NCBI RefSeq assembly: GCF_024281235.1
Contig: NZ_JAHWXY010000001.1
Location: 372,001 to 436,000, forward strand
Source of the DNA: Shinella daejeonensis
GTDB lineage: Bacteria; Pseudomonadota; Alphaproteobacteria; Rhizobiales; Rhizobiaceae
Direction of reading: 5' to 3'
Length of the DNA: 64,000 nt
Position numbers and translations under genes: made by a program. Below, piece after piece: positions 1 through 64,000 of the stretch. The notes beneath the pieces are model-generated. The model was not told the DNA's origin and did not search any database. It saw only the letters and a list, made by a program, of their open reading frames with translations. The first letter of the stretch is position 1. The number at the start of each line of letters is the position of its first letter.

Positions 1-76
1 CACCGGGGATACGATTGGAGCGACGCAACAACTGGCCGAGGCCGCGACGCTCTTCGCCCTTGCACTGGCGGCCTGA
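1..76 (+). CDS. cobV: CobV/CobS C-terminus, adenosylcobinamide-GDP ribazoletransferase (5' truncated)
   Basis: The window opens inside this gene; only the last 24 codons are present, read in the frame that starts at base 2 and ends with TGA at 74-76. The visible tail contains GDTIGATQQLAEAATLF, which matches the conserved GDTLGA-x-QQ...E C-terminal helix of cobalamin synthase, the membrane enzyme that joins alpha-ribazole to adenosylcobinamide-GDP in the last step of B12 assembly. The assignment is helped by the neighbour order (cobV, DUF1289, membrane aspartic protease), which I recall from rhizobial genomes, and by the many cob genes further right. With so little sequence the call is probable, not certain. 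Confidence 0.7.
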   Translation, partial: TGDTIGATQQLAEAATLFALALAA

Positions 77-114
77 GCCGCCGATATAGAGCGTCGGGCC
101 CAAGCGGAGGAACC

Positions 115-336
115 ATGGAATCCCCCTGCATTCTCGTCTGTTCGATCGACATGAAGACCGGTTACTGCTTCGGCTGCGGCCGCACGAGCGACGAGATCGG
201 CCAGTGGACGCTCTACACGCCGGAGCGACGCCGGGCGATCATGGCCGAATTGCAGGCCCGCCTCGCCACCGTCGAACGCAAGCCCCGGCGCGAGACCCGG
301 CGCACGCGCATGGCGCGGGAACGTGGAGAGACATGA
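115..336 (+). CDS. DUF1289 family small protein
   Basis: A 73-residue protein of the DUF1289 family. Four cysteines near the N-terminus (C5, C9, C18, C21, in SPCILVC and GYCFGCG), followed by GRTSDEIGQW, are the family hallmark and suggest a small metal-binding or Fe-S-like site. The C-terminal third is very rich in arginine. No enzymatic role is established for the family. The start is supported by GGAGGAA seven bases upstream. Its stop overlaps the start of the next gene (ATGA at 333-336), so the two are probably translationally coupled and lie downstream of cobV in one transcript. Confidence 0.88.
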   Translation: MESPCILVCSIDMKTGYCFGCGRTSDEIGQWTLYTPERRRAIMAELQARLATVERKPRRETRRTRMARERGET

Positions 337-1034
337 GATATTACGCCCTCCTCGGCCTTGTCGGCATCGGGCTCCTGCTGCTTTTGCTGAACCACGACAA
401 CGGCCAGACCTTCGGTCTCGACAATGACGCCTTCGGCCGCTTCGTGAAGCTTTCGGCGGTCGGCGCGCTGATCGGCAGCGGCTTTCTCATCGCCGGCCGC
501 CGCAGGCTCGGCGAAAGCCTGCGGCAGGCGGCCATCTGGCTCCTGATCATCCTGGCGCTTTCCACCCTCTATCTCTATCGCTTCGATCTCCAGCAAACCG
601 CAAGCCGGTTGACGGCCGGCCTCATTCCCGGCCGCGCGGTGGTCACGACCGGGGCGGACGGCAGCCGCGTGCTGGTGATCCACAAGGGGCTTGGCGGCCA
701 TTTCCAGACGCAGGTCGCCATAGACGGCATGCCGCTTTCCATGCTGGTCGATACGGGAGCCAGTTCCGTTGTCCTGTCCTGGGAGGACGCGGAGCGCATC
801 GGCGTCGATCCGCAGGACCTCGTCTATTCCGTCGAGGTTTCCACCGCCAACGGCCGCGCCCGCGCGGCCCCCCTGACGCTCGACGAAGTCGCCATCGGTC
901 CGATCCGCCGCCAGAAGGTGCGCGCGCTCGTCACGGAAGAGGGCCGGCTCGACCAGAGTCTGCTCGGCATGACCTTCCTGGAAACCCTCGGCTCCATCGA
1001 GATTACCCGCGATGAACTGCGGTTGCGGGATTGA
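333..1034 (+). CDS. TIGR02281-type membrane-anchored retropepsin-like aspartic protease
   Basis: A protein of 233 residues with three hydrophobic segments at about 5-20, 40-56 and 68-85, then a soluble C-terminal domain. That domain carries LVDTGASSVVLS (catalytic Asp at residue 140), the single active-site motif of clan AA aspartic proteases that act as homodimers, and ends with a TFLETLGSIEI segment typical of the bacterial TIGR02281 family. The protease domain would lie on the periplasmic side. The ATG at 333 is chosen because it overlaps the DUF1289 stop and restores the first membrane helix; an upstream in-frame start at 204 would run through DUF1289. Substrates are unknown. Confidence 0.88.
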   Translation: MRYYALLGLVGIGLLLLLLNHDNGQTFGLDNDAFGRFVKLSAVGALIGSGFLIAGRRRLGESLRQAAIWLLIILALSTLYLYRFDLQQTASRLTAGLIPGRAVVTTGADGSRVLVIHKGLGGHFQTQVAIDGMPLSMLVDTGASSVVLSWEDAERIGVDPQDLVYSVEVSTANGRARAAPLTLDEVAIGPIRRQKVRALVTEEGRLDQSLLGMTFLETLGSIEITRDELRLRD

Positions 1035-1046
1035 GAAAACCCGCCG

Positions 1047-1808
1047 TCAGCTTTTCAGCTTATATCCCGTCTTGAAGATCCATGCCGTCACCGACAGGCA
1101 GGCGACGAGGAAACCGACGACGATCGCCAGGCTCACGGCCGGATTGACGTCGGCGATCTCGTAGAAGCTCCAGCGGAAGCCCGAGACCAGATAGAGCACC
1201 GGATTGAAGTGGCTCACCGTCTGCCAGAACGGCGGCAGCATGTTGATCGAATAGAAGCTGCCGCCGAGGAAGACCAGCGGCGGGATGACGAGCATCGGGA
1301 AAATGTTCAACTGCTCGAAATCCTTCGCCCAGATGCCGATCATGAAGCCGAACAGGCTGAAGGTCACGGCGGTCAGCACGAAGAACAGCGCCATCAGGAA
1401 CGGATGCGCGATGGAGATGTCGACGAAGGCCGAGGCGGTCAGCAGGATGATCGTGCCGACGATCAGCCCCTTCGTCGCCGCCGCGCCGACATAGCCGATG
1501 AGGATCTCGGCCGTCGAAATCGGCGAAGAAAGGATCTCATAGATCGTGCCGGTGAATTTCGGGAAATAGATGCCGAAGGAGCCATTGCCGATGCACTGGT
1601 TGAGCAACGTCAGCATGATGAGCCCCGGCGCGATGAAAGCGCCGTAGGAGATGCCGTCGACTTCCTGCATGCGCGACCCGATCGCCGCGCCGAAGACGAT
1701 GAAATAGAGCGAGGTGGTGATGACCGGCGAAACGACGCTCTGCAACAGCGTCCGGCGCATGCGCGCCATTTCAAACAGATAGATGGCCCGGACGCCTTCG
1801 ATGTTCAT
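1047..1808 (-). CDS. ABC-2 type transporter permease
   Basis: A 253-residue integral membrane protein of the ABC-2 (YadH/NodJ-like) permease family, with about six hydrophobic segments spread along its length and the family features near the N-terminus ([22 protein letters not shown]) and centre ([19 protein letters not shown]). It is the membrane half of an exporter whose ATPase is encoded directly upstream; the start codon overlaps the ATPase stop by four bases (ATGA at 1805-1808), so the subunits are translated together. Substrate cannot be read from sequence; relatives export lipids, polysaccharides or drugs. Confidence 0.93.
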
Positions 1809-2731
1809 CTATCTTCTCCCACCAGTTCCACGAAAATATCCTCCAGCGAGCTTTGCTCGGTGGAGACGTCCCTTACCCTCAGTCCCGCCTGCGACAGCGC
1901 CGACAGCAGGGAGGAGATCCCGGTGCGCTCGCCGGTCGTGCTGAATTCGTAGACGAGCCTTTCGCCCGTCCCGGCAAGCGCCAGCCCGAAGGGCGCAAGC
2001 GACGGCGGGATGGCCGCCAGCGGCTCCGCCAGTTCCACGGTGAGCTGCTTGCGGCCGAGCTTGGTCATCAGCGCCTTCTTGTCCTCGACGAGCAGGATCC
2101 GGCCGCCGTTGATCACACCGATCCGGTCGGCGATCTCCTCGGCTTCCTCGATATAATGGGTCGTCAGGATGATGGTGACGCCGGCAGCGCGAAGCCGCTC
2201 GACGAGTTGCCACATGTCCTTGCGCAGGCTGACGTCGACGCCCGCCGTCGGTTCGTCGAGGAACAGCACCTTCGGCTCGTAGGACAGCGCCTTGGCGATC
2301 AGCACGCGCCGGCGCATGCCGCCGGAAAGATGGCGCAGCATCGTGTCCTTCTTGTCGTAGAGCGACAGGTCCTTGAGGATGCGCTCGATCAGCGCCGGAT
2401 CGGGCTTGCGCCCGTGCAGTCCGCGCGAGAAGGAAACCGTGCTCCAGACCGTCTCGAAGGAATCGAGCGTCAATTCCTGCGGCACCAGACCGATGATCGA
2501 GCGCGTCTTGCGGTAATCGGCGAGGATATCGTGTCCCGCGACGGTCACGGTCCCGCCCGACGGCGTGACGATGCCGCAGATGATCGAGATCATCGTCGTC
2601 TTGCCCGCGCCATTGGGGCCGAGAAGCGCGAGGATCTCGCCCTCCTCGATATCGAGATCGACGCCTTTCAGCGCCGTAAACCCCGTCGCGTAGCGTTTGG
2701 TGAGATTGCGAATGGAAACGATGGGCGCCAT
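1805..2731 (-). CDS. ABC transporter ATP-binding protein (YadG/CcmA-like)
   Basis: A 308-residue ABC ATPase. Walker A is GPNGAGKTT (38-46), signature LSGGM (135-139), Walker B KVLFLDEP (154-161), then TTH as the switch histidine. The roughly 90 residues after the ATPase core form the C-terminal extension usual for export ATPases of the CcmA/YadG type. It precedes and overlaps the ABC-2 permease, forming a two-gene exporter operon on the minus strand. Fewer than 100 bases separate its start from the next minus-strand gene, leaving room for a promoter at about 2735-2800. Confidence 0.95.
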
Positions 2732-2824
2732 GGGATGGTCCGGAATTGAGGGGCGTTCACAGGGAAGGACACCCTATATGGCGCATCCCCTGACGATTTT
2801 CACCTGCCGGAGCGAAAAATGCGC

Positions 2825-3646
2825 TCAGGTATAGATGCTGAAGAGAAAACGCGCCGCCACGAAGATCAGGAAGACGCCGAATCCCACTTCAAGTTGCCGC
2901 TTGCTCAGCGAATGCGCCAGCCGCACGCCGAGCGGCGTGACGACGAGGGCGATAGGAATGATCAGCGCCACGGCGACCCAGTTGATGAACCCGGTGGAAA
3001 AGGGCGGCAGGCCGGGCAGGCCCCAGCCGGCCCACATATAGCCGAGGATGCCGGGAATGGAGATCAGCACGCCGACGCCGGAAGACGTCGCCACCGCCTG
3101 GTGGATCGGCCGGCCGAAGGACGTCATATAGGTATTGTTCAGCACGCCGCCGCCGATCCCCATCAGGCCGGACAGCGTTCCGATCACCACGCCTGCGAAC
3201 TGGCTGGCGATGCCGGTCGGCAATTCGTCGCCGACACGCCAGCTGTCGCGGTTGAACAGCATACGCACGGCGACCAGCAGCGCGATGGACACAAAGACAA
3301 GGCGAAGCCCGATGCTGGAGATCATCGCCGCGATGACGGAAGCGAGGATCGCCCCCAGCGGCAATGCGACGATCCAGCTCTTCAGCAGCGCCACGTCCAC
3401 GGCCCCGCGCTTGCGATGCGAGGTGAAGGAACGGATCGAGGTCGGAACGATGATGGCGATCGAAGTGCCGACGGAAAGATGCATCCGCACCGCCTCCGGC
3501 ACGTCCAGATAGCCGAAAACCTGATAAAAGACCGGCACCAGAACCGCCCCGCCGCCAATTCCGAAGATTCCGGCCAGCAGACCGGAGACGACGCCGGCCG
3601 CAACGAGCGCCAGGGCGAACAGGGCAAGGTCTGCGATGGGTGGCAT
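2825..3646 (-). CDS. TauE/SafE (TSUP) family permease
   Basis: A 273-residue polytopic membrane protein with repeated glycine-rich turns (GLLAGIFGIGGGAVLVPVF near the N-terminus and LSGLMGIGGGVLNN in the second half), the internally duplicated signature of the sulfite/organosulfonate exporter TauE/SafE family (PF01925). Members move sulfite, sulfoacetate or related small anions; the substrate here is not evident. The ATG at 3646 is selected because GAGGAA lies eight bases upstream; longer in-frame starts up to 3805 add an unlikely soluble leader. A second TSUP gene is at 41556-42377. Confidence 0.9.
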   Translation of the reverse strand: MPPIADLALFALALVAAGVVSGLLAGIFGIGGGAVLVPVFYQVFGYLDVPEAVRMHLSVGTSIAIIVPTSIRSFTSHRKRGAVDVALLKSWIVALPLGAILASVIAAMISSIGLRLVFVSIALLVAVRMLFNRDSWRVGDELPTGIASQFAGVVIGTLSGLMGIGGGVLNNTYMTSFGRPIHQAVATSSGVGVLISIPGILGYMWAGWGLPGLPPFSTGFINWVAVALIIPIALVVTPLGVRLAHSLSKRQLEVGFGVFLIFVAARFLFSIYT

Positions 3647-3921
3647 GGAGACGTTCCTCGGTACAAACGGGGGATAGCGATTCGCGCTGACGCTGCGACG
3701 GGCCGCAACTGTCATCAAGCCGTGACACTTTTCAACCATTGTCCGGCCGAGGCCATGATGGAAACCGCAACTTTCCGCCAGTCCGGAGCCCCCCTGCCCC
3801 GGCACGGCCGGCCTTCTCCCGTCTCAGGCGGGAGCCTTGCAACGCCTGTGGCCAGTCACCGGGTCCCGGGCGCGGAATGTGACATTCCACGGCGGCGGCG
3901 CTCCTGCCCCGTCGCTTTTTT

Positions 3922-3950
3922 GGCCGGCGTCCCCCGCCGGCCCTTTTTTT
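3922..3950 (+). terminator. Intrinsic terminator on the plus strand without an assigned gene
   Basis: Perfect 8-bp arms GGCCGGCG (3922-3929) and CGCCGGCC (3935-3942) around a 5-base loop are followed by C and seven T residues (3944-3950). The U-tract fits plus-strand transcription only; read on the minus strand the hairpin is followed by A residues, so it does not serve the extensin-like gene that ends at 4019. The rest of the 372-base gap 3647-4018 contains the promoter region of the TSUP gene and no coding frame I can support. A small RNA ending here is possible. Confidence 0.6.
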
Positions 3951-4018
3951 GCCCGATCGTCAGGGGAGCGCGGACACCTGCATTTACGGGGGCGTTTTGC
4001 AGGCTCCCGCTCCGGCGC

Positions 4019-5116
4019 TCACAGGCTGCAATGCCGGTAGCCGGACTTGCGAACGCGCAGGTCGAAATGAAAATGGTCCTTGTGATAGCGATCGCTGCCC
4101 GGCCCGAGCACGGTGGAGAAATATTTGCAGCTGTCGCCACGCACCGATTTCAGCAGGCCCTTTTCGCGAAAGGCGAAGAAGCCCTTCGGCTCGATGGCGA
4201 TGGCCTTGCCGTTCTTCAGCACGATCTTTCCGACATCGATGGCGTTCCCCCGGGCGTGTTCCGACATGGCCGCGCCGCGCCGGGAGTTCATCGTCCGGCA
4301 GGAATAGGAGGACATCTGGTGAACGGCCGCGACGCCGGAGAGATAGCGCACGCGCGTGGACGGCACGAGTTCCTGCTTCACCCAGCGGGCGAACGCCTCG
4401 GTGATCTGGCAGTTCACCTGCGCGGCCGGCTTGATCTCGATGCCGCCGGCAAGTCCGGAAAGCTCCACGGGCCAGTCGATACCGCAGGATTTCCCCCGCG
4501 AGATGCGCGGCACGTCGCGGTAGCGAACCCCGAGCTTTTGCAGCCGGAGCCGGCAGGCCTTTTCCGCCGCCGGCATGCCGCCGGAACTTTCGGGCGTCTG
4601 CATGGGACTGGAAGCGCGGGGCAGGAAAGCGATTTTCTGCTCGCCGCCGGTCATTGCCGGAGCGCGCTCGCCCATCTCCGGCATGGGCAGCGAGCCGATC
4701 TGCCGGGGCGAATCGGTGCCGATCCCGCCAACGACCACCTGCGTCGCCTCGCCTTCGGCGATTTCGGCGGCCTGCGCCTCGGCGAGCCCCTGTACCCGCC
4801 CCACGCCGAGCCCCTCGTCCATATTGACGCCGCCTTCGGGGATCGCCAGCCCGCCGGCGGAATCCCCTGCCGGCTGGCCGATGGCCATCGCCTCCTCGCT
4901 GTCGATCATCGGCAGGGCCTGGCGCGGCGCGGCCGTCTCAGCGGGAGGCGTGTCGATTCGCGGCCCGTCGCTATGCGCAGGCCGGATCGCACCGACGCCG
5001 ACGCCGTCGATATCGTCGGGCGGAACGAAAGAGCCGCCCGAACAGGCGACCAGTATTGCCGGGAAAACAAGCAGCCCGAGCGTTCTGCGCAGGCGGAAAA
5101 CAGACGCGATACCCAT
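4019..5116 (-). CDS. Extensin-like C-terminal domain lipoprotein
   Basis: A protein of 365 residues. The N-terminus is a lipoprotein signal (RLRRTLGLLVFPAILVAC with lipobox LVAC at about residue 25), so the mature protein should be membrane-anchored. Residues 30-180 are low-complexity Ala/Gly/Pro/Glu linker. The C-terminal ~180 residues match the extensin-like domain (PF06904): conserved cysteines, SEHARGNAIDVG near residue 287 and HKDHFHFDL near 345, a His/Asp pattern like that of LAS/VanY-type metallopeptidases, so a peptidoglycan hydrolase role is plausible but unproven. The start at 5116 has GAAGGAAC just upstream. Confidence 0.88.
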   Translation of the reverse strand: MGIASVFRLRRTLGLLVFPAILVACSGGSFVPPDDIDGVGVGAIRPAHSDGPRIDTPPAETAAPRQALPMIDSEEAMAIGQPAGDSAGGLAIPEGGVNMDEGLGVGRVQGLAEAQAAEIAEGEATQVVVGGIGTDSPRQIGSLPMPEMGERAPAMTGGEQKIAFLPRASSPMQTPESSGGMPAAEKACRLRLQKLGVRYRDVPRISRGKSCGIDWPVELSGLAGGIEIKPAAQVNCQITEAFARWVKQELVPSTRVRYLSGVAAVHQMSSYSCRTMNSRRGAAMSEHARGNAIDVGKIVLKNGKAIAIEPKGFFAFREKGLLKSVRGDSCKYFSTVLGPGSDRYHKDHFHFDLRVRKSGYRHCSL

Positions 5117-5350
5117 TGTTCCTTCCGCTTCGAGCCGTGCGCGCTCAGTGTTGCGGACGCAGGCGATTGTCCGGTCATGGTGCATGGCGGCTTTGGCCGT
5201 ATTCGGACGGCCCGGTCCGCAAAGGAGCGCCACCCGCCCATGCTCTTGCGAATGCGCGGTATTTTATCGCCTCATGGTAAACGAAGGGTTTGTCCCTTCC
5301 CCGCATCCCCCTTTTTCCCGCAAGCGCCTTGCGTTACATCGGAAGGAACG

Positions 5351-5755
5351 ATGGAGAGGATCCGCCGCATGATCGAAACGCCCCAGCCAAACGGACAACT
5401 CACCCTGCGCACGCTTGCCATGCCCGCCGACGCCAACGCGGCCGGCGATATTTTCGGAGGCTGGGTCATGGCCCAGATGGACCTTGCCTGCGGTATCCGC
5501 GCGGCCGAGCGCGCAAGCGGCCGCGTCGTCACCGCGGCGGTGAAGGAAATGGCCTTCGAACTGCCGGTGAAGATCGGCGACACACTCAGCATCTATACCG
5601 ACATCACCCGCGTCGGCCGCACCTCGATCACCCTGTCGGTGGAAGCCTGGGCGCAGCGTTACCTGACGACGACGCTCGAAAGGGTGACGGGCGCCACATT
5701 CGTCATGGTCGCGCTCGACAGCGACGGGCATCCGACGCCGGTTCCGGTGGAATGA
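5351..5755 (+). CDS. YciA-type acyl-CoA thioesterase (hotdog fold)
   Basis: A 134-residue single hotdog-domain protein that would hydrolyse acyl-CoA to free acid and CoA in the cytoplasm. The stretch MPADANAAGDIFGGWVMAQMD holds the family active-site region (N-x-x-GDIFGGW...D), followed by AVKEMAFELPVKIGD, which matches YciA. Length is normal for the family. The start at 5351 is preceded by GGAAGGAAC. It is transcribed divergently from the extensin-like lipoprotein and converges with the DUF486 gene, whose stop is only 13 bases away. Confidence 0.93.
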   Translation: MERIRRMIETPQPNGQLTLRTLAMPADANAAGDIFGGWVMAQMDLACGIRAAERASGRVVTAAVKEMAFELPVKIGDTLSIYTDITRVGRTSITLSVEAWAQRYLTTTLERVTGATFVMVALDSDGHPTPVPVE

Positions 5756-5767
5756 CCGTCCACCAAC

Positions 5768-6118
5768 CTATCCCTTGAACACGAAAGCCGCCCCGAGCGC
5801 GATCAGCGCGAAGCCGACGGCGTGATTCCACGTCAGGCTTTCCTTGAGCCAGAAGACGGAAAAGCCCGCGAAGACCACCAGCGTGACGATCTCCTGGATC
5901 GTCTTCAACTGGGCTGCCGAATAGACCGCGTGTCCCATCCGGTTTGCCGGGACCGCGAGGCAATATTCGAAAAAGGCGATGCCCCAACTGGCCAGGATGA
6001 CGACGAGAAGCGGCGCGGACTTGTATTTCAGGTGGCCGTACCAGGCAAACGTCATGAACACGTTGGAAAGGCAAAGCAGCAGGACCGGCCAGATGGCGGC
6101 GGAGAGACCGAGGGGCAT
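5768..6118 (-). CDS. DUF486 family small membrane protein
   Basis: A 116-residue protein with four predicted membrane helices and the DUF486 pattern (LSNVFMTFAWYGHLK, SWGIAFFEYCLAVPANR, LKTIQEIVTLVVF). The fold resembles half of a small multidrug/DMT transporter, and a transport role is inferred only from that. The ATG at 6118 gives the normal family length; a longer open frame upstream to 6574 is arginine-rich antisense sequence overlapping the start of uvrB and was not used. It is divergent from uvrB, with 170 bases between the two starts. Confidence 0.9.
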   Translation of the reverse strand: MPLGLSAAIWPVLLLCLSNVFMTFAWYGHLKYKSAPLLVVILASWGIAFFEYCLAVPANRMGHAVYSAAQLKTIQEIVTLVVFAGFSVFWLKESLTWNHAVGFALIALGAAFVFKG

Positions 6119-6288
6119 GGCTGAAAATCCGGTAAGAGAGGGAACTGGAAAAGCGCATAGCGAAACCCGCGCCGCCGTCAAGACGGCGTTGCGACAAGCC
6201 GCCGCGCACGGCAAGGCGACTGGCTGTTCGTTTCCCTTTTGTACCCGTCCCCCTTCCCTTTCGCGTTGACTCTCTCCATATTCCCCCC

Positions 6289-9186
<2,898 letters not shown>

Positions 9187-9447
9187 CGGCAGACCTCACC
9201 GGCCGCCGGCAACGGACGGTTCCGCGAGGATCGGGGTCTTGACGGCGATTTTCGCGCGATCGTCCAGACGGCGATGGCGCTTCTACGTGGGAGACTGCGA
9301 GACTTGCGGTCGATCAGCACCGGCAGACAGCGATATCCCTATGTCCGGCCCTTGCAGACGAATGTCGAAATATCGGCTTGACGGCCGGCATCGGCGCGTC
9401 ACCGCCGCCGCCTCTTCCGCTGCTTTCTCACCGGGCCGGAATTGCCT

Positions 9448-9660
9448 CTACCCTTGCTTACGCTTCCGCACCGGCGCCGGCGTGGGGGCGGGCTCCATGG
9501 TTTCCCGGGCAAGACGCTGCGCCCGCAGCCTCTCGGTCTTCTTGTCGCGGTCAGCCGCCTCCTGGGCAATGATGCCTTTCGCGATGGAGTTCGTGTCCTC
9601 CGCCTTCTTTGCGGCGCTGGCCTTGGTCGGCTTGAAAAATTGCTGTCGGGTTGCTGTCAT
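9448..9660 (-). CDS. Small conserved-looking Lys/Ala-rich protein
   Basis: A 70-residue basic, soluble, lysine- and alanine-rich protein (MTATRQQFFKPTKASAAKK...), predicted mostly helical. No known domain is recognised. It is taken as real because a strong ribosome site (GAGGAGCG) lies just upstream of the ATG at 9660, the composition is non-repetitive for a shadow frame, and nothing else occupies 9187-9660. I recall similar short proteins annotated as hypothetical in Rhizobiaceae but cannot verify it. The 261 bases between uvrB and this gene hold nothing I can identify. Confidence 0.65.
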   Translation of the reverse strand: MTATRQQFFKPTKASAAKKAEDTNSIAKGIIAQEAADRDKKTERLRAQRLARETMEPAPTPAPVRKRKQG

Positions 9661-9754
9661 CGGTCGCTCCTCTGCCGCAGATAGCGGCTTTGCGTCGTCA
9701 CCCGGTTCCGCCTTGAAATGGCTTCCCCCGGGCTGCCGGAAGGCTCCCTCCTTC

Positions 9755-9875
9755 AGAGCGGTTCCGGTTTCACAGGATCGGTAGAACCGCTCTATCTCTT
9801 TATTCTAGCCGCATTTCCGCACGCAAAACCGCTTCGCACTTTTGCTGGAAATGCTCCGGAAGACCGCGCCGGGTC
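9755..9875. repeat. Rhizobiaceae-like intergenic palindromic repeat
   Basis: Perfect 10-bp inverted arms AGAGCGGTTC (9755-9764) and GAACCGCTCT (9784-9793) are followed by an A/T-rich stretch and then TTTCCGCACGCAAAACCGCT and CACTTTTGCTGGAAATGCTC. This combination resembles a repeat family I have seen many times in intergenic DNA of Rhizobium, Agrobacterium and relatives. Single occurrence in this window; copy number cannot be counted here. It lies in the 367-base gap between the small protein gene (start 9660) and cspA (stop 10028), which otherwise holds only the cspA terminator. Confidence 0.5.
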
Positions 9876-9931
9876 TCCGATCCTTTAAGGCGCCCGGCTC
9901 ATGGCGGCGCCATGGATAATTCATACGGGCC

Positions 9932-9962
9932 AAAAAACAAAAAGGCCGGGCATGACCCGACC
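9932..9962 (-). terminator. Intrinsic terminator of cspA
   Basis: Read on the minus strand, GGTCGGG and CCCGGCC form a 7-bp stem (one G-T pair) around TCATG, followed by TTTTTGTTTTTT. It lies about 65 bases beyond the cspA stop codon and has the right orientation. Confidence 0.75.
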
Positions 9963-10027
9963 TCTTCCTGTCGATCACCGTCACCGCTGCCAGTACATCC
10001 GTGGTCAGCGATGCGGTACGACAATTC

Positions 10028-10237
10028 TTATACGGCGCGCAGGTTGTCGGCCGAGCTCTTGCCGGACTTGCGGTCCTGGACGATGTCGTAGCTGATCTTC
10101 TGACCTTCGTTGAGGGAACGAAGACCGGCGCGCTCAACGGCCGAGATGTGAACGAAGACGTCGTTCGCGCCGTCGTCCGGAGCGATGAAGCCGAAACCCT
10201 TGGTGCTGTTGAACCACTTGACTGTGCCTGTATTCAT
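10028..10237 (-). CDS. cspA: Cold-shock protein (CspA family)
   Basis: A 69-residue single cold-shock domain. RNP1-like [10 protein letters not shown] and RNP2-like VFVHISAV are intact, with the aromatic residues W8, F9, F15, F17 and F28 that stack on single-stranded RNA. The protein binds mRNA as a chaperone or transcription antiterminator. The ATG at 10237 follows GGAAGGATATCG, a good ribosome site; the open frame further upstream to 10360 is the untranslated leader. A leader of 100 bases or more would fit the family, whose expression is often controlled there. Confidence 0.97.
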
Positions 10238-10609
10238 AACGATATCCTTCCAATCGTTTGAGAAAGCGGCCCGAGAGCCGCAGGTAGATCGACGATGAGA
10301 GGAAATCTGACCGAGCCGAAGAGGCAAAAGACAAAGGTCACTAGCAAAGTTCGATAGCACTTAAATAGGCTGTTATCGACCAATAGGCAAGGCCATTCTT
10401 TTCAGCCACACACTTTCGTCCGCGGGATACCGATGAAATATTCAATATAATCAAACGGATATATGGCGATATAATTTTCAGCGCCCGCATCGCCCCCCTC
10501 TCCTGGAAGGCCGCGCGATCTCAAAATCCGGAGCAAAAGGCCCGGCGCTGGCCGGCGTCACCGGACTCCTTGACGGACCATGGGCGATATGCCGCTGCCG
10601 GCCGGGCGG
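10238..10609. other. Non-coding gap holding the cspA leader and promoter region
   Basis: This 372-base gap lies upstream of cspA and downstream of the J-domain gene, both on the minus strand. The part next to cspA (10238-10400) is A/T-richer than its surroundings and probably contains the cspA promoter and 5' leader. A CGATA...TATCG inverted repeat lies near 10350-10378. I see no coding frame with a ribosome site and no clear terminator for the J-domain gene. Confidence 0.45.
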
Positions 10610-11224
10610 CTATTCCGCCGCCTCGCCTTCGAGCGCCTCGACGGGAGCGGACGTGCCGATCCCGGACGCCGCAAGCTCATAGGAATAGCCTTCCAGCATG
10701 GCATAGGCCTGCTCGATGGCGCCGATCTGGCTTTCGGCGTTGCGGATCGCCTCGCCGATCGACTGCGAGCGGGCGCGCAGCATGGAGCCCAGAAAATCGG
10801 TGCCGGCCTTGCGGCCGAGCCGGTCGATGTGCTGGCGCACACGGTTGCGGTGGCGCTCCAGCTCGAGAATGTGGAACCGGCTCTTGACGATGTCGTCGGA
10901 AAGCTTCCGGCGCATCGCGGCCAGGGGATCGAAGCTGCCGGGCTCGCGCTCGTCGAGGATGACGTCGTTGACCAGCGGCTCGAGCAGCATCAGGCCCTTG
11001 AGATCGCGCGGATCGGCAAGCTGCGGATCGAAACCGGTGTCGTCATAGACTTTCCGCCGCACGGGATCGCGCAACAGGTCGTAGCAGGCCTGCAAGCGCG
11101 CGAACTGATCGGCGTCGCCGCCGGAATCGGGATGCATGCCCTTGGCGGCCTTGCGATAGGCGGTCTTGACGGTCTGTTCGTCGGCATCGCGTGCAATGTC
11201 GAGCGTGGCATAGGGATCGATCAC
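10610..11224 (-). CDS. J-domain (DnaJ-like) protein
   Basis: A protein of 204 residues whose first 60 residues are a J domain: DPYATLDIARDADEQ, then AYRKAAKGMHPDSGGD with the essential HPD motif, then the YDLLRDPVRRKVYDDTG end. The J domain stimulates a Hsp70 (DnaK) ATPase. The remaining 140 residues are helical and unlike the Gly/Phe and zinc-finger regions of true DnaJ, so it is a specialised co-chaperone of unknown client. The start is taken as GTG at 11224, which places the J domain at the N-terminus and has AGGTGA upstream; an ATG-started longer frame to 11290 is less likely. Confidence 0.88.
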   Translation of the reverse strand: MIDPYATLDIARDADEQTVKTAYRKAAKGMHPDSGGDADQFARLQACYDLLRDPVRRKVYDDTGFDPQLADPRDLKGLMLLEPLVNDVILDEREPGSFDPLAAMRRKLSDDIVKSRFHILELERHRNRVRQHIDRLGRKAGTDFLGSMLRARSQSIGEAIRNAESQIGAIEQAYAMLEGYSYELAASGIGTSAPVEALEGEAAE

Positions 11225-11362
11225 CCGGTCACCTGTATCGTCTTCGTTCCGGTCTTGCCCACACCTAGCCGCCCGAGGGGCGGGCATCAAGGGTGAAGCG
11301 GCGCAAGTTTCGGCCGCCGAGGCGACGAAATTGTGGTCGCGCGGCGGCCGTGCACAGGAAGA

Positions 11363-12466
11363 TCACTCGGCCGCCTGCGCCGCCGGCCGGGCGGAAAGGA
11401 CGGCGTCGAAAGCGGCATGGATCACCTCCGGCCCCGCGCCGGGCCGCGTCGCCTCCGTCGAAAGGATCTGCCGGTAGCGCCGCGCGCCGGGAAATCCCTG
11501 GAAAAGCCCGATCATGTGGCGCGTCACATTCGCCACCCGCCCCCCTTCGGCCATCACCTCCGCGGCATGGGTGGCCATGGCGTCCCGGACCGCCTCCCAG
11601 CGGGAAGCCGGCAGGCTGCGCGGATCGCCCGGCAATCCGGCGGAAACGAAGGCTTGCGGTTGCAGCGGATGGGGGAAAAGCCCGTCCACCCCGGTCAAAA
11701 GCCCGCTATCCTGATAGGCGGCCCGCCCGAGCATGACGCCGTCGAGGCCTTCCATCGCGGCCACCGCTTGACTCAACGTATGAAGCCCGCCGTTCAGCCC
11801 TATGAAAAGTCCGGGATTTTCCGCTTTCACCTGGCGAACGAGACCATAGTCGAGCGGCGGAATATCGCGGTTTTCCTTCGGCGAAAGCCCCTGTAGCCAG
11901 GCCTTTCGCGCATGCACCCAGACCGCATCCGCTCCGGCGGCGGCGACCCGGGAGACAAGCGCGCGCAACGCGACCTCCGGCTCCTGGTCGTCGACGCCGA
12001 TCCGGCACTTGACGGTGACGGGTATGGACACCGCCGCCCGCATCGCCGCCACGCATCTGGCGACCGTTTCCGGTTCGAGCATCAGGCAGGCGCCGAACGT
12101 ACCGGATTGCACCCGGTCCGAGGGACATCCCACATTGAGGTTGATCTCGTCGTATCCGAACCCGGCTCCGATCCGCGCCGCCTCGGCAAGCTTTTGCGGG
12201 TCGCTGCCGCCGAGCTGGAGGGCGACGGGATGTTCCGCCGGACGACAGCCGAGCAGCCGCTCCCGATTGCCCCGCAGGATAGCGTCGGCGACGATCATTT
12301 CGGTATAGAGCAGCGCGTTTTTCGTGAGCTGGCGCGCGAAATAACGGTAGCGGGAATCGGACCAGTCGATCATCGGCGCGGTGGCGAAGATCTTCGTCCC
12401 GCCGCTCACGGCGCGGTGATAGAATGTGTTGCGCGACGTCTGCATCATGGGCGGCACATACTCCAT
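11363..12466 (-). CDS. dusA: tRNA-dihydrouridine synthase A
   Basis: DusA reduces uridines in the D-loop of tRNA using FMN and NADPH. Family motifs are present: ATAPMIDWSDSRYR at the N-terminus of the barrel, LLYTEMIVADAI, EINLNVGCPSDRVQSGTFGACLM with the catalytic cysteine in GCPS, KCRIGVDD and VHARKAWLQGLSPKENR. Length, about 367 residues, is usual. The start is uncertain: ATG 12466 is used here; GTG 12484 and ATG 12448 are in the same frame and none has an outstanding ribosome site. Downstream on the same strand is the J-domain gene, 138 bases away. Confidence 0.94.
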   Translation of the reverse strand: MEYVPPMMQTSRNTFYHRAVSGGTKIFATAPMIDWSDSRYRYFARQLTKNALLYTEMIVADAILRGNRERLLGCRPAEHPVALQLGGSDPQKLAEAARIGAGFGYDEINLNVGCPSDRVQSGTFGACLMLEPETVARCVAAMRAAVSIPVTVKCRIGVDDQEPEVALRALVSRVAAAGADAVWVHARKAWLQGLSPKENRDIPPLDYGLVRQVKAENPGLFIGLNGGLHTLSQAVAAMEGLDGVMLGRAAYQDSGLLTGVDGLFPHPLQPQAFVSAGLPGDPRSLPASRWEAVRDAMATHAAEVMAEGGRVANVTRHMIGLFQGFPGARRYRQILSTEATRPGAGPEVIHAAFDAVLSARPAAQAAE

Positions 12467-12556
12467 CCTGACTGCGAAAACCACCCTTGCGCCTTGCCCC
12501 GGACCGCAGGTCGCATGCTAAGGTCCGGAATCAACGCCTCTTGCGGAGTTTCGCCC

Positions 12557-13087
12557 ATGCCGCTCTATATGCTCGACGACATTGCACCGACGCTGCCGCC
12601 GGAAGGCCGCTACTGGATCGCGCCGGACGCCCATGTCATCGGCCGGGTCGTTCTCGGCGAGGATGTCGGCATCTGGTTCGGGGCGGTGCTGCGCGGCGAC
12701 AATGAACCGATCGTCGTCGGCGCCCGCTCGAACATCCAGGAAGGCGTGGTCGTTCACACCGACCCCGGAAAACCCGTCACCATCGGCGAAGGCTGCACCA
12801 TCGGCCACCGCGCCATCATCCATGGCTGCACCATCGGCGACAATTCGCTGATCGGCATGGGCGCGACCGTGTTGAACGGCGCGGAAATCGGCAGGAACTG
12901 CCTCGTCGGCGCCAATGCGCTGGTGACGGAAGGCAAGGTCTTTCCCGACAATTCCCTGATCGTCGGAGCGCCGGCCAGGGCCATCCGCCAGCTCGACGAG
13001 GCGGCCGTCGAGGCATTGCGCCAGTCGGCGGAAAGCTACGTGCGCAACTGGCAACGCTTTTCCGGCGGAATGAAGCGGATCGACTGA
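12557..13087 (+). CDS. Gamma-class carbonic anhydrase family protein
   Basis: A 176-residue left-handed beta-helix protein built of hexapeptide turns (IGEGCTIGHRAIIHG, IGDNSLIGMGATVLNG, IGRNCLVGANALV). The three zinc-ligand histidines expected for gamma carbonic anhydrases are at about H67, H84 and H89. Relatives are called YrdA or PaaY-like; hydration of CO2 is possible but often undetectable in this subgroup. The start at 12557 follows GCGGAG. It converges with zur, whose stop lies eight bases beyond its own stop. Confidence 0.93.
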   Translation: MPLYMLDDIAPTLPPEGRYWIAPDAHVIGRVVLGEDVGIWFGAVLRGDNEPIVVGARSNIQEGVVVHTDPGKPVTIGEGCTIGHRAIIHGCTIGDNSLIGMGATVLNGAEIGRNCLVGANALVTEGKVFPDNSLIVGAPARAIRQLDEAAVEALRQSAESYVRNWQRFSGGMKRID

Positions 13088-13094
13088 TCCGCCG

Positions 13095-13490
13095 TCAGGC
13101 GCATCCCGCGCACTGGCCGCGGATCTCGATCGTCGTCTTGTCGGTCTTGAAGTTCCGGGCGCGGGCAAAGCCCTTCAGCCGTTCCTCCAGCACATGATCG
13201 TGGAACTCCGTCACCTGGCCGCAGGTTTCGCAGATGATGAAGGCGGTCACGCCATGAGCATGGCAGTCTTCCTCCGGATGCGCGCAGGCCACGAAGGCGC
13301 TGATGCTTTCCAGCCGGTGCACGATGCCGATTTCCAGAAGCTTGTCCAGCGCCCGATAGACCTGCAACGGAGCGCGAAATCCGTCCCCCCGCAACTTGTC
13401 GAGGATCGTATAGGCGCTGAGCGGCGCTTCCGCTTCGCTCAGCACGTCGAAGACCAGCGCCTGATTGCGCGTGAGCCGATGTGTGGTCAT
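13095..13490 (-). CDS. zur: Zur, zinc uptake regulator (Fur family)
   Basis: A 131-residue Fur-family repressor. The N-terminal winged helix (RNQALVFDVLSEAEAPLSAY...VYRALDKL) is followed by the metal-sensing half with HPEEDCHAHG, the structural zinc pairs CETC and CAGC (the last four-residue group at the extreme C-terminus). The short length and its position as last gene of the znuCB operon point to Zur and not to Fur, Mur or Irr. With zinc bound it should repress znuA and znuCB through the boxes in the divergent promoter region. Its ATG overlaps the znuB stop (ATGA). Confidence 0.93.
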   Translation of the reverse strand: MTTHRLTRNQALVFDVLSEAEAPLSAYTILDKLRGDGFRAPLQVYRALDKLLEIGIVHRLESISAFVACAHPEEDCHAHGVTAFIICETCGQVTEFHDHVLEERLKGFARARNFKTDKTTIEIRGQCAGCA

Positions 13491-14317
13491 GCCCGACCTC
13501 CCTGGCTGGTTCCGGACTGGTCCGCCACCCGCGTTCCCGCTTTCGAAACGAGGCTTGCGATGAACAGCGCAAGCGCTGCGACGACGATGGACGGGCCGGA
13601 AGGCGTATCGAATTTCAGCGAGCCGAACAGCCCGCCCGCGACCGCGAGCGCGCCGATCACCGAGGCGGCGGTGGCCATGGTTTCGGGACTACGCGCGAAA
13701 CGGCGCGCGGTGGCTGCCGGAATGATGAGCAGCGACGTGATGAGCAGGATGCCGACGATCTTCATGGCAATAGCGATGACAAGCGCCATCAGCAGCATGA
13801 AGGCAAGCCGCGCCTTCTCCGGCTCCAGCCCTTCGGCCGCCGCCAGTTCCGGATTGACGGTCGAGGCCACCAGCGGCCGCCACAGGCGGATGACGGCGAA
13901 AAGCACGAGAATGCCGCCGCCCCAGACGAGTTGCACATCGGCCAGGCTGACGGCGAGAATATCGCCGAAGAGAAAGCCGACGAGGTCGATGCGCACCCAC
14001 GTCATGAAGGAAACGATGACGAGGCCGACGGCGAGCGTGGCATGCGAGAGAATGCCGAGCAACGCGTCGGTGGACAGAGTTCCCCGTTTCTGGAGAAGGA
14101 GCAGCAGCAGCGATACCGCCGTGGCGACGGCGAAGACGCTCAGCGTCAGGTTCAATTCCATCAGCAGCGACAGGGCGACGCCGAGAAGCGCCGAATGGGC
14201 CATCGTATCGCCGAAATAGGCCATCCGCCGCCAGACCACGAAACAGCCGAGCGGCCCGACCGTGAGCGCCAGTCCTATGCCTGCGGCAAGCGCCCGTATG
14301 AAGAAATCGTCAAACAT
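13487..14317 (-). CDS. znuB: ZnuB, zinc ABC transporter permease
   Basis: The 276-residue membrane subunit of the high-affinity zinc importer ZnuABC. It has seven to eight hydrophobic segments of the ABC-3 family, with FVVWRRMAYFGDTMAHSALLGVALS near the N-terminus and KIVGILLITSLLIIPAATAR towards the C-terminus, both strong family signatures. Its start overlaps the znuC 3' end by eight bases and its stop overlaps the zur start, so znuC-znuB-zur form a tight operon. Confidence 0.96.
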   Translation of the reverse strand: MFDDFFIRALAAGIGLALTVGPLGCFVVWRRMAYFGDTMAHSALLGVALSLLMELNLTLSVFAVATAVSLLLLLLQKRGTLSTDALLGILSHATLAVGLVIVSFMTWVRIDLVGFLFGDILAVSLADVQLVWGGGILVLFAVIRLWRPLVASTVNPELAAAEGLEPEKARLAFMLLMALVIAIAMKIVGILLITSLLIIPAATARRFARSPETMATAASVIGALAVAGGLFGSLKFDTPSGPSIVVAALALFIASLVSKAGTRVADQSGTSQGGRA

Positions 14318-15245
14318 CGCGCCGCGCCTCCGCCGCTTCGGAGCCTTCCGCCGGGCCGTGATCGTGCCCGCAGGCGCAATCCGGGCCATGGGCGTGGACG
14401 ATACGCATCGGACCGGCGCGGCCATTGGGCAGGACCTGCTCGTGATGGCCGTCATCGGGCCGGCAGCTATCGGTGATCGAGCCGTCGGCATGCAGGACGC
14501 GGCCGTCCGGCAGGTGGGTGTGATCGTGATGATGGCTGTAGAAGGCCAGCGTTTCGCTCGCCCGCACGCCGAAAAGCTGGCGATATTCCTCGCTCCGGCT
14601 CACCGTTTCCGGCGTGCCGCGGCAGCAGACGTGGCCGTTGAGACAGATCACCGTATCGGTCTCGGCCATCACCACATGCAAATCGTGGGAAATCAGCAGG
14701 ATGCCGCAGCCGGTCCGGTTGCGGATCGTCTTGATCAGGTCGTAGAGCGCGATCTCGCCGGAAAAATCGACGCCCTGCACCGGTTCGTCGAGCACCAGCA
14801 AATCCGGCTTTCGGGCGATCGCCCGAGCGAGCAGCGCGCGCTGGAACTCGCCGCCGGAAAGATGCTGCACCTCCGCGCGCGCGAGGTGAGCAATTCCGGT
14901 CGCGGCAAGCGCGGCCTCCGTCTCGGCTCCCTTCAGCGGCCCGGTCAGCGTCATCAGCCGCTCGACGGTGAGCGGCATGGTCCAGTCGATCGCCAGCTTC
15001 TGCGGCACATAGCCCACGCGCAATCCAGCTCGCCGCTCCACCCGGCCCTCGTCGGGCCTGAAGACGCCGATGGCCGCCTTGGCGGTGGTGGACTTTCCCG
15101 AGCCATTGGGGCCGATCAGCGTCACGATCTCCCCCGGGGCAATGGAGAAATCCACATCGCGGACCAGCCAGCGCCCCTGACGGCGCACCCCCATCCCGGC
15201 AAGCGAGACGAGCGGTGAAAGATTTCCTGCATTCGTTTGCAACAT
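14310..15245 (-). CDS. znuC: ZnuC, zinc ABC transporter ATP-binding protein
   Basis: The 311-residue ATPase of the zinc importer. Walker A is GPNGSGKST (45-53), signature HLSGGEFQR, Walker B LLVLDEP, switch SHDLH. The final 70 residues are an extension rich in histidine, with FYSHHHDHTH and PDCACGHDHG, absent from E. coli ZnuC and likely to bind zinc on the cytoplasmic side. The ATG at 15245 is preferred, with TGGAAA upstream; an in-frame GTG at 15272 would add nine residues and would sit closer to the Zur boxes. Confidence 0.95.
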   Translation of the reverse strand: MLQTNAGNLSPLVSLAGMGVRRQGRWLVRDVDFSIAPGEIVTLIGPNGSGKSTTAKAAIGVFRPDEGRVERRAGLRVGYVPQKLAIDWTMPLTVERLMTLTGPLKGAETEAALAATGIAHLARAEVQHLSGGEFQRALLARAIARKPDLLVLDEPVQGVDFSGEIALYDLIKTIRNRTGCGILLISHDLHVVMAETDTVICLNGHVCCRGTPETVSRSEEYRQLFGVRASETLAFYSHHHDHTHLPDGRVLHADGSITDSCRPDDGHHEQVLPNGRAGPMRIVHAHGPDCACGHDHGPAEGSEAAEARRDV

Positions 15246-15286
15246 CGATTTTTCCAAGCCGGCTGTTGCCACTTGCTATGACACAC

Positions 15287-15321
15287 GTTATAGCATTACG
15301 CAATAAATGTAATAACATTAC
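15287..15321. promoter_or_regulatory. Putative pair of Zur boxes in the znuA/znuC intergenic region
   Basis: Two similar interrupted palindromes lie side by side: GTTAT-AGC-ATTAC at 15287-15299 (imperfect) and GTAAT-AAC-ATTAC at 15309-15321 (perfect 5-bp arms, 3-base spacer), 22 bases apart centre to centre, or two helical turns. Position between divergent zinc-uptake genes, A/T-rich composition and resemblance to the GTTATA/TATAAC-type sites known for alphaproteobacterial Zur support the call. No binding evidence is available. Confidence 0.6.
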
Positions 15322-15346
15322 CAACGCAATCAAGATGGACCCGCTC

Positions 15347-16450
15347 ATGAACAAGGCCTTGCGCATCTTCCTTCTCACCACGGCTCTCACTGCGACGGGC
15401 GCGATCGCCGCCCGGGCCGGGACGCCGGATGTGGTCGTCTCGGTCAAGCCGATTCATTCGCTCGTCGCCGCGATCATGCAGGGCGTCGGCGAGCCGGGGC
15501 TGATCGTCGAGGGTGCCGCTTCGCCGCACACCTACTCCATGAAGCCCTCCAACGCGACGGCCCTGCAAAAGGCGGATCTGGTGTTCTGGGTCGGCCCGGG
15601 ACTCGAACCTTTCCTTGAAAAGCCGCTTGAAACGCTCGGCGTCAAGGCCACGGTGGTCGAACTGGAGGATGCGCCCGGACTGGAAAAACTCCCCTTCCGT
15701 GAGGGCGGTCCCTTCGAGGACCATGATCATGGACACGCGCACGCCGAGGACGAGCAGCACGCCCATCAAGACGGTCACGACCACGGCACGGAAACCGGGG
15801 AAAACCACGACCATGAGAAAGAGGCCGGACACAAAGACCATGAGCATGGCGAGAGTGAAGGCCACGAGCATGGCGAGACGGAAGGCCATGAACATGCCCA
15901 CGAAGAAGGCCACGATCACGATCACGGCGCCTTCGACAGCCATCTCTGGCTCGATCCGCAGAACGCCCGCGCAATGGCTGCGGAAATCGCCAGCAAACTC
16001 GTCGAAAAGGACGCCGCCAACGCCCCTTCCTACGAGGCCAATCTTGCAGCGCTCAATGAGCGGCTGGATGCCCTCGACCGGGAAATCGTCGAGATCGTCG
16101 CGCCGGTCAGGGACAAGCCGTTCATCGTCTTCCACGACGCCTATCAATATTTCGAGCACCGCTACGGCGTACGCACGGCAGGCTCGATCACGGTCAGCCC
16201 GGAATCCCTGCCGGGCGCCGACCGGCTTTCGAAAATCCGCCAGAAAGTCGTCGACCTCGGCGCGACCTGCGTCTTCGCCGAACCGCAATTCGAGCCGAAG
16301 CTGGTGAATGTCGTTCTGGAGGGAACCCCGGCGAAATCCGGCACGCTCGATCCGGAAGCCGCCACCTTCGATGCCGGTCCGGAGCTTTATTTCACGCTGA
16401 TGAAGGGCATCGCCACATCGCTGCGCGATTGCCTCGGCGAACCCGGCTGA
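15347..16450 (+). CDS. znuA: ZnuA, periplasmic zinc-binding protein
   Basis: The 367-residue solute-binding protein of the zinc importer. A signal peptide (MNKALRIFLLTTALTATGAI, cleaved near AARA-GT) leads into the family start VVVSVKPIHSLVAAIM. The zinc-ligand histidines are in ASPHTYSMKPS, DSHLWLDP and VFHDAYQYF. Between the two lobes, residues about 124-196 form a long His/Asp/Glu-rich loop with repeated HEHGE and GHDH units, the zinc-scavenging loop of ZnuA, here unusually long. It is divergent from znuCB-zur. The start could also be ATG 15335, four codons upstream; 15347 gives a cleaner signal peptide. Confidence 0.96.
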   Translation: MNKALRIFLLTTALTATGAIAARAGTPDVVVSVKPIHSLVAAIMQGVGEPGLIVEGAASPHTYSMKPSNATALQKADLVFWVGPGLEPFLEKPLETLGVKATVVELEDAPGLEKLPFREGGPFEDHDHGHAHAEDEQHAHQDGHDHGTETGENHDHEKEAGHKDHEHGESEGHEHGETEGHEHAHEEGHDHDHGAFDSHLWLDPQNARAMAAEIASKLVEKDAANAPSYEANLAALNERLDALDREIVEIVAPVRDKPFIVFHDAYQYFEHRYGVRTAGSITVSPESLPGADRLSKIRQKVVDLGATCVFAEPQFEPKLVNVVLEGTPAKSGTLDPEAATFDAGPELYFTLMKGIATSLRDCLGEPG

Positions 16451-16525
16451 CGCGGATTATCCCCCTTCCCGCCTGTCCGGGAAGGGGTCGTCCGGCGGAA
16501 CACGGGGTGTCGCCGCACCCTCGCC

Positions 16526-17557
16526 TCAGTCGCGCTCGGCGGAACGCTTCCACAGGTTGATGTCGGCTTCCCGGGCGTAATTGTCGATCTCCGCCAGTTC
16601 CGCAGCCGTGAAGTCCAGATTTTCCAGCGCCTTGACGCAATCGACGATCTGCGAGGAACGGCTGGCGCCGATGAGCGCCGAGGTGACGCGGCCGCCCCGC
16701 AGCACCCAGGCGATCGCCAGTTGCGCCAGCGTCTGGCCACGCCCTTCGGCGATGGCGCTGAGCTTGCGGATATTGTCGATGATCTCGGGACGGATGAAGT
16801 CCTTCTTCAGGAAATGATTGAGCGCCGCACGGCTGTCTTCCGGAATGCCTCCGAGATATTTCGACGTCAGCATCCCCTGCGCCAATGGCGAAAAGACGAT
16901 GGACCCGATGCCGAGATCGTCGAGCGCGTCGAGCAGGCCGTCGTCCTCGACCCAGCGGTTAAGCATGGAATAGCTCGGCTGGTGGATGAGGCAGGGCGTG
17001 CCGAGATCCTTGAGGATCGCCGCCGCTTCACGGGTTCGCTGCGAATTGTAGGAGGAAATCCCGACATAGAGCGCCCGGCCCGAGCGCACGATATGATCGA
17101 GCGCGCCGCAGGTTTCCTCAAGCGGCGTATCGGGATCGAAGCGGTGCGAATAGAAGATGTCGACATAGTCGAGCCCCATGCGCTTCAGGCTCTGGTCACA
17201 GGAGGCGATCAGATACTTGCGGCCGCCCCATTCGCCATAGGGACCCGGCCACATATCGTAGCCGGCCTTGGAGGAAATGATCAGCTCATCGCGCAGACCG
17301 GCAAAATCCGTGCGCAGGATCTCCCCGAAGGCGATTTCCGCCGTGCCGGGCGGCGGGCCGTAATTATTGGCGAGGTCGAAATGGGTGATGCCCAGATCGA
17401 AGGCCGTCCGGCACATATCGACCTTGCGCTCATGCGGCGTGTCGTCGCCGAAATTGTGCCAGAGACCGAGCGAGATCGCCGGCAATTTCAGGCCGGAGCG
17501 CCCCACGCGGTTATAGGTCATGGTATCGTAACGATTGTCGGCCGGCTGCCATGCCAT
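16526..17557 (-). CDS. Aldo/keto reductase, YghZ (L-glyceraldehyde 3-phosphate reductase) type
   Basis: A 343-residue NADPH-dependent (beta/alpha)8-barrel oxidoreductase. The catalytic tetrad is visible as Asp and Tyr in DLANNYGPPPG, Lys in ISSKAGYDMWPGPYGEWG and His in FYSHRFDP. The WPGPYGEWGGRKYL segment matches the YghZ/MgrA subgroup, which detoxifies L-glyceraldehyde 3-phosphate and methylglyoxal. The start at 17557 has GGAGGAGAAG upstream. It converges with znuA; between them 16462-16487 forms a 9-bp hairpin without a U-tract. Downstream of gnd on the same strand, probably transcribed separately because a terminator-like hairpin lies between. Confidence 0.93.
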   Translation of the reverse strand: MAWQPADNRYDTMTYNRVGRSGLKLPAISLGLWHNFGDDTPHERKVDMCRTAFDLGITHFDLANNYGPPPGTAEIAFGEILRTDFAGLRDELIISSKAGYDMWPGPYGEWGGRKYLIASCDQSLKRMGLDYVDIFYSHRFDPDTPLEETCGALDHIVRSGRALYVGISSYNSQRTREAAAILKDLGTPCLIHQPSYSMLNRWVEDDGLLDALDDLGIGSIVFSPLAQGMLTSKYLGGIPEDSRAALNHFLKKDFIRPEIIDNIRKLSAIAEGRGQTLAQLAIAWVLRGGRVTSALIGASRSSQIVDCVKALENLDFTAAELAEIDNYAREADINLWKRSAERD

Positions 17558-17722
17558 GGTCTTCTCCTCCACGTCGATCCGTTGTCGTTTCGCGTCCCGC
17601 CCGTCAGGCTGACGGGGCATTTTATCCGCATGTCTGGCGCGACAGCGCCCGTGCCGGCATGGCGAGGTCGAAATGCGTCAAACGATTCCTCCCTCGCCCC
17701 CTCCTCCGTCCGGCCATCTGCC

Positions 17723-17755
17723 AAAACGCACGCGGCCCGACCATTCGGCCGGGCC
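17723..17755 (-). terminator. Probable terminator of gnd
   Basis: On the minus strand GGCCCGGCC pairs with GGTCGGGCC (9 bp, one G-T pair) around GAAT, followed by GCGTGCG and TTTT. It lies 26 bases beyond the gnd stop codon. The spacing of the T run from the stem is longer than ideal. Confidence 0.5.
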
Positions 17756-17780
17756 TTGCTCCTTCGCTCCGCAGTATGCC

Positions 17781-19211
17781 TCAGGCGTTGAGGCCGGAAC
17801 CCCAGGGGCCATGATGGCTGTCGGCACCATCGACGCGGTCGAAACCATGCGCGCCGAAGAAATCACGTTGCGCCTGGATGATGTTCGCCGTGCCGCGGGC
17901 GCGGCGATAGCTGTCGAAATAGCCGAGCGCCGAAGCAAGCGCCGGCGTCGGCAGACCGGAAAGCGCCGCCGTCGAAACGACGCGGCGCAGCGCGCCGTCC
18001 GTTTCCTTCACCATCGAGGCGAAGGCCGGGGTGACGATGAGGTTCGCCACGTCCGGCGCTTTCGTGAAGGCGCTGGTGATCTCGTCGAGGAACTGCGAGC
18101 GGATGATGCAGCCGGCACGCCAGATCTTCGCGATCGTCGGCATCGGCAGGTTCCAGCCATATTCCTTCGAGGCCGCGGCCATGACGGCGAAGCCCTGCGC
18201 ATAGGCGCCGATCTTGCCGGCGAGCAGCGCATTTTCCAGATCCTTGATGAAGGCGGCCCTGTCGGCCACCTTGAGTTCGGGAACGTCCGGCAGGCCGAGG
18301 ATCGTCTCCGCCGCCTCGCGCTCGCCCTTCATGGAGGAAATCGAGCGGGCCGCGACCGCCGCCTCGATCCCGGTCGCCGGGACGCCCATGTTCTGCGCTT
18401 CGATGGCGGACCACTTGCCCGTGCCCTTCTGGCCGGCCTTGTCGAGGATCATGTCGACCATCGGCGTGCCGCTGATCGGATCGGCGGCGGCCAGAACCTT
18501 GGCGGTGATCTCGGTGAGATAGGATTCCAGCCGCCCCTTGTTCCATTCCGCAAAGACCGCGCCGATCTCGTCGGCGCTCATCTTCAGTCCGTCCCGCAGG
18601 ATGCCGTAGATTTCGGCGATCATCTGCATGTCGGCATATTCGATGCCGTTATGGATGGTCTTGACGAAATGGCCCGCGCCGTTCTCACCGAGCCAGGCGA
18701 CGCAGGGGTCGTCCTTGTACTTGGCGGCGATCGAGGTCAGAACCTTCTCGACGCGCTTCCAGCTTTCCTCGGTCCCGCCCACCATGATCGACGGCCCGTG
18801 GCGCGCGCCTTCCTCGCCACCGGAAACGCCCATGCCGATGAAGGTGAGGCCGGAATCCTTGAGCGCGTCGAAGCGGCGCATCGTGTCGCGGAAATTCGCA
18901 TTGCCGGCATCGATCATGATGTCGTTCTTTTCGAGATGGGGGCGCAGCAGTTCCATCTGCTGGTCGACCGCGGCACCGGCCTGGATCATGATGATGATCG
19001 GGCGCGGCGGACGGATGGCGGCGACGAATTCCTCGATGGTCTCGCAAGGAACGACCTGGTCCTTCAGCGCGCCGGCTTCCGCGTAGAATTCCTTCGTGCG
19101 GGCGGCGGTGCGGTTGAACACCGCGATCCTGTTGCCCTTCTCGGCAATGTTGAGCGCCAGGTTCGACCCCATGACGCCGAGACCGATAAGCCCGATTTCC
19201 GCCTGTGCCAC
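17781..19211 (-). CDS. gnd: 6-phosphogluconate dehydrogenase, decarboxylating
   Basis: The 476-residue enzyme of the oxidative pentose phosphate pathway, converting 6-phosphogluconate to ribulose 5-phosphate with NADP. N-terminal Rossmann motif GLIGLGVMGSNLALN, substrate-binding GMGVSGGEEGARHGPSIM, catalytic Lys in GHFVKTIHNGIEY and the helical C-terminal domain ending GPWGSG are all intact, and the length is standard. The start is GTG at 19211: GGAGGTA lies eight bases upstream and the preceding codons to 19343 do not resemble the family. Confidence 0.97.
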   Translation of the reverse strand: MAQAEIGLIGLGVMGSNLALNIAEKGNRIAVFNRTAARTKEFYAEAGALKDQVVPCETIEEFVAAIRPPRPIIIMIQAGAAVDQQMELLRPHLEKNDIMIDAGNANFRDTMRRFDALKDSGLTFIGMGVSGGEEGARHGPSIMVGGTEESWKRVEKVLTSIAAKYKDDPCVAWLGENGAGHFVKTIHNGIEYADMQMIAEIYGILRDGLKMSADEIGAVFAEWNKGRLESYLTEITAKVLAAADPISGTPMVDMILDKAGQKGTGKWSAIEAQNMGVPATGIEAAVAARSISSMKGEREAAETILGLPDVPELKVADRAAFIKDLENALLAGKIGAYAQGFAVMAAASKEYGWNLPMPTIAKIWRAGCIIRSQFLDEITSAFTKAPDVANLIVTPAFASMVKETDGALRRVVSTAALSGLPTPALASALGYFDSYRRARGTANIIQAQRDFFGAHGFDRVDGADSHHGPWGSGLNA

Positions 19212-19410
19212 GTCTATACCTCCGTAGGAAGGCGCAGCGCCGGAGAAAGGGAGCGTTCGTCCGCAACGCTGCGCAGGAATCTGGATGAGGAGCCATGGTG
19301 ATCGATCCGGCCAACCACGCTCCATCGGTTCGTGTTTTGGCACTCAAATCGATTAAGTACAAGCAATTGTTTGCTCGCGCGGGGCATTTTGCCGCCGCCA
19401 GGCCGGCGGC

Positions 19411-19566
19411 CTAGGTGTCCGGCCGGTCGTCGCCATCGTCCAGCACGCGCCAGGACGCGCCGTCGATATCGTCGTACTGGCCGTTTCTGACCGACCAGAG
19501 AAAAGCGACCAGACCCATCCCGCCAAGAAACAGCGCGATGGGAATGAGGTAGAGCAGCGTGTTCAT
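19411..19566 (-). CDS. fixS: CcoS/FixS, cbb3 oxidase maturation protein
   Basis: A 51-residue protein with one N-terminal membrane helix (MNTLLYLIPIALFLGGMGLV) followed by the family segment FLWSVRNGQYDDIDG and an acidic tail. FixS/CcoS is needed to insert heme and copper into the cbb3 oxidase. It is the last gene of fixGHIS; its ATG overlaps the fixI stop (ATGA at 19563-19566). Between its stop and the gnd start (19212-19410) I see GC-rich inverted repeats but no U-tract terminator. Confidence 0.93.
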   Translation of the reverse strand: MNTLLYLIPIALFLGGMGLVAFLWSVRNGQYDDIDGASWRVLDDGDDRPDT

Positions 19567-21854
19567 GCGGCCTCGGCGAGTGGGGTTTGCGGCGCATCGG
19601 CGGTCTTGCGTCGGCTGAAGGCCGGCGGTGCCCCGCGCAGCCGCAGCGAATTCGCCACGACCACGATCGAAGACGTCGACATGGCGATGGCGGCGATCAG
19701 CGGCGTGGCATGACCGAGCAGCGCGATCGGGACCGCAAGCACGTTGTAGCCGATGGCCAGGGCGAAATTCTGGCGGATGCCCCGGCCGGCCCGGCGCGCC
19801 GTCTCGATCGCGAAAGGCAACGCCTCGAAACTGTCATGCAGGAAGACGAAGTCGGCGGCCTGCCGCCCGACATCGGCGGCCGTCGCCGGCGCCATGGAGA
19901 CATGCGCCGCCGCCAGCGCCGGCGCATCGTTGATGCCGTCGCCGACCATCAGCACGCGATGTCCCGCCGCCGCCCGGTCGGCCACCCGCTCGGTCTTTTC
20001 GCGCGGCGAAAGGCCCGCCTGCCAACGCTCGATGCCGAGCTGGCCCGCAATGCGCGCCACCGCCGGCGCGCGGTCCCCCGACAGGATCGCCATGTCAATA
20101 CCGCCGGCGCGCAGCTGTGCGACGGCCTCCTTAGCGCCGGGCCTCAGCGCATCCTCGAAACGGAACGTCTCGATCAGCCTGCCGTCGCGCGACAGAACGA
20201 CCTCGGAAAGAGCATGATCCCCCTCGCCCTGCGCCGCCGCGCCGCAGGCAAAGGCGCGGTTGCCGAGCCGCAGAAGCCCTTCCGGCGTTTCGGCCTCCAT
20301 TCCGCCGCCGGCGATCTCGCGCACGTCGTCGAGAAGCCGCACCGGCCCGGCGTGGGCCGCCGCCAGCGCTTCCGAAAGCGGATGGCGGGAACGGATCGCC
20401 AGGGCTGCGGCAAGCGCGAGATTCGAGCGATCCACGCGCTCGCGCCCGACAAGGCGCGGCCGTCCGAGCGTCAGCGTGCCGGTCTTGTCGAAGATGGCGG
20501 TGTCGATCTCGGCGAGGCGCTCCATGGCGGAGCCTTCCTTCACCATGACGCCGCCGGCAAAGAGGCGTCCGGCCGCCACGACCTGCACGACCGGCACGGC
20601 GAGCCCCAGCGCGCAGGGGCAGGTGATGATGAGGACGGCGATCGCCACGAGCATGGCATGCTTCCAGTCGCCGTCATAAAAGCCCCAGCCGAGGAAGGCG
20701 ACGAGCGCCAGAATATGCACGACGGGCGAATAGATCTGCGCGGCGCGGTCGGCGATACGGCGATAGCGCGCCCGGCCGCCCTCGGCCGCTTCCATCAGCG
20801 CGATCACCTCGGAAAGGAAGGAATCGCGCGCCGTGGCGACAGCCTCGACGAGGAGCGCGCCGGTCAGGTTCATCGCGCCCGCCTCCAGGCGCGTTCCCGC
20901 CTCGACGGAGACCGGCGCGCTTTCGCCGTTGACGATCGAGCGGTCGACGTCGCTCGCGCCGGACAGCACGCGACAGTCGAGGGGAATGCGCTCGCCGGCC
21001 GCCACCGAGAGATGCGCGCCGATGGCGATCTCCTCGACCGGCCGATAGTCCCGCGCGCCGTCCGCCGTCACCACCATCGCCCCGCGGGGCGACAGCCGGG
21101 CAAGGCTCGTGACGGCGGAGCGGGCGCGGTCGCGCATCACGTGATCGAGCGTGCGGCCGATCAGCAGGAAGAAGAGCAGGCTCACCGTTGCGTCGAACCA
21201 GACATGTTGCGCGCCGTGCAGCGTCTCCCACAGCGAGACGACATAGGAAAGCGTGATGGCGAGCGCGATCGGCACGTCCATATTGGTACGCCCGTGCCGG
21301 AGCGCGTTCCATGCCGAATAATAGAAGAAGCGGCCCGAATAGAGGAGCGTCGGCCCGGCGATCAGCGCGGAGATCCAGTGGAACAGATCGCGCGTCGCCG
21401 CATCCGCGCCGGACCATACCGAGACGGAGAGCAGCATGATGTTCATCGAGGCGAAGCCGGCGACCGCCAGCGCGCGGATCAGCTGGTTGCGCAGCCTGTC
21501 GTGGCCTTCCGCCGCCAGCGAGAAGAGATGGGCGTCGTATCCCCTGTCCCGGATGGCGCGAGCAAAGCCCTGCGGGTCCGTCGTCCGGCCGTCCACGCTT
21601 TCCCGCCACACCACCGAAACGCGCCGGGAGGAAAGGTTGACACGGGCCTGCACGACTTCGGGGAGCGCCTTGAGCGCGCTTTCGATCGTCGTGATGCAGG
21701 CGCCGCAATGGATGCCCGGCACGCTGAGATCGCTCTGCCTTTCGCCCTCGTTGACGATGCGGCTCGCCAGTATCAGTTCTTCGGTCGAGGGAAGCGCCTG
21801 CGCGGCACGGGCGATTTCGCCCGCCGCTTCCACACCCGGAGCACAGCAGCTCAT
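19563..21854 (-). CDS. fixI: FixI/CcoI, copper-transporting P1B-type ATPase for cbb3 assembly
   Basis: A 763-residue P-type ATPase that exports copper for the CuB centre of the cbb3 oxidase. It has an N-terminal SCCAPG cysteine cluster, a heavy-metal domain with GIHCGACITT (C50, C53), eight membrane helices including the CPC motif (TCPCALGLAVP, about residue 411), the phosphorylation site DKTGTLTLGRP (about 455) and the hinge VGDGINDAPALAAAHVSMA (about 640). The ATG at 21854 overlaps the fixH stop. Together with fixG, fixH and fixS it forms the oxidase maturation operon. Confidence 0.97.
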   Translation of the reverse strand: MSCCAPGVEAAGEIARAAQALPSTEELILASRIVNEGERQSDLSVPGIHCGACITTIESALKALPEVVQARVNLSSRRVSVVWRESVDGRTTDPQGFARAIRDRGYDAHLFSLAAEGHDRLRNQLIRALAVAGFASMNIMLLSVSVWSGADAATRDLFHWISALIAGPTLLYSGRFFYYSAWNALRHGRTNMDVPIALAITLSYVVSLWETLHGAQHVWFDATVSLLFFLLIGRTLDHVMRDRARSAVTSLARLSPRGAMVVTADGARDYRPVEEIAIGAHLSVAAGERIPLDCRVLSGASDVDRSIVNGESAPVSVEAGTRLEAGAMNLTGALLVEAVATARDSFLSEVIALMEAAEGGRARYRRIADRAAQIYSPVVHILALVAFLGWGFYDGDWKHAMLVAIAVLIITCPCALGLAVPVVQVVAAGRLFAGGVMVKEGSAMERLAEIDTAIFDKTGTLTLGRPRLVGRERVDRSNLALAAALAIRSRHPLSEALAAAHAGPVRLLDDVREIAGGGMEAETPEGLLRLGNRAFACGAAAQGEGDHALSEVVLSRDGRLIETFRFEDALRPGAKEAVAQLRAGGIDMAILSGDRAPAVARIAGQLGIERWQAGLSPREKTERVADRAAAGHRVLMVGDGINDAPALAAAHVSMAPATAADVGRQAADFVFLHDSFEALPFAIETARRAGRGIRQNFALAIGYNVLAVPIALLGHATPLIAAIAMSTSSIVVVANSLRLRGAPPAFSRRKTADAPQTPLAEAA

Positions 21855-22351
21855 GTCCCGTCTCCCCCGACGACGGTGCGGATCGTCTGGTGGAACACTG
21901 GCCCGCCCTCGTGCCCGGCGCTGATATCGACGATCCACTGCCCCGGAGCGATCTGCCGTTCCCCGGTGAAGAGGCCGTCGGCGGCGGGTGAAAGCGACAG
22001 CGTGAAATCCGCCCGCTCGTCCACCGGCCGCTTGAAACGTGCGCTCACCTCGTCGGCGACGACCGGCATGCCCTGCGCGTCGACCAGGCGATAGGCGACC
22101 TTGCCGCCCTCGATGGTGAGTTCGCCCTCCATTCCGCTTGCCGCCAGCGCGCGCGCCGCCGCCACCTTGCCGTTGAACTGCTGGCTGGCGACATAGGTAT
22201 TCTGCACGACGAGACCGCTCCAGGTCCGCGAGGCATTCCACGCCATGACCAGATTGACGGTAATGATCGTGCCGAAGAACAGCAGCATGATCACCAGCAT
22301 ATGCCAGCCGGTGAAGACGAAACCGTCCGGCCGGCGATCCAGTTTTTCCAT
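21851..22351 (-). CDS. fixH: FixH/CcoH, cbb3 oxidase assembly protein
   Basis: A 166-residue FixH-family protein: a short cytoplasmic N-terminus, one membrane helix (GWHMLVIMLLFFGTIITVNLVMAW), then a periplasmic domain that begins with TWSGLVVQNTYVASQQFN and ends with PGQWIVDISA and HQTIRTVV. It helps the assembly of the cbb3 subunits. It is embedded between fixG and fixI with one- and four-base overlaps. Confidence 0.94.
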   Translation of the reverse strand: MEKLDRRPDGFVFTGWHMLVIMLLFFGTIITVNLVMAWNASRTWSGLVVQNTYVASQQFNGKVAAARALAASGMEGELTIEGGKVAYRLVDAQGMPVVADEVSARFKRPVDERADFTLSLSPAADGLFTGERQIAPGQWIVDISAGHEGGPVFHQTIRTVVGGDGT

Positions 22352-23922
22352 TATCGTGCTCCCGGGATATTGAAACGAGCGGAATAGACGTCGCGTTCGT
22401 GACCCTGACGGTCCTCGGCGATCAGTTCGAATCCATCGGTCGCTTCTGCGAGATTGTCTTTCGGCAGTGTAACGAAAACACGCAGCGCCGTCACCTTGTC
22501 GGGGTCGACCGGGACCGCGACAAACCGTCCGTCCACGCTGTCGTGGCCGCTCACCCGCATCGTCGCGCCGGGCAGTCCCTCCAGCGAAAGCGTGATGACG
22601 CGCGGCTCGGGGATCATGTTGAGAAGCTTCACGGCGTAGCCGTTGCGGATCGATCCGTCCGATTCGACGACGAACTGCGGATTGCGGTCGTGGATGACGT
22701 TGAGTTCCAGCCGCTCGCGCGCCAGCAGCGCGACGAGCAACCCGACGCCAGCCAGCGACCAGATGCCGAAATACACCAGCGTGCGCGGCCGGAAGATCAC
22801 ACGCCAGTTGAAATGACGCACGGCGCTCGACAGGTTGCCGTTCTCGTCGCGCATCCGGGCGGGGTCGATCGTCGCCGCCCCGCCAGCCGTCGCCAGCGCC
22901 ATATTGGCGGAATAGTCCGAAAGCGTGGCGTAGTGGATCAGCCCCCGTTCCTTGCCGATCCTGTCCATGACGTTGTCGCAGGCGTCGATGCAGAGCGCAC
23001 AGGTGATGCATTCGAGCTGCTGGCCGTCCCTTATGTCGATGCCCATGGGACAGACGGCCACGCAGGCGTTGCAATCGACGCAATCGCCGACGCTTTCGCC
23101 CGCCGCAAGCGCCCTCTTGGAATGACGCGAGCGGGGCTCGCCGCGCCAGTCGTTATAGGTCACGACCAGCGAATTCTCATCCAGCATCGCCGCCTGGATG
23201 CGCGGCCAGGGGCACATATAGGTGCAGACCTGCTCGCGCATCAGCCCGCCGAAGACATAGGTCGTCGCCGTAAGGATCGCGACGGTGATATAAGCGACCG
23301 TCGGCGCCTGGAACATCACGAAATCGATGAGCAGCGTCGGCGCGTCGGCGAAGTAGAAGATCCATGCGCCGCCGGTGGCGACCGCGATGAACAGCCAGAC
23401 CGCATGCTTGCTTGTCCGCTTCCACAGCTTGCCGAACGTCCAGGGCGCGGTCTCCAGCTTGATACGCGCATTGCGATCGCCCTCGATCGCCCGCTCCACG
23501 ACGAGGAACAGGTCGACCCAGACCGTCTGGGGACAGGCGTAGCCGCACCACGCCCGCCCGACGGCGGAGGTGACGAGGAACAGGCCGAACCCCGCCATGA
23601 CGAGAAGTCCCGCCACGAAGAAGAATTCCTGCGGCCAGATCTCAATGAAGAAGAAATAGAACCGGCGGCCGGCCAGATCGACGAGAACGGCCTGATCCGG
23701 CGCGTGCGCGCCGCGATCCCAGCGAATCCACGGCGTCAGATAGTAGATGCCGAGCGTCACCAGCATCACCAGCCACTTGAAACGGCGGAAACGGCCCTCC
23801 GCCCGTTTGGGGAAGATTTTCTTGCGCTTTTCGTAGAGAGGCTTTCGGGCCTTCGCCGAATTGACGGGCTCCGCCTCCAGCCGCTCGATGGAATTGTAAA
23901 CTGTGGTGGTCCCTTGCCGCAT
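22351..23922 (-). CDS. fixG: FixG/CcoG, membrane ferredoxin-like protein for cbb3 maturation
   Basis: A 523-residue protein with several membrane helices and two [4Fe-4S] cysteine clusters at about residues 282-316 (CVDCNACVAVCPMGID and CITCALCIDACDNVM). Further conserved cysteines are in GRAWCGYACPQTVWVDLF and VCTYMCPWPRIQ. CcoG relatives reduce Cu(II) for oxidase assembly. The C-terminal third is a periplasmic immunoglobulin-like domain (FixG_C). It is the first gene of fixGHIS and has an FNR-type box 59 bases upstream of its start. Confidence 0.96.
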   Translation of the reverse strand: MRQGTTTVYNSIERLEAEPVNSAKARKPLYEKRKKIFPKRAEGRFRRFKWLVMLVTLGIYYLTPWIRWDRGAHAPDQAVLVDLAGRRFYFFFIEIWPQEFFFVAGLLVMAGFGLFLVTSAVGRAWCGYACPQTVWVDLFLVVERAIEGDRNARIKLETAPWTFGKLWKRTSKHAVWLFIAVATGGAWIFYFADAPTLLIDFVMFQAPTVAYITVAILTATTYVFGGLMREQVCTYMCPWPRIQAAMLDENSLVVTYNDWRGEPRSRHSKRALAAGESVGDCVDCNACVAVCPMGIDIRDGQQLECITCALCIDACDNVMDRIGKERGLIHYATLSDYSANMALATAGGAATIDPARMRDENGNLSSAVRHFNWRVIFRPRTLVYFGIWSLAGVGLLVALLARERLELNVIHDRNPQFVVESDGSIRNGYAVKLLNMIPEPRVITLSLEGLPGATMRVSGHDSVDGRFVAVPVDPDKVTALRVFVTLPKDNLAEATDGFELIAEDRQGHERDVYSARFNIPGAR

Positions 23923-23980
23923 CGTCCTGGCCGCATGTCACGATATAACGGGACAATGCCGTCAACGGGCGCGCCTATCG

Positions 23981-23994
23981 TTGATCCATGTCAA
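23981..23994. promoter_or_regulatory. FNR-type box (anaerobox) upstream of fixG
   Basis: TTGAT-CCAT-GTCAA matches the TTGAY-N4-RTCAA consensus of FNR/FixK/FnrN. Its centre is 65 bases before the fixG start codon, leaving room for a class II promoter (about -41) with a leader of about 25 bases. The gene for FnrN is in this window at 35410. Confidence 0.8.
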
Positions 23995-24121
23995 TTTTTG
24001 CATTTGTCAGGGCGCGGCGGGTTGCCGCACGGCCGGCAGGCGGGTTATCGGAAGGACCGCGTTCCGTTTTCGCGTGAAAACCGTCGCCCGCACCGACCGG
24101 CTCACCGCAAGGAGAACACCG

Positions 24122-24541
24122 ATGCCAATCATGCCCGCCCGGATCATCCATCGCACCATCGCCCGCGACTGGCGCGACGTCTATGCTTTCGCCAGCCGCC
24201 CGGAGAACATGCCGGCCTGGGCGTCCGGCCTTGCTGCGGGACTGACCCGCAACGGCGACGAATGGATCGCCGACGGCGGTCCCATTGGCGCGGTGCGCGT
24301 CCGTTTCGCCCCGGATAACGATTTCGGCGTCATCGATCATAGGGTGACGCTGCCGGACGGCGGCATCGTCGAAAACGCGCTGCGTGTCGTACCGAACGGC
24401 GATGGCGCGGAAGTGATGTTCACCCTGTTGAAACAGCCGGGCATGGATGAGGCCGCCTTCGAGGCGGACGCCGCCCATGTGGCCCGCGACCTCGACGCTC
24501 TCGCCAGCCTGCTTGAGATAACGCCGGGCCGTAGCGCCTAG
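24122..24541 (+). CDS. SRPBCC-superfamily protein (polyketide cyclase-like)
   Basis: A 139-residue protein of the START/Bet v1-like SRPBCC fold, recognised from the ARIIHRTIARDWRDVYAFASRPENMPAWA start (the P-x-x-M-P-x-W-A pattern) and a C-terminal helix beginning FEADAAHVARDLDALASL. The family binds hydrophobic ligands; no ligand is indicated here. The ATG at 24122 follows AAGGAGAACACC. It is divergent from fixG and may be affected by the same FNR box, whose centre is 134 bases upstream of its start. Confidence 0.8.
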   Translation: MPIMPARIIHRTIARDWRDVYAFASRPENMPAWASGLAAGLTRNGDEWIADGGPIGAVRVRFAPDNDFGVIDHRVTLPDGGIVENALRVVPNGDGAEVMFTLLKQPGMDEAAFEADAAHVARDLDALASLLEITPGRSA

Positions 24542-24682
24542 CGGCTTCGGAAGCGCCAACCGACGCCGATGCACCGCGCAGGCCGCTGGAGACGACGGCA
24601 TTTTAACGATCGCATTCAATCTTTCTCAACGGATAGCTTCTAGGCAGGTCCCGCACCCTCCCAAACGGCCGGCTTTCCTGCG

Positions 24683-25420
24683 ATGTTCAGACTCTTCCTC
24701 AAGGCGCTCGCCGTCGGCATAGCCTCGACGCTCGCCTCGCTCGCCATCAGCCTGATCTTCGTTCCGCTCATGGGCGGCCGGGTGGCCGGCGCCGGCCTCG
24801 TCATGACGATCGTCTGCCCGCTCGCCATTTCGATCCCCGTCTCGCTGTTCCATTTCCACCAGGCCGGCAAACTGCGCGCCGCAAACCTTGCCCTGGCCGA
24901 GGCGCGCGACAAGCTCGACGCGGCCTATCGGCTGCTGCAAAGCCAGTCGCGGCGCGATCCCCTCACCAGTCTTCTCAACCGCGCCGCCTTCATGGCCGAG
25001 CTGCAACTGCTCAGCAACGCCGGCGCCCATGGCGGGCTGCTGTTTCTCGATATCGATCACTTCAAGTCGATCAACGACCGCTTCGGCCACGCCGCCGGCG
25101 ACGAGGCCCTGCGCCGGACCGGCGTCCTGATCGCGCGGCTCGCCGGCAACGACAATCCGGCCGGCCGGCTCGGCGGCGAGGAGTTCGCCGTCTTCTTCGG
25201 CGGTGTCTCCGATCACGAAATGATGGAACGGTCGCAACACATACGCCGCGCGGTCGAGGCTCTCGACCTGCGGGCCCCGGACGGAACGCCCATCCTGCTC
25301 AGAATGAGCATCGGCGCATTCCACTGCGGGCCGCGCTTCGATCCGGAAAAGGCGCTCGCCGCCTCCGACCGCAATCTCTACCGCGCCAAGTCGATGGGCC
25401 GGAACCGCGTCGTCGCCTGA
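24683..25420 (+). CDS. Membrane-anchored GGDEF diguanylate cyclase
   Basis: A 245-residue protein with two membrane helices at about 5-28 and 33-56, a short coiled linker, and a GGDEF domain whose active-site loop reads GGEEF (about 163-167), an accepted active variant, with FLDIDHFKSINDRFGHAAGD as the metal- and substrate-binding region. It should make cyclic di-GMP. The RxxD inhibitory site normally five residues before the loop is not seen, so product inhibition may be weak. The ribosome site at 24683 is poor. Confidence 0.9.
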   Translation: MFRLFLKALAVGIASTLASLAISLIFVPLMGGRVAGAGLVMTIVCPLAISIPVSLFHFHQAGKLRAANLALAEARDKLDAAYRLLQSQSRRDPLTSLLNRAAFMAELQLLSNAGAHGGLLFLDIDHFKSINDRFGHAAGDEALRRTGVLIARLAGNDNPAGRLGGEEFAVFFGGVSDHEMMERSQHIRRAVEALDLRAPDGTPILLRMSIGAFHCGPRFDPEKALAASDRNLYRAKSMGRNRVVA

Positions 25421-25440
25421 ACTCTTCCCCGCCCACAACG

Positions 25441-25477
25441 AAAACGGGGCGCGACCATGCGGCCGCGCCCCGTTTTT
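25441..25477. terminator. Bidirectional terminator between the GGDEF gene and fixP
   Basis: AAAACGGGGCGCG (25441-25453) and CGCGCCCCGTTTT (25464-25476) form a perfect 13-bp inverted repeat around a 10-base loop, with a T run on the plus strand and the matching A run giving a U-tract on the minus strand. It lies in the 81-base gap between the two convergent genes and can stop transcription from both sides. Confidence 0.85.
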
Positions 25478-25501
25478 CCGTTACCGGCAAAAGCAGTGCC
25501 G

Positions 25502-26365
25502 CTATTCGCCGCCGCCCAGCGAATGGACGAAGATTGCGAGCTGCTTGACGGTCGGCTCACCGAGCCTGCCGAGCCAGGACGGCATGACGCCATGCTTCGG
25601 CGCGCGCACCTGCGCGACGACGGACGCCTCGTCCCCGCCGTAAAGCCAGATCGCATCGGCAAGGTTCGGAGCGCCGAACTCCCGGTCGCCACGCGCATCC
25701 TCGCCATGGCAGGACGCACAATTGGCGGCGAACACCTCCTTGCCGGGTTCGATTATTTCCGGTTTTGCAGGCGTCGCCGTGAGGCTCACCACATAGGCGG
25801 AAACCTGCCTGATTTCCTCCGACGACAGGATATCGGCGAAGGCCGGCATCTCGGCGAAGCGCGTGTCGTCTTCACCGGGGTGACGCACGCCATGCGCGAT
25901 GGTGTCGAAGATGTCCTGGGCGGAGCCGCCCCAGATCCAGTCGTCGTCATTCAGGTTCGGATAGCCCGGAGAGCCCGCCGCGCCCGAACCGTGGCACTGG
26001 ACACAGTTGACGCGGAACGCCGCCGCGCCGCCGCTGATGGCGAATTGGGACAATTGCGGATCGGCGAGAATGTCGTCGAGCGGCATTTCCACCACCTGCG
26101 TCAGAAGCGACGCCTGCGCCTGCCGGGCATCCGCCAGTTCGACAGCGACATTGGCGCGGCTGGACCAGCCGAGCAGGCCGCTGGTGGCGTCGGAGATCAG
26201 CGGCCAGGCGGGAAAGGCGATCGTGTAGCCGATGGCCCAGACGATCGTGACATAGAAAGTCCAGACCCACCACCGGGGCATCGGGTTGTTCAGTTCCCGA
26301 ATACCGTCCCATTCGTGGCCCGTGGTCTCGACGCCGGAAATCTCGTCGATATGCTTTTCAGCCAT
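25502..26365 (-). CDS. fixP: FixP/CcoP, diheme cytochrome c subunit of cbb3 oxidase
   Basis: A 287-residue subunit that passes electrons to FixO. It has one membrane helix at about 32-55 (WWVWTFYVTIVWAIGYTIAFP) and two periplasmic cytochrome c domains with heme sites CVQCH (121-125) and CASCH (216-220), each followed by an axial-methionine region (AEMPAFAD and HGVMPSW). It is the last gene of fixNOQP, two bases after fixQ, and ends before a strong bidirectional terminator. Confidence 0.97.
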   Translation of the reverse strand: MAEKHIDEISGVETTGHEWDGIRELNNPMPRWWVWTFYVTIVWAIGYTIAFPAWPLISDATSGLLGWSSRANVAVELADARQAQASLLTQVVEMPLDDILADPQLSQFAISGGAAAFRVNCVQCHGSGAAGSPGYPNLNDDDWIWGGSAQDIFDTIAHGVRHPGEDDTRFAEMPAFADILSSEEIRQVSAYVVSLTATPAKPEIIEPGKEVFAANCASCHGEDARGDREFGAPNLADAIWLYGGDEASVVAQVRAPKHGVMPSWLGRLGEPTVKQLAIFVHSLGGGE

Positions 26366-26367
26366 GA

Positions 26368-26520
26368 TCAGTCCTCCTTGAGAGGGATAGCGGCGGCCTC
26401 GTTGGCCGCCTTGCGCGCGCCGGGCCGGAAGACGAAGAGAACGACGCCGATGAAGAACAGCGTCATGGCCAGAAGGCCCCAGCTATCGGCGAAGTGCCGC
26501 ATGGCGGTATAGGTTTCCAT
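26368..26520 (-). CDS. fixQ: FixQ/CcoQ, small cbb3 oxidase subunit
   Basis: A 50-residue protein with one membrane helix (SWGLLAMTLFFIGVVLFVFRPG) and a short charged tail. The YTAMRHFADSWG start and VFRPGARK end match CcoQ, which stabilises the FixN-FixO core and its association with FixP. Position between fixO and fixP confirms the identity. Confidence 0.95.
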   Translation of the reverse strand: METYTAMRHFADSWGLLAMTLFFIGVVLFVFRPGARKAANEAAAIPLKED

Positions 26521-26530
26521 CCCGGCCTCC

Positions 26531-27262
26531 TCAGCGATAGCCGCTGGCGTCGTCATAAGTGGAGAAGTCCACCAGCGTGCCGAGAATCTGGAGATAGGCG
26601 ACGAGCGCATCCATTTCCGTCAGCCTGGCCGGATCGCCGTCGAAATCGCCGATCTTGGCTTTCGGATAGCGCGCCTCCACGCCGCTGGTATCGGCGTTCG
26701 GGTCCGCCTGGGCCTTCAGATCGGCCTCGGCGTTTTCAACCATCTCGTCGGTATAGGGCACGCCCACGCGCCGGTTGGCGGAAAGATGCATGCCGACATC
26801 CCTCACCTCGACCGGCGTTTCCTTCAGGAAGGCGTAGCTCGGCATGATGGATTCCGGCACCACCGAGCGCGGTTCGATCAGGTGCTGGACATGCCACTCG
26901 TTGGAATAGCGATCTCCGACGCGGGAAAGGTCCGGGCCGGTTCGCTTCGAGCCCCACTGGAACGGATGGTCGTACATCGATTCCGCCGCGAGCGAGTAAT
27001 GCCCGTAACGCTCGACCTCGTCGCGGAACGGCCGGATCATCTGGCTGTGACAGGTATAGCAGCCTTCCCGGATATAGATGTCGCGGCCGGCAAGCTCGAG
27101 CGGCGAGTAGGGCCGCATGCCCTCCACCTTCTCGATGGTGTTCTCCAGATAGAAGAGCGGCGCGATCTCGACGATGCCGCCGATCGTGACGACGAAGAAC
27201 GAGCCGACCAGAAGAAGCGTCGCGTTGCGTTCGAAGATGACGTGTTTGTCAAGAATGGACAT
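26531..27262 (-). CDS. fixO: FixO/CcoO, monoheme cytochrome c subunit of cbb3 oxidase
   Basis: A 243-residue protein with an N-terminal membrane helix (about 14-33) and a periplasmic cytochrome c domain whose heme motif is CYTCH (68-72), with SIMPSYAFL providing the methionine ligand region. [20 protein letters not shown] and [17 protein letters not shown] are strong family signatures. It receives electrons from FixP and gives them to FixN. The start lies 11 bases after the fixN stop. Confidence 0.97.
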
Positions 27263-27273
27263 CGGTCCACCTC

Positions 27274-28896
27274 CTATTCGGCCGGCTGGAGACGCGGCGC
27301 GGCGCCCGGGATCGGGGCCTCGTCACGCTCGTAGCCGAGGATTGTCATGGTCACGTTGTAGGCCATGATCAGCGCGCCGAGCAGGAACAGGCCGCCGCCG
27401 ATCGCGCGCGTCACATAGTAGGGGAACATCGCGGACACGGTTTCGGCGAAGGAATAGACCAGGAAGCCCTGCTCGTCGTATTCGCGCCACATCAGGCCCT
27501 GCTGGATACCGGCCACCCACATGACGGCCGCATAGACGACGATGCCGAGGGTCGCGAGCCAGAAGTGCCAGTTGACCATGCGGATCGAATAGAGCCGTTC
27601 CCGCTTCCACAGCTTGGGCACGAGATAGTAGATCGCGCCGAAGGTGATGAGGCCGTTCCAGCCAAGCGCCCCCGAATGCACATGGCCGATCGTCCAGTCG
27701 GTATAATGGCTGAGCGAATTGACCGTCTTGATCGACATCATCGGCCCTTCGAAGGTCGCCATGCCGTAGAAGGCGACGGCCATGACCATCATGCGCACGA
27801 TCGGATCGGTGCGGATCTTGTCCCAGGCGCCGGAAAGCGTCATCAGGCCGTTGATCATGCCGCCCCAGGAGGGCATCCACAGCATGATGGAGAACACCAT
27901 GCCGAGCGTCTGCGCCCAGTCGGGCAGCGCCGTGTAGTGCAGGTGGTGCGGACCCGCCCAGATATACATGAAGATCAGCGCCCAGAAGTGGATGATCGAC
28001 AGCCGGTAGGAATAGACCGGCCGGTTCACCTGCTTGGGAATGAAGTAATACATCATCCCGAGGAAACCGGCCGTCAGGAAGAAGCCCACCGCGTTGTGGC
28101 CGTACCACCACTGGGTCAGGGCGTCCTGCACCCCGGAGAAGGCCGAGTAGCTCTTCGAGCCGAGGAAGGAGACCGGGACCGCCAGATTGTTGACGATGTG
28201 CAGCATGGCGATCGTAACGATGAACGACAGGAAGAACCAGTTCGCCACATAGATATGCGGCTCCTTGCGGGTGGCGATCGTGCCGAGGAAGGCGACCAGA
28301 TAGGCGACCCAGACGATCGTCAGCCAGATGTCGACATACCATTCCGGCTCCGCATATTCGCGGCTCTGGGTGATGCCGAGCAGATAGCCGGTCGCGGCCA
28401 TGACGATGAAGAGCTGATAGCCCCAGAACACGAACCAGCCGAGATTTCCACCGAACAGCCGCGCACGCGAGGTCCGCTGCACGACATAGAAGGAGGTCGC
28501 GATCAGCGCGTTGCCCCCGAAGGCGAAGATCACCGCCGAGGTGTGCAGCGGACGCGTGCGGCCGAAGTTGAACCAGGGCTCGACGTTGAGGTCGGGGAAG
28601 GCGAGCTGGAGCGCCACGAGCACCCCGACCAGAAAGCCGACGACGCCCCAGAAGACGGTGGCGATGACGCCATAGCGCACGACGTCGTCGAAATAGCCGT
28701 CGGCGTCTTCACCGGACTTTTTGGCGGCGGCCGGCGCGAAGGACACCCGCCGCAGCATGAAGACCGTGCTGGCGAGCAGCACGAAGAAGAGAACCCACAT
28801 ATGGGCCTCGAAAAACCTGTCCCGGGCGAAGGCCGCGCCGAGCAGCGCGACGAAGGCCCCGATGGCCAGGACTATCGTAGGTGTTACAAAATTCAT
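27274..28896 (-). CDS. fixN: FixN/CcoN, catalytic subunit of cbb3-type cytochrome c oxidase
   Basis: A 540-residue heme-copper oxidase subunit I with about twelve membrane helices. Heme and CuB histidines are recognisable in [42 protein letters not shown] and [16 protein letters not shown]. It reduces oxygen at very low concentration and pumps protons. The ATG at 28896 is preceded by GGGGAAG; 47 upstream codons in frame do not match the family. A perfect FNR box lies about 100 bases upstream. Confidence 0.98.
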
Positions 28897-28998
28897 CGTT
28901 GGCTTCCCCCAACCCGGACAGACCCGCAGAAGGTCGAATCCCTCGCGGACCGACCTATGCGCTCGCAGCACGGATCGCAGATCGCCCGGGCCGTCTCC

Positions 28999-29012
28999 TT
29001 GATTTGAATCAA
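28999..29012. promoter_or_regulatory. FNR-type box between fixN and the hemerythrin gene
   Basis: TTGAT-TTGA-ATCAA is a perfect match to the FNR/FixK/FnrN consensus and is extended to CCTTGATTTGAATCAAGG (28997-29014). A class II promoter toward fixN would start near 28964 and one toward the hemerythrin gene near 29047, so the single site could serve both directions. Confidence 0.88.
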
Positions 29013-29088
29013 GGCAAGCCCTGCCTGCTGTGGGCATCTGGAACGGGATGGCGCAGCCGCCGCGCGGCGCGTGGACGGAGTGCTCGAT

Positions 29089-29568
29089 ATGACGGATGAC
29101 TATGGCATCCTGCGGCTATTGTCGGACTGCCCGACCGGGGCCGTTTCGCTGGAATGGCTGGAACGCGCCTATGAGGTGCAACTTGCGATCTGCGACACCT
29201 TGGAGGAAATCGCCGACAGTCTGCCCGCCAATGTCGATCCCCGGAAATGCCTCGACGTCGCCCGCGTGCTGCTGCCGCTGGTCATGGACGTCCACCGCTA
29301 CGAGGAAGACACGCTTTTCCCGACCGTCACCGCCCCGGACGGCGAGGAAACGCTGACGGCCTCCCTCGCAAGGCTTCGCTTCGAGCATGTCGAGGACGAA
29401 TGTTTCGCGGAGGAACTGACGGATACGCTCAATCGCCTCGGCCGCGACGACCGGACGGTGAATGCGGAAGCCGCCGGCTACATGCTGCGCGGCTTTTTCG
29501 AATCGATCCGCCGCCACATCGCCTTCGAACGCCAGTTCGTGCTGAAGGGCACCGCCCCGGCGCCATGA
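29089..29568 (+). CDS. Hemerythrin-domain protein
   Basis: A 159-residue all-helical protein with the His/Glu pattern of the hemerythrin HHE domain: [29 protein letters not shown] and [13 protein letters not shown] would supply most diiron ligands. The first-helix histidine expected before the LEEIA segment is not obvious (the helix reads [19 protein letters not shown]), so the site may be modified. The ATG at 29089 has GGAG nine bases upstream; GTG 29071 is an alternative. It is divergent from fixN across a perfect FNR box, which suggests a role in low-oxygen, oxygen- or NO-related chemistry. Confidence 0.85.
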
Positions 29569-29592
29569 TGCCGGAACGCCGGCAACCGGCCG

Positions 29593-30540
29593 TCACGCCT
29601 TCCGGAAATCCGCAAGGCTGCGCTTGATGTTCCAGCGGTCGTGATACCACAGCCACTGACCCGGATATTCCCGCACCCATTGCTCGACCTTGTCGTTGAG
29701 AAGCTGCGCGGTCGCCTCGACGTCGACGCTGCCGTTGTCACGGCGGGGGATCGTCAGGGCCGGTTCCAGTTCCAGCCGGTAACGGTTGCCCGGCAGGCGG
29801 ATGCAACGGGCCGGATAGACCTCGCAGCCGAACTGCCGCACCAGCTTGGCAAGCAGCGGGTTGGTCTGCACCTCGCGCCCGAAGAACGTCGTATGCAGCC
29901 CCTTGTTGAACTTCTGGTCGACCAGAACGCCGACCGGGCCGCCCGCCTCCAGCTTGCGCGCCAGCGTGAAGGAGGAGCCCGCATGCGAAGGCACCAGATG
30001 GCCCATGCGCTGGCGGCGGAACTCGAAGACCTTCTCGGCGATATAGGGATTGTTCGGCGGCCGGAACAGCACCGTCACAGAAAGCCCGAAGGCGGCGCCG
30101 GCGACAGGCAGGATCTCGAAATTCCCGGTATGGGCCGTAAAGACGATGAAGGGTCGCGGATTGTCGCGCAGATCCATGAAAAGCGGGATGCCGGCGACTT
30201 CCACGCGGCCGGGAGCCGGACGCTCGGGATCGAAGTCGAACAACCGGTCGAGGAAGACATATTCGGCGGCAAGCCGGCCCATGTTGCCCCAGGACTCCAG
30301 CGCGATCGCCTCCAGCTCCGCCTCCGGCTTGTCCGGAAAGGCGTTGCGCAGGTTGGTGAGCATCAGCCCGTGCCGCCGGGTCTTCGGGCCGATGCGGCGG
30401 GCGAAGCGGTCGGCGAAATTGAGCGCCCCGTCGGCGGGAAAGAGCTTCAGCAGGTTGAGCAGGCCGAAAGCGAATTGCGCCACGAGCCACTGCTTGGTTT
30501 TCCTCAGCGCCAGAACGAGGCGTGTGACGAACATCCGCAA
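29593..30540 (-). CDS. lpxXL: LpxXL, lipid A very-long-chain acyltransferase
   Basis: A 315-residue HtrB/LpxL-family acyltransferase with an N-terminal hydrophobic segment and the catalytic HX4E motif in FTAHTGNFEILP (about residue 137), plus RQRMGHLVPSHAGS and VGVLVDQKFNKGL typical of the family. In rhizobia the homologue at this position transfers 27-hydroxyoctacosanoate from AcpXL to lipid A. It is the last gene of the acpXL cluster, four bases after adh2XL, and it converges with the hemerythrin gene. Confidence 0.93.
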   Translation of the reverse strand: MRMFVTRLVLALRKTKQWLVAQFAFGLLNLLKLFPADGALNFADRFARRIGPKTRRHGLMLTNLRNAFPDKPEAELEAIALESWGNMGRLAAEYVFLDRLFDFDPERPAPGRVEVAGIPLFMDLRDNPRPFIVFTAHTGNFEILPVAGAAFGLSVTVLFRPPNNPYIAEKVFEFRRQRMGHLVPSHAGSSFTLARKLEAGGPVGVLVDQKFNKGLHTTFFGREVQTNPLLAKLVRQFGCEVYPARCIRLPGNRYRLELEPALTIPRRDNGSVDVEATAQLLNDKVEQWVREYPGQWLWYHDRWNIKRSLADFRKA

Positions 30541-30544
30541 GGCG

Positions 30545-31573
30545 TCAATCCAGCTTCAGGACGATCTTGCCGAAGACCTGGCGGGTTTCCATCCGTTCCA
30601 GCGCCGTGGCGATACCGTCGAAGGTCACTTCCGTGTCGATGACCGGCGAAACCAGGCCGCGCGCCATCTTCTGCATGGCGTTCGCCATGTTTTCCATCCG
30701 GCAGCCGAAGGAGCCGAAGAGCTTCAATTGCTGCTGGAACAGCATCATCAGGTTCATCTCTGTCGAGACGCCCGACGTGGAGCCGCAGGTGACGAGCCGC
30801 CCTCCCCGCTTCAGGCACAGCATCGAGCCCGCCCAGGTATCCTTGCCGACATGTTCGAAGACGACGTCGACGCCCTTCTTCTTCGTCAGCTTGCGCACCA
30901 CGCCTTCGAAACGGTCCTCGCGGTAATTGATGACATGGTCCGCGCCCAGCGCCTTCGCCTTCTCGACCTTGTCGTTCGAACCGACCGTGGTGATGACGGT
31001 GCAGCCGATTTTCTTCGCAAGCTGGATCGCCGCCGTGCCGATGCCGGAGCCGCCGGCGTGGACGAGGATCGTCTCGCCGGGTTCGAGCCTCGCGTTGTCG
31101 AACAGCATATGCTCGACGGTGCCGAAGGTGACGGGCGCCACCGCCGCGCCGACCGCATCGACGCCGGGCGGGGCCGGCACCAGCAGCCGGGCCGGAAGGT
31201 TCACCTTCTCCTGCGCGAAACCGTCGAGATGAAAGCCGTGCACCCCGCCGACGTGCTCGCAGAGATTGTCCCGGCCCTCGCGGCAGGCCTTGCAGAGACC
31301 GCAGGTGCGCGCGCCATAGATCGAGACCAGCTGGCCCGGCAGCACATTGGAAACGCCCGGACCGAGCGTCTCGACCACGCCGGACGCTTCCGCGCCGATG
31401 ACCAGCGGCATCTTGCGCTTGGCGAACGCCATGCCGCGCCAGCCCCAGACATCGATATGATTGAGGGCGACGGCCTTGACGCGCAGCGTCACCTCGCCGG
31501 GGCCGGGTGCGTCCGGTTCGGGAATGTCGGTGAGTTCAAGCTTGCGGTCGTCGAGAAGCTGGAGGGCGCGCAT
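30545..31573 (-). CDS. adh2XL: Zinc-type alcohol dehydrogenase of the acpXL cluster
   Basis: A 342-residue medium-chain dehydrogenase/reductase. The N-terminal catalytic domain includes GAEASGVVETLG and the structural zinc cysteines in CGLCKACREGRDNLC; the coenzyme domain starts with VHAGGSGIGTAAIQLAKKIG. In the rhizobial acpXL clusters this gene is called adh2XL and is thought to take part in making or modifying the hydroxylated very-long acyl chain; the exact reaction is not established. Same strand, 13 bases after fabF1XL. Confidence 0.92.
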   Translation of the reverse strand: MRALQLLDDRKLELTDIPEPDAPGPGEVTLRVKAVALNHIDVWGWRGMAFAKRKMPLVIGAEASGVVETLGPGVSNVLPGQLVSIYGARTCGLCKACREGRDNLCEHVGGVHGFHLDGFAQEKVNLPARLLVPAPPGVDAVGAAVAPVTFGTVEHMLFDNARLEPGETILVHAGGSGIGTAAIQLAKKIGCTVITTVGSNDKVEKAKALGADHVINYREDRFEGVVRKLTKKKGVDVVFEHVGKDTWAGSMLCLKRGGRLVTCGSTSGVSTEMNLMMLFQQQLKLFGSFGCRMENMANAMQKMARGLVSPVIDTEVTFDGIATALERMETRQVFGKIVLKLD

Positions 31574-31586
31574 GGCTACTTTCCTG

Positions 31587-32873
31587 TCAGGCGGGTTCCG
31601 CCGTCATCACGAGGCTGGCGTTCTGGCCGCCGAAGCCGAAGGAGTTGGACAGAACCGCCGTCACCGGCGCATCGCGCTTCACGTTCGCTACGACGTCGAG
31701 AACGATGGCAGGATCGGGGTTCTGGTAATTGATCGTCGGGGGCAAGGTGCCGGTCAGCATGGTCTGGATCGAGAACACCGCCTCGACCGCGCCGGCCGCC
31801 GTCAGCGTATGGCCGATCATCGACTTGTTGGACGAGACCGGAATATCCGCCAGCGCCTCGCCGAAAACCGTCGACATGGAGAGATACTCCATCTTGTCGT
31901 TTTCCGGCGTCGACGTGCCGTGGGCGTTGATATAGCCGATGCCGCTCTCGTCGATGCCGGCGTCTTCCAGCGCCGCGCGGATCGTCGCGATGGCCGGGCC
32001 GCCGTCCGGCGAGGAGCGGGTGCGATGGAAGTGATCGGCCTTCTCGCCGCACCCCTTCAGGATGCCGAGCACGCGGGCGCCGCGGGCAACCGCCGATTCC
32101 AGCGATTCCAGCACCAGCGTCGCCGCCCCTTCCGCGATGACGAAGCCGTCGCGATCCTTGCTGAACGGCTTCGACGCCTTCTCCGGCGGATCGTTCTGGG
32201 TGGAGAGCGCGGACAAAAGCGCAAAGCGGATCAGCGCCTCCGCCGTCACGGAACCGTCGGTTCCGACCGTCAGGGCCCGGTCGGTGCGCCCCTGGCGGAT
32301 CGCCTCCACGCCAAGCTGGATGGCGGTGGCGCCGGAGGCGCAGGCCGTCGAGAGCGTGACCGGCAGGCCACGCGTGCCGTAGCGATCGGAAAGCCGTTCG
32401 GAAATCGCGCCGAAGGCCCAGGCCTCGTGCAGCTTCGGATCGGGATTTTCCCGCAGCACGGCAAAGAACCGGTCATAGGCGTCGCCCGGCCGCTGCGAGG
32501 GAGCGGCGCGGTCGGCAAGCGCGAAACGGTCGCGCCAGTCCGGCTCGATCGGCGGCGCGGCGAGGAAAAGCGGTCCGCCGAATTCACCGGCAAGGCCGGC
32601 CTGCGCCAGCGCCTCGTCCGTCGTCTCGCGGGCATAGGCATAGGAGCGTTCGACGGGATTTTCGACGGGAACCCCGATAAAATCGACCATGCCGGAAATG
32701 CGGGTGTTCAACCCGTCGACCGGAAAGCGGGTGATGCCGTGGATCCCGGAGACGCCGCCGGTGAGCGCGGCCCAGTTATCCTCGACCCCCTGCCCCAGCG
32801 AGGTGACGACCCCCATGCCGGTGACGGCGACGATGGGACGACCGAGATGATCCCTGAAAGCGGATTTCGTCAT
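31587..32873 (-). CDS. fabF1XL: FabF1XL, beta-ketoacyl-ACP synthase (catalytically intact)
   Basis: A 428-residue condensing enzyme that should extend the acyl chain on AcpXL. The catalytic triad is complete: C178 in LSTACASG, H318 in INAHGTSTPEND and H355 in NKSMIGHTLTAAG. The start at 32873 is supported by position 10 bases after fabF2XL and by ITKSAF...IVAVTGMGVVTSLG aligning with the family N-terminus after a short leader. It is placed beside a second ketosynthase homologue that lacks all three residues, suggesting a working heterodimer. Confidence 0.94.
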   Translation of the reverse strand: MTKSAFRDHLGRPIVAVTGMGVVTSLGQGVEDNWAALTGGVSGIHGITRFPVDGLNTRISGMVDFIGVPVENPVERSYAYARETTDEALAQAGLAGEFGGPLFLAAPPIEPDWRDRFALADRAAPSQRPGDAYDRFFAVLRENPDPKLHEAWAFGAISERLSDRYGTRGLPVTLSTACASGATAIQLGVEAIRQGRTDRALTVGTDGSVTAEALIRFALLSALSTQNDPPEKASKPFSKDRDGFVIAEGAATLVLESLESAVARGARVLGILKGCGEKADHFHRTRSSPDGGPAIATIRAALEDAGIDESGIGYINAHGTSTPENDKMEYLSMSTVFGEALADIPVSSNKSMIGHTLTAAGAVEAVFSIQTMLTGTLPPTINYQNPDPAIVLDVVANVKRDAPVTAVLSNSFGFGGQNASLVMTAEPA

Positions 32874-32883
32874 GGCCGGAACC

Positions 32884-34086
32884 TCACGTCTCTGCCGAAA
32901 GGATGGCGAGGCCCTCGCCGCGCGCATGGCCGACGGTCGTGACCACCGCCGTCGTGGCGGGGCCGGGCATCGGCGTCTCGGCATGGGCATCGAAAGGCGG
33001 AACGGGCTGGCCGTTGCCGAGCGCCAGCGCCGCCAGCGCCAGGCCCAGCGGAAATTGCGCCTCCAGCGCCTGCCCCGTGACGGCGCTGTAGCCGCGCAGC
33101 GCACTGCCGGCGAAGCGCCCGCCGGCCCAGGCTTTTTCCCGCGCCGTCAGGTCGTGCGCGCCGGATGCGCCGGAAAAGACGACGGTTCCCGCCGGATCCG
33201 CGTCGAGATCGCCGGCAAGCCGGTCGAGCCGCGCTTCCAGCCGGCCCGCCTCGCGATTGCCGCGATCGCCGCCGATGGCGTCGATCGTCGCATAGATGCG
33301 CGCACCCCGCGCCTCGGCGTTCTGACGGGATTCCAGCACCAGGAAAGCGGCGGCCGACCCGGTAATGATGCCGCCGCCAGCACTTTCGTCACGCGACCAC
33401 AAGGGCGTCCAGCCGCCGGTCGCATGGGCGCTGATGGCCTCGTAGAGAAGGATGACGTCCTGCCGTTCCGCCACAAGCGCGCTGCCGACGAGCGTATGCG
33501 TCGACTGGCCGGCGCGAATCCGGTGAAAGGCGGTTTCCACGGCGCTGATGCCGGCGGCTTCCTCTCCCATGAAGGTGCGGGAAGAACCGGTGACCTTATG
33601 CACGATGGAAATATTGCCGGCGAGAAGATTGGAAAGCTGCGCGAGGAACAGCGTCGGCCGCAGTTCGGTCGTCAGTTTCTCGTTCAGCAGCCGCTCGCGG
33701 TCATTGCGCTTCAACGCCTCGTCGACGATCAGCGAATCGACCGCGATATCGCGTTCGCCGCCGCCCGCCGCCACGATCATGTCCATCGAGCCGCAGGCGT
33801 CCGCATCGTCCTTGAACCCGGCGTCGTCAAGCGCGAGCCCCGCGGTGAAGACGCCGAGACGCTGCCAGTTTTCCATCTGCCGCTGGTCGCCGCGCCTGGC
33901 GATCTGCTCGCTCCAGTCGATCGCCGGCAGCGGATGCACCGGATAGGGCGAAAAGCGTTCGGTATCGATCTTCAGCACCGGCGCGTCGGCAGCCGAAAGC
34001 ATGGCGGCATGCGCCCCGGCTCCGACGCCCTGACAGCTCACGATCCCGATGCCGGTGATCACCACGTCGTTGCCTGCCCTGGTCAT
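32884..34086 (-). CDS. fabF2XL: FabF2XL, ketosynthase homologue without the catalytic triad
   Basis: A 400-residue thiolase-fold protein in frame throughout and clearly related to FabF (VVITGIGIVSCQGVG start; SSRTFMGEEAAGISAVETAFHRIRAG in the nucleophile region). By eye, the catalytic cysteine position holds Glu176, the NAHGT histidine is lost (FSGASGAHD) and the second histidine is Gln (YSAVTGQALEAQ). It can hardly condense chains by itself. By analogy with the chain-length factor of type II polyketide synthases, it may pair with FabF1XL and set the C26-C28 chain length; this is inference. Tight spacing to fabZXL (2 bases) and fabF1XL. Confidence 0.9.
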   Translation of the reverse strand: MTRAGNDVVITGIGIVSCQGVGAGAHAAMLSAADAPVLKIDTERFSPYPVHPLPAIDWSEQIARRGDQRQMENWQRLGVFTAGLALDDAGFKDDADACGSMDMIVAAGGGERDIAVDSLIVDEALKRNDRERLLNEKLTTELRPTLFLAQLSNLLAGNISIVHKVTGSSRTFMGEEAAGISAVETAFHRIRAGQSTHTLVGSALVAERQDVILLYEAISAHATGGWTPLWSRDESAGGGIITGSAAAFLVLESRQNAEARGARIYATIDAIGGDRGNREAGRLEARLDRLAGDLDADPAGTVVFSGASGAHDLTAREKAWAGGRFAGSALRGYSAVTGQALEAQFPLGLALAALALGNGQPVPPFDAHAETPMPGPATTAVVTTVGHARGEGLAILSAET

Positions 34087-34088
34087 GG

Positions 34089-34571
34089 TCAATTCTCCCC
34101 GGCCGTCGCGGCCAGCGCATCGAGCAATCCGACCTCGTCGGCACGCTTGCGCACGATCGCCGCCAGCGGCACTTCCGCGAAAGGCATGGTGCGCAGCTTC
34201 AGCTGCGCGTCGCAGACCTTCTTGCCCGCAGACGAGATTTTCGCCTTCGTCACCGCATAGCCCGATCCGTCGTGCTCCAGCACCGCTTCGATGTCGAGCA
34301 CCGCATCGGGTTCGACGAAGGCGCGCATCTTGGCCCCGTCGACGCTCATCAGGAACGGCATGGCGGCGAAATCGCTTGCCGCGAGCACGAGAAAGCCCGA
34401 GGCCTGCGCCATGGTTTCGATCAGCAGGACGCCGGGAACGAGCGGCATGCCGGGGAAATGTCCCTCGAAGACCGGGCTTTCCGCCGGCACGACCGAGCGG
34501 GCCTTCAGCACGCGGCGCGCGCCATCGACGGCCTCCACACGATCGATCATCTGGAAATATTCTAGCAGCAT
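34089..34571 (-). CDS. fabZXL: FabZXL, 3-hydroxyacyl-ACP dehydratase homologue
   Basis: A 160-residue hotdog-fold protein with the FabZ active-site segment FEGHFPGMPLVPGVLLIETMAQASG (catalytic His in GHFPG, Glu in IETMAQ). In this cluster it should dehydrate 3-hydroxyacyl-AcpXL during very-long-chain elongation. The start at 34571 is the only good ATG. It follows acpXL after a 122-base gap that contains two hairpins, and its stop is two bases before the fabF2XL start. Confidence 0.94.
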   Translation of the reverse strand: MLLEYFQMIDRVEAVDGARRVLKARSVVPAESPVFEGHFPGMPLVPGVLLIETMAQASGFLVLAASDFAAMPFLMSVDGAKMRAFVEPDAVLDIEAVLEHDGSGYAVTKAKISSAGKKVCDAQLKLRTMPFAEVPLAAIVRKRADEVGLLDALAATAGEN

Positions 34572-34608
34572 CGGATATCATGCCTCCGGCGAAATCCGGA
34601 AATCGAAA

Positions 34609-34661
34609 GGCCTGCCGCAAACGGCAGGCCGCAAGCCAATCGCGCCGGCTTCATCCGGCGC
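34609..34661 (-). promoter_or_regulatory. Two stem-loops between acpXL and fabZXL
   Basis: Reading from acpXL, the first hairpin pairs GCGCCGG and CCGGCGC (34642-34661, 7 bp, 6-base loop); the second pairs GGCCTGCCG and CGGCAGGCC (34609-34630, 9 bp, 4-base loop) and is followed by TTTCGATTT. They could act as a partial terminator or an RNA-stabilising element that raises acpXL mRNA over the downstream enzyme genes. Confidence 0.5.
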
Positions 34662-34693
34662 AACACCGCGCGGGGCGGCCTGTCGCTGTCGTG

Positions 34694-34972
34694 TCAGGCC
34701 TTGGCGGCCCTGAGTTCGTCGATCTTGGCGCAAAGGTTCTTCAGGACGAAATATTCCTCCGTCCCCACCTTGCCTTCATTGACTTCCTGGGTCCACTGTT
34801 CCAGCGGAATCTTGATGCCGAATTCCTTGTCGATCGCAAAGACGATATCGAGAAAATCAAGACTGTCGATACCGAGATCGTCGATCGTGTGGCTATCGGG
34901 CGCGATCGTCCCGCGATCGATCTCGCTCGTCTCGGCGATAATGTCGGCAACCTTGTCGAATGTAGCAGTCAC
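34694..34972 (-). CDS. acpXL: AcpXL, acyl carrier protein for very-long-chain acylation of lipid A
   Basis: A 92-residue acyl carrier protein with the phosphopantetheine serine in [12 protein letters not shown] (Ser37 when counted from the GTG start). The C-terminal part is longer than in fatty-acid ACP, and the sequence [14 protein letters not shown] and [22 protein letters not shown] is diagnostic for AcpXL. The start is taken as GTG 34972: GAGGT lies seven bases before it, and it yields the MTATFDKV N-terminus known for the family. The ATG at 34978, two codons earlier, almost touches the ribosome site. Confidence 0.95.
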
Positions 34973-35004
34973 GCCCATACCTCATAAATCTTCAGTCGGG
35001 CGAT

Positions 35005-35033
35005 CCTATATGGAAAAGCGACGCCGTTGCCAA
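35005..35033 (-). promoter_or_regulatory. Predicted sigma-70 promoter of the acpXL operon
   Basis: On the minus strand TTGGCA (35033-35028) and TATAGG (35010-35005) are separated by exactly 17 bases. Transcription would start near 34998, giving a leader of about 25 bases before the acpXL GTG. This fits a highly expressed housekeeping ACP gene. Confidence 0.6.
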
Positions 35034-35237
35034 TGGGCTTGATGACAGGCCAGGGGATTCCGCCTTGCAGTGTTGCGCAAACAGCATGTGACGGACGGCG
35101 ATCGAACACCTTCTCCGGCCCCTGACACGACAGGCGTCGAACGCCGCACCCCTTTCAGACAGGCTTCCACCGGCTCGCAGCGCAAGATACGCTTCCCACG
35201 GTAGGCATGGAGCCGGCCGGCAAAAAGCAGGAAGCGT

Positions 35238-35251
35238 TTGATTTTGATCAA
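35238..35251. promoter_or_regulatory. Distal FNR-type box upstream of fnrN
   Basis: TTGAT-TTTG-ATCAA is a perfect FNR/FixK/FnrN box, centred 165 bases before the fnrN ATG. A class II promoter would start near 35286. The rest of the 431-base acpXL/fnrN gap (34979-35409) contains the acpXL promoter and a second, weaker box, but no gene I can support. Confidence 0.85.
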
Positions 35252-35276
35252 ATCACCGGCCGCAGGGCCCGTTAGT

Positions 35277-35290
35277 TTGACAAGTGTCAG
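35277..35290. promoter_or_regulatory. Proximal FNR-type box upstream of fnrN
   Basis: TTGAC-AAGT-GTCAG matches the FNR consensus at nine of ten arm positions. Its centre is 39 bases downstream of the distal box, so it would cover the start site predicted from that box and could repress. The same two-box arrangement, one activating and one repressing, has been described for fnrN of Rhizobium leguminosarum. Confidence 0.65.
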
Positions 35291-35409
35291 GAAGCGCCAC
35301 TTTGCCGCGAGACACACCGCTTTATAAGCGCGCCGGCGTACATTAGGTATGGTCTTGCGCGTGGCGTTCGACGAACGACCCGCATACGTGACGAACGGAA
35401 GGAAACGGC

Positions 35410-36138
35410 ATGGGAATTCTGCATCGGGATATCCGCTCCTCCTCCGACGTTCCGCTCGTCTGCCGGGCCTGCGAGGCGCGACACGGCGGTGTCTGCGCCG
35501 CCCTGTCGCCGGAGCAGCTGTCCGAGCTGAGCAGGCGCTCCACCCGCCATCGGCTCGATGCCGGCACGGAAGTCGTCGGCCAGGGCGAATCCATGGAGCG
35601 CTACTCGAACATCGTCCGTGGCGTCGTCAAGCTGACCAAGGTCATGGCGGACGGTCGCCAGCAGATCGTCGGCCTGCAATTCGCGCCGGATTTCCTCGGG
35701 CGTCTGTTTCTGTCCGAAAGCGCCGTCGCCGCCGAAGCCGCCACTGATACGGAAATCTGCTCCTTCTCGCGCGGAACGCTCGACCAGCTCGTCACCAGGA
35801 CGCCGGAACTGGGAGAGAAGCTGCATCGCCAGGCGCTGAAGGAACTGGACGAGGCGCGCGACTGGATGCTGACCCTCGGCCGCAAGTCGGCACAGGAAAA
35901 AGTCGCCAGCTTCCTCCATCTGATCGCCGTCAACATCGATCCGGAAAACGACAGCACCGCGTCCTTCGACCTGCCGCTGTCGCGCGCCGACATCGCCGAC
36001 TTCCTCGGCCTCACCATCGAGACCGTGAGCCGGCAGTTCACCAGGCTGCGCAAGGAAAACGTCATCCGCCTCGTCAATAACCGTCAGGTCACGGTGCCGG
36101 ACATGGCGCTGCTCACCCGCCTTGCCGGCAACGATTGA
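35410..36138 (+). CDS. fnrN: FnrN, oxygen-sensing Crp/Fnr-family regulator
   Basis: A 242-residue Fnr homologue. N-terminal cysteines C18, C21 and C29 (CRACEARHGGVC) and central C117 are placed to hold an oxygen-labile [4Fe-4S] cluster, which distinguishes FnrN from cluster-free FixK. The cyclic-nucleotide-type beta domain precedes a long dimer helix and a winged helix whose recognition helix ETVSRQFTR (204-212) has the E--SR contacts that read TTGAT half-sites. It should activate fixNOQP and fixGHIS under microaerobic conditions and control itself through two upstream boxes. Confidence 0.96.
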   Translation: MGILHRDIRSSSDVPLVCRACEARHGGVCAALSPEQLSELSRRSTRHRLDAGTEVVGQGESMERYSNIVRGVVKLTKVMADGRQQIVGLQFAPDFLGRLFLSESAVAAEAATDTEICSFSRGTLDQLVTRTPELGEKLHRQALKELDEARDWMLTLGRKSAQEKVASFLHLIAVNIDPENDSTASFDLPLSRADIADFLGLTIETVSRQFTRLRKENVIRLVNNRQVTVPDMALLTRLAGND

Positions 36139-36147
36139 CCGCAAGCC

Positions 36148-36576
36148 TCAGCGCGCCACCACGATACGCGTATTGGCAAGGCCGGCGGCCCGGGCGAGAC
36201 GGAAGAAGGTCGCCGCATTGTCCGGATGCAACCGTACGCAACCATGCGAAGCCGGCCGTCCGAGACGTTTCGTGTCATAGGTGGCGTGAACGGCATAGCC
36301 GCCATTGTAGAAGACGGCAAAGGGCATGGGCGCATTGTTGTATTTGCGCGAACGATGATTGCGCGAGAGCCATTTGGCCGACCAGGTCCCCTTCGGCGTG
36401 CCATAACCCTTCCGTCCCGTGGAAACCGGCCAGCGATACTTGACCACGCCGTTCTGGCTGACGGTCATCGTCTGGCCGGACACGCTCACCCGCGCGACCA
36501 GAGTGGCGGCGGAAGCGCTGACGGCCTGGAACTGGACAAGAAGAATTGCGGATAAGACCAGTAATACCCGGCGCAT
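36148..36576 (-). CDS. L,D-transpeptidase (YkuD domain)
   Basis: A 142-residue exported protein with a signal peptide (MRRVLLVLSAILLVQFQAVSASA) and a compact YkuD domain that ends with HATYDTKRLGRPASHGCVRL, containing the catalytic Cys and His of L,D-transpeptidases. It would form 3-3 crosslinks in peptidoglycan or attach proteins to it. There is no LysM or other binding domain. It converges with fnrN, with nine bases between stops. Confidence 0.93.
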   Translation of the reverse strand: MRRVLLVLSAILLVQFQAVSASAATLVARVSVSGQTMTVSQNGVVKYRWPVSTGRKGYGTPKGTWSAKWLSRNHRSRKYNNAPMPFAVFYNGGYAVHATYDTKRLGRPASHGCVRLHPDNAATFFRLARAAGLANTRIVVAR

Positions 36577-36679
36577 GCCTCCCCCTCTTCACCATTCATG
36601 ATGGCTTTTCATGATCCCCATTTCCGGGGACTGAGAATATTCTGAAAGATTAAAGATTTGACGAAGCCTGCGGATCGGA

Positions 36680-37660
36680 TCAACCGCAGTTGAGAAGGAC
36701 AGCCAGCCCCGCGACGATGACGGCGAGCGCCGTGCAGGCGCCGGAAAAGACAGACAGGGCCGTCTCCATATCCGCCACGGTGACCGCCGCCCGTCCGGCG
36801 GCGTTCATCATCGGCTCATCGACCAGCACGCCGCCATAGATGCGCGGCCCGGCAAGCCCGATGCCGAGCGCGCCCGCCATCGCCGCTTCCGGCCAGCCGG
36901 AATTGGGCGAGCGGTGCAATCCGCTATCGCGCAACGCCGCGTCCAGCGCGTCGCGCGCCGCCGGCCAGCCCCGGCGTCCCCAGGCTCCAAGCGCCAGAAA
37001 CAGGATGGAAAGACGCGCCGCCGGCCAGTTCGCGACATCGTCGAGCCGGGCCGCCGCACGGCCGAAATCGATATATCTCGGGTTTTTATGGCCGATCATC
37101 GAATCGGCCGTATTGAGCATCTTGTATGCGAAGAGGCCCGGCAGGCCGAAGACCACGTACCAGAGCGCCGGCGCCACGACGCCGTCGGAAAAATTTTCAG
37201 CAAGGCTTTCGATGGCGGCGCGGCAGATCGCCGGTTCGTCGAGCGTCGCCGGATCGCGGCCGACGATCATCGCCACGGCCCGCCGCCCGCCGTCGAGCCC
37301 CCCGGCCCGCAACCCCTCGGCCACCGCGCGCACATGGTCGTACAGGCTTTTCTGCGCAAGAAAGACGGCGACGACGACCGCCTCGACAAGCAGGCCGGCC
37401 CAGCCGAGCCGCAGGAGAAGCCCGTGGAGCGCGAGGCCGAGGCCGACGCTTGCCACCAGCAACACCACGATGCCGGCCGCGCCGTTGAAACGTCGCATCC
37501 GGCCACTCGACGCGGCGACGTTGAAGACGCGGTCGAAAACACCGATCGCCCGTCCGAACAGCGCCACCGGATGGGGCAGCCGCCGCCAGACGCGATCCGG
37601 GTCACCGACGATGCGGTCCAGCACGAGCGCGAGAAAGAGGATGAAAAGGGTCGCGGCCAT
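36680..37660 (-). CDS. cobD: CobD (CbiB), adenosylcobinamide-phosphate synthase
   Basis: A 326-residue membrane protein that attaches aminopropanol phosphate to adenosylcobyric acid. Family features include LDRIVGDPDRVWRRLPHPVALFGR at the N-terminus, LAENFSDGVVAPALWYVVFGLPG and NTADSMIGHKNPRY. The ATG at 37660 has GGAG five bases upstream; GTG 37666 overlaps the cobC stop and is an alternative. It is the last gene of cobEABCD. Confidence 0.96.
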   Translation of the reverse strand: MAATLFILFLALVLDRIVGDPDRVWRRLPHPVALFGRAIGVFDRVFNVAASSGRMRRFNGAAGIVVLLVASVGLGLALHGLLLRLGWAGLLVEAVVVAVFLAQKSLYDHVRAVAEGLRAGGLDGGRRAVAMIVGRDPATLDEPAICRAAIESLAENFSDGVVAPALWYVVFGLPGLFAYKMLNTADSMIGHKNPRYIDFGRAAARLDDVANWPAARLSILFLALGAWGRRGWPAARDALDAALRDSGLHRSPNSGWPEAAMAGALGIGLAGPRIYGGVLVDEPMMNAAGRAAVTVADMETALSVFSGACTALAVIVAGLAVLLNCG

Positions 37661-37662
37661 CG

Positions 37663-38691
37663 TCACTCCGCAGCGCCGGCAAGCGCCGCCGCCAGCCGCG
37701 CATCCCCCGCCACATCCGGCGAGAGACCGAAACGCAGCCAGCGCGGATCGTAGTCAAAGGAGCGCACGAGGATATGATGCCGGCAAAGCCTTGCATGGAT
37801 CGCCGCCGCATCGGCCCGCTCGACCAGCGAAAACAGCGCCGTGCCGCCGACGACCGGCAGGCCGGCTTCCGCCAGAACCCTGTCGAGCGCGCGCTTGCGC
37901 GCCTCGATCGTCGTGCGGATCGCCGCCGTATCGCCGGCCATGAGTTGCGTCGCGATGGCAAGGGCCGGGCCGGAAACCGCCCAGGGGCCGAGCCAGTCCT
38001 CCATCCGGTCGAGCGTCGCCGGCGCGCCGATCACGAAACCGAGGCGCAGGCCGGCAAGGCCGAAGAACTTGCCGAAGGAACGGAAGACGACAAGCCCCGG
38101 CCGGCCCGCTCCGGCAAAGCCCGCGACGCTCTCGCGCGGATCCATGTCGCCGAAGGCTTCGTCGACGACGAGGACACCGCCATCCGCCGCCACGCGGTCA
38201 TGGAGTTCCAGAAGCGCGTCGCGCGCCAGCAACCGGCCATCGGGATTGTTCGGATTGACGGCGACGACGAGTCCATGGGCGGGCGTCACGGCATAGGGCG
38301 AAGCGACACGGTCGACCGCAAGCCCGGCATTGCCGAGCACGCGGGCATATTCGCCATAGGTCGGCGACAATACCGCCACGCGGCGCTTCGCGGGAACGAG
38401 ACGCGGCAGCAGCTGGATGACGGACTGCGTCCCCGGCACGGGAAGCGGCAACGCGCCCACCGTCCCGTAATAGCCGGCGGCAGCACGGCGGGCCGCCTCC
38501 TGGCGATGCGAATCCGGCAACCGGTGCCAGGCGGCGATATCGACCGGCGGCAGCGCGACGGGATTGGGGTTGATGCCGGTGGAAAGGTCCAGCCAGTCCT
38601 CCGGCCGGCCGCCGTGGCGGGCCGCGGCGGCGGCGATCCCGCCGCCATGCGCGATCCGGGGCGCACCCGTTTTCTCCATCAGCCGCATCAC
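37663..38691 (-). CDS. cobC: CobC, threonine-phosphate decarboxylase (PLP)
   Basis: A 342-residue fold-type I PLP enzyme, homologous to Salmonella CobD, that makes aminopropanol phosphate from threonine phosphate for the nucleotide loop. Motifs are HGGGIAAAAARHG at the start, DLSTGINPNPVALP, VAVNPNNPDGR, VVDEAFGDMDP and the Schiff-base lysine in SFGKFFGLAGLRLGFV. Its stop and start overlap the neighbouring genes by a few bases. Confidence 0.96.
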   Translation of the reverse strand: MMRLMEKTGAPRIAHGGGIAAAAARHGGRPEDWLDLSTGINPNPVALPPVDIAAWHRLPDSHRQEAARRAAAGYYGTVGALPLPVPGTQSVIQLLPRLVPAKRRVAVLSPTYGEYARVLGNAGLAVDRVASPYAVTPAHGLVVAVNPNNPDGRLLARDALLELHDRVAADGGVLVVDEAFGDMDPRESVAGFAGAGRPGLVVFRSFGKFFGLAGLRLGFVIGAPATLDRMEDWLGPWAVSGPALAIATQLMAGDTAAIRTTIEARKRALDRVLAEAGLPVVGGTALFSLVERADAAAIHARLCRHHILVRSFDYDPRWLRFGLSPDVAGDARLAAALAGAAE

Positions 38692-39998
38692 GCCGCCTCC
38701 GGCAGAAGGTCGATGAGATGCAGATAGGAGCCGGAAACCGCGCCGCGCCGCAGTCCCACCGAGCCGAGCGGCGCGCCCGTCGCGTCGGTTGCCGAAAACA
38801 GGCGATCCGCCGGCCCTTCCTCGATGACCGTGGAATAGTGAAACTCATGCGCGCTCATCGGCCGGTCGAAGCCCGCGCCGGCAAGCGGCGTCACGCGGCG
38901 GTATCCGAGATGCCGGCGCCTTTCGGCAAAGCTGGTGACGAGCGGCAGCAGCCCGAGCATCGCATGACGCGTCCCGTCCGCCGCCACGAGCCCCTCCCCG
39001 AGCGTCATATAGCCTCCGCATTCGCCGTAGATCCGGACGCCCCGTTCGACGGCCCCGGTCATGCCGTGGCGAAAGTTTCCCGCTCCCGCAAGCGTACCGC
39101 CGTGCAGTTCCGGATAGCCGCCGGGAAGATAGACGGCATCGGCGGCGGGATCCGGCCCCTCGTCGGCAAGCGGGGAGAAGAAGGAGATTTCCGCCCCGGT
39201 CGCCCGCCAGCCATAAAGCAGGTGATCGTAGAGAAAGGCGAAGGCGCGGTCGCGGGCAATGGCGATACGCTGGCCAGGCGGCGCGATGCGCGCCCCGGTC
39301 CCGGCCGCCGGCGGCAGGAACGCCTGCGTGGCGGCCAGCGCCGCCAGAGCGTCGAGATCGCAGGCCCGTGCGACCGCCGCCGCCGCGCCGGCGATGAAAC
39401 CGTCCAGCGCCTCATGCTCGCCCGCCTGAACCAGTCCGAGATGGCGTTCCGGCAGGACGAGCGCCGGATCCTGCCGGAGGACACCGAAGACGCGGAGCCC
39501 CGCGCCTTTCAACGCATCGAGAAGCATCGCCTCGTGACGCGCGCTTCCCACCTTGTTGAGGATGACGCCGGCCACACGCACATCGCTGCGGAACTCCGCA
39601 TATCCCTTGACCATCGCCGCCACCGATTGCGACAGACGGCTGCAATCCACCACGAGAACGACCGGCAGGCCGAGGATGACGGCAAGATCCGCCGGCGAGC
39701 CGGAGCCGTCGGCGGCCCCATCGAACAGCCCCATCATCGCTTCGATCAGCAGCAGTCTGCCGCCTCCGGCCTGCATGGCGGCATTGGCGCGAAGATGCTC
39801 CGGCCGCATCGCCCAGGGATCGTAATTGAGGCAGACGCTGCGGCTGGCGGCGGCGTGAAAGGCCGGGTCGATGTAATCCGGCCCCGCCTTGCCGGACGAA
39901 AGCGGCACGCCGGCGTCCGAAAGCGCCCGCGCCAGCCCGAGCGTCACCGTGGTCTTGCCGGCGCCGGAGGCCGGCGCGGCGATCAGCAGGCCGCTCAT
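38688..39998 (-). CDS. cobB: CobB, hydrogenobyrinate a,c-diamide synthase
   Basis: A 436-residue ATP- and glutamine-dependent amidase of the aerobic pathway. The N-terminal P-loop domain starts with IAAPASGAGKTTVTLG; the C-terminal class I glutamine amidotransferase domain has the nucleophile in IYGECGGYMTLG and a His near FHYSTV. It amidates side chains a and c before cobalt insertion by CobNST. The ATG at 39998 overlaps the cobA stop, and its stop overlaps the cobC start. Confidence 0.96.
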   Translation of the reverse strand: MSGLLIAAPASGAGKTTVTLGLARALSDAGVPLSSGKAGPDYIDPAFHAAASRSVCLNYDPWAMRPEHLRANAAMQAGGGRLLLIEAMMGLFDGAADGSGSPADLAVILGLPVVLVVDCSRLSQSVAAMVKGYAEFRSDVRVAGVILNKVGSARHEAMLLDALKGAGLRVFGVLRQDPALVLPERHLGLVQAGEHEALDGFIAGAAAAVARACDLDALAALAATQAFLPPAAGTGARIAPPGQRIAIARDRAFAFLYDHLLYGWRATGAEISFFSPLADEGPDPAADAVYLPGGYPELHGGTLAGAGNFRHGMTGAVERGVRIYGECGGYMTLGEGLVAADGTRHAMLGLLPLVTSFAERRRHLGYRRVTPLAGAGFDRPMSAHEFHYSTVIEEGPADRLFSATDATGAPLGSVGLRRGAVSGSYLHLIDLLPEAA

Positions 39999-40834
39999 GC
40001 GGGATCCTTCAGCACGGGGTGGAAGGGATCGGGCGCAAGCCTGCGCCCCTCGGTCAGCGCCCCCAGCCAGTCGAGCGACGGACGCAGGCGCACCACCTCT
40101 CCGACCACGACGACGGCCGGAGGCTCCATGCCGGAAGCGGCGACATCGGCCTCCGCGCGGGCAAGCGTCGTTTCCAACACCCGCTGTTCCGCCGTCGCGG
40201 CATTGCAGACGAAGGCGACCGGCTCGTCGCCGGCGCGGCCGGCCGCCATCAATTCGGCGGCGATCCGGCCGATATGTTTCATCGCCATATACATGACGAT
40301 GACCGGGGAGCCGCGGGCGATCCCGTCCCAGTCGATCCTGTCGGGGACCGCGCCGGAGGAATCGTGGCCGGTCAGGAAGGTGACGGCATGGTTCACCTCG
40401 CGGTGCGTGGCCGGAATGCCCGCATAGGCAAGACCGCCGATACCAGCCGTGATGCCCGGCACGATACGGAAGGGAATACCGTTTTCGGCAAGCGTCAGCG
40501 CTTCCTCGCCGCCCCGGCCGAAAACGAAGGGATCGCCGCCCTTGAGCCGCAGCACGCGCGCGCCGGCGCGCGCCAGCTCCACCAGCCGCAGCGAGATATC
40601 GCGCTGCTTCGCCGAGGGCTTTCCGCCCCTCTTGCCCGCATATTCGATCAGCGATCCCGGTCGGGCGAGCGCAAGGCATTCACCATTGACGAGCGCATCA
40701 TGGACGATGACATCGGCCTGCCGCAGGGCGTTGACGGCATGAAGCGTCAACAGTCCCGGATCGCCGGGCCCGGCCCCCACCAGCCAGACGGTCCCCTTCT
40801 CCATCGCCGGAAGGGAAGAAAGCAAGGCGTCCAT
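39995..40834 (-). CDS. cobA: CobA, uroporphyrinogen-III C-methyltransferase
   Basis: A 279-residue SUMT that uses two S-adenosylmethionines to convert uroporphyrinogen III to precorrin-2. Motifs are VWLVGAGPGDPGLLTL at the N-terminus, RLKGGDPFVFGRGGEE, VPGITAGIGGLAYAGIPATHR and VVVVGEVV. It is a stand-alone methylase without the CysG oxidase/chelatase domain. The start at 40834 overlaps the cobE stop by four bases (ATGA). Confidence 0.97.
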   Translation of the reverse strand: MDALLSSLPAMEKGTVWLVGAGPGDPGLLTLHAVNALRQADVIVHDALVNGECLALARPGSLIEYAGKRGGKPSAKQRDISLRLVELARAGARVLRLKGGDPFVFGRGGEEALTLAENGIPFRIVPGITAGIGGLAYAGIPATHREVNHAVTFLTGHDSSGAVPDRIDWDGIARGSPVIVMYMAMKHIGRIAAELMAAGRAGDEPVAFVCNAATAEQRVLETTLARAEADVAASGMEPPAVVVVGEVVRLRPSLDWLGALTEGRRLAPDPFHPVLKDPA

Positions 40835-41322
40835 CACAGCCGCTCCGCAGATGAATCGAAACATGAAGACGTGGAATCACTTCCTGAACCTTCGCCCGCA
40901 AGCGACTGGAACGATTCGCCAATCGCCGCCGTCGCTCGCGCCGACAGGGTCTTTTCCACCAGCAGCCGGCCGCCCTCGCCCGCCGCCGCCAGAGCCGCCG
41001 CCTCGGCGACGCCGTGGCATCCCGTATGGGAGAAGACGACCGTCGAAGGATTGGCGAGGCGCGGCGTTTCCGCCTCCAGCCGCGGCGCATCGAACGTCAC
41101 GAGCGGCACGCCGTAACGACGCGCGACGGCGAGCATCGCCGGCTCTTGCGCCCTGATATCGAGCGTGGCGACGGACGCCAGCCGTCCGGCACCGCAGCGC
41201 GCCAGAACCTTTTTCGAAAGAGCGAGCAATTCGTCCGCCGGCGTCCCGCGTTCGCAGCCGAGGCCGAGCACGAACCGCCGCGCATTCTGCTCCGTATCTG
41301 GTGAGAAGGCATCTTCGGGCAT
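40834..41322 (-). CDS. cobE: CobE, cobalamin biosynthesis protein (CbiG C-terminal type)
   Basis: A 162-residue protein resembling the C-terminal domain of CbiG (RRFVLGLGCERGTPADELLAL start; ATLDIRAQEPAMLAVARRYGVPLVTF). CobE is required in the aerobic pathway, but its precise activity is not settled. The ATG at 41322 has GAGGAC upstream; the open frame continues to 41538 in low-complexity sequence and is not used. It is the first gene of the five-gene operon; I find no cobalamin-riboswitch core before it, unlike the cbtBA operon. Confidence 0.88.
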   Translation of the reverse strand: MPEDAFSPDTEQNARRFVLGLGCERGTPADELLALSKKVLARCGAGRLASVATLDIRAQEPAMLAVARRYGVPLVTFDAPRLEAETPRLANPSTVVFSHTGCHGVAEAAALAAAGEGGRLLVEKTLSARATAAIGESFQSLAGEGSGSDSTSSCFDSSAERL

Positions 41323-41555
41323 CCCGGTCCTCGCGAAATTTCCATGCGAAAGGCCCGGCTTCACCGTAACCGACGATTCCGGATCTGGCCCCGTTTTGGG
41401 TCGGCCGCACCGGACACCGCTCGGCCTGCAATCCGCAGGCACCGTCGCTTTCTCCTGTGTAGCCGAGCGGCCGGAACCGGTCAAACCGGATTGCGCCACC
41501 GGCAGGGCCGTATGCGGCATCGCCGGAGGTCTATGCAAGATGCGACGGAAGGAAT

Positions 41556-42377
41556 ATGGAAGGCCGATTGCCCCGTCCCATGGGAACCGCCTTGGCCGAC
41601 CTCACCCTTCATCTTCTCGTTTTCCTGTTCATCGCCGCCTTTATCGCCGGTTTCATCGATTCCATTGCCGGCGGCGGCGGCATGATCACCATTCCCGCCA
41701 TGCTGCTCGTCGGCATCCCGCCGCTTGAAACGCTCGGCACCAACAAGTTGCAGGCGCTGTTCGGTTCCGGCTCCGCCACGCTGGCCTATACGCGAGCCGG
41801 GCATATCCGCCTCACGGAACAATTGCCGATGGCGGCCCTTTCGCTGGCCGGATCGATGGCCGGCGCCTTTCTGGCGACCGTGCTGCCAAGCGATGTGCTC
41901 AAGGTGGCCCTGCCCTTCCTCCTCGTCGGCATCGCACTCTATTTCGGCTTCAAGCCGAACATCGGCGATCTCGACAGCCACCGCCGCATGGGTGTTTTTG
42001 CCTTCAGCGCGACGGTGGTGCCGATGATCGGCTTCTACGACGGCGTCTTCGGTCCGGGTGCCGGTTCGTTCTTCATGCTGGCCTTCGTGTCGCTCGCCGG
42101 CTTCGGCGTGCTGAAGGCGACGGCCCATACGAAACTCCTGAACTTCGGCTCCAATATCGGCGGTTTCGCCGTTTTCCTGTTCTATGGCGTGGTGCTGTGG
42201 AAGGTCGGGCTCGTCATGGGCGTCGCCCAGTTCATCGGCGCGCAGGTCGGCTCGCGCCTGGCGATGAAGAACGGCGCCAGGATCATCAAGCCGCTCCTCG
42301 TTCTCACCTCCATCACCCTCGCCGTCCGGCTGATGGCCGATCCCGGCCATCCGCTGAGGTTATGGGCAGGCTGGTGA
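41556..42377 (+). CDS. TauE/SafE (TSUP) family permease within the cobalamin region
   Basis: A 273-residue polytopic membrane protein of PF01925. The glycine-rich motifs FIDSIAGGGGMITIPAML and YDGVFGPGAGSFFMLAFVSL mark its two halves. GGAAGGAAT directly precedes the ATG at 41556. It lies between two cobalamin operons, divergent from cobE and convergent with cobO (19 bases between stops). Co-location suggests but does not show a link to cobalt or cobalamin; family members usually move sulfur-containing anions. Confidence 0.9.
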   Translation: MEGRLPRPMGTALADLTLHLLVFLFIAAFIAGFIDSIAGGGGMITIPAMLLVGIPPLETLGTNKLQALFGSGSATLAYTRAGHIRLTEQLPMAALSLAGSMAGAFLATVLPSDVLKVALPFLLVGIALYFGFKPNIGDLDSHRRMGVFAFSATVVPMIGFYDGVFGPGAGSFFMLAFVSLAGFGVLKATAHTKLLNFGSNIGGFAVFLFYGVVLWKVGLVMGVAQFIGAQVGSRLAMKNGARIIKPLLVLTSITLAVRLMADPGHPLRLWAGW

Positions 42378-42396
42378 GGACATCGCGCCCTGCGGG

Positions 42397-43038
42397 CTAG
42401 AACTCGACGCCCTGCTGCGCCTTGATGCCCGAGCGGAAGGGGTGCTTCACCAGTTCCATCTCCGTCACCAGATCGGCGATCTCGATCAGGCCGTCCTTCG
42501 CGTTGCGGCCCGTCAGAACCACATGCGTCATCGCCGGCTTCTCGGTCGTCAGAAACGCCACGACCTCGTCGAGATCGATATAGTCGTAGCGCAGGGCGAT
42601 GTTGATCTCGTCCAGCAACACCATGGAATTGCGTTCGTCGCGGATCAGGTCCTTGGCCTTTTCCCAGGCTTTCCCCGCCATGGCCATGTCACGGGCGCGG
42701 TCCTGCGTTTCCCAGGTGAAGCCTTCGCCGAGCGTGTGGAACTGGCAGAGATCGGAGAAATGGGCCTCGATCAGTTCCCGTTCGCCCGTCACCATCGCCC
42801 CCTTGATGAATTGTACGACGGCGCAGGGCATTCCATGCGCGATATGGCGGAAGATCATGCCGAAACCGGCGGTCGACTTGCCCTTGCCCTTGCCGGTATG
42901 AACGATCACCAGACCTTTCTCATCGGTCTTCGTCGCCATGATCTTCTCGCGCGCCTGCTTCTTCTTCGCCATCTTTTCCGAATGGCGCGCCAGTTCGGCT
43001 TCGCTCATGCCTGCGGTTTCGTCGTGGTTGTCGGTCAT
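42397..43038 (-). CDS. cobO: CobO, cob(I)yrinic acid a,c-diamide adenosyltransferase
   Basis: A 213-residue BtuR/CobA-type adenosyltransferase that adds the adenosyl ligand from ATP. The P-loop is VIVHTGKGKGKSTAGFG, with FTWETQDR, LLDEINIALRYDY and VVLTGRNA typical of the family. The start at 43038 is chosen because GAAGGGAAG lies eight bases upstream; ATG 43071, overlapping the cobN stop, would add eleven residues without a good ribosome site. Last gene of cbtBA-cobPWNO. Confidence 0.95.
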   Translation of the reverse strand: MTDNHDETAGMSEAELARHSEKMAKKKQAREKIMATKTDEKGLVIVHTGKGKGKSTAGFGMIFRHIAHGMPCAVVQFIKGAMVTGERELIEAHFSDLCQFHTLGEGFTWETQDRARDMAMAGKAWEKAKDLIRDERNSMVLLDEINIALRYDYIDLDEVVAFLTTEKPAMTHVVLTGRNAKDGLIEIADLVTEMELVKHPFRSGIKAQQGVEF

Positions 43039-43067
43039 CTTGTCTTCCCTTCGGTCCTGATCGGTCG

Positions 43068-46000
43068 TCATGAGGCCTTAAGCCCGCCCAGCATGTCGAG
43101 GTCGAAGCGCGCGGAATTGGACCGCGGCGTCCAGAGGCCCCGATCGATCGCCTCGGCGAAGCGCGCCGCCATTTCGGCGAGCGCGGCCGGGTTCTTGCGC
43201 AAAAGGAAATCGCGGACCTTCTCGTCGAGCAGATAGGCCCGATAGGCCGCCTCGAAATGATGATCCTTCACCGCGCCGGTCGTGGCGGCGAAGGCGAACA
43301 TGAAATCCACCGTCGCGGCGATCTCGAACGCGCCCTTGTAGCCGTGCCGCATCACGCCCTCTATCCATTTCGGATTGACGACGCGCGCGCGCACCACCCG
43401 GCCGATCTCGTCTTCCAGCGTACGCACCACCGGTTTTTCCGGCCGCGACAGATCGTTGTGATAGACGACGGGCTGCCGGCCCGACAGATGTCCGGCCGCC
43501 GCCGCCATGCCGCCCTCGAACTGGTAATATTCATCGCTGTCGAGCAGGTCGTGCTCGCGGCTGTCCTGATTCTGCACCACCGCCTGAAGCGTCCGCATGC
43601 GGGCCTCCAGCCGCTCGCGCATCGGCACGCTGTCGCCATCGCCGTCATAGGCATGCGCGCCCCAGGCAAGCCAGGCCTCGGCAAGATCGCCGCGATCGGT
43701 CCACAGCCCCTCGTCCATCATGGTCTGGAGGCCGGCGCCGTAGCTGCCCGACTGCGCGCCGAAAACGCGGAAACCCGACTGCCGCTTCGCCTCCTCCGCC
43801 GAAGCGCCCCGCGCCGCCAGCATGGCCGCCTCGGCGCGCATCCGCGTGGCGATGGGATTGTCGGCGCCGTCCTCATCGAGTGCGCCGACGGCGCGCACCG
43901 CCCGGTCGAAGAGCGCGACCTGCTCGGGGAAGGCGTCGCGGAAGAAGCCGGAAATGCGCAAGGTCACGTCGACGCGCGGATGGCGCAGCACCGCGGTCGG
44001 CATGATCTCGAACCCCGTGACCCGGCGCGACGCCATATCCCAGGTCGGCTTGACGCCGATCAGCGCCATGGCCTGGGCGATATCGTCGCCGCCGGTGCGC
44101 ATGTTGGATGTGCCCCAGGCGGTGATGCCGAAGGAGGTCGGCCATTCGCCATGGTCCTGCGCATAGCGGGTCACCATGAGCTCGGCGGATTTCCGCCCCA
44201 GTTCCCAGGCCGCCGGCGTCGGCACGGCGCGGCTGTCGACGGAGTAGAAATTGCGGCCTGTCGGCAGCACGTCCGGCCGCCCCCGAGTCGGCGCGCCGGA
44301 CGGGCCAGGCTCGATGAAGCACCCGTCGAGCCCCCGCATCAGCGCCGAGATCTCCGCCGGCCCGCAGGCGACGATGGCCGGACGGATGGAGCTTTCGACG
44401 GTCGCGAGAACGGCAAGGGTGGCCTTCCAGTCCGGCGGACAGGCCACACGCCGCTCCACCAGCTTTGCCGCCAGCAGTTCGATACGCTCCACCGTGTCGC
44501 CGTGGCTGCGCCAGGGGTCGTCGGACTGCATGGCGAGGATCGGCGGCCGGGACCCCGTCCACGGGTCGGAAGCAAGACAATCGAGCGGATCGAAGGCCGG
44601 CTCCGCCGCCCCCAGCGCATCCGCCGCGATCGCCCGGTGGAGGCTTGCGTCTCCGCCCTCGCCCTCACCGCGCGGCAGGCGGGCAAGCGCGACCGTCAGA
44701 TCGGCAAGAAGCCGGCCCTCCGGCGAGACGCCGAAGATGTGCAGGCCGTCGCGGATCTGCATTTCCTTGAGGTCGCAAAGATAGGCGTCGAGCTTTTGCA
44801 GCGCCGCCGCCTCGCCGTCGGAAACGGCGATCCCGGCATCGCGGTCGAGGCCGATATCCCGCACGAGGTCGAGAATCTGTCTGGAAAGCAGTTTCAGGCG
44901 TCGCGGATCGCCGCCGGACGCGTCGTAATATTCGTCCACCAGCGCTTCCAGATCCTTGAGCGGCCCATAGGTCTCGGCCCGCGTCAGGGGCGGCGTCAGG
45001 TGATCGACGATGACGGCGGCGGTGCGCCGCTTGGCCTGTGTGCCTTCGCCCGGATCGTTGACGATGAAGGGGTAGAGATGCGGCAGCGGACCGAGAACGG
45101 CCTCCGGATAGCAGGCTTGCGAGAGTGCCAGCGCCTTGCCCGGCAGCCATTCGAGATTGCCGTGCTTGCCCATGTGCACGATCGCGTGGGCGCCGTAGTG
45201 GCGGCGGAGATAGGCGTAGAAGGCGATATAGCCATGCGGCGGCACGAGATCCGGCGAGTGATAGCTGTCCTTCGGATCGATATTGTAGCCGCGCGCCGGC
45301 TGGATACCGACCACGGTTTCGCCGAAGCGGCAAAGCGGCAGCGCGAAAATGTCGTCGACAACGAAGGGATCGTTTTCCGGCGCACCCCAGCGCGCCGTCA
45401 CCTCATCCTGAATCGAAGCAGGAAGGGAGGAAAAGAACACCTTGTAATCACTTACGGAAATCCTCTCGCGAATTTCACGGCCGTCGCTTGCCGAATTGGT
45501 CGGGCCGGCCATCAGATGGGCGATCAGCGCATCGCCGCCTTCGGGCAGGCCGGCGACCGGATAACCGTCCGCCGCCATCGTCCGGAGCACCTGAAGCGTG
45601 GCGGCGGGCGTATCGAGGCCGACCCCGTTGCCAAGCCGGCCGTCGCGGTTCGGATAATTCGCCATGATCAGCGCCACACGCCGGCGGGTCGGCGATGTCC
45701 GCCGCAGCCGCGCCCAGCCGGCAGCGAGTTTCGCAACGAAGCGGATGCGATCCTCGACCGGATCGAGGCCGACGATATTCGCCTCGACACACTCGTCGTA
45801 GCGGGCGGTCGCCTTGAAGGAGACGGCGCGCGTAAGCACCCGTCCGTCCACTTCCGGCAGCGCCACGTTCATGCCGAGATCACGCGCCGTCAGTCCCTGC
45901 CCCGAGCCCTCCCAGGCCGCGCGCGAGGAACCGGAAAACACCATCTGGAACACCGGCGATCCGGTCTCGTCCAGCACGGTCGGCTTGCGGTCGGCGCCCG

Positions 46001-46817
46001 GCGCGGAGACGGCGAAGCTGGTGGCGTTCAGCACCACCTCCGGGCGGACCGCCGCAAAAGCGGCGCGCACCAGCGCCATGGAAGCCGGCTCCTTGAGGCT
46101 GGAGACGAAGATCGGCAACGCCCGCACCCCTTCGGCGGCAAGCGCCTCGATCAACATCTCCACGGGCCGCGTCTCGCCGCTCTGGACATAGGCGCGGTAA
46201 AAGCAGATCGCCGCCGTGGGCAGCGAGGCATCCTGCGCGCACCTTTGCCATGCCGCGACGTCCGTCACGCCGGATCCCGGCCACCAGATGCCGGCCTTCT
46301 CCAGCGGCGTGGCCGCAGCCGGCTTGTCGCCGCCATGCACCAGCGCATCGGTATAGGCAAGGAAGCGATCCGCGTTCTCCGCTCCGCCCTCGTTGAGATA
46401 GGCCCAGAGCCGCAGGCGGTCGGCCTCGTCGATACGGTTGAAGGGCGACAGCCCGTCATCCGGCCGGTCGTCGCCCGGCAGCACGACGAGCCCGATACCG
46501 TTGGCGACGGCCGTCGCCAGCAGCGCCTCTAGCACGTAGCGGAAGTAACTGGTGCCGCCGAGCGCCCGCACGACGATCAGCTTGGCATGCCGCGCCGTGC
46601 GCTCGACATAGGTATCGACCGACATGGGATGGGCGAGCGTGGCAAGGCTTACGAGCCGCAGCCGCGTCTGCGAGCCTCGTCCGCGATGGGCGGCAGCGAT
46701 GGCGGCCAGTTCCGTATCGGCGGCCGAAAGAAAGAGCACGTCTCCCGGCGTCTGGCCGAGATCGATCGCCTCGCCGCTCTCGGCGATCGTGCCTTTCTGG
46801 GCTAGGAGAAGATGCAT
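43068..46817 (-). CDS. cobN: CobN, cobaltochelatase large subunit
   Basis: The 1249-residue subunit of the ATP-dependent chelatase that inserts cobalt into hydrogenobyrinic acid a,c-diamide with CobS and CobT. Signature regions include MANYPNRDGRLGNGVGLDTP, IVHMGKHGNLEWLPGKALAL, GIQPARGYNIDPK and TSFGITAWGTSNMRTGGDDIAQ. Length is normal. The start at 46817 follows GGGGAGGCGCG. The chelatase CobS/CobT genes are not in the window. Confidence 0.97.
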   Translation of the reverse strand: MHLLLAQKGTIAESGEAIDLGQTPGDVLFLSAADTELAAIAAAHRGRGSQTRLRLVSLATLAHPMSVDTYVERTARHAKLIVVRALGGTSYFRYVLEALLATAVANGIGLVVLPGDDRPDDGLSPFNRIDEADRLRLWAYLNEGGAENADRFLAYTDALVHGGDKPAAATPLEKAGIWWPGSGVTDVAAWQRCAQDASLPTAAICFYRAYVQSGETRPVEMLIEALAAEGVRALPIFVSSLKEPASMALVRAAFAAVRPEVVLNATSFAVSAPGADRKPTVLDETGSPVFQMVFSGSSRAAWEGSGQGLTARDLGMNVALPEVDGRVLTRAVSFKATARYDECVEANIVGLDPVEDRIRFVAKLAAGWARLRRTSPTRRRVALIMANYPNRDGRLGNGVGLDTPAATLQVLRTMAADGYPVAGLPEGGDALIAHLMAGPTNSASDGREIRERISVSDYKVFFSSLPASIQDEVTARWGAPENDPFVVDDIFALPLCRFGETVVGIQPARGYNIDPKDSYHSPDLVPPHGYIAFYAYLRRHYGAHAIVHMGKHGNLEWLPGKALALSQACYPEAVLGPLPHLYPFIVNDPGEGTQAKRRTAAVIVDHLTPPLTRAETYGPLKDLEALVDEYYDASGGDPRRLKLLSRQILDLVRDIGLDRDAGIAVSDGEAAALQKLDAYLCDLKEMQIRDGLHIFGVSPEGRLLADLTVALARLPRGEGEGGDASLHRAIAADALGAAEPAFDPLDCLASDPWTGSRPPILAMQSDDPWRSHGDTVERIELLAAKLVERRVACPPDWKATLAVLATVESSIRPAIVACGPAEISALMRGLDGCFIEPGPSGAPTRGRPDVLPTGRNFYSVDSRAVPTPAAWELGRKSAELMVTRYAQDHGEWPTSFGITAWGTSNMRTGGDDIAQAMALIGVKPTWDMASRRVTGFEIMPTAVLRHPRVDVTLRISGFFRDAFPEQVALFDRAVRAVGALDEDGADNPIATRMRAEAAMLAARGASAEEAKRQSGFRVFGAQSGSYGAGLQTMMDEGLWTDRGDLAEAWLAWGAHAYDGDGDSVPMRERLEARMRTLQAVVQNQDSREHDLLDSDEYYQFEGGMAAAAGHLSGRQPVVYHNDLSRPEKPVVRTLEDEIGRVVRARVVNPKWIEGVMRHGYKGAFEIAATVDFMFAFAATTGAVKDHHFEAAYRAYLLDEKVRDFLLRKNPAALAEMAARFAEAIDRGLWTPRSNSARFDLDMLGGLKAS

Positions 46818-46926
46818 GGCGCGCCTCCCCGGCCAACGGGAGGCATCCGCTCTTCCGCTCGCCGGGTCTCTGGTCCGGAGCGAGGCAAGCCGGGGCCGCC
46901 GAAGGTTCCGTGTCCCGTCACAGCGA

Positions 46927-47976
46927 TCACACCGCTGCGGCGATGGCGGCGCGCACGGCGGCTTCGTCCATATCGTGCAGGCCGATGACGACGAGACGGG
47001 TGGCGCGCATCTCGCCGGGCGCCCAGGCGCGCTCGAAATACTGGTCGACACGGCTGCCGACAGCCTGCACGAGCAACCGCATCGGCTTGCCGGGCACATC
47101 GGCAAACCCCTTCAGGCGCAACACGTCATGCGCGGCGATCACCGGCTTGAGGCGTTCGACGAAGGCGGCGGGATCGGCAATCGGTCCAAGCTCGACGACG
47201 AAACTGTCGAATTCGTCATGGTCGTGCTCCTCGCCGTTCTCATGGTCCAGATCGTGGTGCGACTTGCGATTGGCGATATCGTCCTCGGTGCCGACGTTGA
47301 GACCGAGCAGCACGGCGGCCGGAACATCGCCGTTGCGCGCCTCGATCATCGACGGCTTGCGGGCGATGCGGGAGAAAACCTCCTCGCGCACCGTCTTCAG
47401 CCCGGCGGCGTCGACAAGGTCCGCCTTGTTGAGAACGATGAGGTCGGCGGCGGTGAGCTGATCCTCGAAAAGCTCCTCCAGCGGGCTTTCGTGATCGAGG
47501 TTCTCATCGGTGACGCGCAGCGCATCCACCCGGTCGTGATCGTCGGCGAAACGGCCGGCCGCAACGGCGGCGCTGTCCACCACCGTCACGACGCCGTCGA
47601 CCGTCACCTGCGTCTTGATCTCCGGCCAGTTGAAGGCGGCGATGAGCGGTTGCGGCAACGCGAGACCGGAGGTCTCGATGACGATATGATCGGGCCGGTT
47701 CTCCCGCTCCAGAAGCTTCGTCATGGTGGGGATGAAGTCATCGGCGACGGTGCAGCAGATGCAGCCGTTGGTGAGTTCGATGATATCGTCTTCCGTGCAG
47801 GTCTCCACGCCGCAGCCCTTGAGCACGTCGCCGTCGACGCCCAGATCGCCGAATTCGTTGATGATGAGCGCGATGCGCTTGCCTTCCGCGTTCTGGAGCA
47901 GATTGCGGATCATCGTCGTCTTGCCTGCGCCGAGGAAGCCGGTGATGACGGTCGCGGGGATCTTCTGTTGCAACAT
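46927..47976 (-). CDS. cobW: CobW, COG0523-family metal GTPase
   Basis: A 349-residue G3E-family GTPase, thought to deliver cobalt to the cobaltochelatase. Motifs are the P-loop GFLGAGKTT, the metal-binding CICC in ELTNGCICCTVADD, and NKAD for guanine recognition, followed by the C-terminal CobW_C domain. A histidine/acid-rich loop (HHDLDHENGEEHDHDEFD, about 233-250) lies between the domains and may bind metal. Four bases after cobP; 109 bases before cobN. Confidence 0.95.
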   Translation of the reverse strand: MLQQKIPATVITGFLGAGKTTMIRNLLQNAEGKRIALIINEFGDLGVDGDVLKGCGVETCTEDDIIELTNGCICCTVADDFIPTMTKLLERENRPDHIVIETSGLALPQPLIAAFNWPEIKTQVTVDGVVTVVDSAAVAAGRFADDHDRVDALRVTDENLDHESPLEELFEDQLTAADLIVLNKADLVDAAGLKTVREEVFSRIARKPSMIEARNGDVPAAVLLGLNVGTEDDIANRKSHHDLDHENGEEHDHDEFDSFVVELGPIADPAAFVERLKPVIAAHDVLRLKGFADVPGKPMRLLVQAVGSRVDQYFERAWAPGEMRATRLVVIGLHDMDEAAVRAAIAAAV

Positions 47977-47980
47977 GGGG

Positions 47981-48505
47981 TCAACCCTTCATTTTCAGCG
48001 GCAATCCGGCCGCGATGAAATAGACATCTTGTGCGAGCGCCGCCACCTGCTGGTGCAGTCGCCCGGCATGGTCGCGAAAGTCGCGCGCCATGCGGTTTTC
48101 GGGAACGATGCCGAATCCGACCTCGTTCGAAACGATGACGACCGGTCCCTCTGCGCGCTCAAGCGCTGCGTCAAGACCGGCGAAAGCCGCCGCGATATCG
48201 CGGTCCTCCAGCATCAGATTGGTGATCCAGAGCGTCAGGCAATCGATCAGAACGGCCCGGTCGGGCCGCACTGTGGCGGTAATCCGTTCCGCCAGCGCCA
48301 GGGGCTCCTCATGCGTCACCCATCCGTCGCCACGGTCGCGCCGGTGCTTCGCGATGCGGTCGCGCATCTCGTCGTCGAAGGCGCGGCCGGTGGCGATATA
48401 ATGCCGCGAAAGGCCGGTCTCGACGACCAGCCTTTCGGCGAAGGCGGATTTTCCGGAACGGGCGCCGCCCAGAACGAGGACCGTCCGGGACGGCGTCATT
48501 CGCAT
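47981..48505 (-). CDS. cobP: CobP, adenosylcobinamide kinase / guanylyltransferase
   Basis: A 174-residue bifunctional enzyme (CobU of Salmonella) that phosphorylates adenosylcobinamide and then adds GMP. The P-loop is [16 protein letters not shown], followed by the [12 protein letters not shown] and [11 protein letters not shown] segments with the guanylylated histidine, and [14 protein letters not shown]. The start at 48505 shares a base with the cbtA stop (TGATG); ATG 48499 is also possible. Confidence 0.96.
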
Positions 48506-49284
48506 CAGGCGTCCTTGGCGATCTTCTGGTTGGCGAAGCCCATCGACAGGCCGAGCACGATCCAGAAGAACAGCGTCGTAGCCAGCGCCGCCACGGCGAA
48601 TTCCGCGCCGAGAACGGCCGGAACGTCGCTCGATATGTCGGTCGGCTGCGGCGCGCCATAGATCTGCGGCGCGGCGATCAGCACGAGACCGGCGATCTTG
48701 GCGACGATGCCCGGCTTCAGGAACAGGAGATAGAGGCCGGCCGCCGACAGAAGGACGGTGACCACCCACCAGAGCTGACGGTCGCCAAGTTCGGCCGCCG
48801 GGAAGCCCGGAAGCTCCGGCGGCAACCCGATGGCCGGCAGCAGATGCACGGCAAGCCAGCCCGCCGCCCCCCAGAGCGCGCCATTGGCCACTGTCACCGG
48901 ATGGCCGGAAATCAGGCTGATGCCGGCGAGCAGCAGCGCAAAACCCGCGCCGGTGACGAGATTGGCCAGCAGCGTTCCCGAAAACCGGCTCATGCCGAAC
49001 AGGATGCCGCCGTCCTCATGGTCCTCGCCCGCATGAGCATGCGCCACCGAAACCGGAGACAGATAGGCGGCGACCTGGGAAAGCGCGCTGCCGAGCGAGG
49101 AATGCTCATGCGACTGCCCCTCGGCGGCGGGCGCGGCGTCCTCGGCCGCCGGCGTCTCGTCGCCGCCTTCATATTCCTCCGCGTGGAGAATGAGCGGGAC
49201 GACACGCGCTTCCTGGGCCAGCGTCATGAAGACGCCCGAAAACAACCCGGCCACCAGCGCGGCCAAGAGATATCTGACAATCAT
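48505..49284 (-). CDS. cbtA: CbtA, predicted cobalt transporter subunit
   Basis: A 259-residue membrane protein with about five helices and the CbtA pattern: [20 protein letters not shown] at the N-terminus, [26 protein letters not shown] in the middle and [15 protein letters not shown] at the end. A Glu/Ala-rich loop containing HEHSSLG lies after the first helix. CbtAB systems are predicted from genomic context to import cobalt and are typically under B12 riboswitches, as here. Confidence 0.93.
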
Positions 49285-49295
49285 GTCGCTACTCC

Positions 49296-49472
49296 TTAGT
49301 GGCAGGGAAAGCCGTAAGAGTGGCGGGTGTCATGCGCCGTATCGTGCAGGACGGACGAATTTGCCAGACCCGCGCCGAACACCAGGAAGGCGCCGATGAT
49401 AAGCGCGATCACGCCGGCCGTGAGCCGGTCGCTTTGCGTAAGAGAGATAGAAGACGTATTCGAAACAGCCAT
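49296..49472 (-). CDS. cbtB: CbtB, small histidine-rich cobalt transporter subunit
   Basis: A 58-residue protein with one membrane helix (LTAGVIALIIGAFLVFGAGLA) and a C-terminal metal-binding tail HDTAHDTRHSYGFPCH, the hallmark of CbtB. The ATG at 49472 has GGAGGTTG just upstream. It is the first gene after the cobalamin riboswitch and lies 11 bases before cbtA. Confidence 0.93.
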   Translation of the reverse strand: MAVSNTSSISLTQSDRLTAGVIALIIGAFLVFGAGLANSSVLHDTAHDTRHSYGFPCH

Positions 49473-49524
49473 GACAACCTCCGTGCTGGCAGCGGGATTC
49501 CTCCCGGGCGGGCGACATGCCCTT

Positions 49525-49870
49525 CAGCGGATGGCAGGTTTCCTGGCTCGTGGTTTCAGGCGGTCTCACGCCTGCGGGATATTCTCGCCTTCCCGGGATC
49601 TGTTACATGACGAAAGGCGGACGATTCGTAGAAAAAGAGGCGTCCAGCCCGGCTCATCGCCATGTCCCCAGTGGCTTTTCCGCTGGCTGCGAGCCCTGCC
49701 CCGGGAAAGCACGATTGCTTCTTTCGAACGGGGCCCCCTGCCAGCCGGATGAATGTCCCTCGCCACTCTACAGTCGCGGGGTCGGCCGTGATTACGATGC
49801 CCTGCATGGGTCCATCGCGTCACATTCCCATTTACTCCCCGTTCCGTCTCCGGCCCGGGGAACCATCCAA
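49525..49870 (-). promoter_or_regulatory. Cobalamin (B12) riboswitch controlling cbtBA-cobPWNO
   Basis: Read on the minus strand, the 5' leader of cbtB carries the conserved blocks of the adenosylcobalamin riboswitch in order: GGTTCCCC near 49864, GGGGAGTAAATGGGAA near 49830, CCCGCGACTGTAGA near 49775, GCCACTG (49675-49669), CCCGGGAAGGCG near 49595, and the B12-box AGCCAGGAAACCTGCC (49548-49533). The 3' end lies about 55 bases before the cbtB ATG, where an expression platform could block translation. Within the 501-base gap 49473-49973, the remaining part (49871-49973) is the 3' side of the next gene and holds nothing clear. Confidence 0.93.
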
Positions 49871-49973
49871 CTCATCGATGAATATGCCTCGCATGAGACG
49901 GTGTCAATGAGCCGGCAGCGGCACGGGCTTTGTCGAAACCGCCAGTCCTCGGCCTCGCCGATAACCGGACCTG

Positions 49974-51545
49974 TCAATAGCCAGGTATGATCACGACGCC
50001 GCCGCCGCGGTAGTATCCGCCGCCCTCGTAATAGGGATCGACCGGATAGCCGTCACGGGGACCTTCGAGGATCTCGTATCCGCGCCGGTAGCGGTTTTCC
50101 CGCGCCGTGACATATTGCGCGGCTTCGCGCAGCGCGCGGTACTGGCGGCGGCCCAGATATCCGTCGGCCCGGAAACCCGCCGACCGCTGCCAGCCGGAGA
50201 TTGCCGCACGACTGCGCGGCCCGAACACCCCGTCCGCGCCGCGGGTGTCGAATCCGAGCAGCGTCAGCCAGCGCTGCGCCTGCGCGCGGCTTGCCCTGTC
50301 GAGGTAGGCTTCCCGGCTGTCCACCACCGGCCGGCGCTCGGGCGCGGGCCGCTCGGCTTGCGCCCTGTCGTCCGGTTTTGCTCTTTCGGCCAGCGCCGCG
50401 AGACGTTGACGGGCATCCTTGACAAAACGTCCCGACGGGAAGGCCCGCAGATAGGCGCGGAAATCCTCGGTCGATCCGCTCGCCACCGCCTTGCGCCAGA
50501 TCTCGTCCTCGCGCTTTTCCGCAGCCGCTTCGGCCGCCTCCCCGCGATCGGCAGCACCCTTGAGGTCCTCGCCGGCAAGTTCCCGCGTTCCGGCGGCCTT
50601 CGGCTCGTCCGCAGCCTTCGCCTCCGCCTCGTCCCGGCCTTCCTGCGCCACGGCAGTTTTGCCGGCCTGGCGGGCCGCCTCATCGGCAAGGCGGGCGGCG
50701 TCAGCGGCTCTCGCCTCCGCCTCCGCTGCCGCTTTCACGGCCTCGGCCTTCAACCGTTCCGCCTCGGCGGCCTTTTCCTCGGCAAGCTTGCGGGCTTCGT
50801 CCACCTCGCGCTCCAGCCGCGCCCGATCCTCGGCCACCTGCTGCTCGGCCTCTCGGCGGGCCGCAGCCTCCTGATCGGCCCGCGCTTTTTCAGCCGCGGC
50901 GGCTTCCTCTGCCTGCCTGCGCTCGGCTTCGGCCTTGAGGCGGGCCTCCTCCTCCGTCTTCGCCTTCGCTTCCGCCGCCTCGGCCGCAGTCTTCAGGCGC
51001 GCGGCCTCCGCCGCCGCCTTCTCATCGGCAAGCTTGCGGGCGGCCGCTTCCTGTTCCGCTTTTTCGGCCTCACGCCGCAAGGCCGCTTCGGCACGCGCTT
51101 TTTCCGCCGCCTCGGCCTTCGCCTTTTCAGCCTCGGCACGTTTCTGCGCCTCGGCGTCAGCCGCCTTGCGTTCCGTTTCCGCCTTCAGCGCCGCAGGATC
51201 GCCCGCCGGTGTCTCCGTCGCGACATTCTTATCCGGTGTTTTTTCGGCGGAGGCGGCCGTGCTCTTCGCCGCCGCCTGCAATTCGGCGATCCGCAGCCGG
51301 GCCATGGAGGCGAACGTACCGGTCGGATACTGTTTCAGATAATCTTCATAGGCGGCAATGTCGGTCCCCGAGGAGACCTTCTGCCACATAGAGAATTCCG
51401 TTTCCCAGCGTTTGCCGGCATTGGCCGCCGGTTTGCCGGCGTCCTGCGCGACGCCCCATCCCGGCGCGCCCGCAAGCGAGAGGCCGAGGAGGCCCGCAAG
51501 CCCGATGCGCATCCACATCCCAGGAGCAAGACGTCCAGAACTCAT
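49974..51545 (-). CDS. Exported coiled-coil protein with peptidoglycan-binding domain
   Basis: A 523-residue protein. A signal peptide (about 12-34, cleavage near GVAQDA) is followed by a 40-residue unit with YEDYLKQYPTGTFASMARLRIAEL (about 46-90), a long Ala/Glu/Lys/Arg coiled coil (about 95-330), a second copy of the unit with FRAYLRAFPSGRFVKDARQRLAAL (about 345-390), then a PG_binding_1 domain (LLGFDTRGADGVFGPRSRAAI, about 425-480) and a Tyr/Gly-rich tail. It probably links cell wall and envelope. The start could be a few codons later (51518 or 51512). Confidence 0.85.
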   Translation of the reverse strand: MSSGRLAPGMWMRIGLAGLLGLSLAGAPGWGVAQDAGKPAANAGKRWETEFSMWQKVSSGTDIAAYEDYLKQYPTGTFASMARLRIAELQAAAKSTAASAEKTPDKNVATETPAGDPAALKAETERKAADAEAQKRAEAEKAKAEAAEKARAEAALRREAEKAEQEAAARKLADEKAAAEAARLKTAAEAAEAKAKTEEEARLKAEAERRQAEEAAAAEKARADQEAAARREAEQQVAEDRARLEREVDEARKLAEEKAAEAERLKAEAVKAAAEAEARAADAARLADEAARQAGKTAVAQEGRDEAEAKAADEPKAAGTRELAGEDLKGAADRGEAAEAAAEKREDEIWRKAVASGSTEDFRAYLRAFPSGRFVKDARQRLAALAERAKPDDRAQAERPAPERRPVVDSREAYLDRASRAQAQRWLTLLGFDTRGADGVFGPRSRAAISGWQRSAGFRADGYLGRRQYRALREAAQYVTARENRYRRGYEILEGPRDGYPVDPYYEGGGYYRGGGVVIIPGY

Positions 51546-51660
51546 TTCGTCACCCTGCCTTGAAGCCGCGCCGGTTGCGCGGACGGAGTTTCACCACTTT
51601 TCGCACCAGAATCTGGCGCAACTTTGGTGCCGCCCAGCGGGCGTCCTTCCCGAAGCCCCA

Positions 51661-53121
51661 TCAGGGTCCGGCCAGAAGCCGTTCGAGCCAGCCACGGTCG
51701 AGCACCGTCTCCAGTTCCGCCGCAACGGCATCCAGCGCTTCATCCACGCTGCGGCGATAATCGAAGCCGCCCCCTGTCACGCCGAAATCCGACAGCAACC
51801 GCGCCCGGAAGTCGTTGCTGGAGAAAAGCCCGTGCAGATAGGTACCCATGACCCGCCCGTCCGGTGAAACCGCTCCGTCCGGCCGGCCGTCGATCATGAC
51901 GGCAGGGCGCAGGGCATCCGGTCCCGTGGACCGGCCAAGATGGATCTCGTAGCCTTCCAGCGGCACGTCATAGGGCACGGATCGCGCGCGGCTGTTGCGC
52001 ACGACCTTTTCCGGAGCCATCTCCGTTTCCACCGCCAGCAGCCCGAGCCCCTCGACCGTCTGCGGGCGCCCCTCGATGCCGAGCGGATCGCCGATGCGCG
52101 TTCCCAGCATCTGATAGCCGCCGCAGATACCGATCACCCGGCCGCCGCGGCGCATGTGCAGGGCGAGATCCGCATCCCAGCCGGCGGCGCGCAGATCGGC
52201 AAGGTCGGCGATGGTCGATTTCGAGCCGGGCAGGACGACAAGCCCGGCGTCCGCCGGCAGGCGCTCGCCCGGACGCACGAAGACCAGATCGACCTCCGGC
52301 TCCGCCTTCAGCGGATCGAGATCGTCGAAATTGGCGATGCGCGGCAGAAGCGGAACGGCGACCCTGAGCGCCCCTCCCGCCCCGCCGGCAAGCCGCTCCA
52401 GCACGACGGAGTCTTCCGCCGGCAGGCGCGCGGCCGGCTTCAGCCAGGGCACGACGCCGAAACAGGGCCAGCCGGTGAACCGGCCGACCGCCTCGATGCC
52501 CGCATCGAACAGACTGACGTCGCCGCGAAACTTGTTGACGAGATAGCCGGTCACCATCCGCCGGTCTTCTTCCGAAAGGATCGTATGGGTGCCGACCAGA
52601 GAGGCGATCACGCCGCCCCTGTCGATATCGCCCACGAGAACGACGGGCACGCCCGCGCGCGTCGCAAATCCCATATTGGCGATATCGCCGGCGCGAAGGT
52701 TGATCTCGGCCGGCGACCCGGCGCCTTCCACGACCACGAGGTCCGCCCCTTCCGAAACCCTGGCGAAACTGTCGAGTACGGCATCCATCAGCTTCGGCTT
52801 CAGCGCCTGATAGTCGCGCCCCCGCGCCTCACCCGCGACCTTGCCCTGCACGACGATCTGGCTGCCGGTTTCCGACTGCGGCTTGAGCAGCACGGGGTTC
52901 ATATGCACCGAGGACGGCACGCGGGCGGCAAGCGATTGCAGCCATTGCGCCCGGCCGATCTCGCCGCCGTCGGCCGAAACGGCGGCATTGTTGGACATGT
53001 TCTGCGGCTTGAAGGGCCGCACCTTGAGGCCGCGATTGGCGGCGATACGGCACAGGCCCGCCACCAATACCGTTTTTCCGACATCGGAACCGGTTCCCTG
53101 CAACATGATCGTTCGTGTCAT
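51661..53121 (-). CDS. cobQ: CobQ, cobyric acid synthase
   Basis: A 486-residue ATP- and glutamine-dependent amidase that adds four amides (b, d, e, g) to adenosylcobyrinic acid a,c-diamide. N-terminal [20 protein letters not shown] and [11 protein letters not shown] are diagnostic; the C-terminal amidotransferase domain has [11 protein letters not shown] (Cys) and MGTYLHGLF (His). The ATG at 53121 has TAGGAGCGG upstream. It is a single-gene unit, separated from the other cob genes by the peptidoglycan-binding gene; no riboswitch core is seen before it. Confidence 0.97.
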
Positions 53122-53365
53122 GCCCGCTCCTAACATTCCGCCGGCAGCCCGGAAAGAGCTGAAATTCCGCATTCCCGCCACATTTCACACTGCCGGGAGA
53201 ATGCGAGGCCGCCCTTCCCCGCCGCAGGCCCGGCGACCTTTTGACCCCATGTCCCGTTTGCGACATCACGCGCCGGGAACAGTCGTCGTTTCCGGCATGG
53301 ACGGCCCTATATCCGGCTTATCGGACGGCCGGGGCGGATGGCCCCGGAATTCAAGGAAAATGACC

Positions 53366-53509
53366 ATGCTGTTCATCTTCAGCAAGCCCAATTTCGTCCA
53401 GATCGCCTGGAATGGCCGCGCGCCGAAAAACCAGTCGCGCGAACGCAATATCGTCATGGACGCCCCCTTTGGGCCGCTTCACGTCGTGCGCACGCGCAAT
53501 ATCGGCTGA
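53366..53509 (+). CDS. Small protein of unknown function (47 residues)
   Basis: A short protein starting MLFIFSKPNFVQIAWNGRAP and ending PFGPLHVVRTRNIG. It is accepted as a gene because AAGGAAAA lies eight bases before the ATG at 53366, an intrinsic terminator follows 28 bases after the stop, and no other gene covers the region. An ATG two codons earlier (53360) is too close to the ribosome site. No domain is recognised. It is divergent from cobQ across a 244-base gap that should hold both promoters. Confidence 0.6.
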   Translation: MLFIFSKPNFVQIAWNGRAPKNQSRERNIVMDAPFGPLHVVRTRNIG

Positions 53510-53536
53510 TCGCCTCCCGCGCCGCTGCTCCGACAC

Positions 53537-53562
53537 GCCGCCTCTTCCGGGAGGCGGCTTTT
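53537..53562 (+). terminator. Intrinsic terminator of the 47-residue protein gene
   Basis: GCCGCCTC (53537-53544) and GAGGCGGC (53551-53558) form a perfect 8-bp stem with a 6-base loop, followed by TTTT. It ends the transcript of the short upstream gene. Confidence 0.75.
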
Positions 53563-53576
53563 GGCGCCTCGAACGG

Positions 53577-53606
53577 CAAAAGCCGTGCATCGCGAAGATG
53601 CACGGC
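53577..53606 (-). terminator. Minus-strand intrinsic terminator without a known gene
   Basis: GCCGTGCATC (53582-53591) and GATGCACGGC (53597-53606) are perfect 10-bp arms around a 5-base loop. On the minus strand the stem is followed directly by TTTTGCC. No supported minus-strand gene precedes it, so it may end a small RNA encoded at about 53607-53760. The remainder of the 516-base gap 53510-54025 is A/T-richer near 53720-53920 and then GC-rich; it should hold the promoter of the substrate-binding protein gene, but I see no coding frame. Confidence 0.55.
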
Positions 53607-54025
53607 CTGCCAATGATACGCATGGCGACTTCCGACAAAAACGCGTCGAAGCCTGGTCACCCCGGTACGCAAGACCTTTCCGGGGCGGGCGGCGGTGTCC
53701 CCCGCCGTGGGAGAACAATTAGCGGCACATCCTTACCGGACCGTTATCGAGACCTTAAGCAATGATGAATCGGCCGTATTTTTTGCAAGGTGTCCGACAT
53801 TTCGAAAAACCTGCCAAACGCCGGGAAAAACCGCGAAAAATCAGCCGCGCGATCATGCTTCGGTCACAACTGCGGACAATGAAGGAACGTCGGCAGGCGG
53901 TTGATTTATCTTGAGGATCCCTTAGGCTTTCTACCGACGCAAGGGCTTTTCCGCCGGCGGCGCCCGCGCCGGCCCACAACAACGGCCCGGCGGCGCGGCA
54001 ACCGGGCCCGGGAGGGCTGACCCCC

Positions 54026-55054
54026 ATGAAGAAGCTGCTGGCTTCGGCAATTCTGGCGCTGTTTTTTTCCGGCTTCACCTCCGGCACGCAAGCGGCCGAA
54101 TGCGGCACGGTGTCGATCGCCGAAATGAAATGGCCGTCGGCGGGGATCGCCGCGCATGTCGACAGAATGGTGCTCGAGGCCGGCTACGGCTGTTCCGTGA
54201 CCCTGGTGTCGGGCGACACGATCCCGACCTTCGCCTCGATGAACGAGAAGGGCACGCCGGACCTTGCGCCGGAGCTCTGGGCGAACGCGGTGCGCGGGCA
54301 ACTCGACAGGGCGATTTCCGAAGGCCGGTTATTGCAAATGGCGCCGATCCTTTCGGATGGCGGCATCGAGGGCTGGTGGATCCCGAAGTTCATCGCCGAC
54401 GAGCATCGCAATATCCGGACGGTGGAGGACGCGCTCAAGCATCCGGAACTCTTTCCCGCGCCCGGCAATCCGGAAAAGGGCGCGGTCCATACATGCCCGC
54501 CGGACTGGAGTTGCCGCGCGGCGACCGACAATCTGTTTCATGCCCTCAACGGTACGGCGGCCGGATTCGACCTGATAAGCCCCGCCACACCCGCCGAATT
54601 CGACAATTCGATCGTCCACGCCTTCGAGGCGAAAACCGGATGGCTCGGCTATTACTGGGCGCCGACGGCGCTTCTCGGCAAATATGAAATGGTCAAGCTT
54701 TCCTTCGGCGTCGGCCACGACCGGATGGAATGGGAGCGCTGCACCGCCATTGCCGACTGCCCCGACCCGAAAGTGAATTCCTATCCGATTTCCGACGTCT
54801 TCACCGTCGTCACCAAACGCTTCTCGCAGAAGGCCGCCGTGACGATGGATTACATGAAGGTGCGCAAATGGGATAATGCCACCATCGGCAAAGTCATGGC
54901 CTGGATGGACGAAAACGGCGCCACGACCGAGGAGGCCGCCCGTCACTTTTTCGAGACCTATCCCGACCTCTGGCGAACCTGGGTAACGCCGGACGTCGCC
55001 GCCCGCATCAAGGCGGCGCTGGACGAGGGAGGAAAAAAGCAGGGAACCGAATAG
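54026..55054 (+). CDS. Glycine betaine/proline-type ABC transporter substrate-binding protein
   Basis: A 342-residue periplasmic protein of the OpuAC/ProX family. A signal peptide (MKKLLASAILALFFSGFTSG, cleaved near QAA-EC) is followed by VSIAEMKWPSAGIAAHVDRM, GTPDLAPELWAN, GGIEGWWIPKFIADEH and WLGYYWAPTALLGKYEMVKL, in which tryptophans could form the aromatic cage for a quaternary amine. The ATPase gene follows, but no permease gene is present. Together with the downstream bmt gene this points to betaine as the substrate; choline or histidine are alternatives. Confidence 0.9.
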   Translation: MKKLLASAILALFFSGFTSGTQAAECGTVSIAEMKWPSAGIAAHVDRMVLEAGYGCSVTLVSGDTIPTFASMNEKGTPDLAPELWANAVRGQLDRAISEGRLLQMAPILSDGGIEGWWIPKFIADEHRNIRTVEDALKHPELFPAPGNPEKGAVHTCPPDWSCRAATDNLFHALNGTAAGFDLISPATPAEFDNSIVHAFEAKTGWLGYYWAPTALLGKYEMVKLSFGVGHDRMEWERCTAIADCPDPKVNSYPISDVFTVVTKRFSQKAAVTMDYMKVRKWDNATIGKVMAWMDENGATTEEAARHFFETYPDLWRTWVTPDVAARIKAALDEGGKKQGTE

Positions 55055-55184
55055 CTCCTGAACGTCGAAAAAGTCGCAAACAGTCAAATATTTTCCCCCC
55101 GCTCATGCGATGAAGGAACGGCGCGGCGGCGGGACAAAGCATAAAGACAACGGAACAATGCTGCCGAAGCATGGGAGGGAACAT

Positions 55185-56228
55185 ATGGTCAGTCACGCAA
55201 TCGAGGTGCGCAACCTCTACAAGATCTTCGGCCCCCGCAGCGCCGATTATGTCGATGCCGTCAAGAGCGGCATGAGCAAGGCCGAACTGAACCAGAAACA
55301 CGGGCATGTGCTCGGCCTCAGCGACATCAACATCTCGATGCCCGCCGGCGGCATCATGGTGGTCATGGGCCTTTCCGGATCGGGTAAATCGACCCTCATC
55401 CGCCACATCAACCGGTTGATCGACCCGACGGCGGGCGAAGTGCTCTACGATGGCGTCGACGTCTGCCGGATGAACGAAAAGGACCTGCGCCAGTTCCGCC
55501 GCCACAAGACGGCGATGGTCTTCCAGAAATTCGCGCTGCTGCCGCATCGCACGGTTCTGGAAAACACCGTCTACGGCCTGGAGGTTCAGGGCGTTCAGTC
55601 CGCCGAGCGTGAAAAGCGTGCGCATCAGTGGATCGATCGGGTCGGCCTCGCCGGTTTCGAGAACCACTATCCGAACCAGCTTTCAGGCGGCATGCAGCAA
55701 CGCGTCGGCCTCGCGCGCGCGCTGACCAACGATGCCGACATCCTGCTGATGGACGAGGCCTTTTCCGCGCTCGACCCGCTGATTCGCGTCGACATGCAGA
55801 CCGTGCTTCTCGACCTGCAAAAGGAGCTGAAGAAGACCATCGTCTTCATCACCCACGATCTCGACGAGGCGCTGCGGCTCGGCGACAAGATCGCCATCCT
55901 GCGCGACGGTCTGGTGGTTCAGCAGGGAACCGGGCAGGAGATCGTGCTGAATCCCGCCGACGAATATATCACCGCCTTCGTCAAGGAGGTGAACCGCGGC
56001 CGGGTGGTGAATATCGAAACCATCATGTCGCCGCCGGCCGGCGAGCCGGAGGGCCTGGCCATCCCGCGCGGCACCGTGCTCGAAAGCGTCGCGCGGCAGA
56101 TGACGGAGGCCCATCAGACCAAGGCTCACGTCGTCGACGAGGCGAACCGTCCGATCGGCGCGGTGACGCTCAGCACCGTCATCGCCGGCATGGTGTCCCC
56201 CATCGGCCACGAACAGACCGCGGCCTGA
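55185..56228 (+). CDS. Glycine betaine/proline-type ABC transporter ATPase (ProV/OpuAA-like)
   Basis: A 347-residue ATPase. It has the ProV-specific insert after the first strand (VDAVKSGMSKAELNQKHGH), Walker A GLSGSGKST (62-70), signature NQLSGGMQQRVGLARAL, Walker B LLMDEAFSALDP and switch THDLDEA. The last 50 residues (LESVARQMTEAHQTKAHVVD...) are a shortened CBS-like region where longer ProV proteins have two CBS domains. The start at 55185 follows GGGAGGGAAC. The 130-base gap before it is too small for a permease. Confidence 0.93.
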   Translation: MVSHAIEVRNLYKIFGPRSADYVDAVKSGMSKAELNQKHGHVLGLSDINISMPAGGIMVVMGLSGSGKSTLIRHINRLIDPTAGEVLYDGVDVCRMNEKDLRQFRRHKTAMVFQKFALLPHRTVLENTVYGLEVQGVQSAEREKRAHQWIDRVGLAGFENHYPNQLSGGMQQRVGLARALTNDADILLMDEAFSALDPLIRVDMQTVLLDLQKELKKTIVFITHDLDEALRLGDKIAILRDGLVVQQGTGQEIVLNPADEYITAFVKEVNRGRVVNIETIMSPPAGEPEGLAIPRGTVLESVARQMTEAHQTKAHVVDEANRPIGAVTLSTVIAGMVSPIGHEQTAA

Positions 56229-56354
56229 GGGGCCGCTCCGCCGTCCTTTCCGGGCGCAACGTTCCGCATGCTGCCGGTCGCCCGGATCCGGCCGGCAAAA
56301 CGTTGCAATCGCATAAGGAAAGCTTTATATGCGGGGAAAACAAAGGATACGCTC

Positions 56355-57374
56355 ATGACCGCGACGAACCCGCTTGCCCGGCTTCTGGCCGAAAAGCCTT
56401 TCCTGCTGGCCGATGGCGCGACGGGAACATCGCTTTTCGCCATGGGACTGGAGGCCGGGGAAGCGCCGGAACTGTGGAACGAGAGCCGTCCGGAAAACAT
56501 CACCAAGCTGCATCAGGATTTCGTCGACGCCGGCGCGGACATCATCCTGACGAACACCTTCGGCGGCACCCGCCACCGCCTCAAGCTGCACCGGGCCGAG
56601 GACCGCGTCTTCGATCTCAACCGCCGCGCCGCCGAGATCGCCCGTGCGGTCGCGGACAAGGCTTCGCGCACCGTCATCGTCGCCGGATCGGTCGGCCCGA
56701 CCGGAGAATTGCTGATTCCGCTGGGCGCGCTGACATATGAGGACGCCGTATCGGCCTTTGCCGAACAGATGGAAGGCCTGAAGGCCGGTGGCGCCGACGT
56801 CGCCTGGATCGAGACCATGTCGTCGCCCGAGGAAATCCGGGCCGCCGCCGAGGCCGCCGTCAAGGTCGGCCTGCCCTTCGTCTATACGGGTTCCTTCGAT
56901 ACGGCCGGCAAGACGATGATGGGCCTGCATCCGAAGGATATCCATGCCGTCGCCGGCGATATCGGCGAAGGGCCGCTTGCCGTCGGCGCGAATTGCGGCG
57001 TCGGCGCGTCCGATATCCTTTCCTCGCTGCTCGACATGACCGGCGCGGATCCCGCCGCGACCGTCGTCGTGAAAGGAAACTGCGGCATTCCCGAATATCG
57101 CGGCGCGGTAATCCATTATTCCGGCACGCCGCCGCTGATGGCGGAATACGCGCGGCTCGCCCGCGACGCCGGCGCACGCATCATCGGCGGCTGCTGCGGC
57201 ACGTCCTGCGAACATCTCGCCGCCATGCGCCAGGCACTCGACTCCCATGAACCGCGGCCCCGGCCGACGCTGGAGGCGATCATCGGGACGATCGGCCCGA
57301 TGCGCAACAAGACCGCGGCCGAAAGCGCGGCCCAGCCCACCCGCGAACGCGGCGGCCGCCGGCGCCCGGCATAA
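56355..57374 (+). CDS. bmt: Betaine-homocysteine S-methyltransferase
   Basis: A 339-residue homocysteine methyltransferase-fold protein (PF02574). The zinc-binding cysteines are in GANCGVGASD and IIGGCCGTSCEHL, and the substrate-binding start is LLADGATGTSLFAMGLE. In Sinorhizobium the homologous Bmt demethylates glycine betaine while making methionine, the first step in its catabolism. The ATG at 56355 is preceded by AAAGGATACGC. Position after the betaine-type transporter genes supports betaine, not S-methylmethionine, as methyl donor. The 126-base leader contains GCAACGTT and AACGTTGC 35 bases apart. Confidence 0.9.
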   Translation: MTATNPLARLLAEKPFLLADGATGTSLFAMGLEAGEAPELWNESRPENITKLHQDFVDAGADIILTNTFGGTRHRLKLHRAEDRVFDLNRRAAEIARAVADKASRTVIVAGSVGPTGELLIPLGALTYEDAVSAFAEQMEGLKAGGADVAWIETMSSPEEIRAAAEAAVKVGLPFVYTGSFDTAGKTMMGLHPKDIHAVAGDIGEGPLAVGANCGVGASDILSSLLDMTGADPAATVVVKGNCGIPEYRGAVIHYSGTPPLMAEYARLARDAGARIIGGCCGTSCEHLAAMRQALDSHEPRPRPTLEAIIGTIGPMRNKTAAESAAQPTRERGGRRRPA

Positions 57375-57401
57375 TCTGCGAAAACAGCGAGAAATTCGTC
57401 C

Positions 57402-58535
57402 TCACCTGCCGTCGAGATAGTCCCGCCAGGCGGCAAGGCCCGGCTCGATGTTTCGACGGCCGAAGCCGACACGGAACCGGTCCATCGGCACCGGCAGCAG
57501 GTCGGAGAGATAGAGGCTTGCCGGCAGCAGGAGAACGCCCTTCTCCTCCACCAGCCGGCGGCAGTGCTCCTCCACGCCATCCGCCCCCTTGTAGCGTGCA
57601 AAGGCGACACAGCCGCCATCGGGCGCCGACCAGTCGTAAAGATCCGGATAGGCGGCAAAGAAAGCCCCGAGCTTCTCGAGGTTTTCCGCGCAGAGCGCGC
57701 GATTGCGGTCAAGGATCGTCTCACGCCCCTTGAGCGCAATGCCGGCCAGCACCTCGGACGGGGCGGCGTTGCAGATCGAAAGATAGTGTTTCATCTTTTC
57801 CATCCGCGCGAGAAGCGCATGATCGCGGCTGGCGATCCAGCCGATGCGCAGGCCCGGCAGACCATAGGCCTTGGACATGACGTTAAGCGACACGCCGCGC
57901 TCGTAAAGCTCGGCGGCCTGCGGCAGCCGGCGCGCCGCATCCCGTTCCAGCCCGCGATAAACCTCGTCGGAAAACAGATGGATGCCGCGGTGAGCGCAAA
58001 GATCGACGATCTGCCGGAAAACCGCCTGATCGGCGATCACTCCGGTGGGATTGTTCGGGAAATTGACGGCGACGACCTTCGTTTCCGGCCGAAGCGCCGC
58101 ACGCAGATCATCGGGATCGGGCTGCCAGCGGTTTTCGGGCCGCAGCGCCACGCCCGTCACCTGACCGGAAATGGCCACTGGCATGGTTTCCATCGACTGG
58201 TAGTTGGGGACGGTGACCACCGCATGGTCGCCCGGACCGAGCAGCGCCAGCATGGCGCAATAAAGCCCCTCCTCCGCGCCCGCGAAGGTCAGGATATCGG
58301 CTGCGGAAAGGCCGTCGTAGGTATCCGCGATGATGTCGCGCAGCGACGGCGCGCCCCAGGTCTGCGTGTAGCCGAGCGCCAGACGATCCCACGCCTCGCG
58401 GTCCTCCGGCCCGGCGAGCGACAATAGCTCGGCCATGGTCATGGTCTCGGCATCGCTCGCCGTCATATGATGACGCGCCTGGAACTCCCAGCGCGAAAAA
58501 TGGGTTTCGAGGCGGAAATCCGGCAATAGGGTCAC
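57402..58535 (-). CDS. PLP-dependent aminotransferase, class I/II
   Basis: A 377-residue fold-type I aminotransferase. Motifs are VNFPNNPTGVI (substrate/cofactor loop), LFSDEVYRGLE (Asp for the PLP ring), NVMSKAYGLPGLRIGW with the Schiff-base lysine, and FRVGFGR (carboxylate-binding Arg). It belongs to a group of uncharacterised amino acid aminotransferases. The start is GTG 58535, with AAGGAC upstream; it overlaps the stop of the DauR/YheO-type regulator by four bases (GTGA). The coupling suggests that the regulator senses the substrate or product. Confidence 0.92.
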   Translation of the reverse strand: MTLLPDFRLETHFSRWEFQARHHMTASDAETMTMAELLSLAGPEDREAWDRLALGYTQTWGAPSLRDIIADTYDGLSAADILTFAGAEEGLYCAMLALLGPGDHAVVTVPNYQSMETMPVAISGQVTGVALRPENRWQPDPDDLRAALRPETKVVAVNFPNNPTGVIADQAVFRQIVDLCAHRGIHLFSDEVYRGLERDAARRLPQAAELYERGVSLNVMSKAYGLPGLRIGWIASRDHALLARMEKMKHYLSICNAAPSEVLAGIALKGRETILDRNRALCAENLEKLGAFFAAYPDLYDWSAPDGGCVAFARYKGADGVEEHCRRLVEEKGVLLLPASLYLSDLLPVPMDRFRVGFGRRNIEPGLAAWRDYLDGR

Positions 58536-59170
58536 GGCGTCCTGTCCTTATCGTTCATGCGCCGGGCATCGGCGAGATAATTGTAGATGGAGGCGCGGGA
58601 TACCCCGAGAAGCGCCGCCAGATGATCGACCGCATTCCGGGTATGGAAAAGGCCACGCGTATCGAGCGCCGCGGTCAACGCCACCCGATCATCGCGCCGC
58701 AACCCCGGCAGGGAAAGCCCTTCCGCCCGCAGCCAGACATGAACCGCATCATCGATCGCCGCGCGCCAGTCGCCGGAAAAGAGTAAAGCCGGACGGGGCG
58801 CGGGCGCTCCGACGAAGGCGGCAAGTAACGCCGCCGCCGCATCGAAGCGCGAAACATCGAGATTGATGCAGAGAAGGCCAACCGGCTGTTCCGTCCCATC
58901 CCGCAGGACAGCGGTCACCGACTTGATCTTCCGGCCGTCGGCCTCCGTTTTCTCATAGGGGCCGAGGACGGCGGACGCGCCCGTGAAATCGGGCTCCACG
59001 AGCGATTCCATACCGGGCTTGCGGCCGGAAAAGGCGTTCCACAGCCCGGCAATCCTGCCGGTCGCCAGATCGTGCAGCACCACCTCGCCATGGGGATCGA
59101 GAAGCGCGGCAACGGCTGCGGCGGTGGCCCCGTGGACCTTCAGTAGGGATTCGGAAGTCTTGCTCGTCAT
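58532..59170 (-). CDS. YheO/DauR-type PAS-like and helix-turn-helix regulator
   Basis: A 212-residue transcription regulator with an N-terminal YheO-like PAS domain (LLDPHGEVVLHDLATGRIAG, KSVTAVLRDG, GLLCINLDVS) and a C-terminal helix-turn-helix (HLAALLGVSRASIYNYL) of the DauR family. DauR of Pseudomonas represses D-arginine catabolism, so D-amino acid or amine control is a reasonable guess for the coupled aminotransferase. The ATG at 59170 overlaps a perfect inverted repeat, which suggests self-regulation. An open frame extends upstream to 59947 but does not match the family. Confidence 0.88.
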   Translation of the reverse strand: MTSKTSESLLKVHGATAAAVAALLDPHGEVVLHDLATGRIAGLWNAFSGRKPGMESLVEPDFTGASAVLGPYEKTEADGRKIKSVTAVLRDGTEQPVGLLCINLDVSRFDAAAALLAAFVGAPAPRPALLFSGDWRAAIDDAVHVWLRAEGLSLPGLRRDDRVALTAALDTRGLFHTRNAVDHLAALLGVSRASIYNYLADARRMNDKDRTP

Positions 59171-59190
59171 TCTGGATAATTCATCCAGAA
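59170..59190. promoter_or_regulatory. Perfect palindrome overlapping the regulator start codon (putative operator)
   Basis: TTCTGGAT (59170-59177) and ATCCAGAA (59183-59190) are perfect 8-bp arms with spacer AATTC. The first arm touches the start codon of the DauR/YheO-type regulator. The sequence to 59215 is A/T-rich, unlike the surrounding GC-rich DNA, and likely contains the promoter. A repressor bound here would block transcription initiation or early elongation of the regulator-aminotransferase pair. Confidence 0.6.
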
Positions 59191-59299
59191 TTATACTTAT
59201 TGTCAATATTGAAATGAAGCCTTCCAACACCTTCCCCGGGTTGCCGACAGCGGGCGGGCGCTTTATCCAGAGTGGTGACGATTCTTGACGGAGGTGGAG

Positions 59300-59647
59300 A
59301 TGAACGCGGAACCCGTCGCCTTCCCGGATCGGGGCACCGTTGCCGACCGGCTGGCCCGCCTCGATGAAAGCGACCGCGCCTGGCTGGAACTGCTGATGGA
59401 AAATCCACCGCAGGACGAGGCCTTTCTGGAAGGCATGCACCATGCCCTCGACCGCGCGGCGACGGCGCGCTTCCTCAATTCCCTGAAACTGGAAAAACTC
59501 GGGGAATGGCTGGGGGCCGTCGCTCCGACACGGCTGCAAATCCGGCTCACGGAAATCGCCCGATCCAGCCAGCACCCCGCCTATGCGGCATTGCGCGCCG
59601 GCCTTTCCCGCTCCGGCGGGCTCGAAAAAGCCTATCCAAGCGCCTGA
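59300..59647 (+). CDS. Hypothetical soluble protein (115 residues)
   Basis: A 115-residue, mainly helical, acidic N-terminal and basic C-terminal protein (DRLARLDESDRAWLELLMENPPQDEAFLEGMHHALDRA...). No family is recognised. The ATG at 59300 has GGAGGTGGAG upstream, and composition is that of a real protein. It is divergent from the regulator at 59170 and converges with the LysR gene, overlapping its last 16 bases. It could be under the same palindrome as the regulator. Confidence 0.7.
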   Translation: MNAEPVAFPDRGTVADRLARLDESDRAWLELLMENPPQDEAFLEGMHHALDRAATARFLNSLKLEKLGEWLGAVAPTRLQIRLTEIARSSQHPAYAALRAGLSRSGGLEKAYPSA

Positions 59648-60519
59648 ACCGGTTCGGCCGGCGCAAGCGGCGCGAAGGCTTTGCGGATCACGTCGACCAG
59701 CCCGTCGATGGCGGGTCCGCCGCGCCGGGGATTGCGCTTCAGCACGACCTGCGAGGTATCGATCTGCGAGAAACCGTCCTCGATCGTCAGTTCGCGCGTG
59801 CCCGGCGGCAGCGTGCTGCGCGACAGGGGCGCGATGGCCAGCCCGCTCGTGATGGCGGACCGCAGGCCCCCGCTCGTATCGCAGGTATAGGCGATACGCC
59901 AGGGAATGGCGTGCAGGTCGAGCGAGCGCAATGCGAAGTCGCGACACCAGCTTGAGCGCCAGTAGACAGCGACCGGCACGGGGCGTTCGAGATAGCGGTC
60001 ATGGCTGACCGACGTGACCCAGACGGTTGGATCGATGGCGAGCAGTTCGCCGGAGACGCCCTCACGCCAGTCGAAGATGACGGCCAGATCGAGCTTGCCT
60101 GCCTCCAGCGCCTCCATCTGCTGGGCGGTATAGCCGCACATGACCGTGACTTCCGTCGCCGGATGGGTTTCGGAAAAGGCGGCCAGCGCGCGCGGCAGGA
60201 TCGTCTGGCTGTATTCCTCCGGGATACCCACCCGCACAGGCCCGTCGAGGGGCTTCATCCGCATCGCCGCCGTCGTCTCGTCGACGAGCCCGACGATACG
60301 CCGCGCATAAGGCAGCAGCCGCTGCCCCTCCATCGTCAGCGACACGCCGCGCGGCCCGCGTTCGAACAGCGGCGTGCCGACCGATTCCTCCAGTTTGCGG
60401 ATCTGCATGCTGACGGCCGACTGGGTGCGGCCGAGCGTATCGGCGGCGCGCGTCACATTCTCCGCCTGGGCCACGGTGGCGAAGATCCGCAGAAGATCGC
60501 TTTCAAGGGGAGGGAACAT
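59632..60519 (-). CDS. LysR-family transcriptional regulator
   Basis: A 295-residue LysR regulator. The winged helix (LRIFATVAQAENVTRAADTLGRTQSAVSMQIRKLEESVGTPLFERG) occupies residues 8-60, followed by the two-lobed effector domain (VRVGIPEEYSQTILPRALAAF, LDLAVIFDW). The ATG at 60519 aligns with the family start; ATG 60549 adds ten basic residues. It is divergent from a DUF1127 gene with about 100 bases between starts, the classical arrangement for a LysR protein and its target. Effector unknown. Confidence 0.94.
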   Translation of the reverse strand: MFPPLESDLLRIFATVAQAENVTRAADTLGRTQSAVSMQIRKLEESVGTPLFERGPRGVSLTMEGQRLLPYARRIVGLVDETTAAMRMKPLDGPVRVGIPEEYSQTILPRALAAFSETHPATEVTVMCGYTAQQMEALEAGKLDLAVIFDWREGVSGELLAIDPTVWVTSVSHDRYLERPVPVAVYWRSSWCRDFALRSLDLHAIPWRIAYTCDTSGGLRSAITSGLAIAPLSRSTLPPGTRELTIEDGFSQIDTSQVVLKRNPRRGGPAIDGLVDVIRKAFAPLAPAEPVQALG

Positions 60520-60620
60520 ATTGCCATCTCTTTTTCTGATGGCAGCCATAATCGCTATTCGTTTGTCAAATGTCCATGGCTTTGCTTGGCTGGTGGCAGC
60601 AAACAGGAAAGGCGACGGTC

Positions 60621-60947
60621 ATGGGTGTTCCCGGACATTGGATGCAGACAATCGGAAAGGCCGCGAAACGGCTCCGCCAGCAACGGGCGGAGCGTCAGGC
60701 GATGCGATCCGTTCTCTCGCGCGACAGCGCCCGCCTGCTGCGCGACGTCGGGCTTGAGGCCGGGGAGCCGTTGCCGCTCGCCGTCCTTTCACGGCCAGGC
60801 GCAACGGCCACGCCACACCCGCTGGCGCAGGAGGAAAACGGGGCGACGGAGCATCGCGCGCTGGCGGACAAGCAGCGCGACGCCCGTATCCTGCCCTTCC
60901 CGACTATTGCGCTGCTTCCTCCGCAAGACCGGCGGCGAGCCGGGTGA
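60621..60947 (+). CDS. DUF1127-like small protein
   Basis: A 108-residue basic protein. Residues 8-50 (MQTIGKAAKRLRQQRAERQAMRSVLSRDSARLLRDVGL) resemble DUF1127, whose mark is the final L-x-D-x-GL motif; the rest is low-complexity. Small DUF1127 proteins in Agrobacterium affect RNA metabolism and phosphate or carbon responses. The ATG at 60621 has AGGAAAGG ten bases upstream; ATG 60570 lacks a ribosome site. Its 3' end overlaps the convergent VWA gene by 44 bases. Confidence 0.72.
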   Translation: MGVPGHWMQTIGKAAKRLRQQRAERQAMRSVLSRDSARLLRDVGLEAGEPLPLAVLSRPGATATPHPLAQEENGATEHRALADKQRDARILPFPTIALLPPQDRRRAG

Positions 60948-62865
60948 GCGTCAGGAATTCCGCGCGGTAGCCGAAAGGATCGTTACCCCGCGCCGCCTCG
61001 GCCAGCCCGAGGATCGATCCATAGGCATAATCCTGAAGGGCGGGCACGCCCTTCAGTTTCTGCCCGAAGGCGGCGACAGCCACCGAAAAACGCACATCCT
61101 GCGGAACGCTGTCCGGATCGGCAACCACGTCGGCGTCGGTCACCGGCAGGGTGGAAAGCTCGCTGCGTTCGGCATCCGGCTTTTTCCAGCTCAGCTTGAG
61201 AAAGGCGAGTTCCGAACGGTCGGCCGGGGCCGCCGCCCCCTCCGCCTTGTCGGCGTAGCGCAGCGGATCGTTGAGGACGGCGGGGCTACCCTTGGGGGTG
61301 ATCTCGTAAATCGCCGTCACGCGATGGCCGGATCCGATATCGCCGGCGTCCACCCGGTCGTCGTTGAAATCCTCGCGATTGAGCGCCCGCGTCTCATAAC
61401 CGATCAACCGGTATTCCGCGATGCGCGCGGGATTGAACTCGATCTGGAACTTCACGTCGCTGGCGATGGGAAAGAGCGTCGAACCCGCCTCTTCCACCAG
61501 CGTCTTCTCCGCCTCGGCCAGCGTATCGATATAGGCGGCCGTGCCGTTGCCGTTCTGCGCCAGAGCCTGCATCGCGCCGTCGTTGTAATTGCCCCGGCCG
61601 AAGCCGAGCACCGAGAGGAAGATGCCCTGCCGGCGCTTCGCCTCGATCAGCGCCTTCAGGTCTTCGTCGCTCGACGGCCCGATGTTGAAATCGCCGTCCG
61701 TCGCCAGCATCACCCGGTTGACGCCGTCCTTGCGGAAGGCTTTGGCGGCCAGCGCATAGGCCGCCTCGATACCGCCGGCGCCCGCCGTCGAGCCGCCCGG
61801 CCGCAGACCATCAATGGCGGCGAGGATCGCTGCCCGGTCCTTCGCGGCAGTCGGCTCCAGAATCGTTCCCGCCTCCCCGGCATAGGTGACGATGGACACG
61901 GTGTCGCTGTCCTTCAGCTTGCCGACCAGCAGGCGGAAGGCGCTCTTCAGAAGCGGCAATTTGTCCGGCTGATCCATCGAACCGGAAACATCGATGAGAA
62001 ACACCAGATTGGCCGCAGGCTGCCTGTCCGGCGTGGCTTCAAAGCCCTTGATGCCGATATGCAGCAGTTCCGTATCCTTGTTCCAGGGCGTCGGCATGAC
62101 GGTGACGGCGGCGTGGAAGGGTATTTCCGCCGTGTCCGGCCCCTTCCAGTCGTAAGGGAAGTAATTCACCATTTCCTCGACACGCACCGCGTCGCGATCC
62201 GGCAGACTGCCGGCCAGCAGAGACCGGCGGACATAGGAATAGGAGGCGGTGTCGACATCCGCGGAGAAGGTCGAGACCGGGTCGCTGGCCACGCTTTTCA
62301 CCGGGTTGGGGTCGGCCGCGGTGAAGCGTTCGCGGTCTTCCCGCTGCGGCAGCGGGCGCGCCATCTCCGGCGCCTCGCGCGTCAGGGAAAGAGCGTTGCG
62401 CGCCGCATGATGCGCTTGCGGCACGGCGCCGCCGAGTGCGGCAACCCCATCCTGCCGTGCGGGCAGCGTCAACATCCGCCGGCCCTCTGCGGCCGGCGGC
62501 GCGGAGGCCATGGTTTCCGCCGCAGGCGCGCCGGCGATCGTATCGGCGGGCGCGGGCGTCGACAGAGAGATCGGACCGCTGCGCATCAGCTCATAGGTGA
62601 GAAGGCCGGCGGCCGGCACGACAAGAAGCGTGGCCAACGCCGATCCGGCGAGAAATCTGCGGTTCATGACAGGGCTCCATATCCGGTTGAACATGGCGCT
62701 TCGACGTCCGCCGGCGGTCGATCCTTGGGGCGAATGGAGATTTTCCTGGTCCGCGTCGAAAGCCTGCATGGCCGCGGAGAGCGCACGGGCGCGTGCATCG
62801 GCGTCGGGAGCCGGCGGGCGGCGGGCGGCGAGTTTCTCGAAATCGGCATCGGTCATCGTCTTCAT
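60904..62865 (-). CDS. Membrane-anchored von Willebrand factor A (YfbK-type) protein
   Basis: A protein of about 650 residues. The first ~65 residues are polar and probably cytoplasmic, followed by one membrane helix (FLAGSALATLLVVPAAGLLTYEL), a low-complexity linker, the YfbK-type N-terminal region (DVDTASYSYVRRSLLAGSLPDRDAVRVEEMVNYF), a VWA domain with the MIDAS motif LIDVSGSMD (about residue 287) and a C-terminal DUF3520-like region. The start may be ATG 62865, overlapping the sigma-factor stop, or ATG 62856, better spaced from GGAAGG. Coupling to an ECF sigma gene suggests an envelope-sensing role, possibly as the anti-sigma factor. Confidence 0.88.
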   Translation of the reverse strand: MKTMTDADFEKLAARRPPAPDADARARALSAAMQAFDADQENLHSPQGSTAGGRRSAMFNRIWSPVMNRRFLAGSALATLLVVPAAGLLTYELMRSGPISLSTPAPADTIAGAPAAETMASAPPAAEGRRMLTLPARQDGVAALGGAVPQAHHAARNALSLTREAPEMARPLPQREDRERFTAADPNPVKSVASDPVSTFSADVDTASYSYVRRSLLAGSLPDRDAVRVEEMVNYFPYDWKGPDTAEIPFHAAVTVMPTPWNKDTELLHIGIKGFEATPDRQPAANLVFLIDVSGSMDQPDKLPLLKSAFRLLVGKLKDSDTVSIVTYAGEAGTILEPTAAKDRAAILAAIDGLRPGGSTAGAGGIEAAYALAAKAFRKDGVNRVMLATDGDFNIGPSSDEDLKALIEAKRRQGIFLSVLGFGRGNYNDGAMQALAQNGNGTAAYIDTLAEAEKTLVEEAGSTLFPIASDVKFQIEFNPARIAEYRLIGYETRALNREDFNDDRVDAGDIGSGHRVTAIYEITPKGSPAVLNDPLRYADKAEGAAAPADRSELAFLKLSWKKPDAERSELSTLPVTDADVVADPDSVPQDVRFSVAVAAFGQKLKGVPALQDYAYGSILGLAEAARGNDPFGYRAEFLTLTRLAAGLAEEAAQ

Positions 62866-63398
62866 CCTTCCGTCACGGACGCACCGGCACGAAGCAGCAC
62901 CTTCAGGCGTTTTCGGGCTTCGTGCACATGCCAGGACATCGTGGTTTCGGCGCAGCCCAGCACCTCGGCTGCGGCCGCGTGGGTCAGTCCCTCGCCATAG
63001 ATCAGCAGAACCGCGTCGCGCTGCCGGTCCGGCAGTTGCCCGACAGCAAGCCACAGCGCCTCGCCGCCGTCGTCTTCCGCCTCGCCGGCCGAAAGCGTCG
63101 TCTGCTCGCGCAGCCATGCCGCATCGCGCCCTTGCGCCCGGCGGCGCTGGCGCAACTGGTCGCGCGCGGCGTTCAGGGTAATCGCGTAGATCCAGGTGGT
63201 GAAGCGGCTCGTCCCCTTGAAGCCGCGGATGGCCGACGCCAGACGGATGCAGACCTCCTGCGCGACATCTTCCGCATCCTGCCGATTCCCGCACCACCGC
63301 CAGGCGACGGCATGGATGAAATCATAGCGGCTTTCGACGAGACGGGCGAAAGCCGCCCTGTCACCCGACGCCGCCTTTTCCACGAGTTCTGTTTCCAA
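62862..63398 (-). CDS. ECF-type RNA polymerase sigma factor
   Basis: A 178-residue group 4 sigma factor with region 2 (FARLVESRYDFIHAVAWRWCGNRQDAEDVAQEVCIRLASAI...FTTWIYAI) and region 4 (LPDRQRDAVLLIYGEGLTHAAAAEVLGCAETTMSWHVHEARKRL), without region 3. No C-terminal extension. The stop overlaps the VWA start (ATGA), so the two are translated together. Target promoters unknown; its own promoter should lie in the 75 bases before 63398 or within the DUF2233 gene end. Confidence 0.94.
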   Translation of the reverse strand: METELVEKAASGDRAAFARLVESRYDFIHAVAWRWCGNRQDAEDVAQEVCIRLASAIRGFKGTSRFTTWIYAITLNAARDQLRQRRRAQGRDAAWLREQTTLSAGEAEDDGGEALWLAVGQLPDRQRDAVLLIYGEGLTHAAAAEVLGCAETTMSWHVHEARKRLKVLLRAGASVTEG

Positions 63399-63473
63399 GA
63401 GCCCATTCCGGTTGCATGTATTCCGTTCTCGGACGTCACCCGCATCGTAATCCTTGGGGCAGTCCCCGAAAAA

Positions 63474-64000
63474 TTACCAGGGCAGGCCGCGCACCACGGC
63501 GATGATCGTTCCCATGACGGCAAGACGATCGCGCCGGCGCACCTCAGGCGAATATAGGCTGGAAATACTGCCATCGAGGAAAAGCGCGTCACGGCAACCG
63601 AGCCGGTCGCGGAAAAGCGTCGCAAAATCATGAAAACGCACGCGATTCTTCGAAATCACAAAGGCGACCCGCCCGTCGGGCAGGATTCCGACGCCATTGC
63701 GGATTTGCAGGCTGGTGCCATCGGGCAGGAATTTCGGATGGATCGCCCCGTCGATCACCAGCATCGGGCCGGACTGCGTCGCGGCGTGCGGCGCAAGCGC
63801 GGCCTTCTCATAGGCCTGCGTTTCCATCACCCCGGCCCTGCCGTCGCCGACCCAGAACACGCCGTTCGGCTTCAGAAAGAAGTTGCCGGCCGCCGCCGCC
63901 CGATTGAGCGCGCCGATCTCCCGCCCCTGCTCGACCAGGAGGCCAACCGGCCCATAGCCGGGGTGATACATGCCGCCGTTCATGGCGAAGGTGGTATATT
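63474..64000 (-). CDS. Phosphodiester glycosidase family (DUF2233) protein, 5' truncated
   Basis: The gene runs off the right edge; 175 codons remain, with the frame open to base 64000. The visible part starts with TTFAMNGGMYHPGYGPVGLL, a DUF2233 signature, then NFFLKPNGVFWVG, QSGPMLVIDGAIHPKF and LGCRDALFLDGSISSLYSPE, all typical of the NAGPA-like family that hydrolyses N-acetylglucosamine-1-phosphodiesters or related bonds. The N-terminus, including any signal peptide, is missing. An internal ATG at 63983 is not the start. It lies upstream of the ECF gene, same strand, with 75 bases between. Confidence 0.9.
   Translation of the reverse strand, partial: YTTFAMNGGMYHPGYGPVGLLVEQGREIGALNRAAAAGNFFLKPNGVFWVGDGRAGVMETQAYEKAALAPHAATQSGPMLVIDGAIHPKFLPDGTSLQIRNGVGILPDGRVAFVISKNRVRFHDFATLFRDRLGCRDALFLDGSISSLYSPEVRRRDRLAVMGTIIAVVRGLPW

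Follow-up and report, generated by a model that had tools for sequence, protein, structure and literature searches.

The closest described counterparts of the proteins considered here are ketosynthase (KS) systems in which an intact subunit is joined by an inactive one. In type II polyketide synthases (PKSs), including the actinorhodin KS-CLF (1TQY), the gene for an inactive subunit of ketosynthase fold, the chain-length factor (CLF), adjoins that for an intact KS with its own acyl carrier protein (ACP), and the CLF has replacements at the catalytic Cys and first His. In PUFA synthases, the KS-CLF didomain of PfaC likewise brings an inactive KS partner to long fatty acid synthesis. FabF (KAS II), by comparison, is a catalytic homodimer whose interface is built from a helix, strand and elbow that also line the partner's acyl tunnel. 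KS-CLF pairs are additionally described in reducing, FAS-like pathways, namely ApeO-ApeC of aryl polyene synthesis and Iga11-Iga12 of ishigamide synthesis, and the available passages report that the ApeO-ApeC cavity is lined by both subunits (PMC8358021).

Here we compare these systems with FabF1XL and FabF2XL of Shinella daejeonensis, which are encoded in the window, by which we mean the whole stretch of 64,000 nucleotides that was analysed. FabF2XL shares with FabF its fold and homology across the N-terminal half but lacks the catalytic triad, and it shares with type II PKS CLFs the replacement of Cys and first His and a gene position next to that of an intact KS which has an ACP of its own. 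Several features set it apart from the CLFs: the nucleophile position holds Glu rather than the Gln of two annotated Streptomyces CLFs, the second His is mostly retained where those two proteins have Arg, the Lys that they keep is lost, and the gatekeeper segment exceeds that of FabF and CLFs by about 12 residues. The FabF2XL operon serves reduced lipid-A fatty acids, whereas type II PKSs make polyketides, and the two groups form no secure common clade. ApeO-ApeC and Iga11-Iga12 yield polyenes, in contrast to saturated C26-C30 acids, a likeness drawn without an alignment of ApeC or Iga12; PfaC, likened by description, consists of type I megasynthase domains, unlike the discrete FabF1XL and FabF2XL. 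With a probability of roughly 0.6, we propose that FabF1XL and FabF2XL form a heterodimer of KS-CLF type in which FabF2XL is the obligate, non-catalytic member. This heterodimer would carry out condensation in the AcpXL pathway. Two published papers, in the passages available, and the NCBI family alike call both FabF proteins ketosynthases, and the published passages that name FabF2XL and FabF1XL describe FabF2XL neither as inactive nor as a chain-length factor. No paper combining acpXL with 'chain length factor' was found in a search made mostly without subscription literature, which leaves absence from print unproven.

In the window annotation, the operon lies on the minus strand in the order acpXL, fabZXL, fabF2XL, fabF1XL, adh, lpxXL (Table 1). 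The fabF2XL frame (34086-32884) is open throughout its 400 codons, with 2 bases separating it from the fabZXL stop and 10 bases between its end and the fabF1XL ATG at 32873; fabZXL scores under the cut-offs of the FabZ models. Elsewhere in the window, cobalamin-synthesis-like ORFs (named by eye) are present at about 36.7-41.5 kb, and a cobalamin riboswitch at 49516-49882 (minus strand, 51.5 bits).

Table 1. Features of the acpXL cluster in the window (positions are those of the window).
Feature	Position	Strand	Basis
acpXL, acyl carrier protein for very-long-chain fatty acids	34694..34978	-	NCBIfam NF005079, 184.9 bits, cut-off 83
fabZXL, 3-hydroxyacyl-ACP dehydratase	34089..34571	-	Pfam FabA-like domain, 66.1 bits
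fabF2XL, non-catalytic ketosynthase paralogue, 400 aa	32884..34086	-	NF005084, catalytic positions, fold model
GERD turn, FabF2XL residues 110-113	33748..33759	-	alignment
FabF2XL residues 142-178, helix, strand and elbow; presumed dimer interface	33553..33663	-	conservation peak
GEE, FabF2XL residues 174-176; Glu176 replaces the nucleophilic Cys	33559..33567	-	alignment
Gly306 of FabF2XL, replaces the first catalytic His	33169..33171	-	alignment
Gln339 of FabF2XL, replaces the second catalytic His	33070..33072	-	alignment; His in most relatives
fabF1XL, intact ketosynthase, 428 aa	31587..32873	-	NF005076, 749.3 bits, cut-off 629
adh2XL-type zinc-binding dehydrogenase	30545..31573	-	Pfam ADH domains; same position in 79/80 loci
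lpxXL, lipid A very-long-chain acyltransferase	29593..30540	-	NF005120, 486.6 bits, cut-off 273

Alignment of the Shinella FabF2XL with E. coli FabF pairs Glu176 with Cys163, Gly306 with His303, Ser334 with Lys335 and Gln339 with His340. The first-pass annotation had read a Glu at the nucleophile by eye and a Cys-His-His triad lost from this protein beside an intact FabF1XL, and for the window copy the alignment confirms each of these points; FabF1XL has C178, H318 and H355, together with K350 and an FGFGG motif. An intact triad elsewhere in FabF2XL was considered and rejected: a His lies five residues past Gly306 but is missing in several relatives, for example those at L025-L027. At the gating Phe400 position, a His of the CLF kind was dropped as evidence because it proved alignment-dependent, being found in 12 of 19 FabF2XL rows of one alignment as against 3 of 126 in a larger one, where the corresponding column falls beside that His. 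The GFGG gating loop was unrecognisable in all 19 FabF2XL rows of the smaller alignment.

The wider comparison began from 128 loci, comprising the window (L001), relatives L005-L032, the 80 kept out of 587 relatives from a capped genome scan and a class-wide sample (L114-L132). L115 duplicates the window and L132 falls outside the family; without these two, 126 FabF2XL with 120 distinct core sequences remained. The sample leans to Rhizobiaceae. As its sequences are related, the counts that follow are not independent. The nucleophile position is Glu in 126/126, as is Glu175. At the first His position there are 119 Gly, 4 Ala, 2 Ser and one gap (L130, a locus cut by a contig end), and Lys is retained in none of the 126 (one gap). 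The second His position is less uniform, with His in 95, Gln in 29, Thr in one and one gap; when sequences are grouped into 70 clusters under 90% identity, the nucleophile position is Glu in all 70 and the second His position is His in 58, Gln in 10, Thr in one and a gap in one. The family as a whole has lost Cys, first His and Lys, and replacement of the second His by Gln is confined to Shinella plus a few scattered members. The earlier claim that all three triad residues are gone therefore holds for the window copy and fails for the family, which keeps the second His in 95 of 126 members; likewise, the loss of both catalytic His, an uncertain mark of CLFs, describes the window copy but not the family. 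Other CLF-like rows vary at this position, with Asp in L180 and His in an Apilactobacillus protein labelled CLF here. By comparison, FabF1XL, recovered at 125 loci, retains Cys, first His and Lys in 125/125 and the second His in 124, the exceptions being two cut loci, L130 (no FabF1XL) and L073 (second His missing from the sequence). The closest plasmid-collection match of the window's FabF1XL is that of Shinella sp. PSBB067 (92.8%).

Profile searches agree with these residue patterns in separating FabF2XL from catalytic FabF. The protein scores 589.4 bits on NCBIfam NF005084 (PRK06519; cut-off 320) and 81.3 bits on the FabF model, far under the cut-off of 493.75, so that by both triad and score it falls outside FabF (beta-ketoacyl-ACP synthase II). 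Because the examined members lack the Cys and first His, the name beta-ketoacyl-ACP synthase given to NF005084 probably misleads annotation. An active site with Glu176 might support some other chemistry, such as decarboxylation of malonyl-AcpXL in the manner of KSQ, and the invariance of this Glu and the second His retained in most members speak for such a role. KSQ activity, however, requires Gln with both His; FabF2XL has Glu without exception, the first His and Lys are missing in all 125 members reaching these positions, and the gating loop is unrecognisable in the 19 rows aligned, all of which make another catalytic function very unlikely.

The order acpXL-fabZXL-fabF2XL-fabF1XL is found in 80/80 genome-scan loci, so that fabF2XL adjoins an intact KS and an ACP gene throughout, and adh-lpxXL follows in 79, the remaining locus (L073) being cut. 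Since these loci were found via FabF2XL itself, they cannot reveal its loss elsewhere, and a search with AcpXL is the fairer check. Among 385 alphaproteobacterial genomes, FabF2XL was above cut-off in 18, AcpXL in 18 and both in 17, and a contig end truncates the locus in both non-shared genomes (G383 and G271). FabF1XL adjoins FabF2XL in 17 of those 18 genomes, the eighteenth (L130) being cut, and the two genes are neighbours in all fetched loci that no contig end interrupts. FabF2XL does not occur throughout the order: a search of 41 genomes gave a clear copy (E 1e-96 or better) in 29, weak matches in 9 and none in 3. Median dN/dS is 0.130 for FabF2XL vs 0.071 for FabF1XL (170/171 same-genus pairs from 19 genomes, with L006 and L013 excluded, one pair outside the dS limits and the pairs not independent). 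As an observation on copy number, genome G035 carries on contig C77 (L183, about 1674-4932 and 11285-13804) two FabF2XL-FabF1XL pairs some 9.5 kb apart; the lower-coordinate pair has its own acpXL and fabZXL, and its FabF2XL-like protein, the second and shorter copy of this genome, has KGEE at the nucleophile, again with Glu at that position.

The active site of FabF2XL is dismantled while its frame stays under purifying selection. The first-pass view of a full-length, non-decaying gene is upheld by its 400 residues, tight spacing and dN/dS, and a decaying pseudogene is excluded by the family-wide residue pattern, the gene order in 80/80 loci and the dN/dS of 0.130. A relic on its way out, kept merely through its position in the operon, might be suspected from the faster evolution of FabF2XL relative to FabF1XL and from its divergent C-terminal half, but purifying selection, presence in every scanned cluster, invariant motifs and the loss of very-long-chain fatty acid (VLCFA) in a published mutant make this hardly credible.

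Where the constraint falls within FabF2XL suggests what it is maintained for. Residues 142-178, which we take by homology to be the segment that holds the dimer interface in FabF, have a mean conservation of 0.934 vs 0.653 elsewhere and rank first of 364 equal-length windows (computed from 53 representatives sharing less than 85% identity, with L130 excluded); the average for the C-terminal part (273-400) is 0.579. Conservation thus appears to peak at the presumed partner-facing segment, a mapping that rests on FabF homology. The matching columns of FabF1XL average 0.753, and among 25-residue windows of that protein variability is greatest at 123-147. Residues 108-178 of FabF1XL (window 32340-32552, minus strand) differ from FabF at the interface helix, a sign that the interface may be altered, and this segment is also 11-15 residues longer. 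In fact, both proteins carry 11-15 additional residues just ahead of the nucleophile: the distance from the equivalent of FabF I108 to the nucleophile is 66-70 residues in 126/126 FabF2XL (67 in 121 of them) and in 121/125 FabF1XL (those with the anchor pattern found). The same segment is 55 residues long in E. coli FabF, two FabF-like proteins of the same genome, the two annotated Streptomyces CLFs, the actinorhodin CLF and two further proteins labelled CLF-like here, and 53 to 61, with one at 69, in other ketosynthases. These features bear on an accessory role, in which a FabF1XL homodimer would do the work and FabF2XL would dock or stabilise, for example as a holder of FabZXL or of long chains bound to AcpXL. 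The sequence of FabF1XL is that of a complete ketosynthase and the heterodimer is a proposed one, which leaves some room for such a role; yet conservation of FabF2XL is highest at the segment matching the FabF dimer interface, and FabF1XL differs from FabF at the equivalent helix, so we regard it as unlikely.

Structural modelling and phylogeny place FabF2XL among ketosynthase-fold proteins but settle little about its origin. The FabF2XL monomer model (pLDDT 80.6, pTM 0.83) has a complete ketosynthase fold, with residues 110-115 and 141-146 below pLDDT 50, whereas that of FabF1XL (pLDDT 44.4) is unusable. In Foldseek searches FabF ranked at the top, 6kxd_A (ishigamide) ninth and 1tqy_B (actinorhodin CLF) twenty-third, and FabF was also the best profile match and best single-sequence match; the model superposes on FabF with a TM of about 0.65-0.70 and rmsd of about 7-9 A, and on that account supports the fold and no residue-level claim. 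With Glu in 126/126 and a fold matching both FabF and 1tqy_B, FabF2XL combines a ketosynthase fold with loss of the catalytic Cys, as CLFs do. In quick trees, FabF2XL and FabF1XL each form one clade at 100, FabF2XL on a long branch. In the 51-row tree a branch (support 91, not starred) has FabF2XL on the same side as three CLF rows, and a joint FabF1XL+FabF2XL clade is not rejected with that set (p-AU 0.52); in the 54-row tree FabF2XL stands apart from all other groups, and long branches meet. Descent from CLFs and local duplication followed by CLF-like change are thus two candidate origins, neither of which the trees favour securely.

Genetic evidence comes from related bacteria. According to the available passages, a fabF2XL insertion mutant of A. 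fabrum C58 lacks VLCFA in its lipid A, and fabF2XL supplied alone in trans restores it partially (PMC11901934). Since fabF1XL lies downstream in the same transcription unit, polarity may contribute to the defect, but partial rescue by fabF2XL alone argues that fabF2XL itself is needed. For Bradyrhizobium ORS278, the accessible text records that disruption of either fabF gene was attempted without success (PMC5613085). Together with the dismantled site, purifying selection, gene pairing, conservation of the interface segment and paired enlargements, the Agrobacterium mutant underlies the proposed FabF1XL-FabF2XL heterodimer. In this heterodimer, FabF1XL would contribute the sole Cys-His-His site, while FabF2XL would complete the dimer interface and line a portion of the acyl tunnel, allowing acyl-AcpXL to be extended to C26-C30. 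We infer from these lines of evidence the heterodimer, the lining of its tunnel and any role in setting chain length. Several points weigh against it: the interface is mapped by homology to FabF, with two stretches of the FabF2XL model (110-115 and 141-146) of low confidence, the second His is kept in 95/126 members where two annotated Streptomyces CLFs have Arg, the tree places FabF2XL securely with neither CLFs nor FabF1XL, and the Agrobacterium phenotype may reflect a possible polar effect on fabF1XL, complementation being partial. The likening of this gene layout to KS/CLF pairs in the first-pass annotation accordingly survives in part, carried by a dismantled but maintained paralogue beside an intact KS, a conserved, presumably partner-facing segment and the requirement in Agrobacterium.

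That annotation also suggested that FabF2XL acts as a C28 ruler, a role that is plausible by analogy with CLFs. In its strict form, FabF2XL would close the distal end of the acyl tunnel in the heterodimer and fix the product at C28, as a CLF fixes polyketide length. The GERD turn (110-113) is invariant in 126/126 FabF2XL and is followed by the lengthened segment, and we take its position to be that of the chain-length gatekeeper in the actinorhodin CLF, where residues whose substitution alters polyketide length lie in the segment before the nucleophile. That substitutions in a CLF can have this effect is set out in passages of a published source (PMC12664062). For Shinella daejeonensis itself, a C28 product is inferred from relatives, and the available passages on these describe more than one length: wild-type Agrobacterium makes the C28 acid plus some C30, and in an adhlA2XL-complemented strain C26:0-(25OH) replaces the minor C30:0-(29OH) (PMC11901934), from which enzyme balance may shift chain length. 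In Bradyrhizobium ORS278, C26 and C30 arise from one cluster (PMC5613085), which is weak evidence against a ruler because its authors expect that an additional enzyme takes C26 to C30. FabF1XL, AcpXL, LpxXL and enzyme ratios may also affect length. The Agrobacterium and Bradyrhizobium lengths fit a tunnel permitting very long chains better than one counting to 28, and we treat the strict ruler as a tentative possibility that we do not favour. In the literature searched, nothing was found on how the acpXL cluster sets VLCFA length, and nothing useful on the origin of the (omega-1)-hydroxyl among the matches listed.

A more speculative variant, which we consider doubtful, is that FabF1XL-FabF2XL is an independently shaped KS-CLF pair serving ordinary saturated fatty acids, with a polar far end of the tunnel that would read the (omega-1)-hydroxyl, such that only hydroxylated chains would reach C26-C30. 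The conserved charged residues of FabF2XL (GERD turn, Asp117, Arg143, Arg170 and Glu175-Glu176), with the paired 11-15 residue enlargements, would form this tunnel end, and the hydroxyl would have to be present before elongation finishes.

In rhizobia and their relatives, the outer membrane is stiffened by the C26-C30 acid that the acpXL cluster produces. Assignment of FabF2XL as a non-catalytic partner would change what has to be co-expressed when the pathway is rebuilt, and would turn the question of chain length into a direct test on one protein pair. If true, the FabF1XL-FabF2XL heterodimer would carry the KS-CLF principle from polyketide synthases to a discrete type II fatty acid pathway that supplies a membrane lipid.
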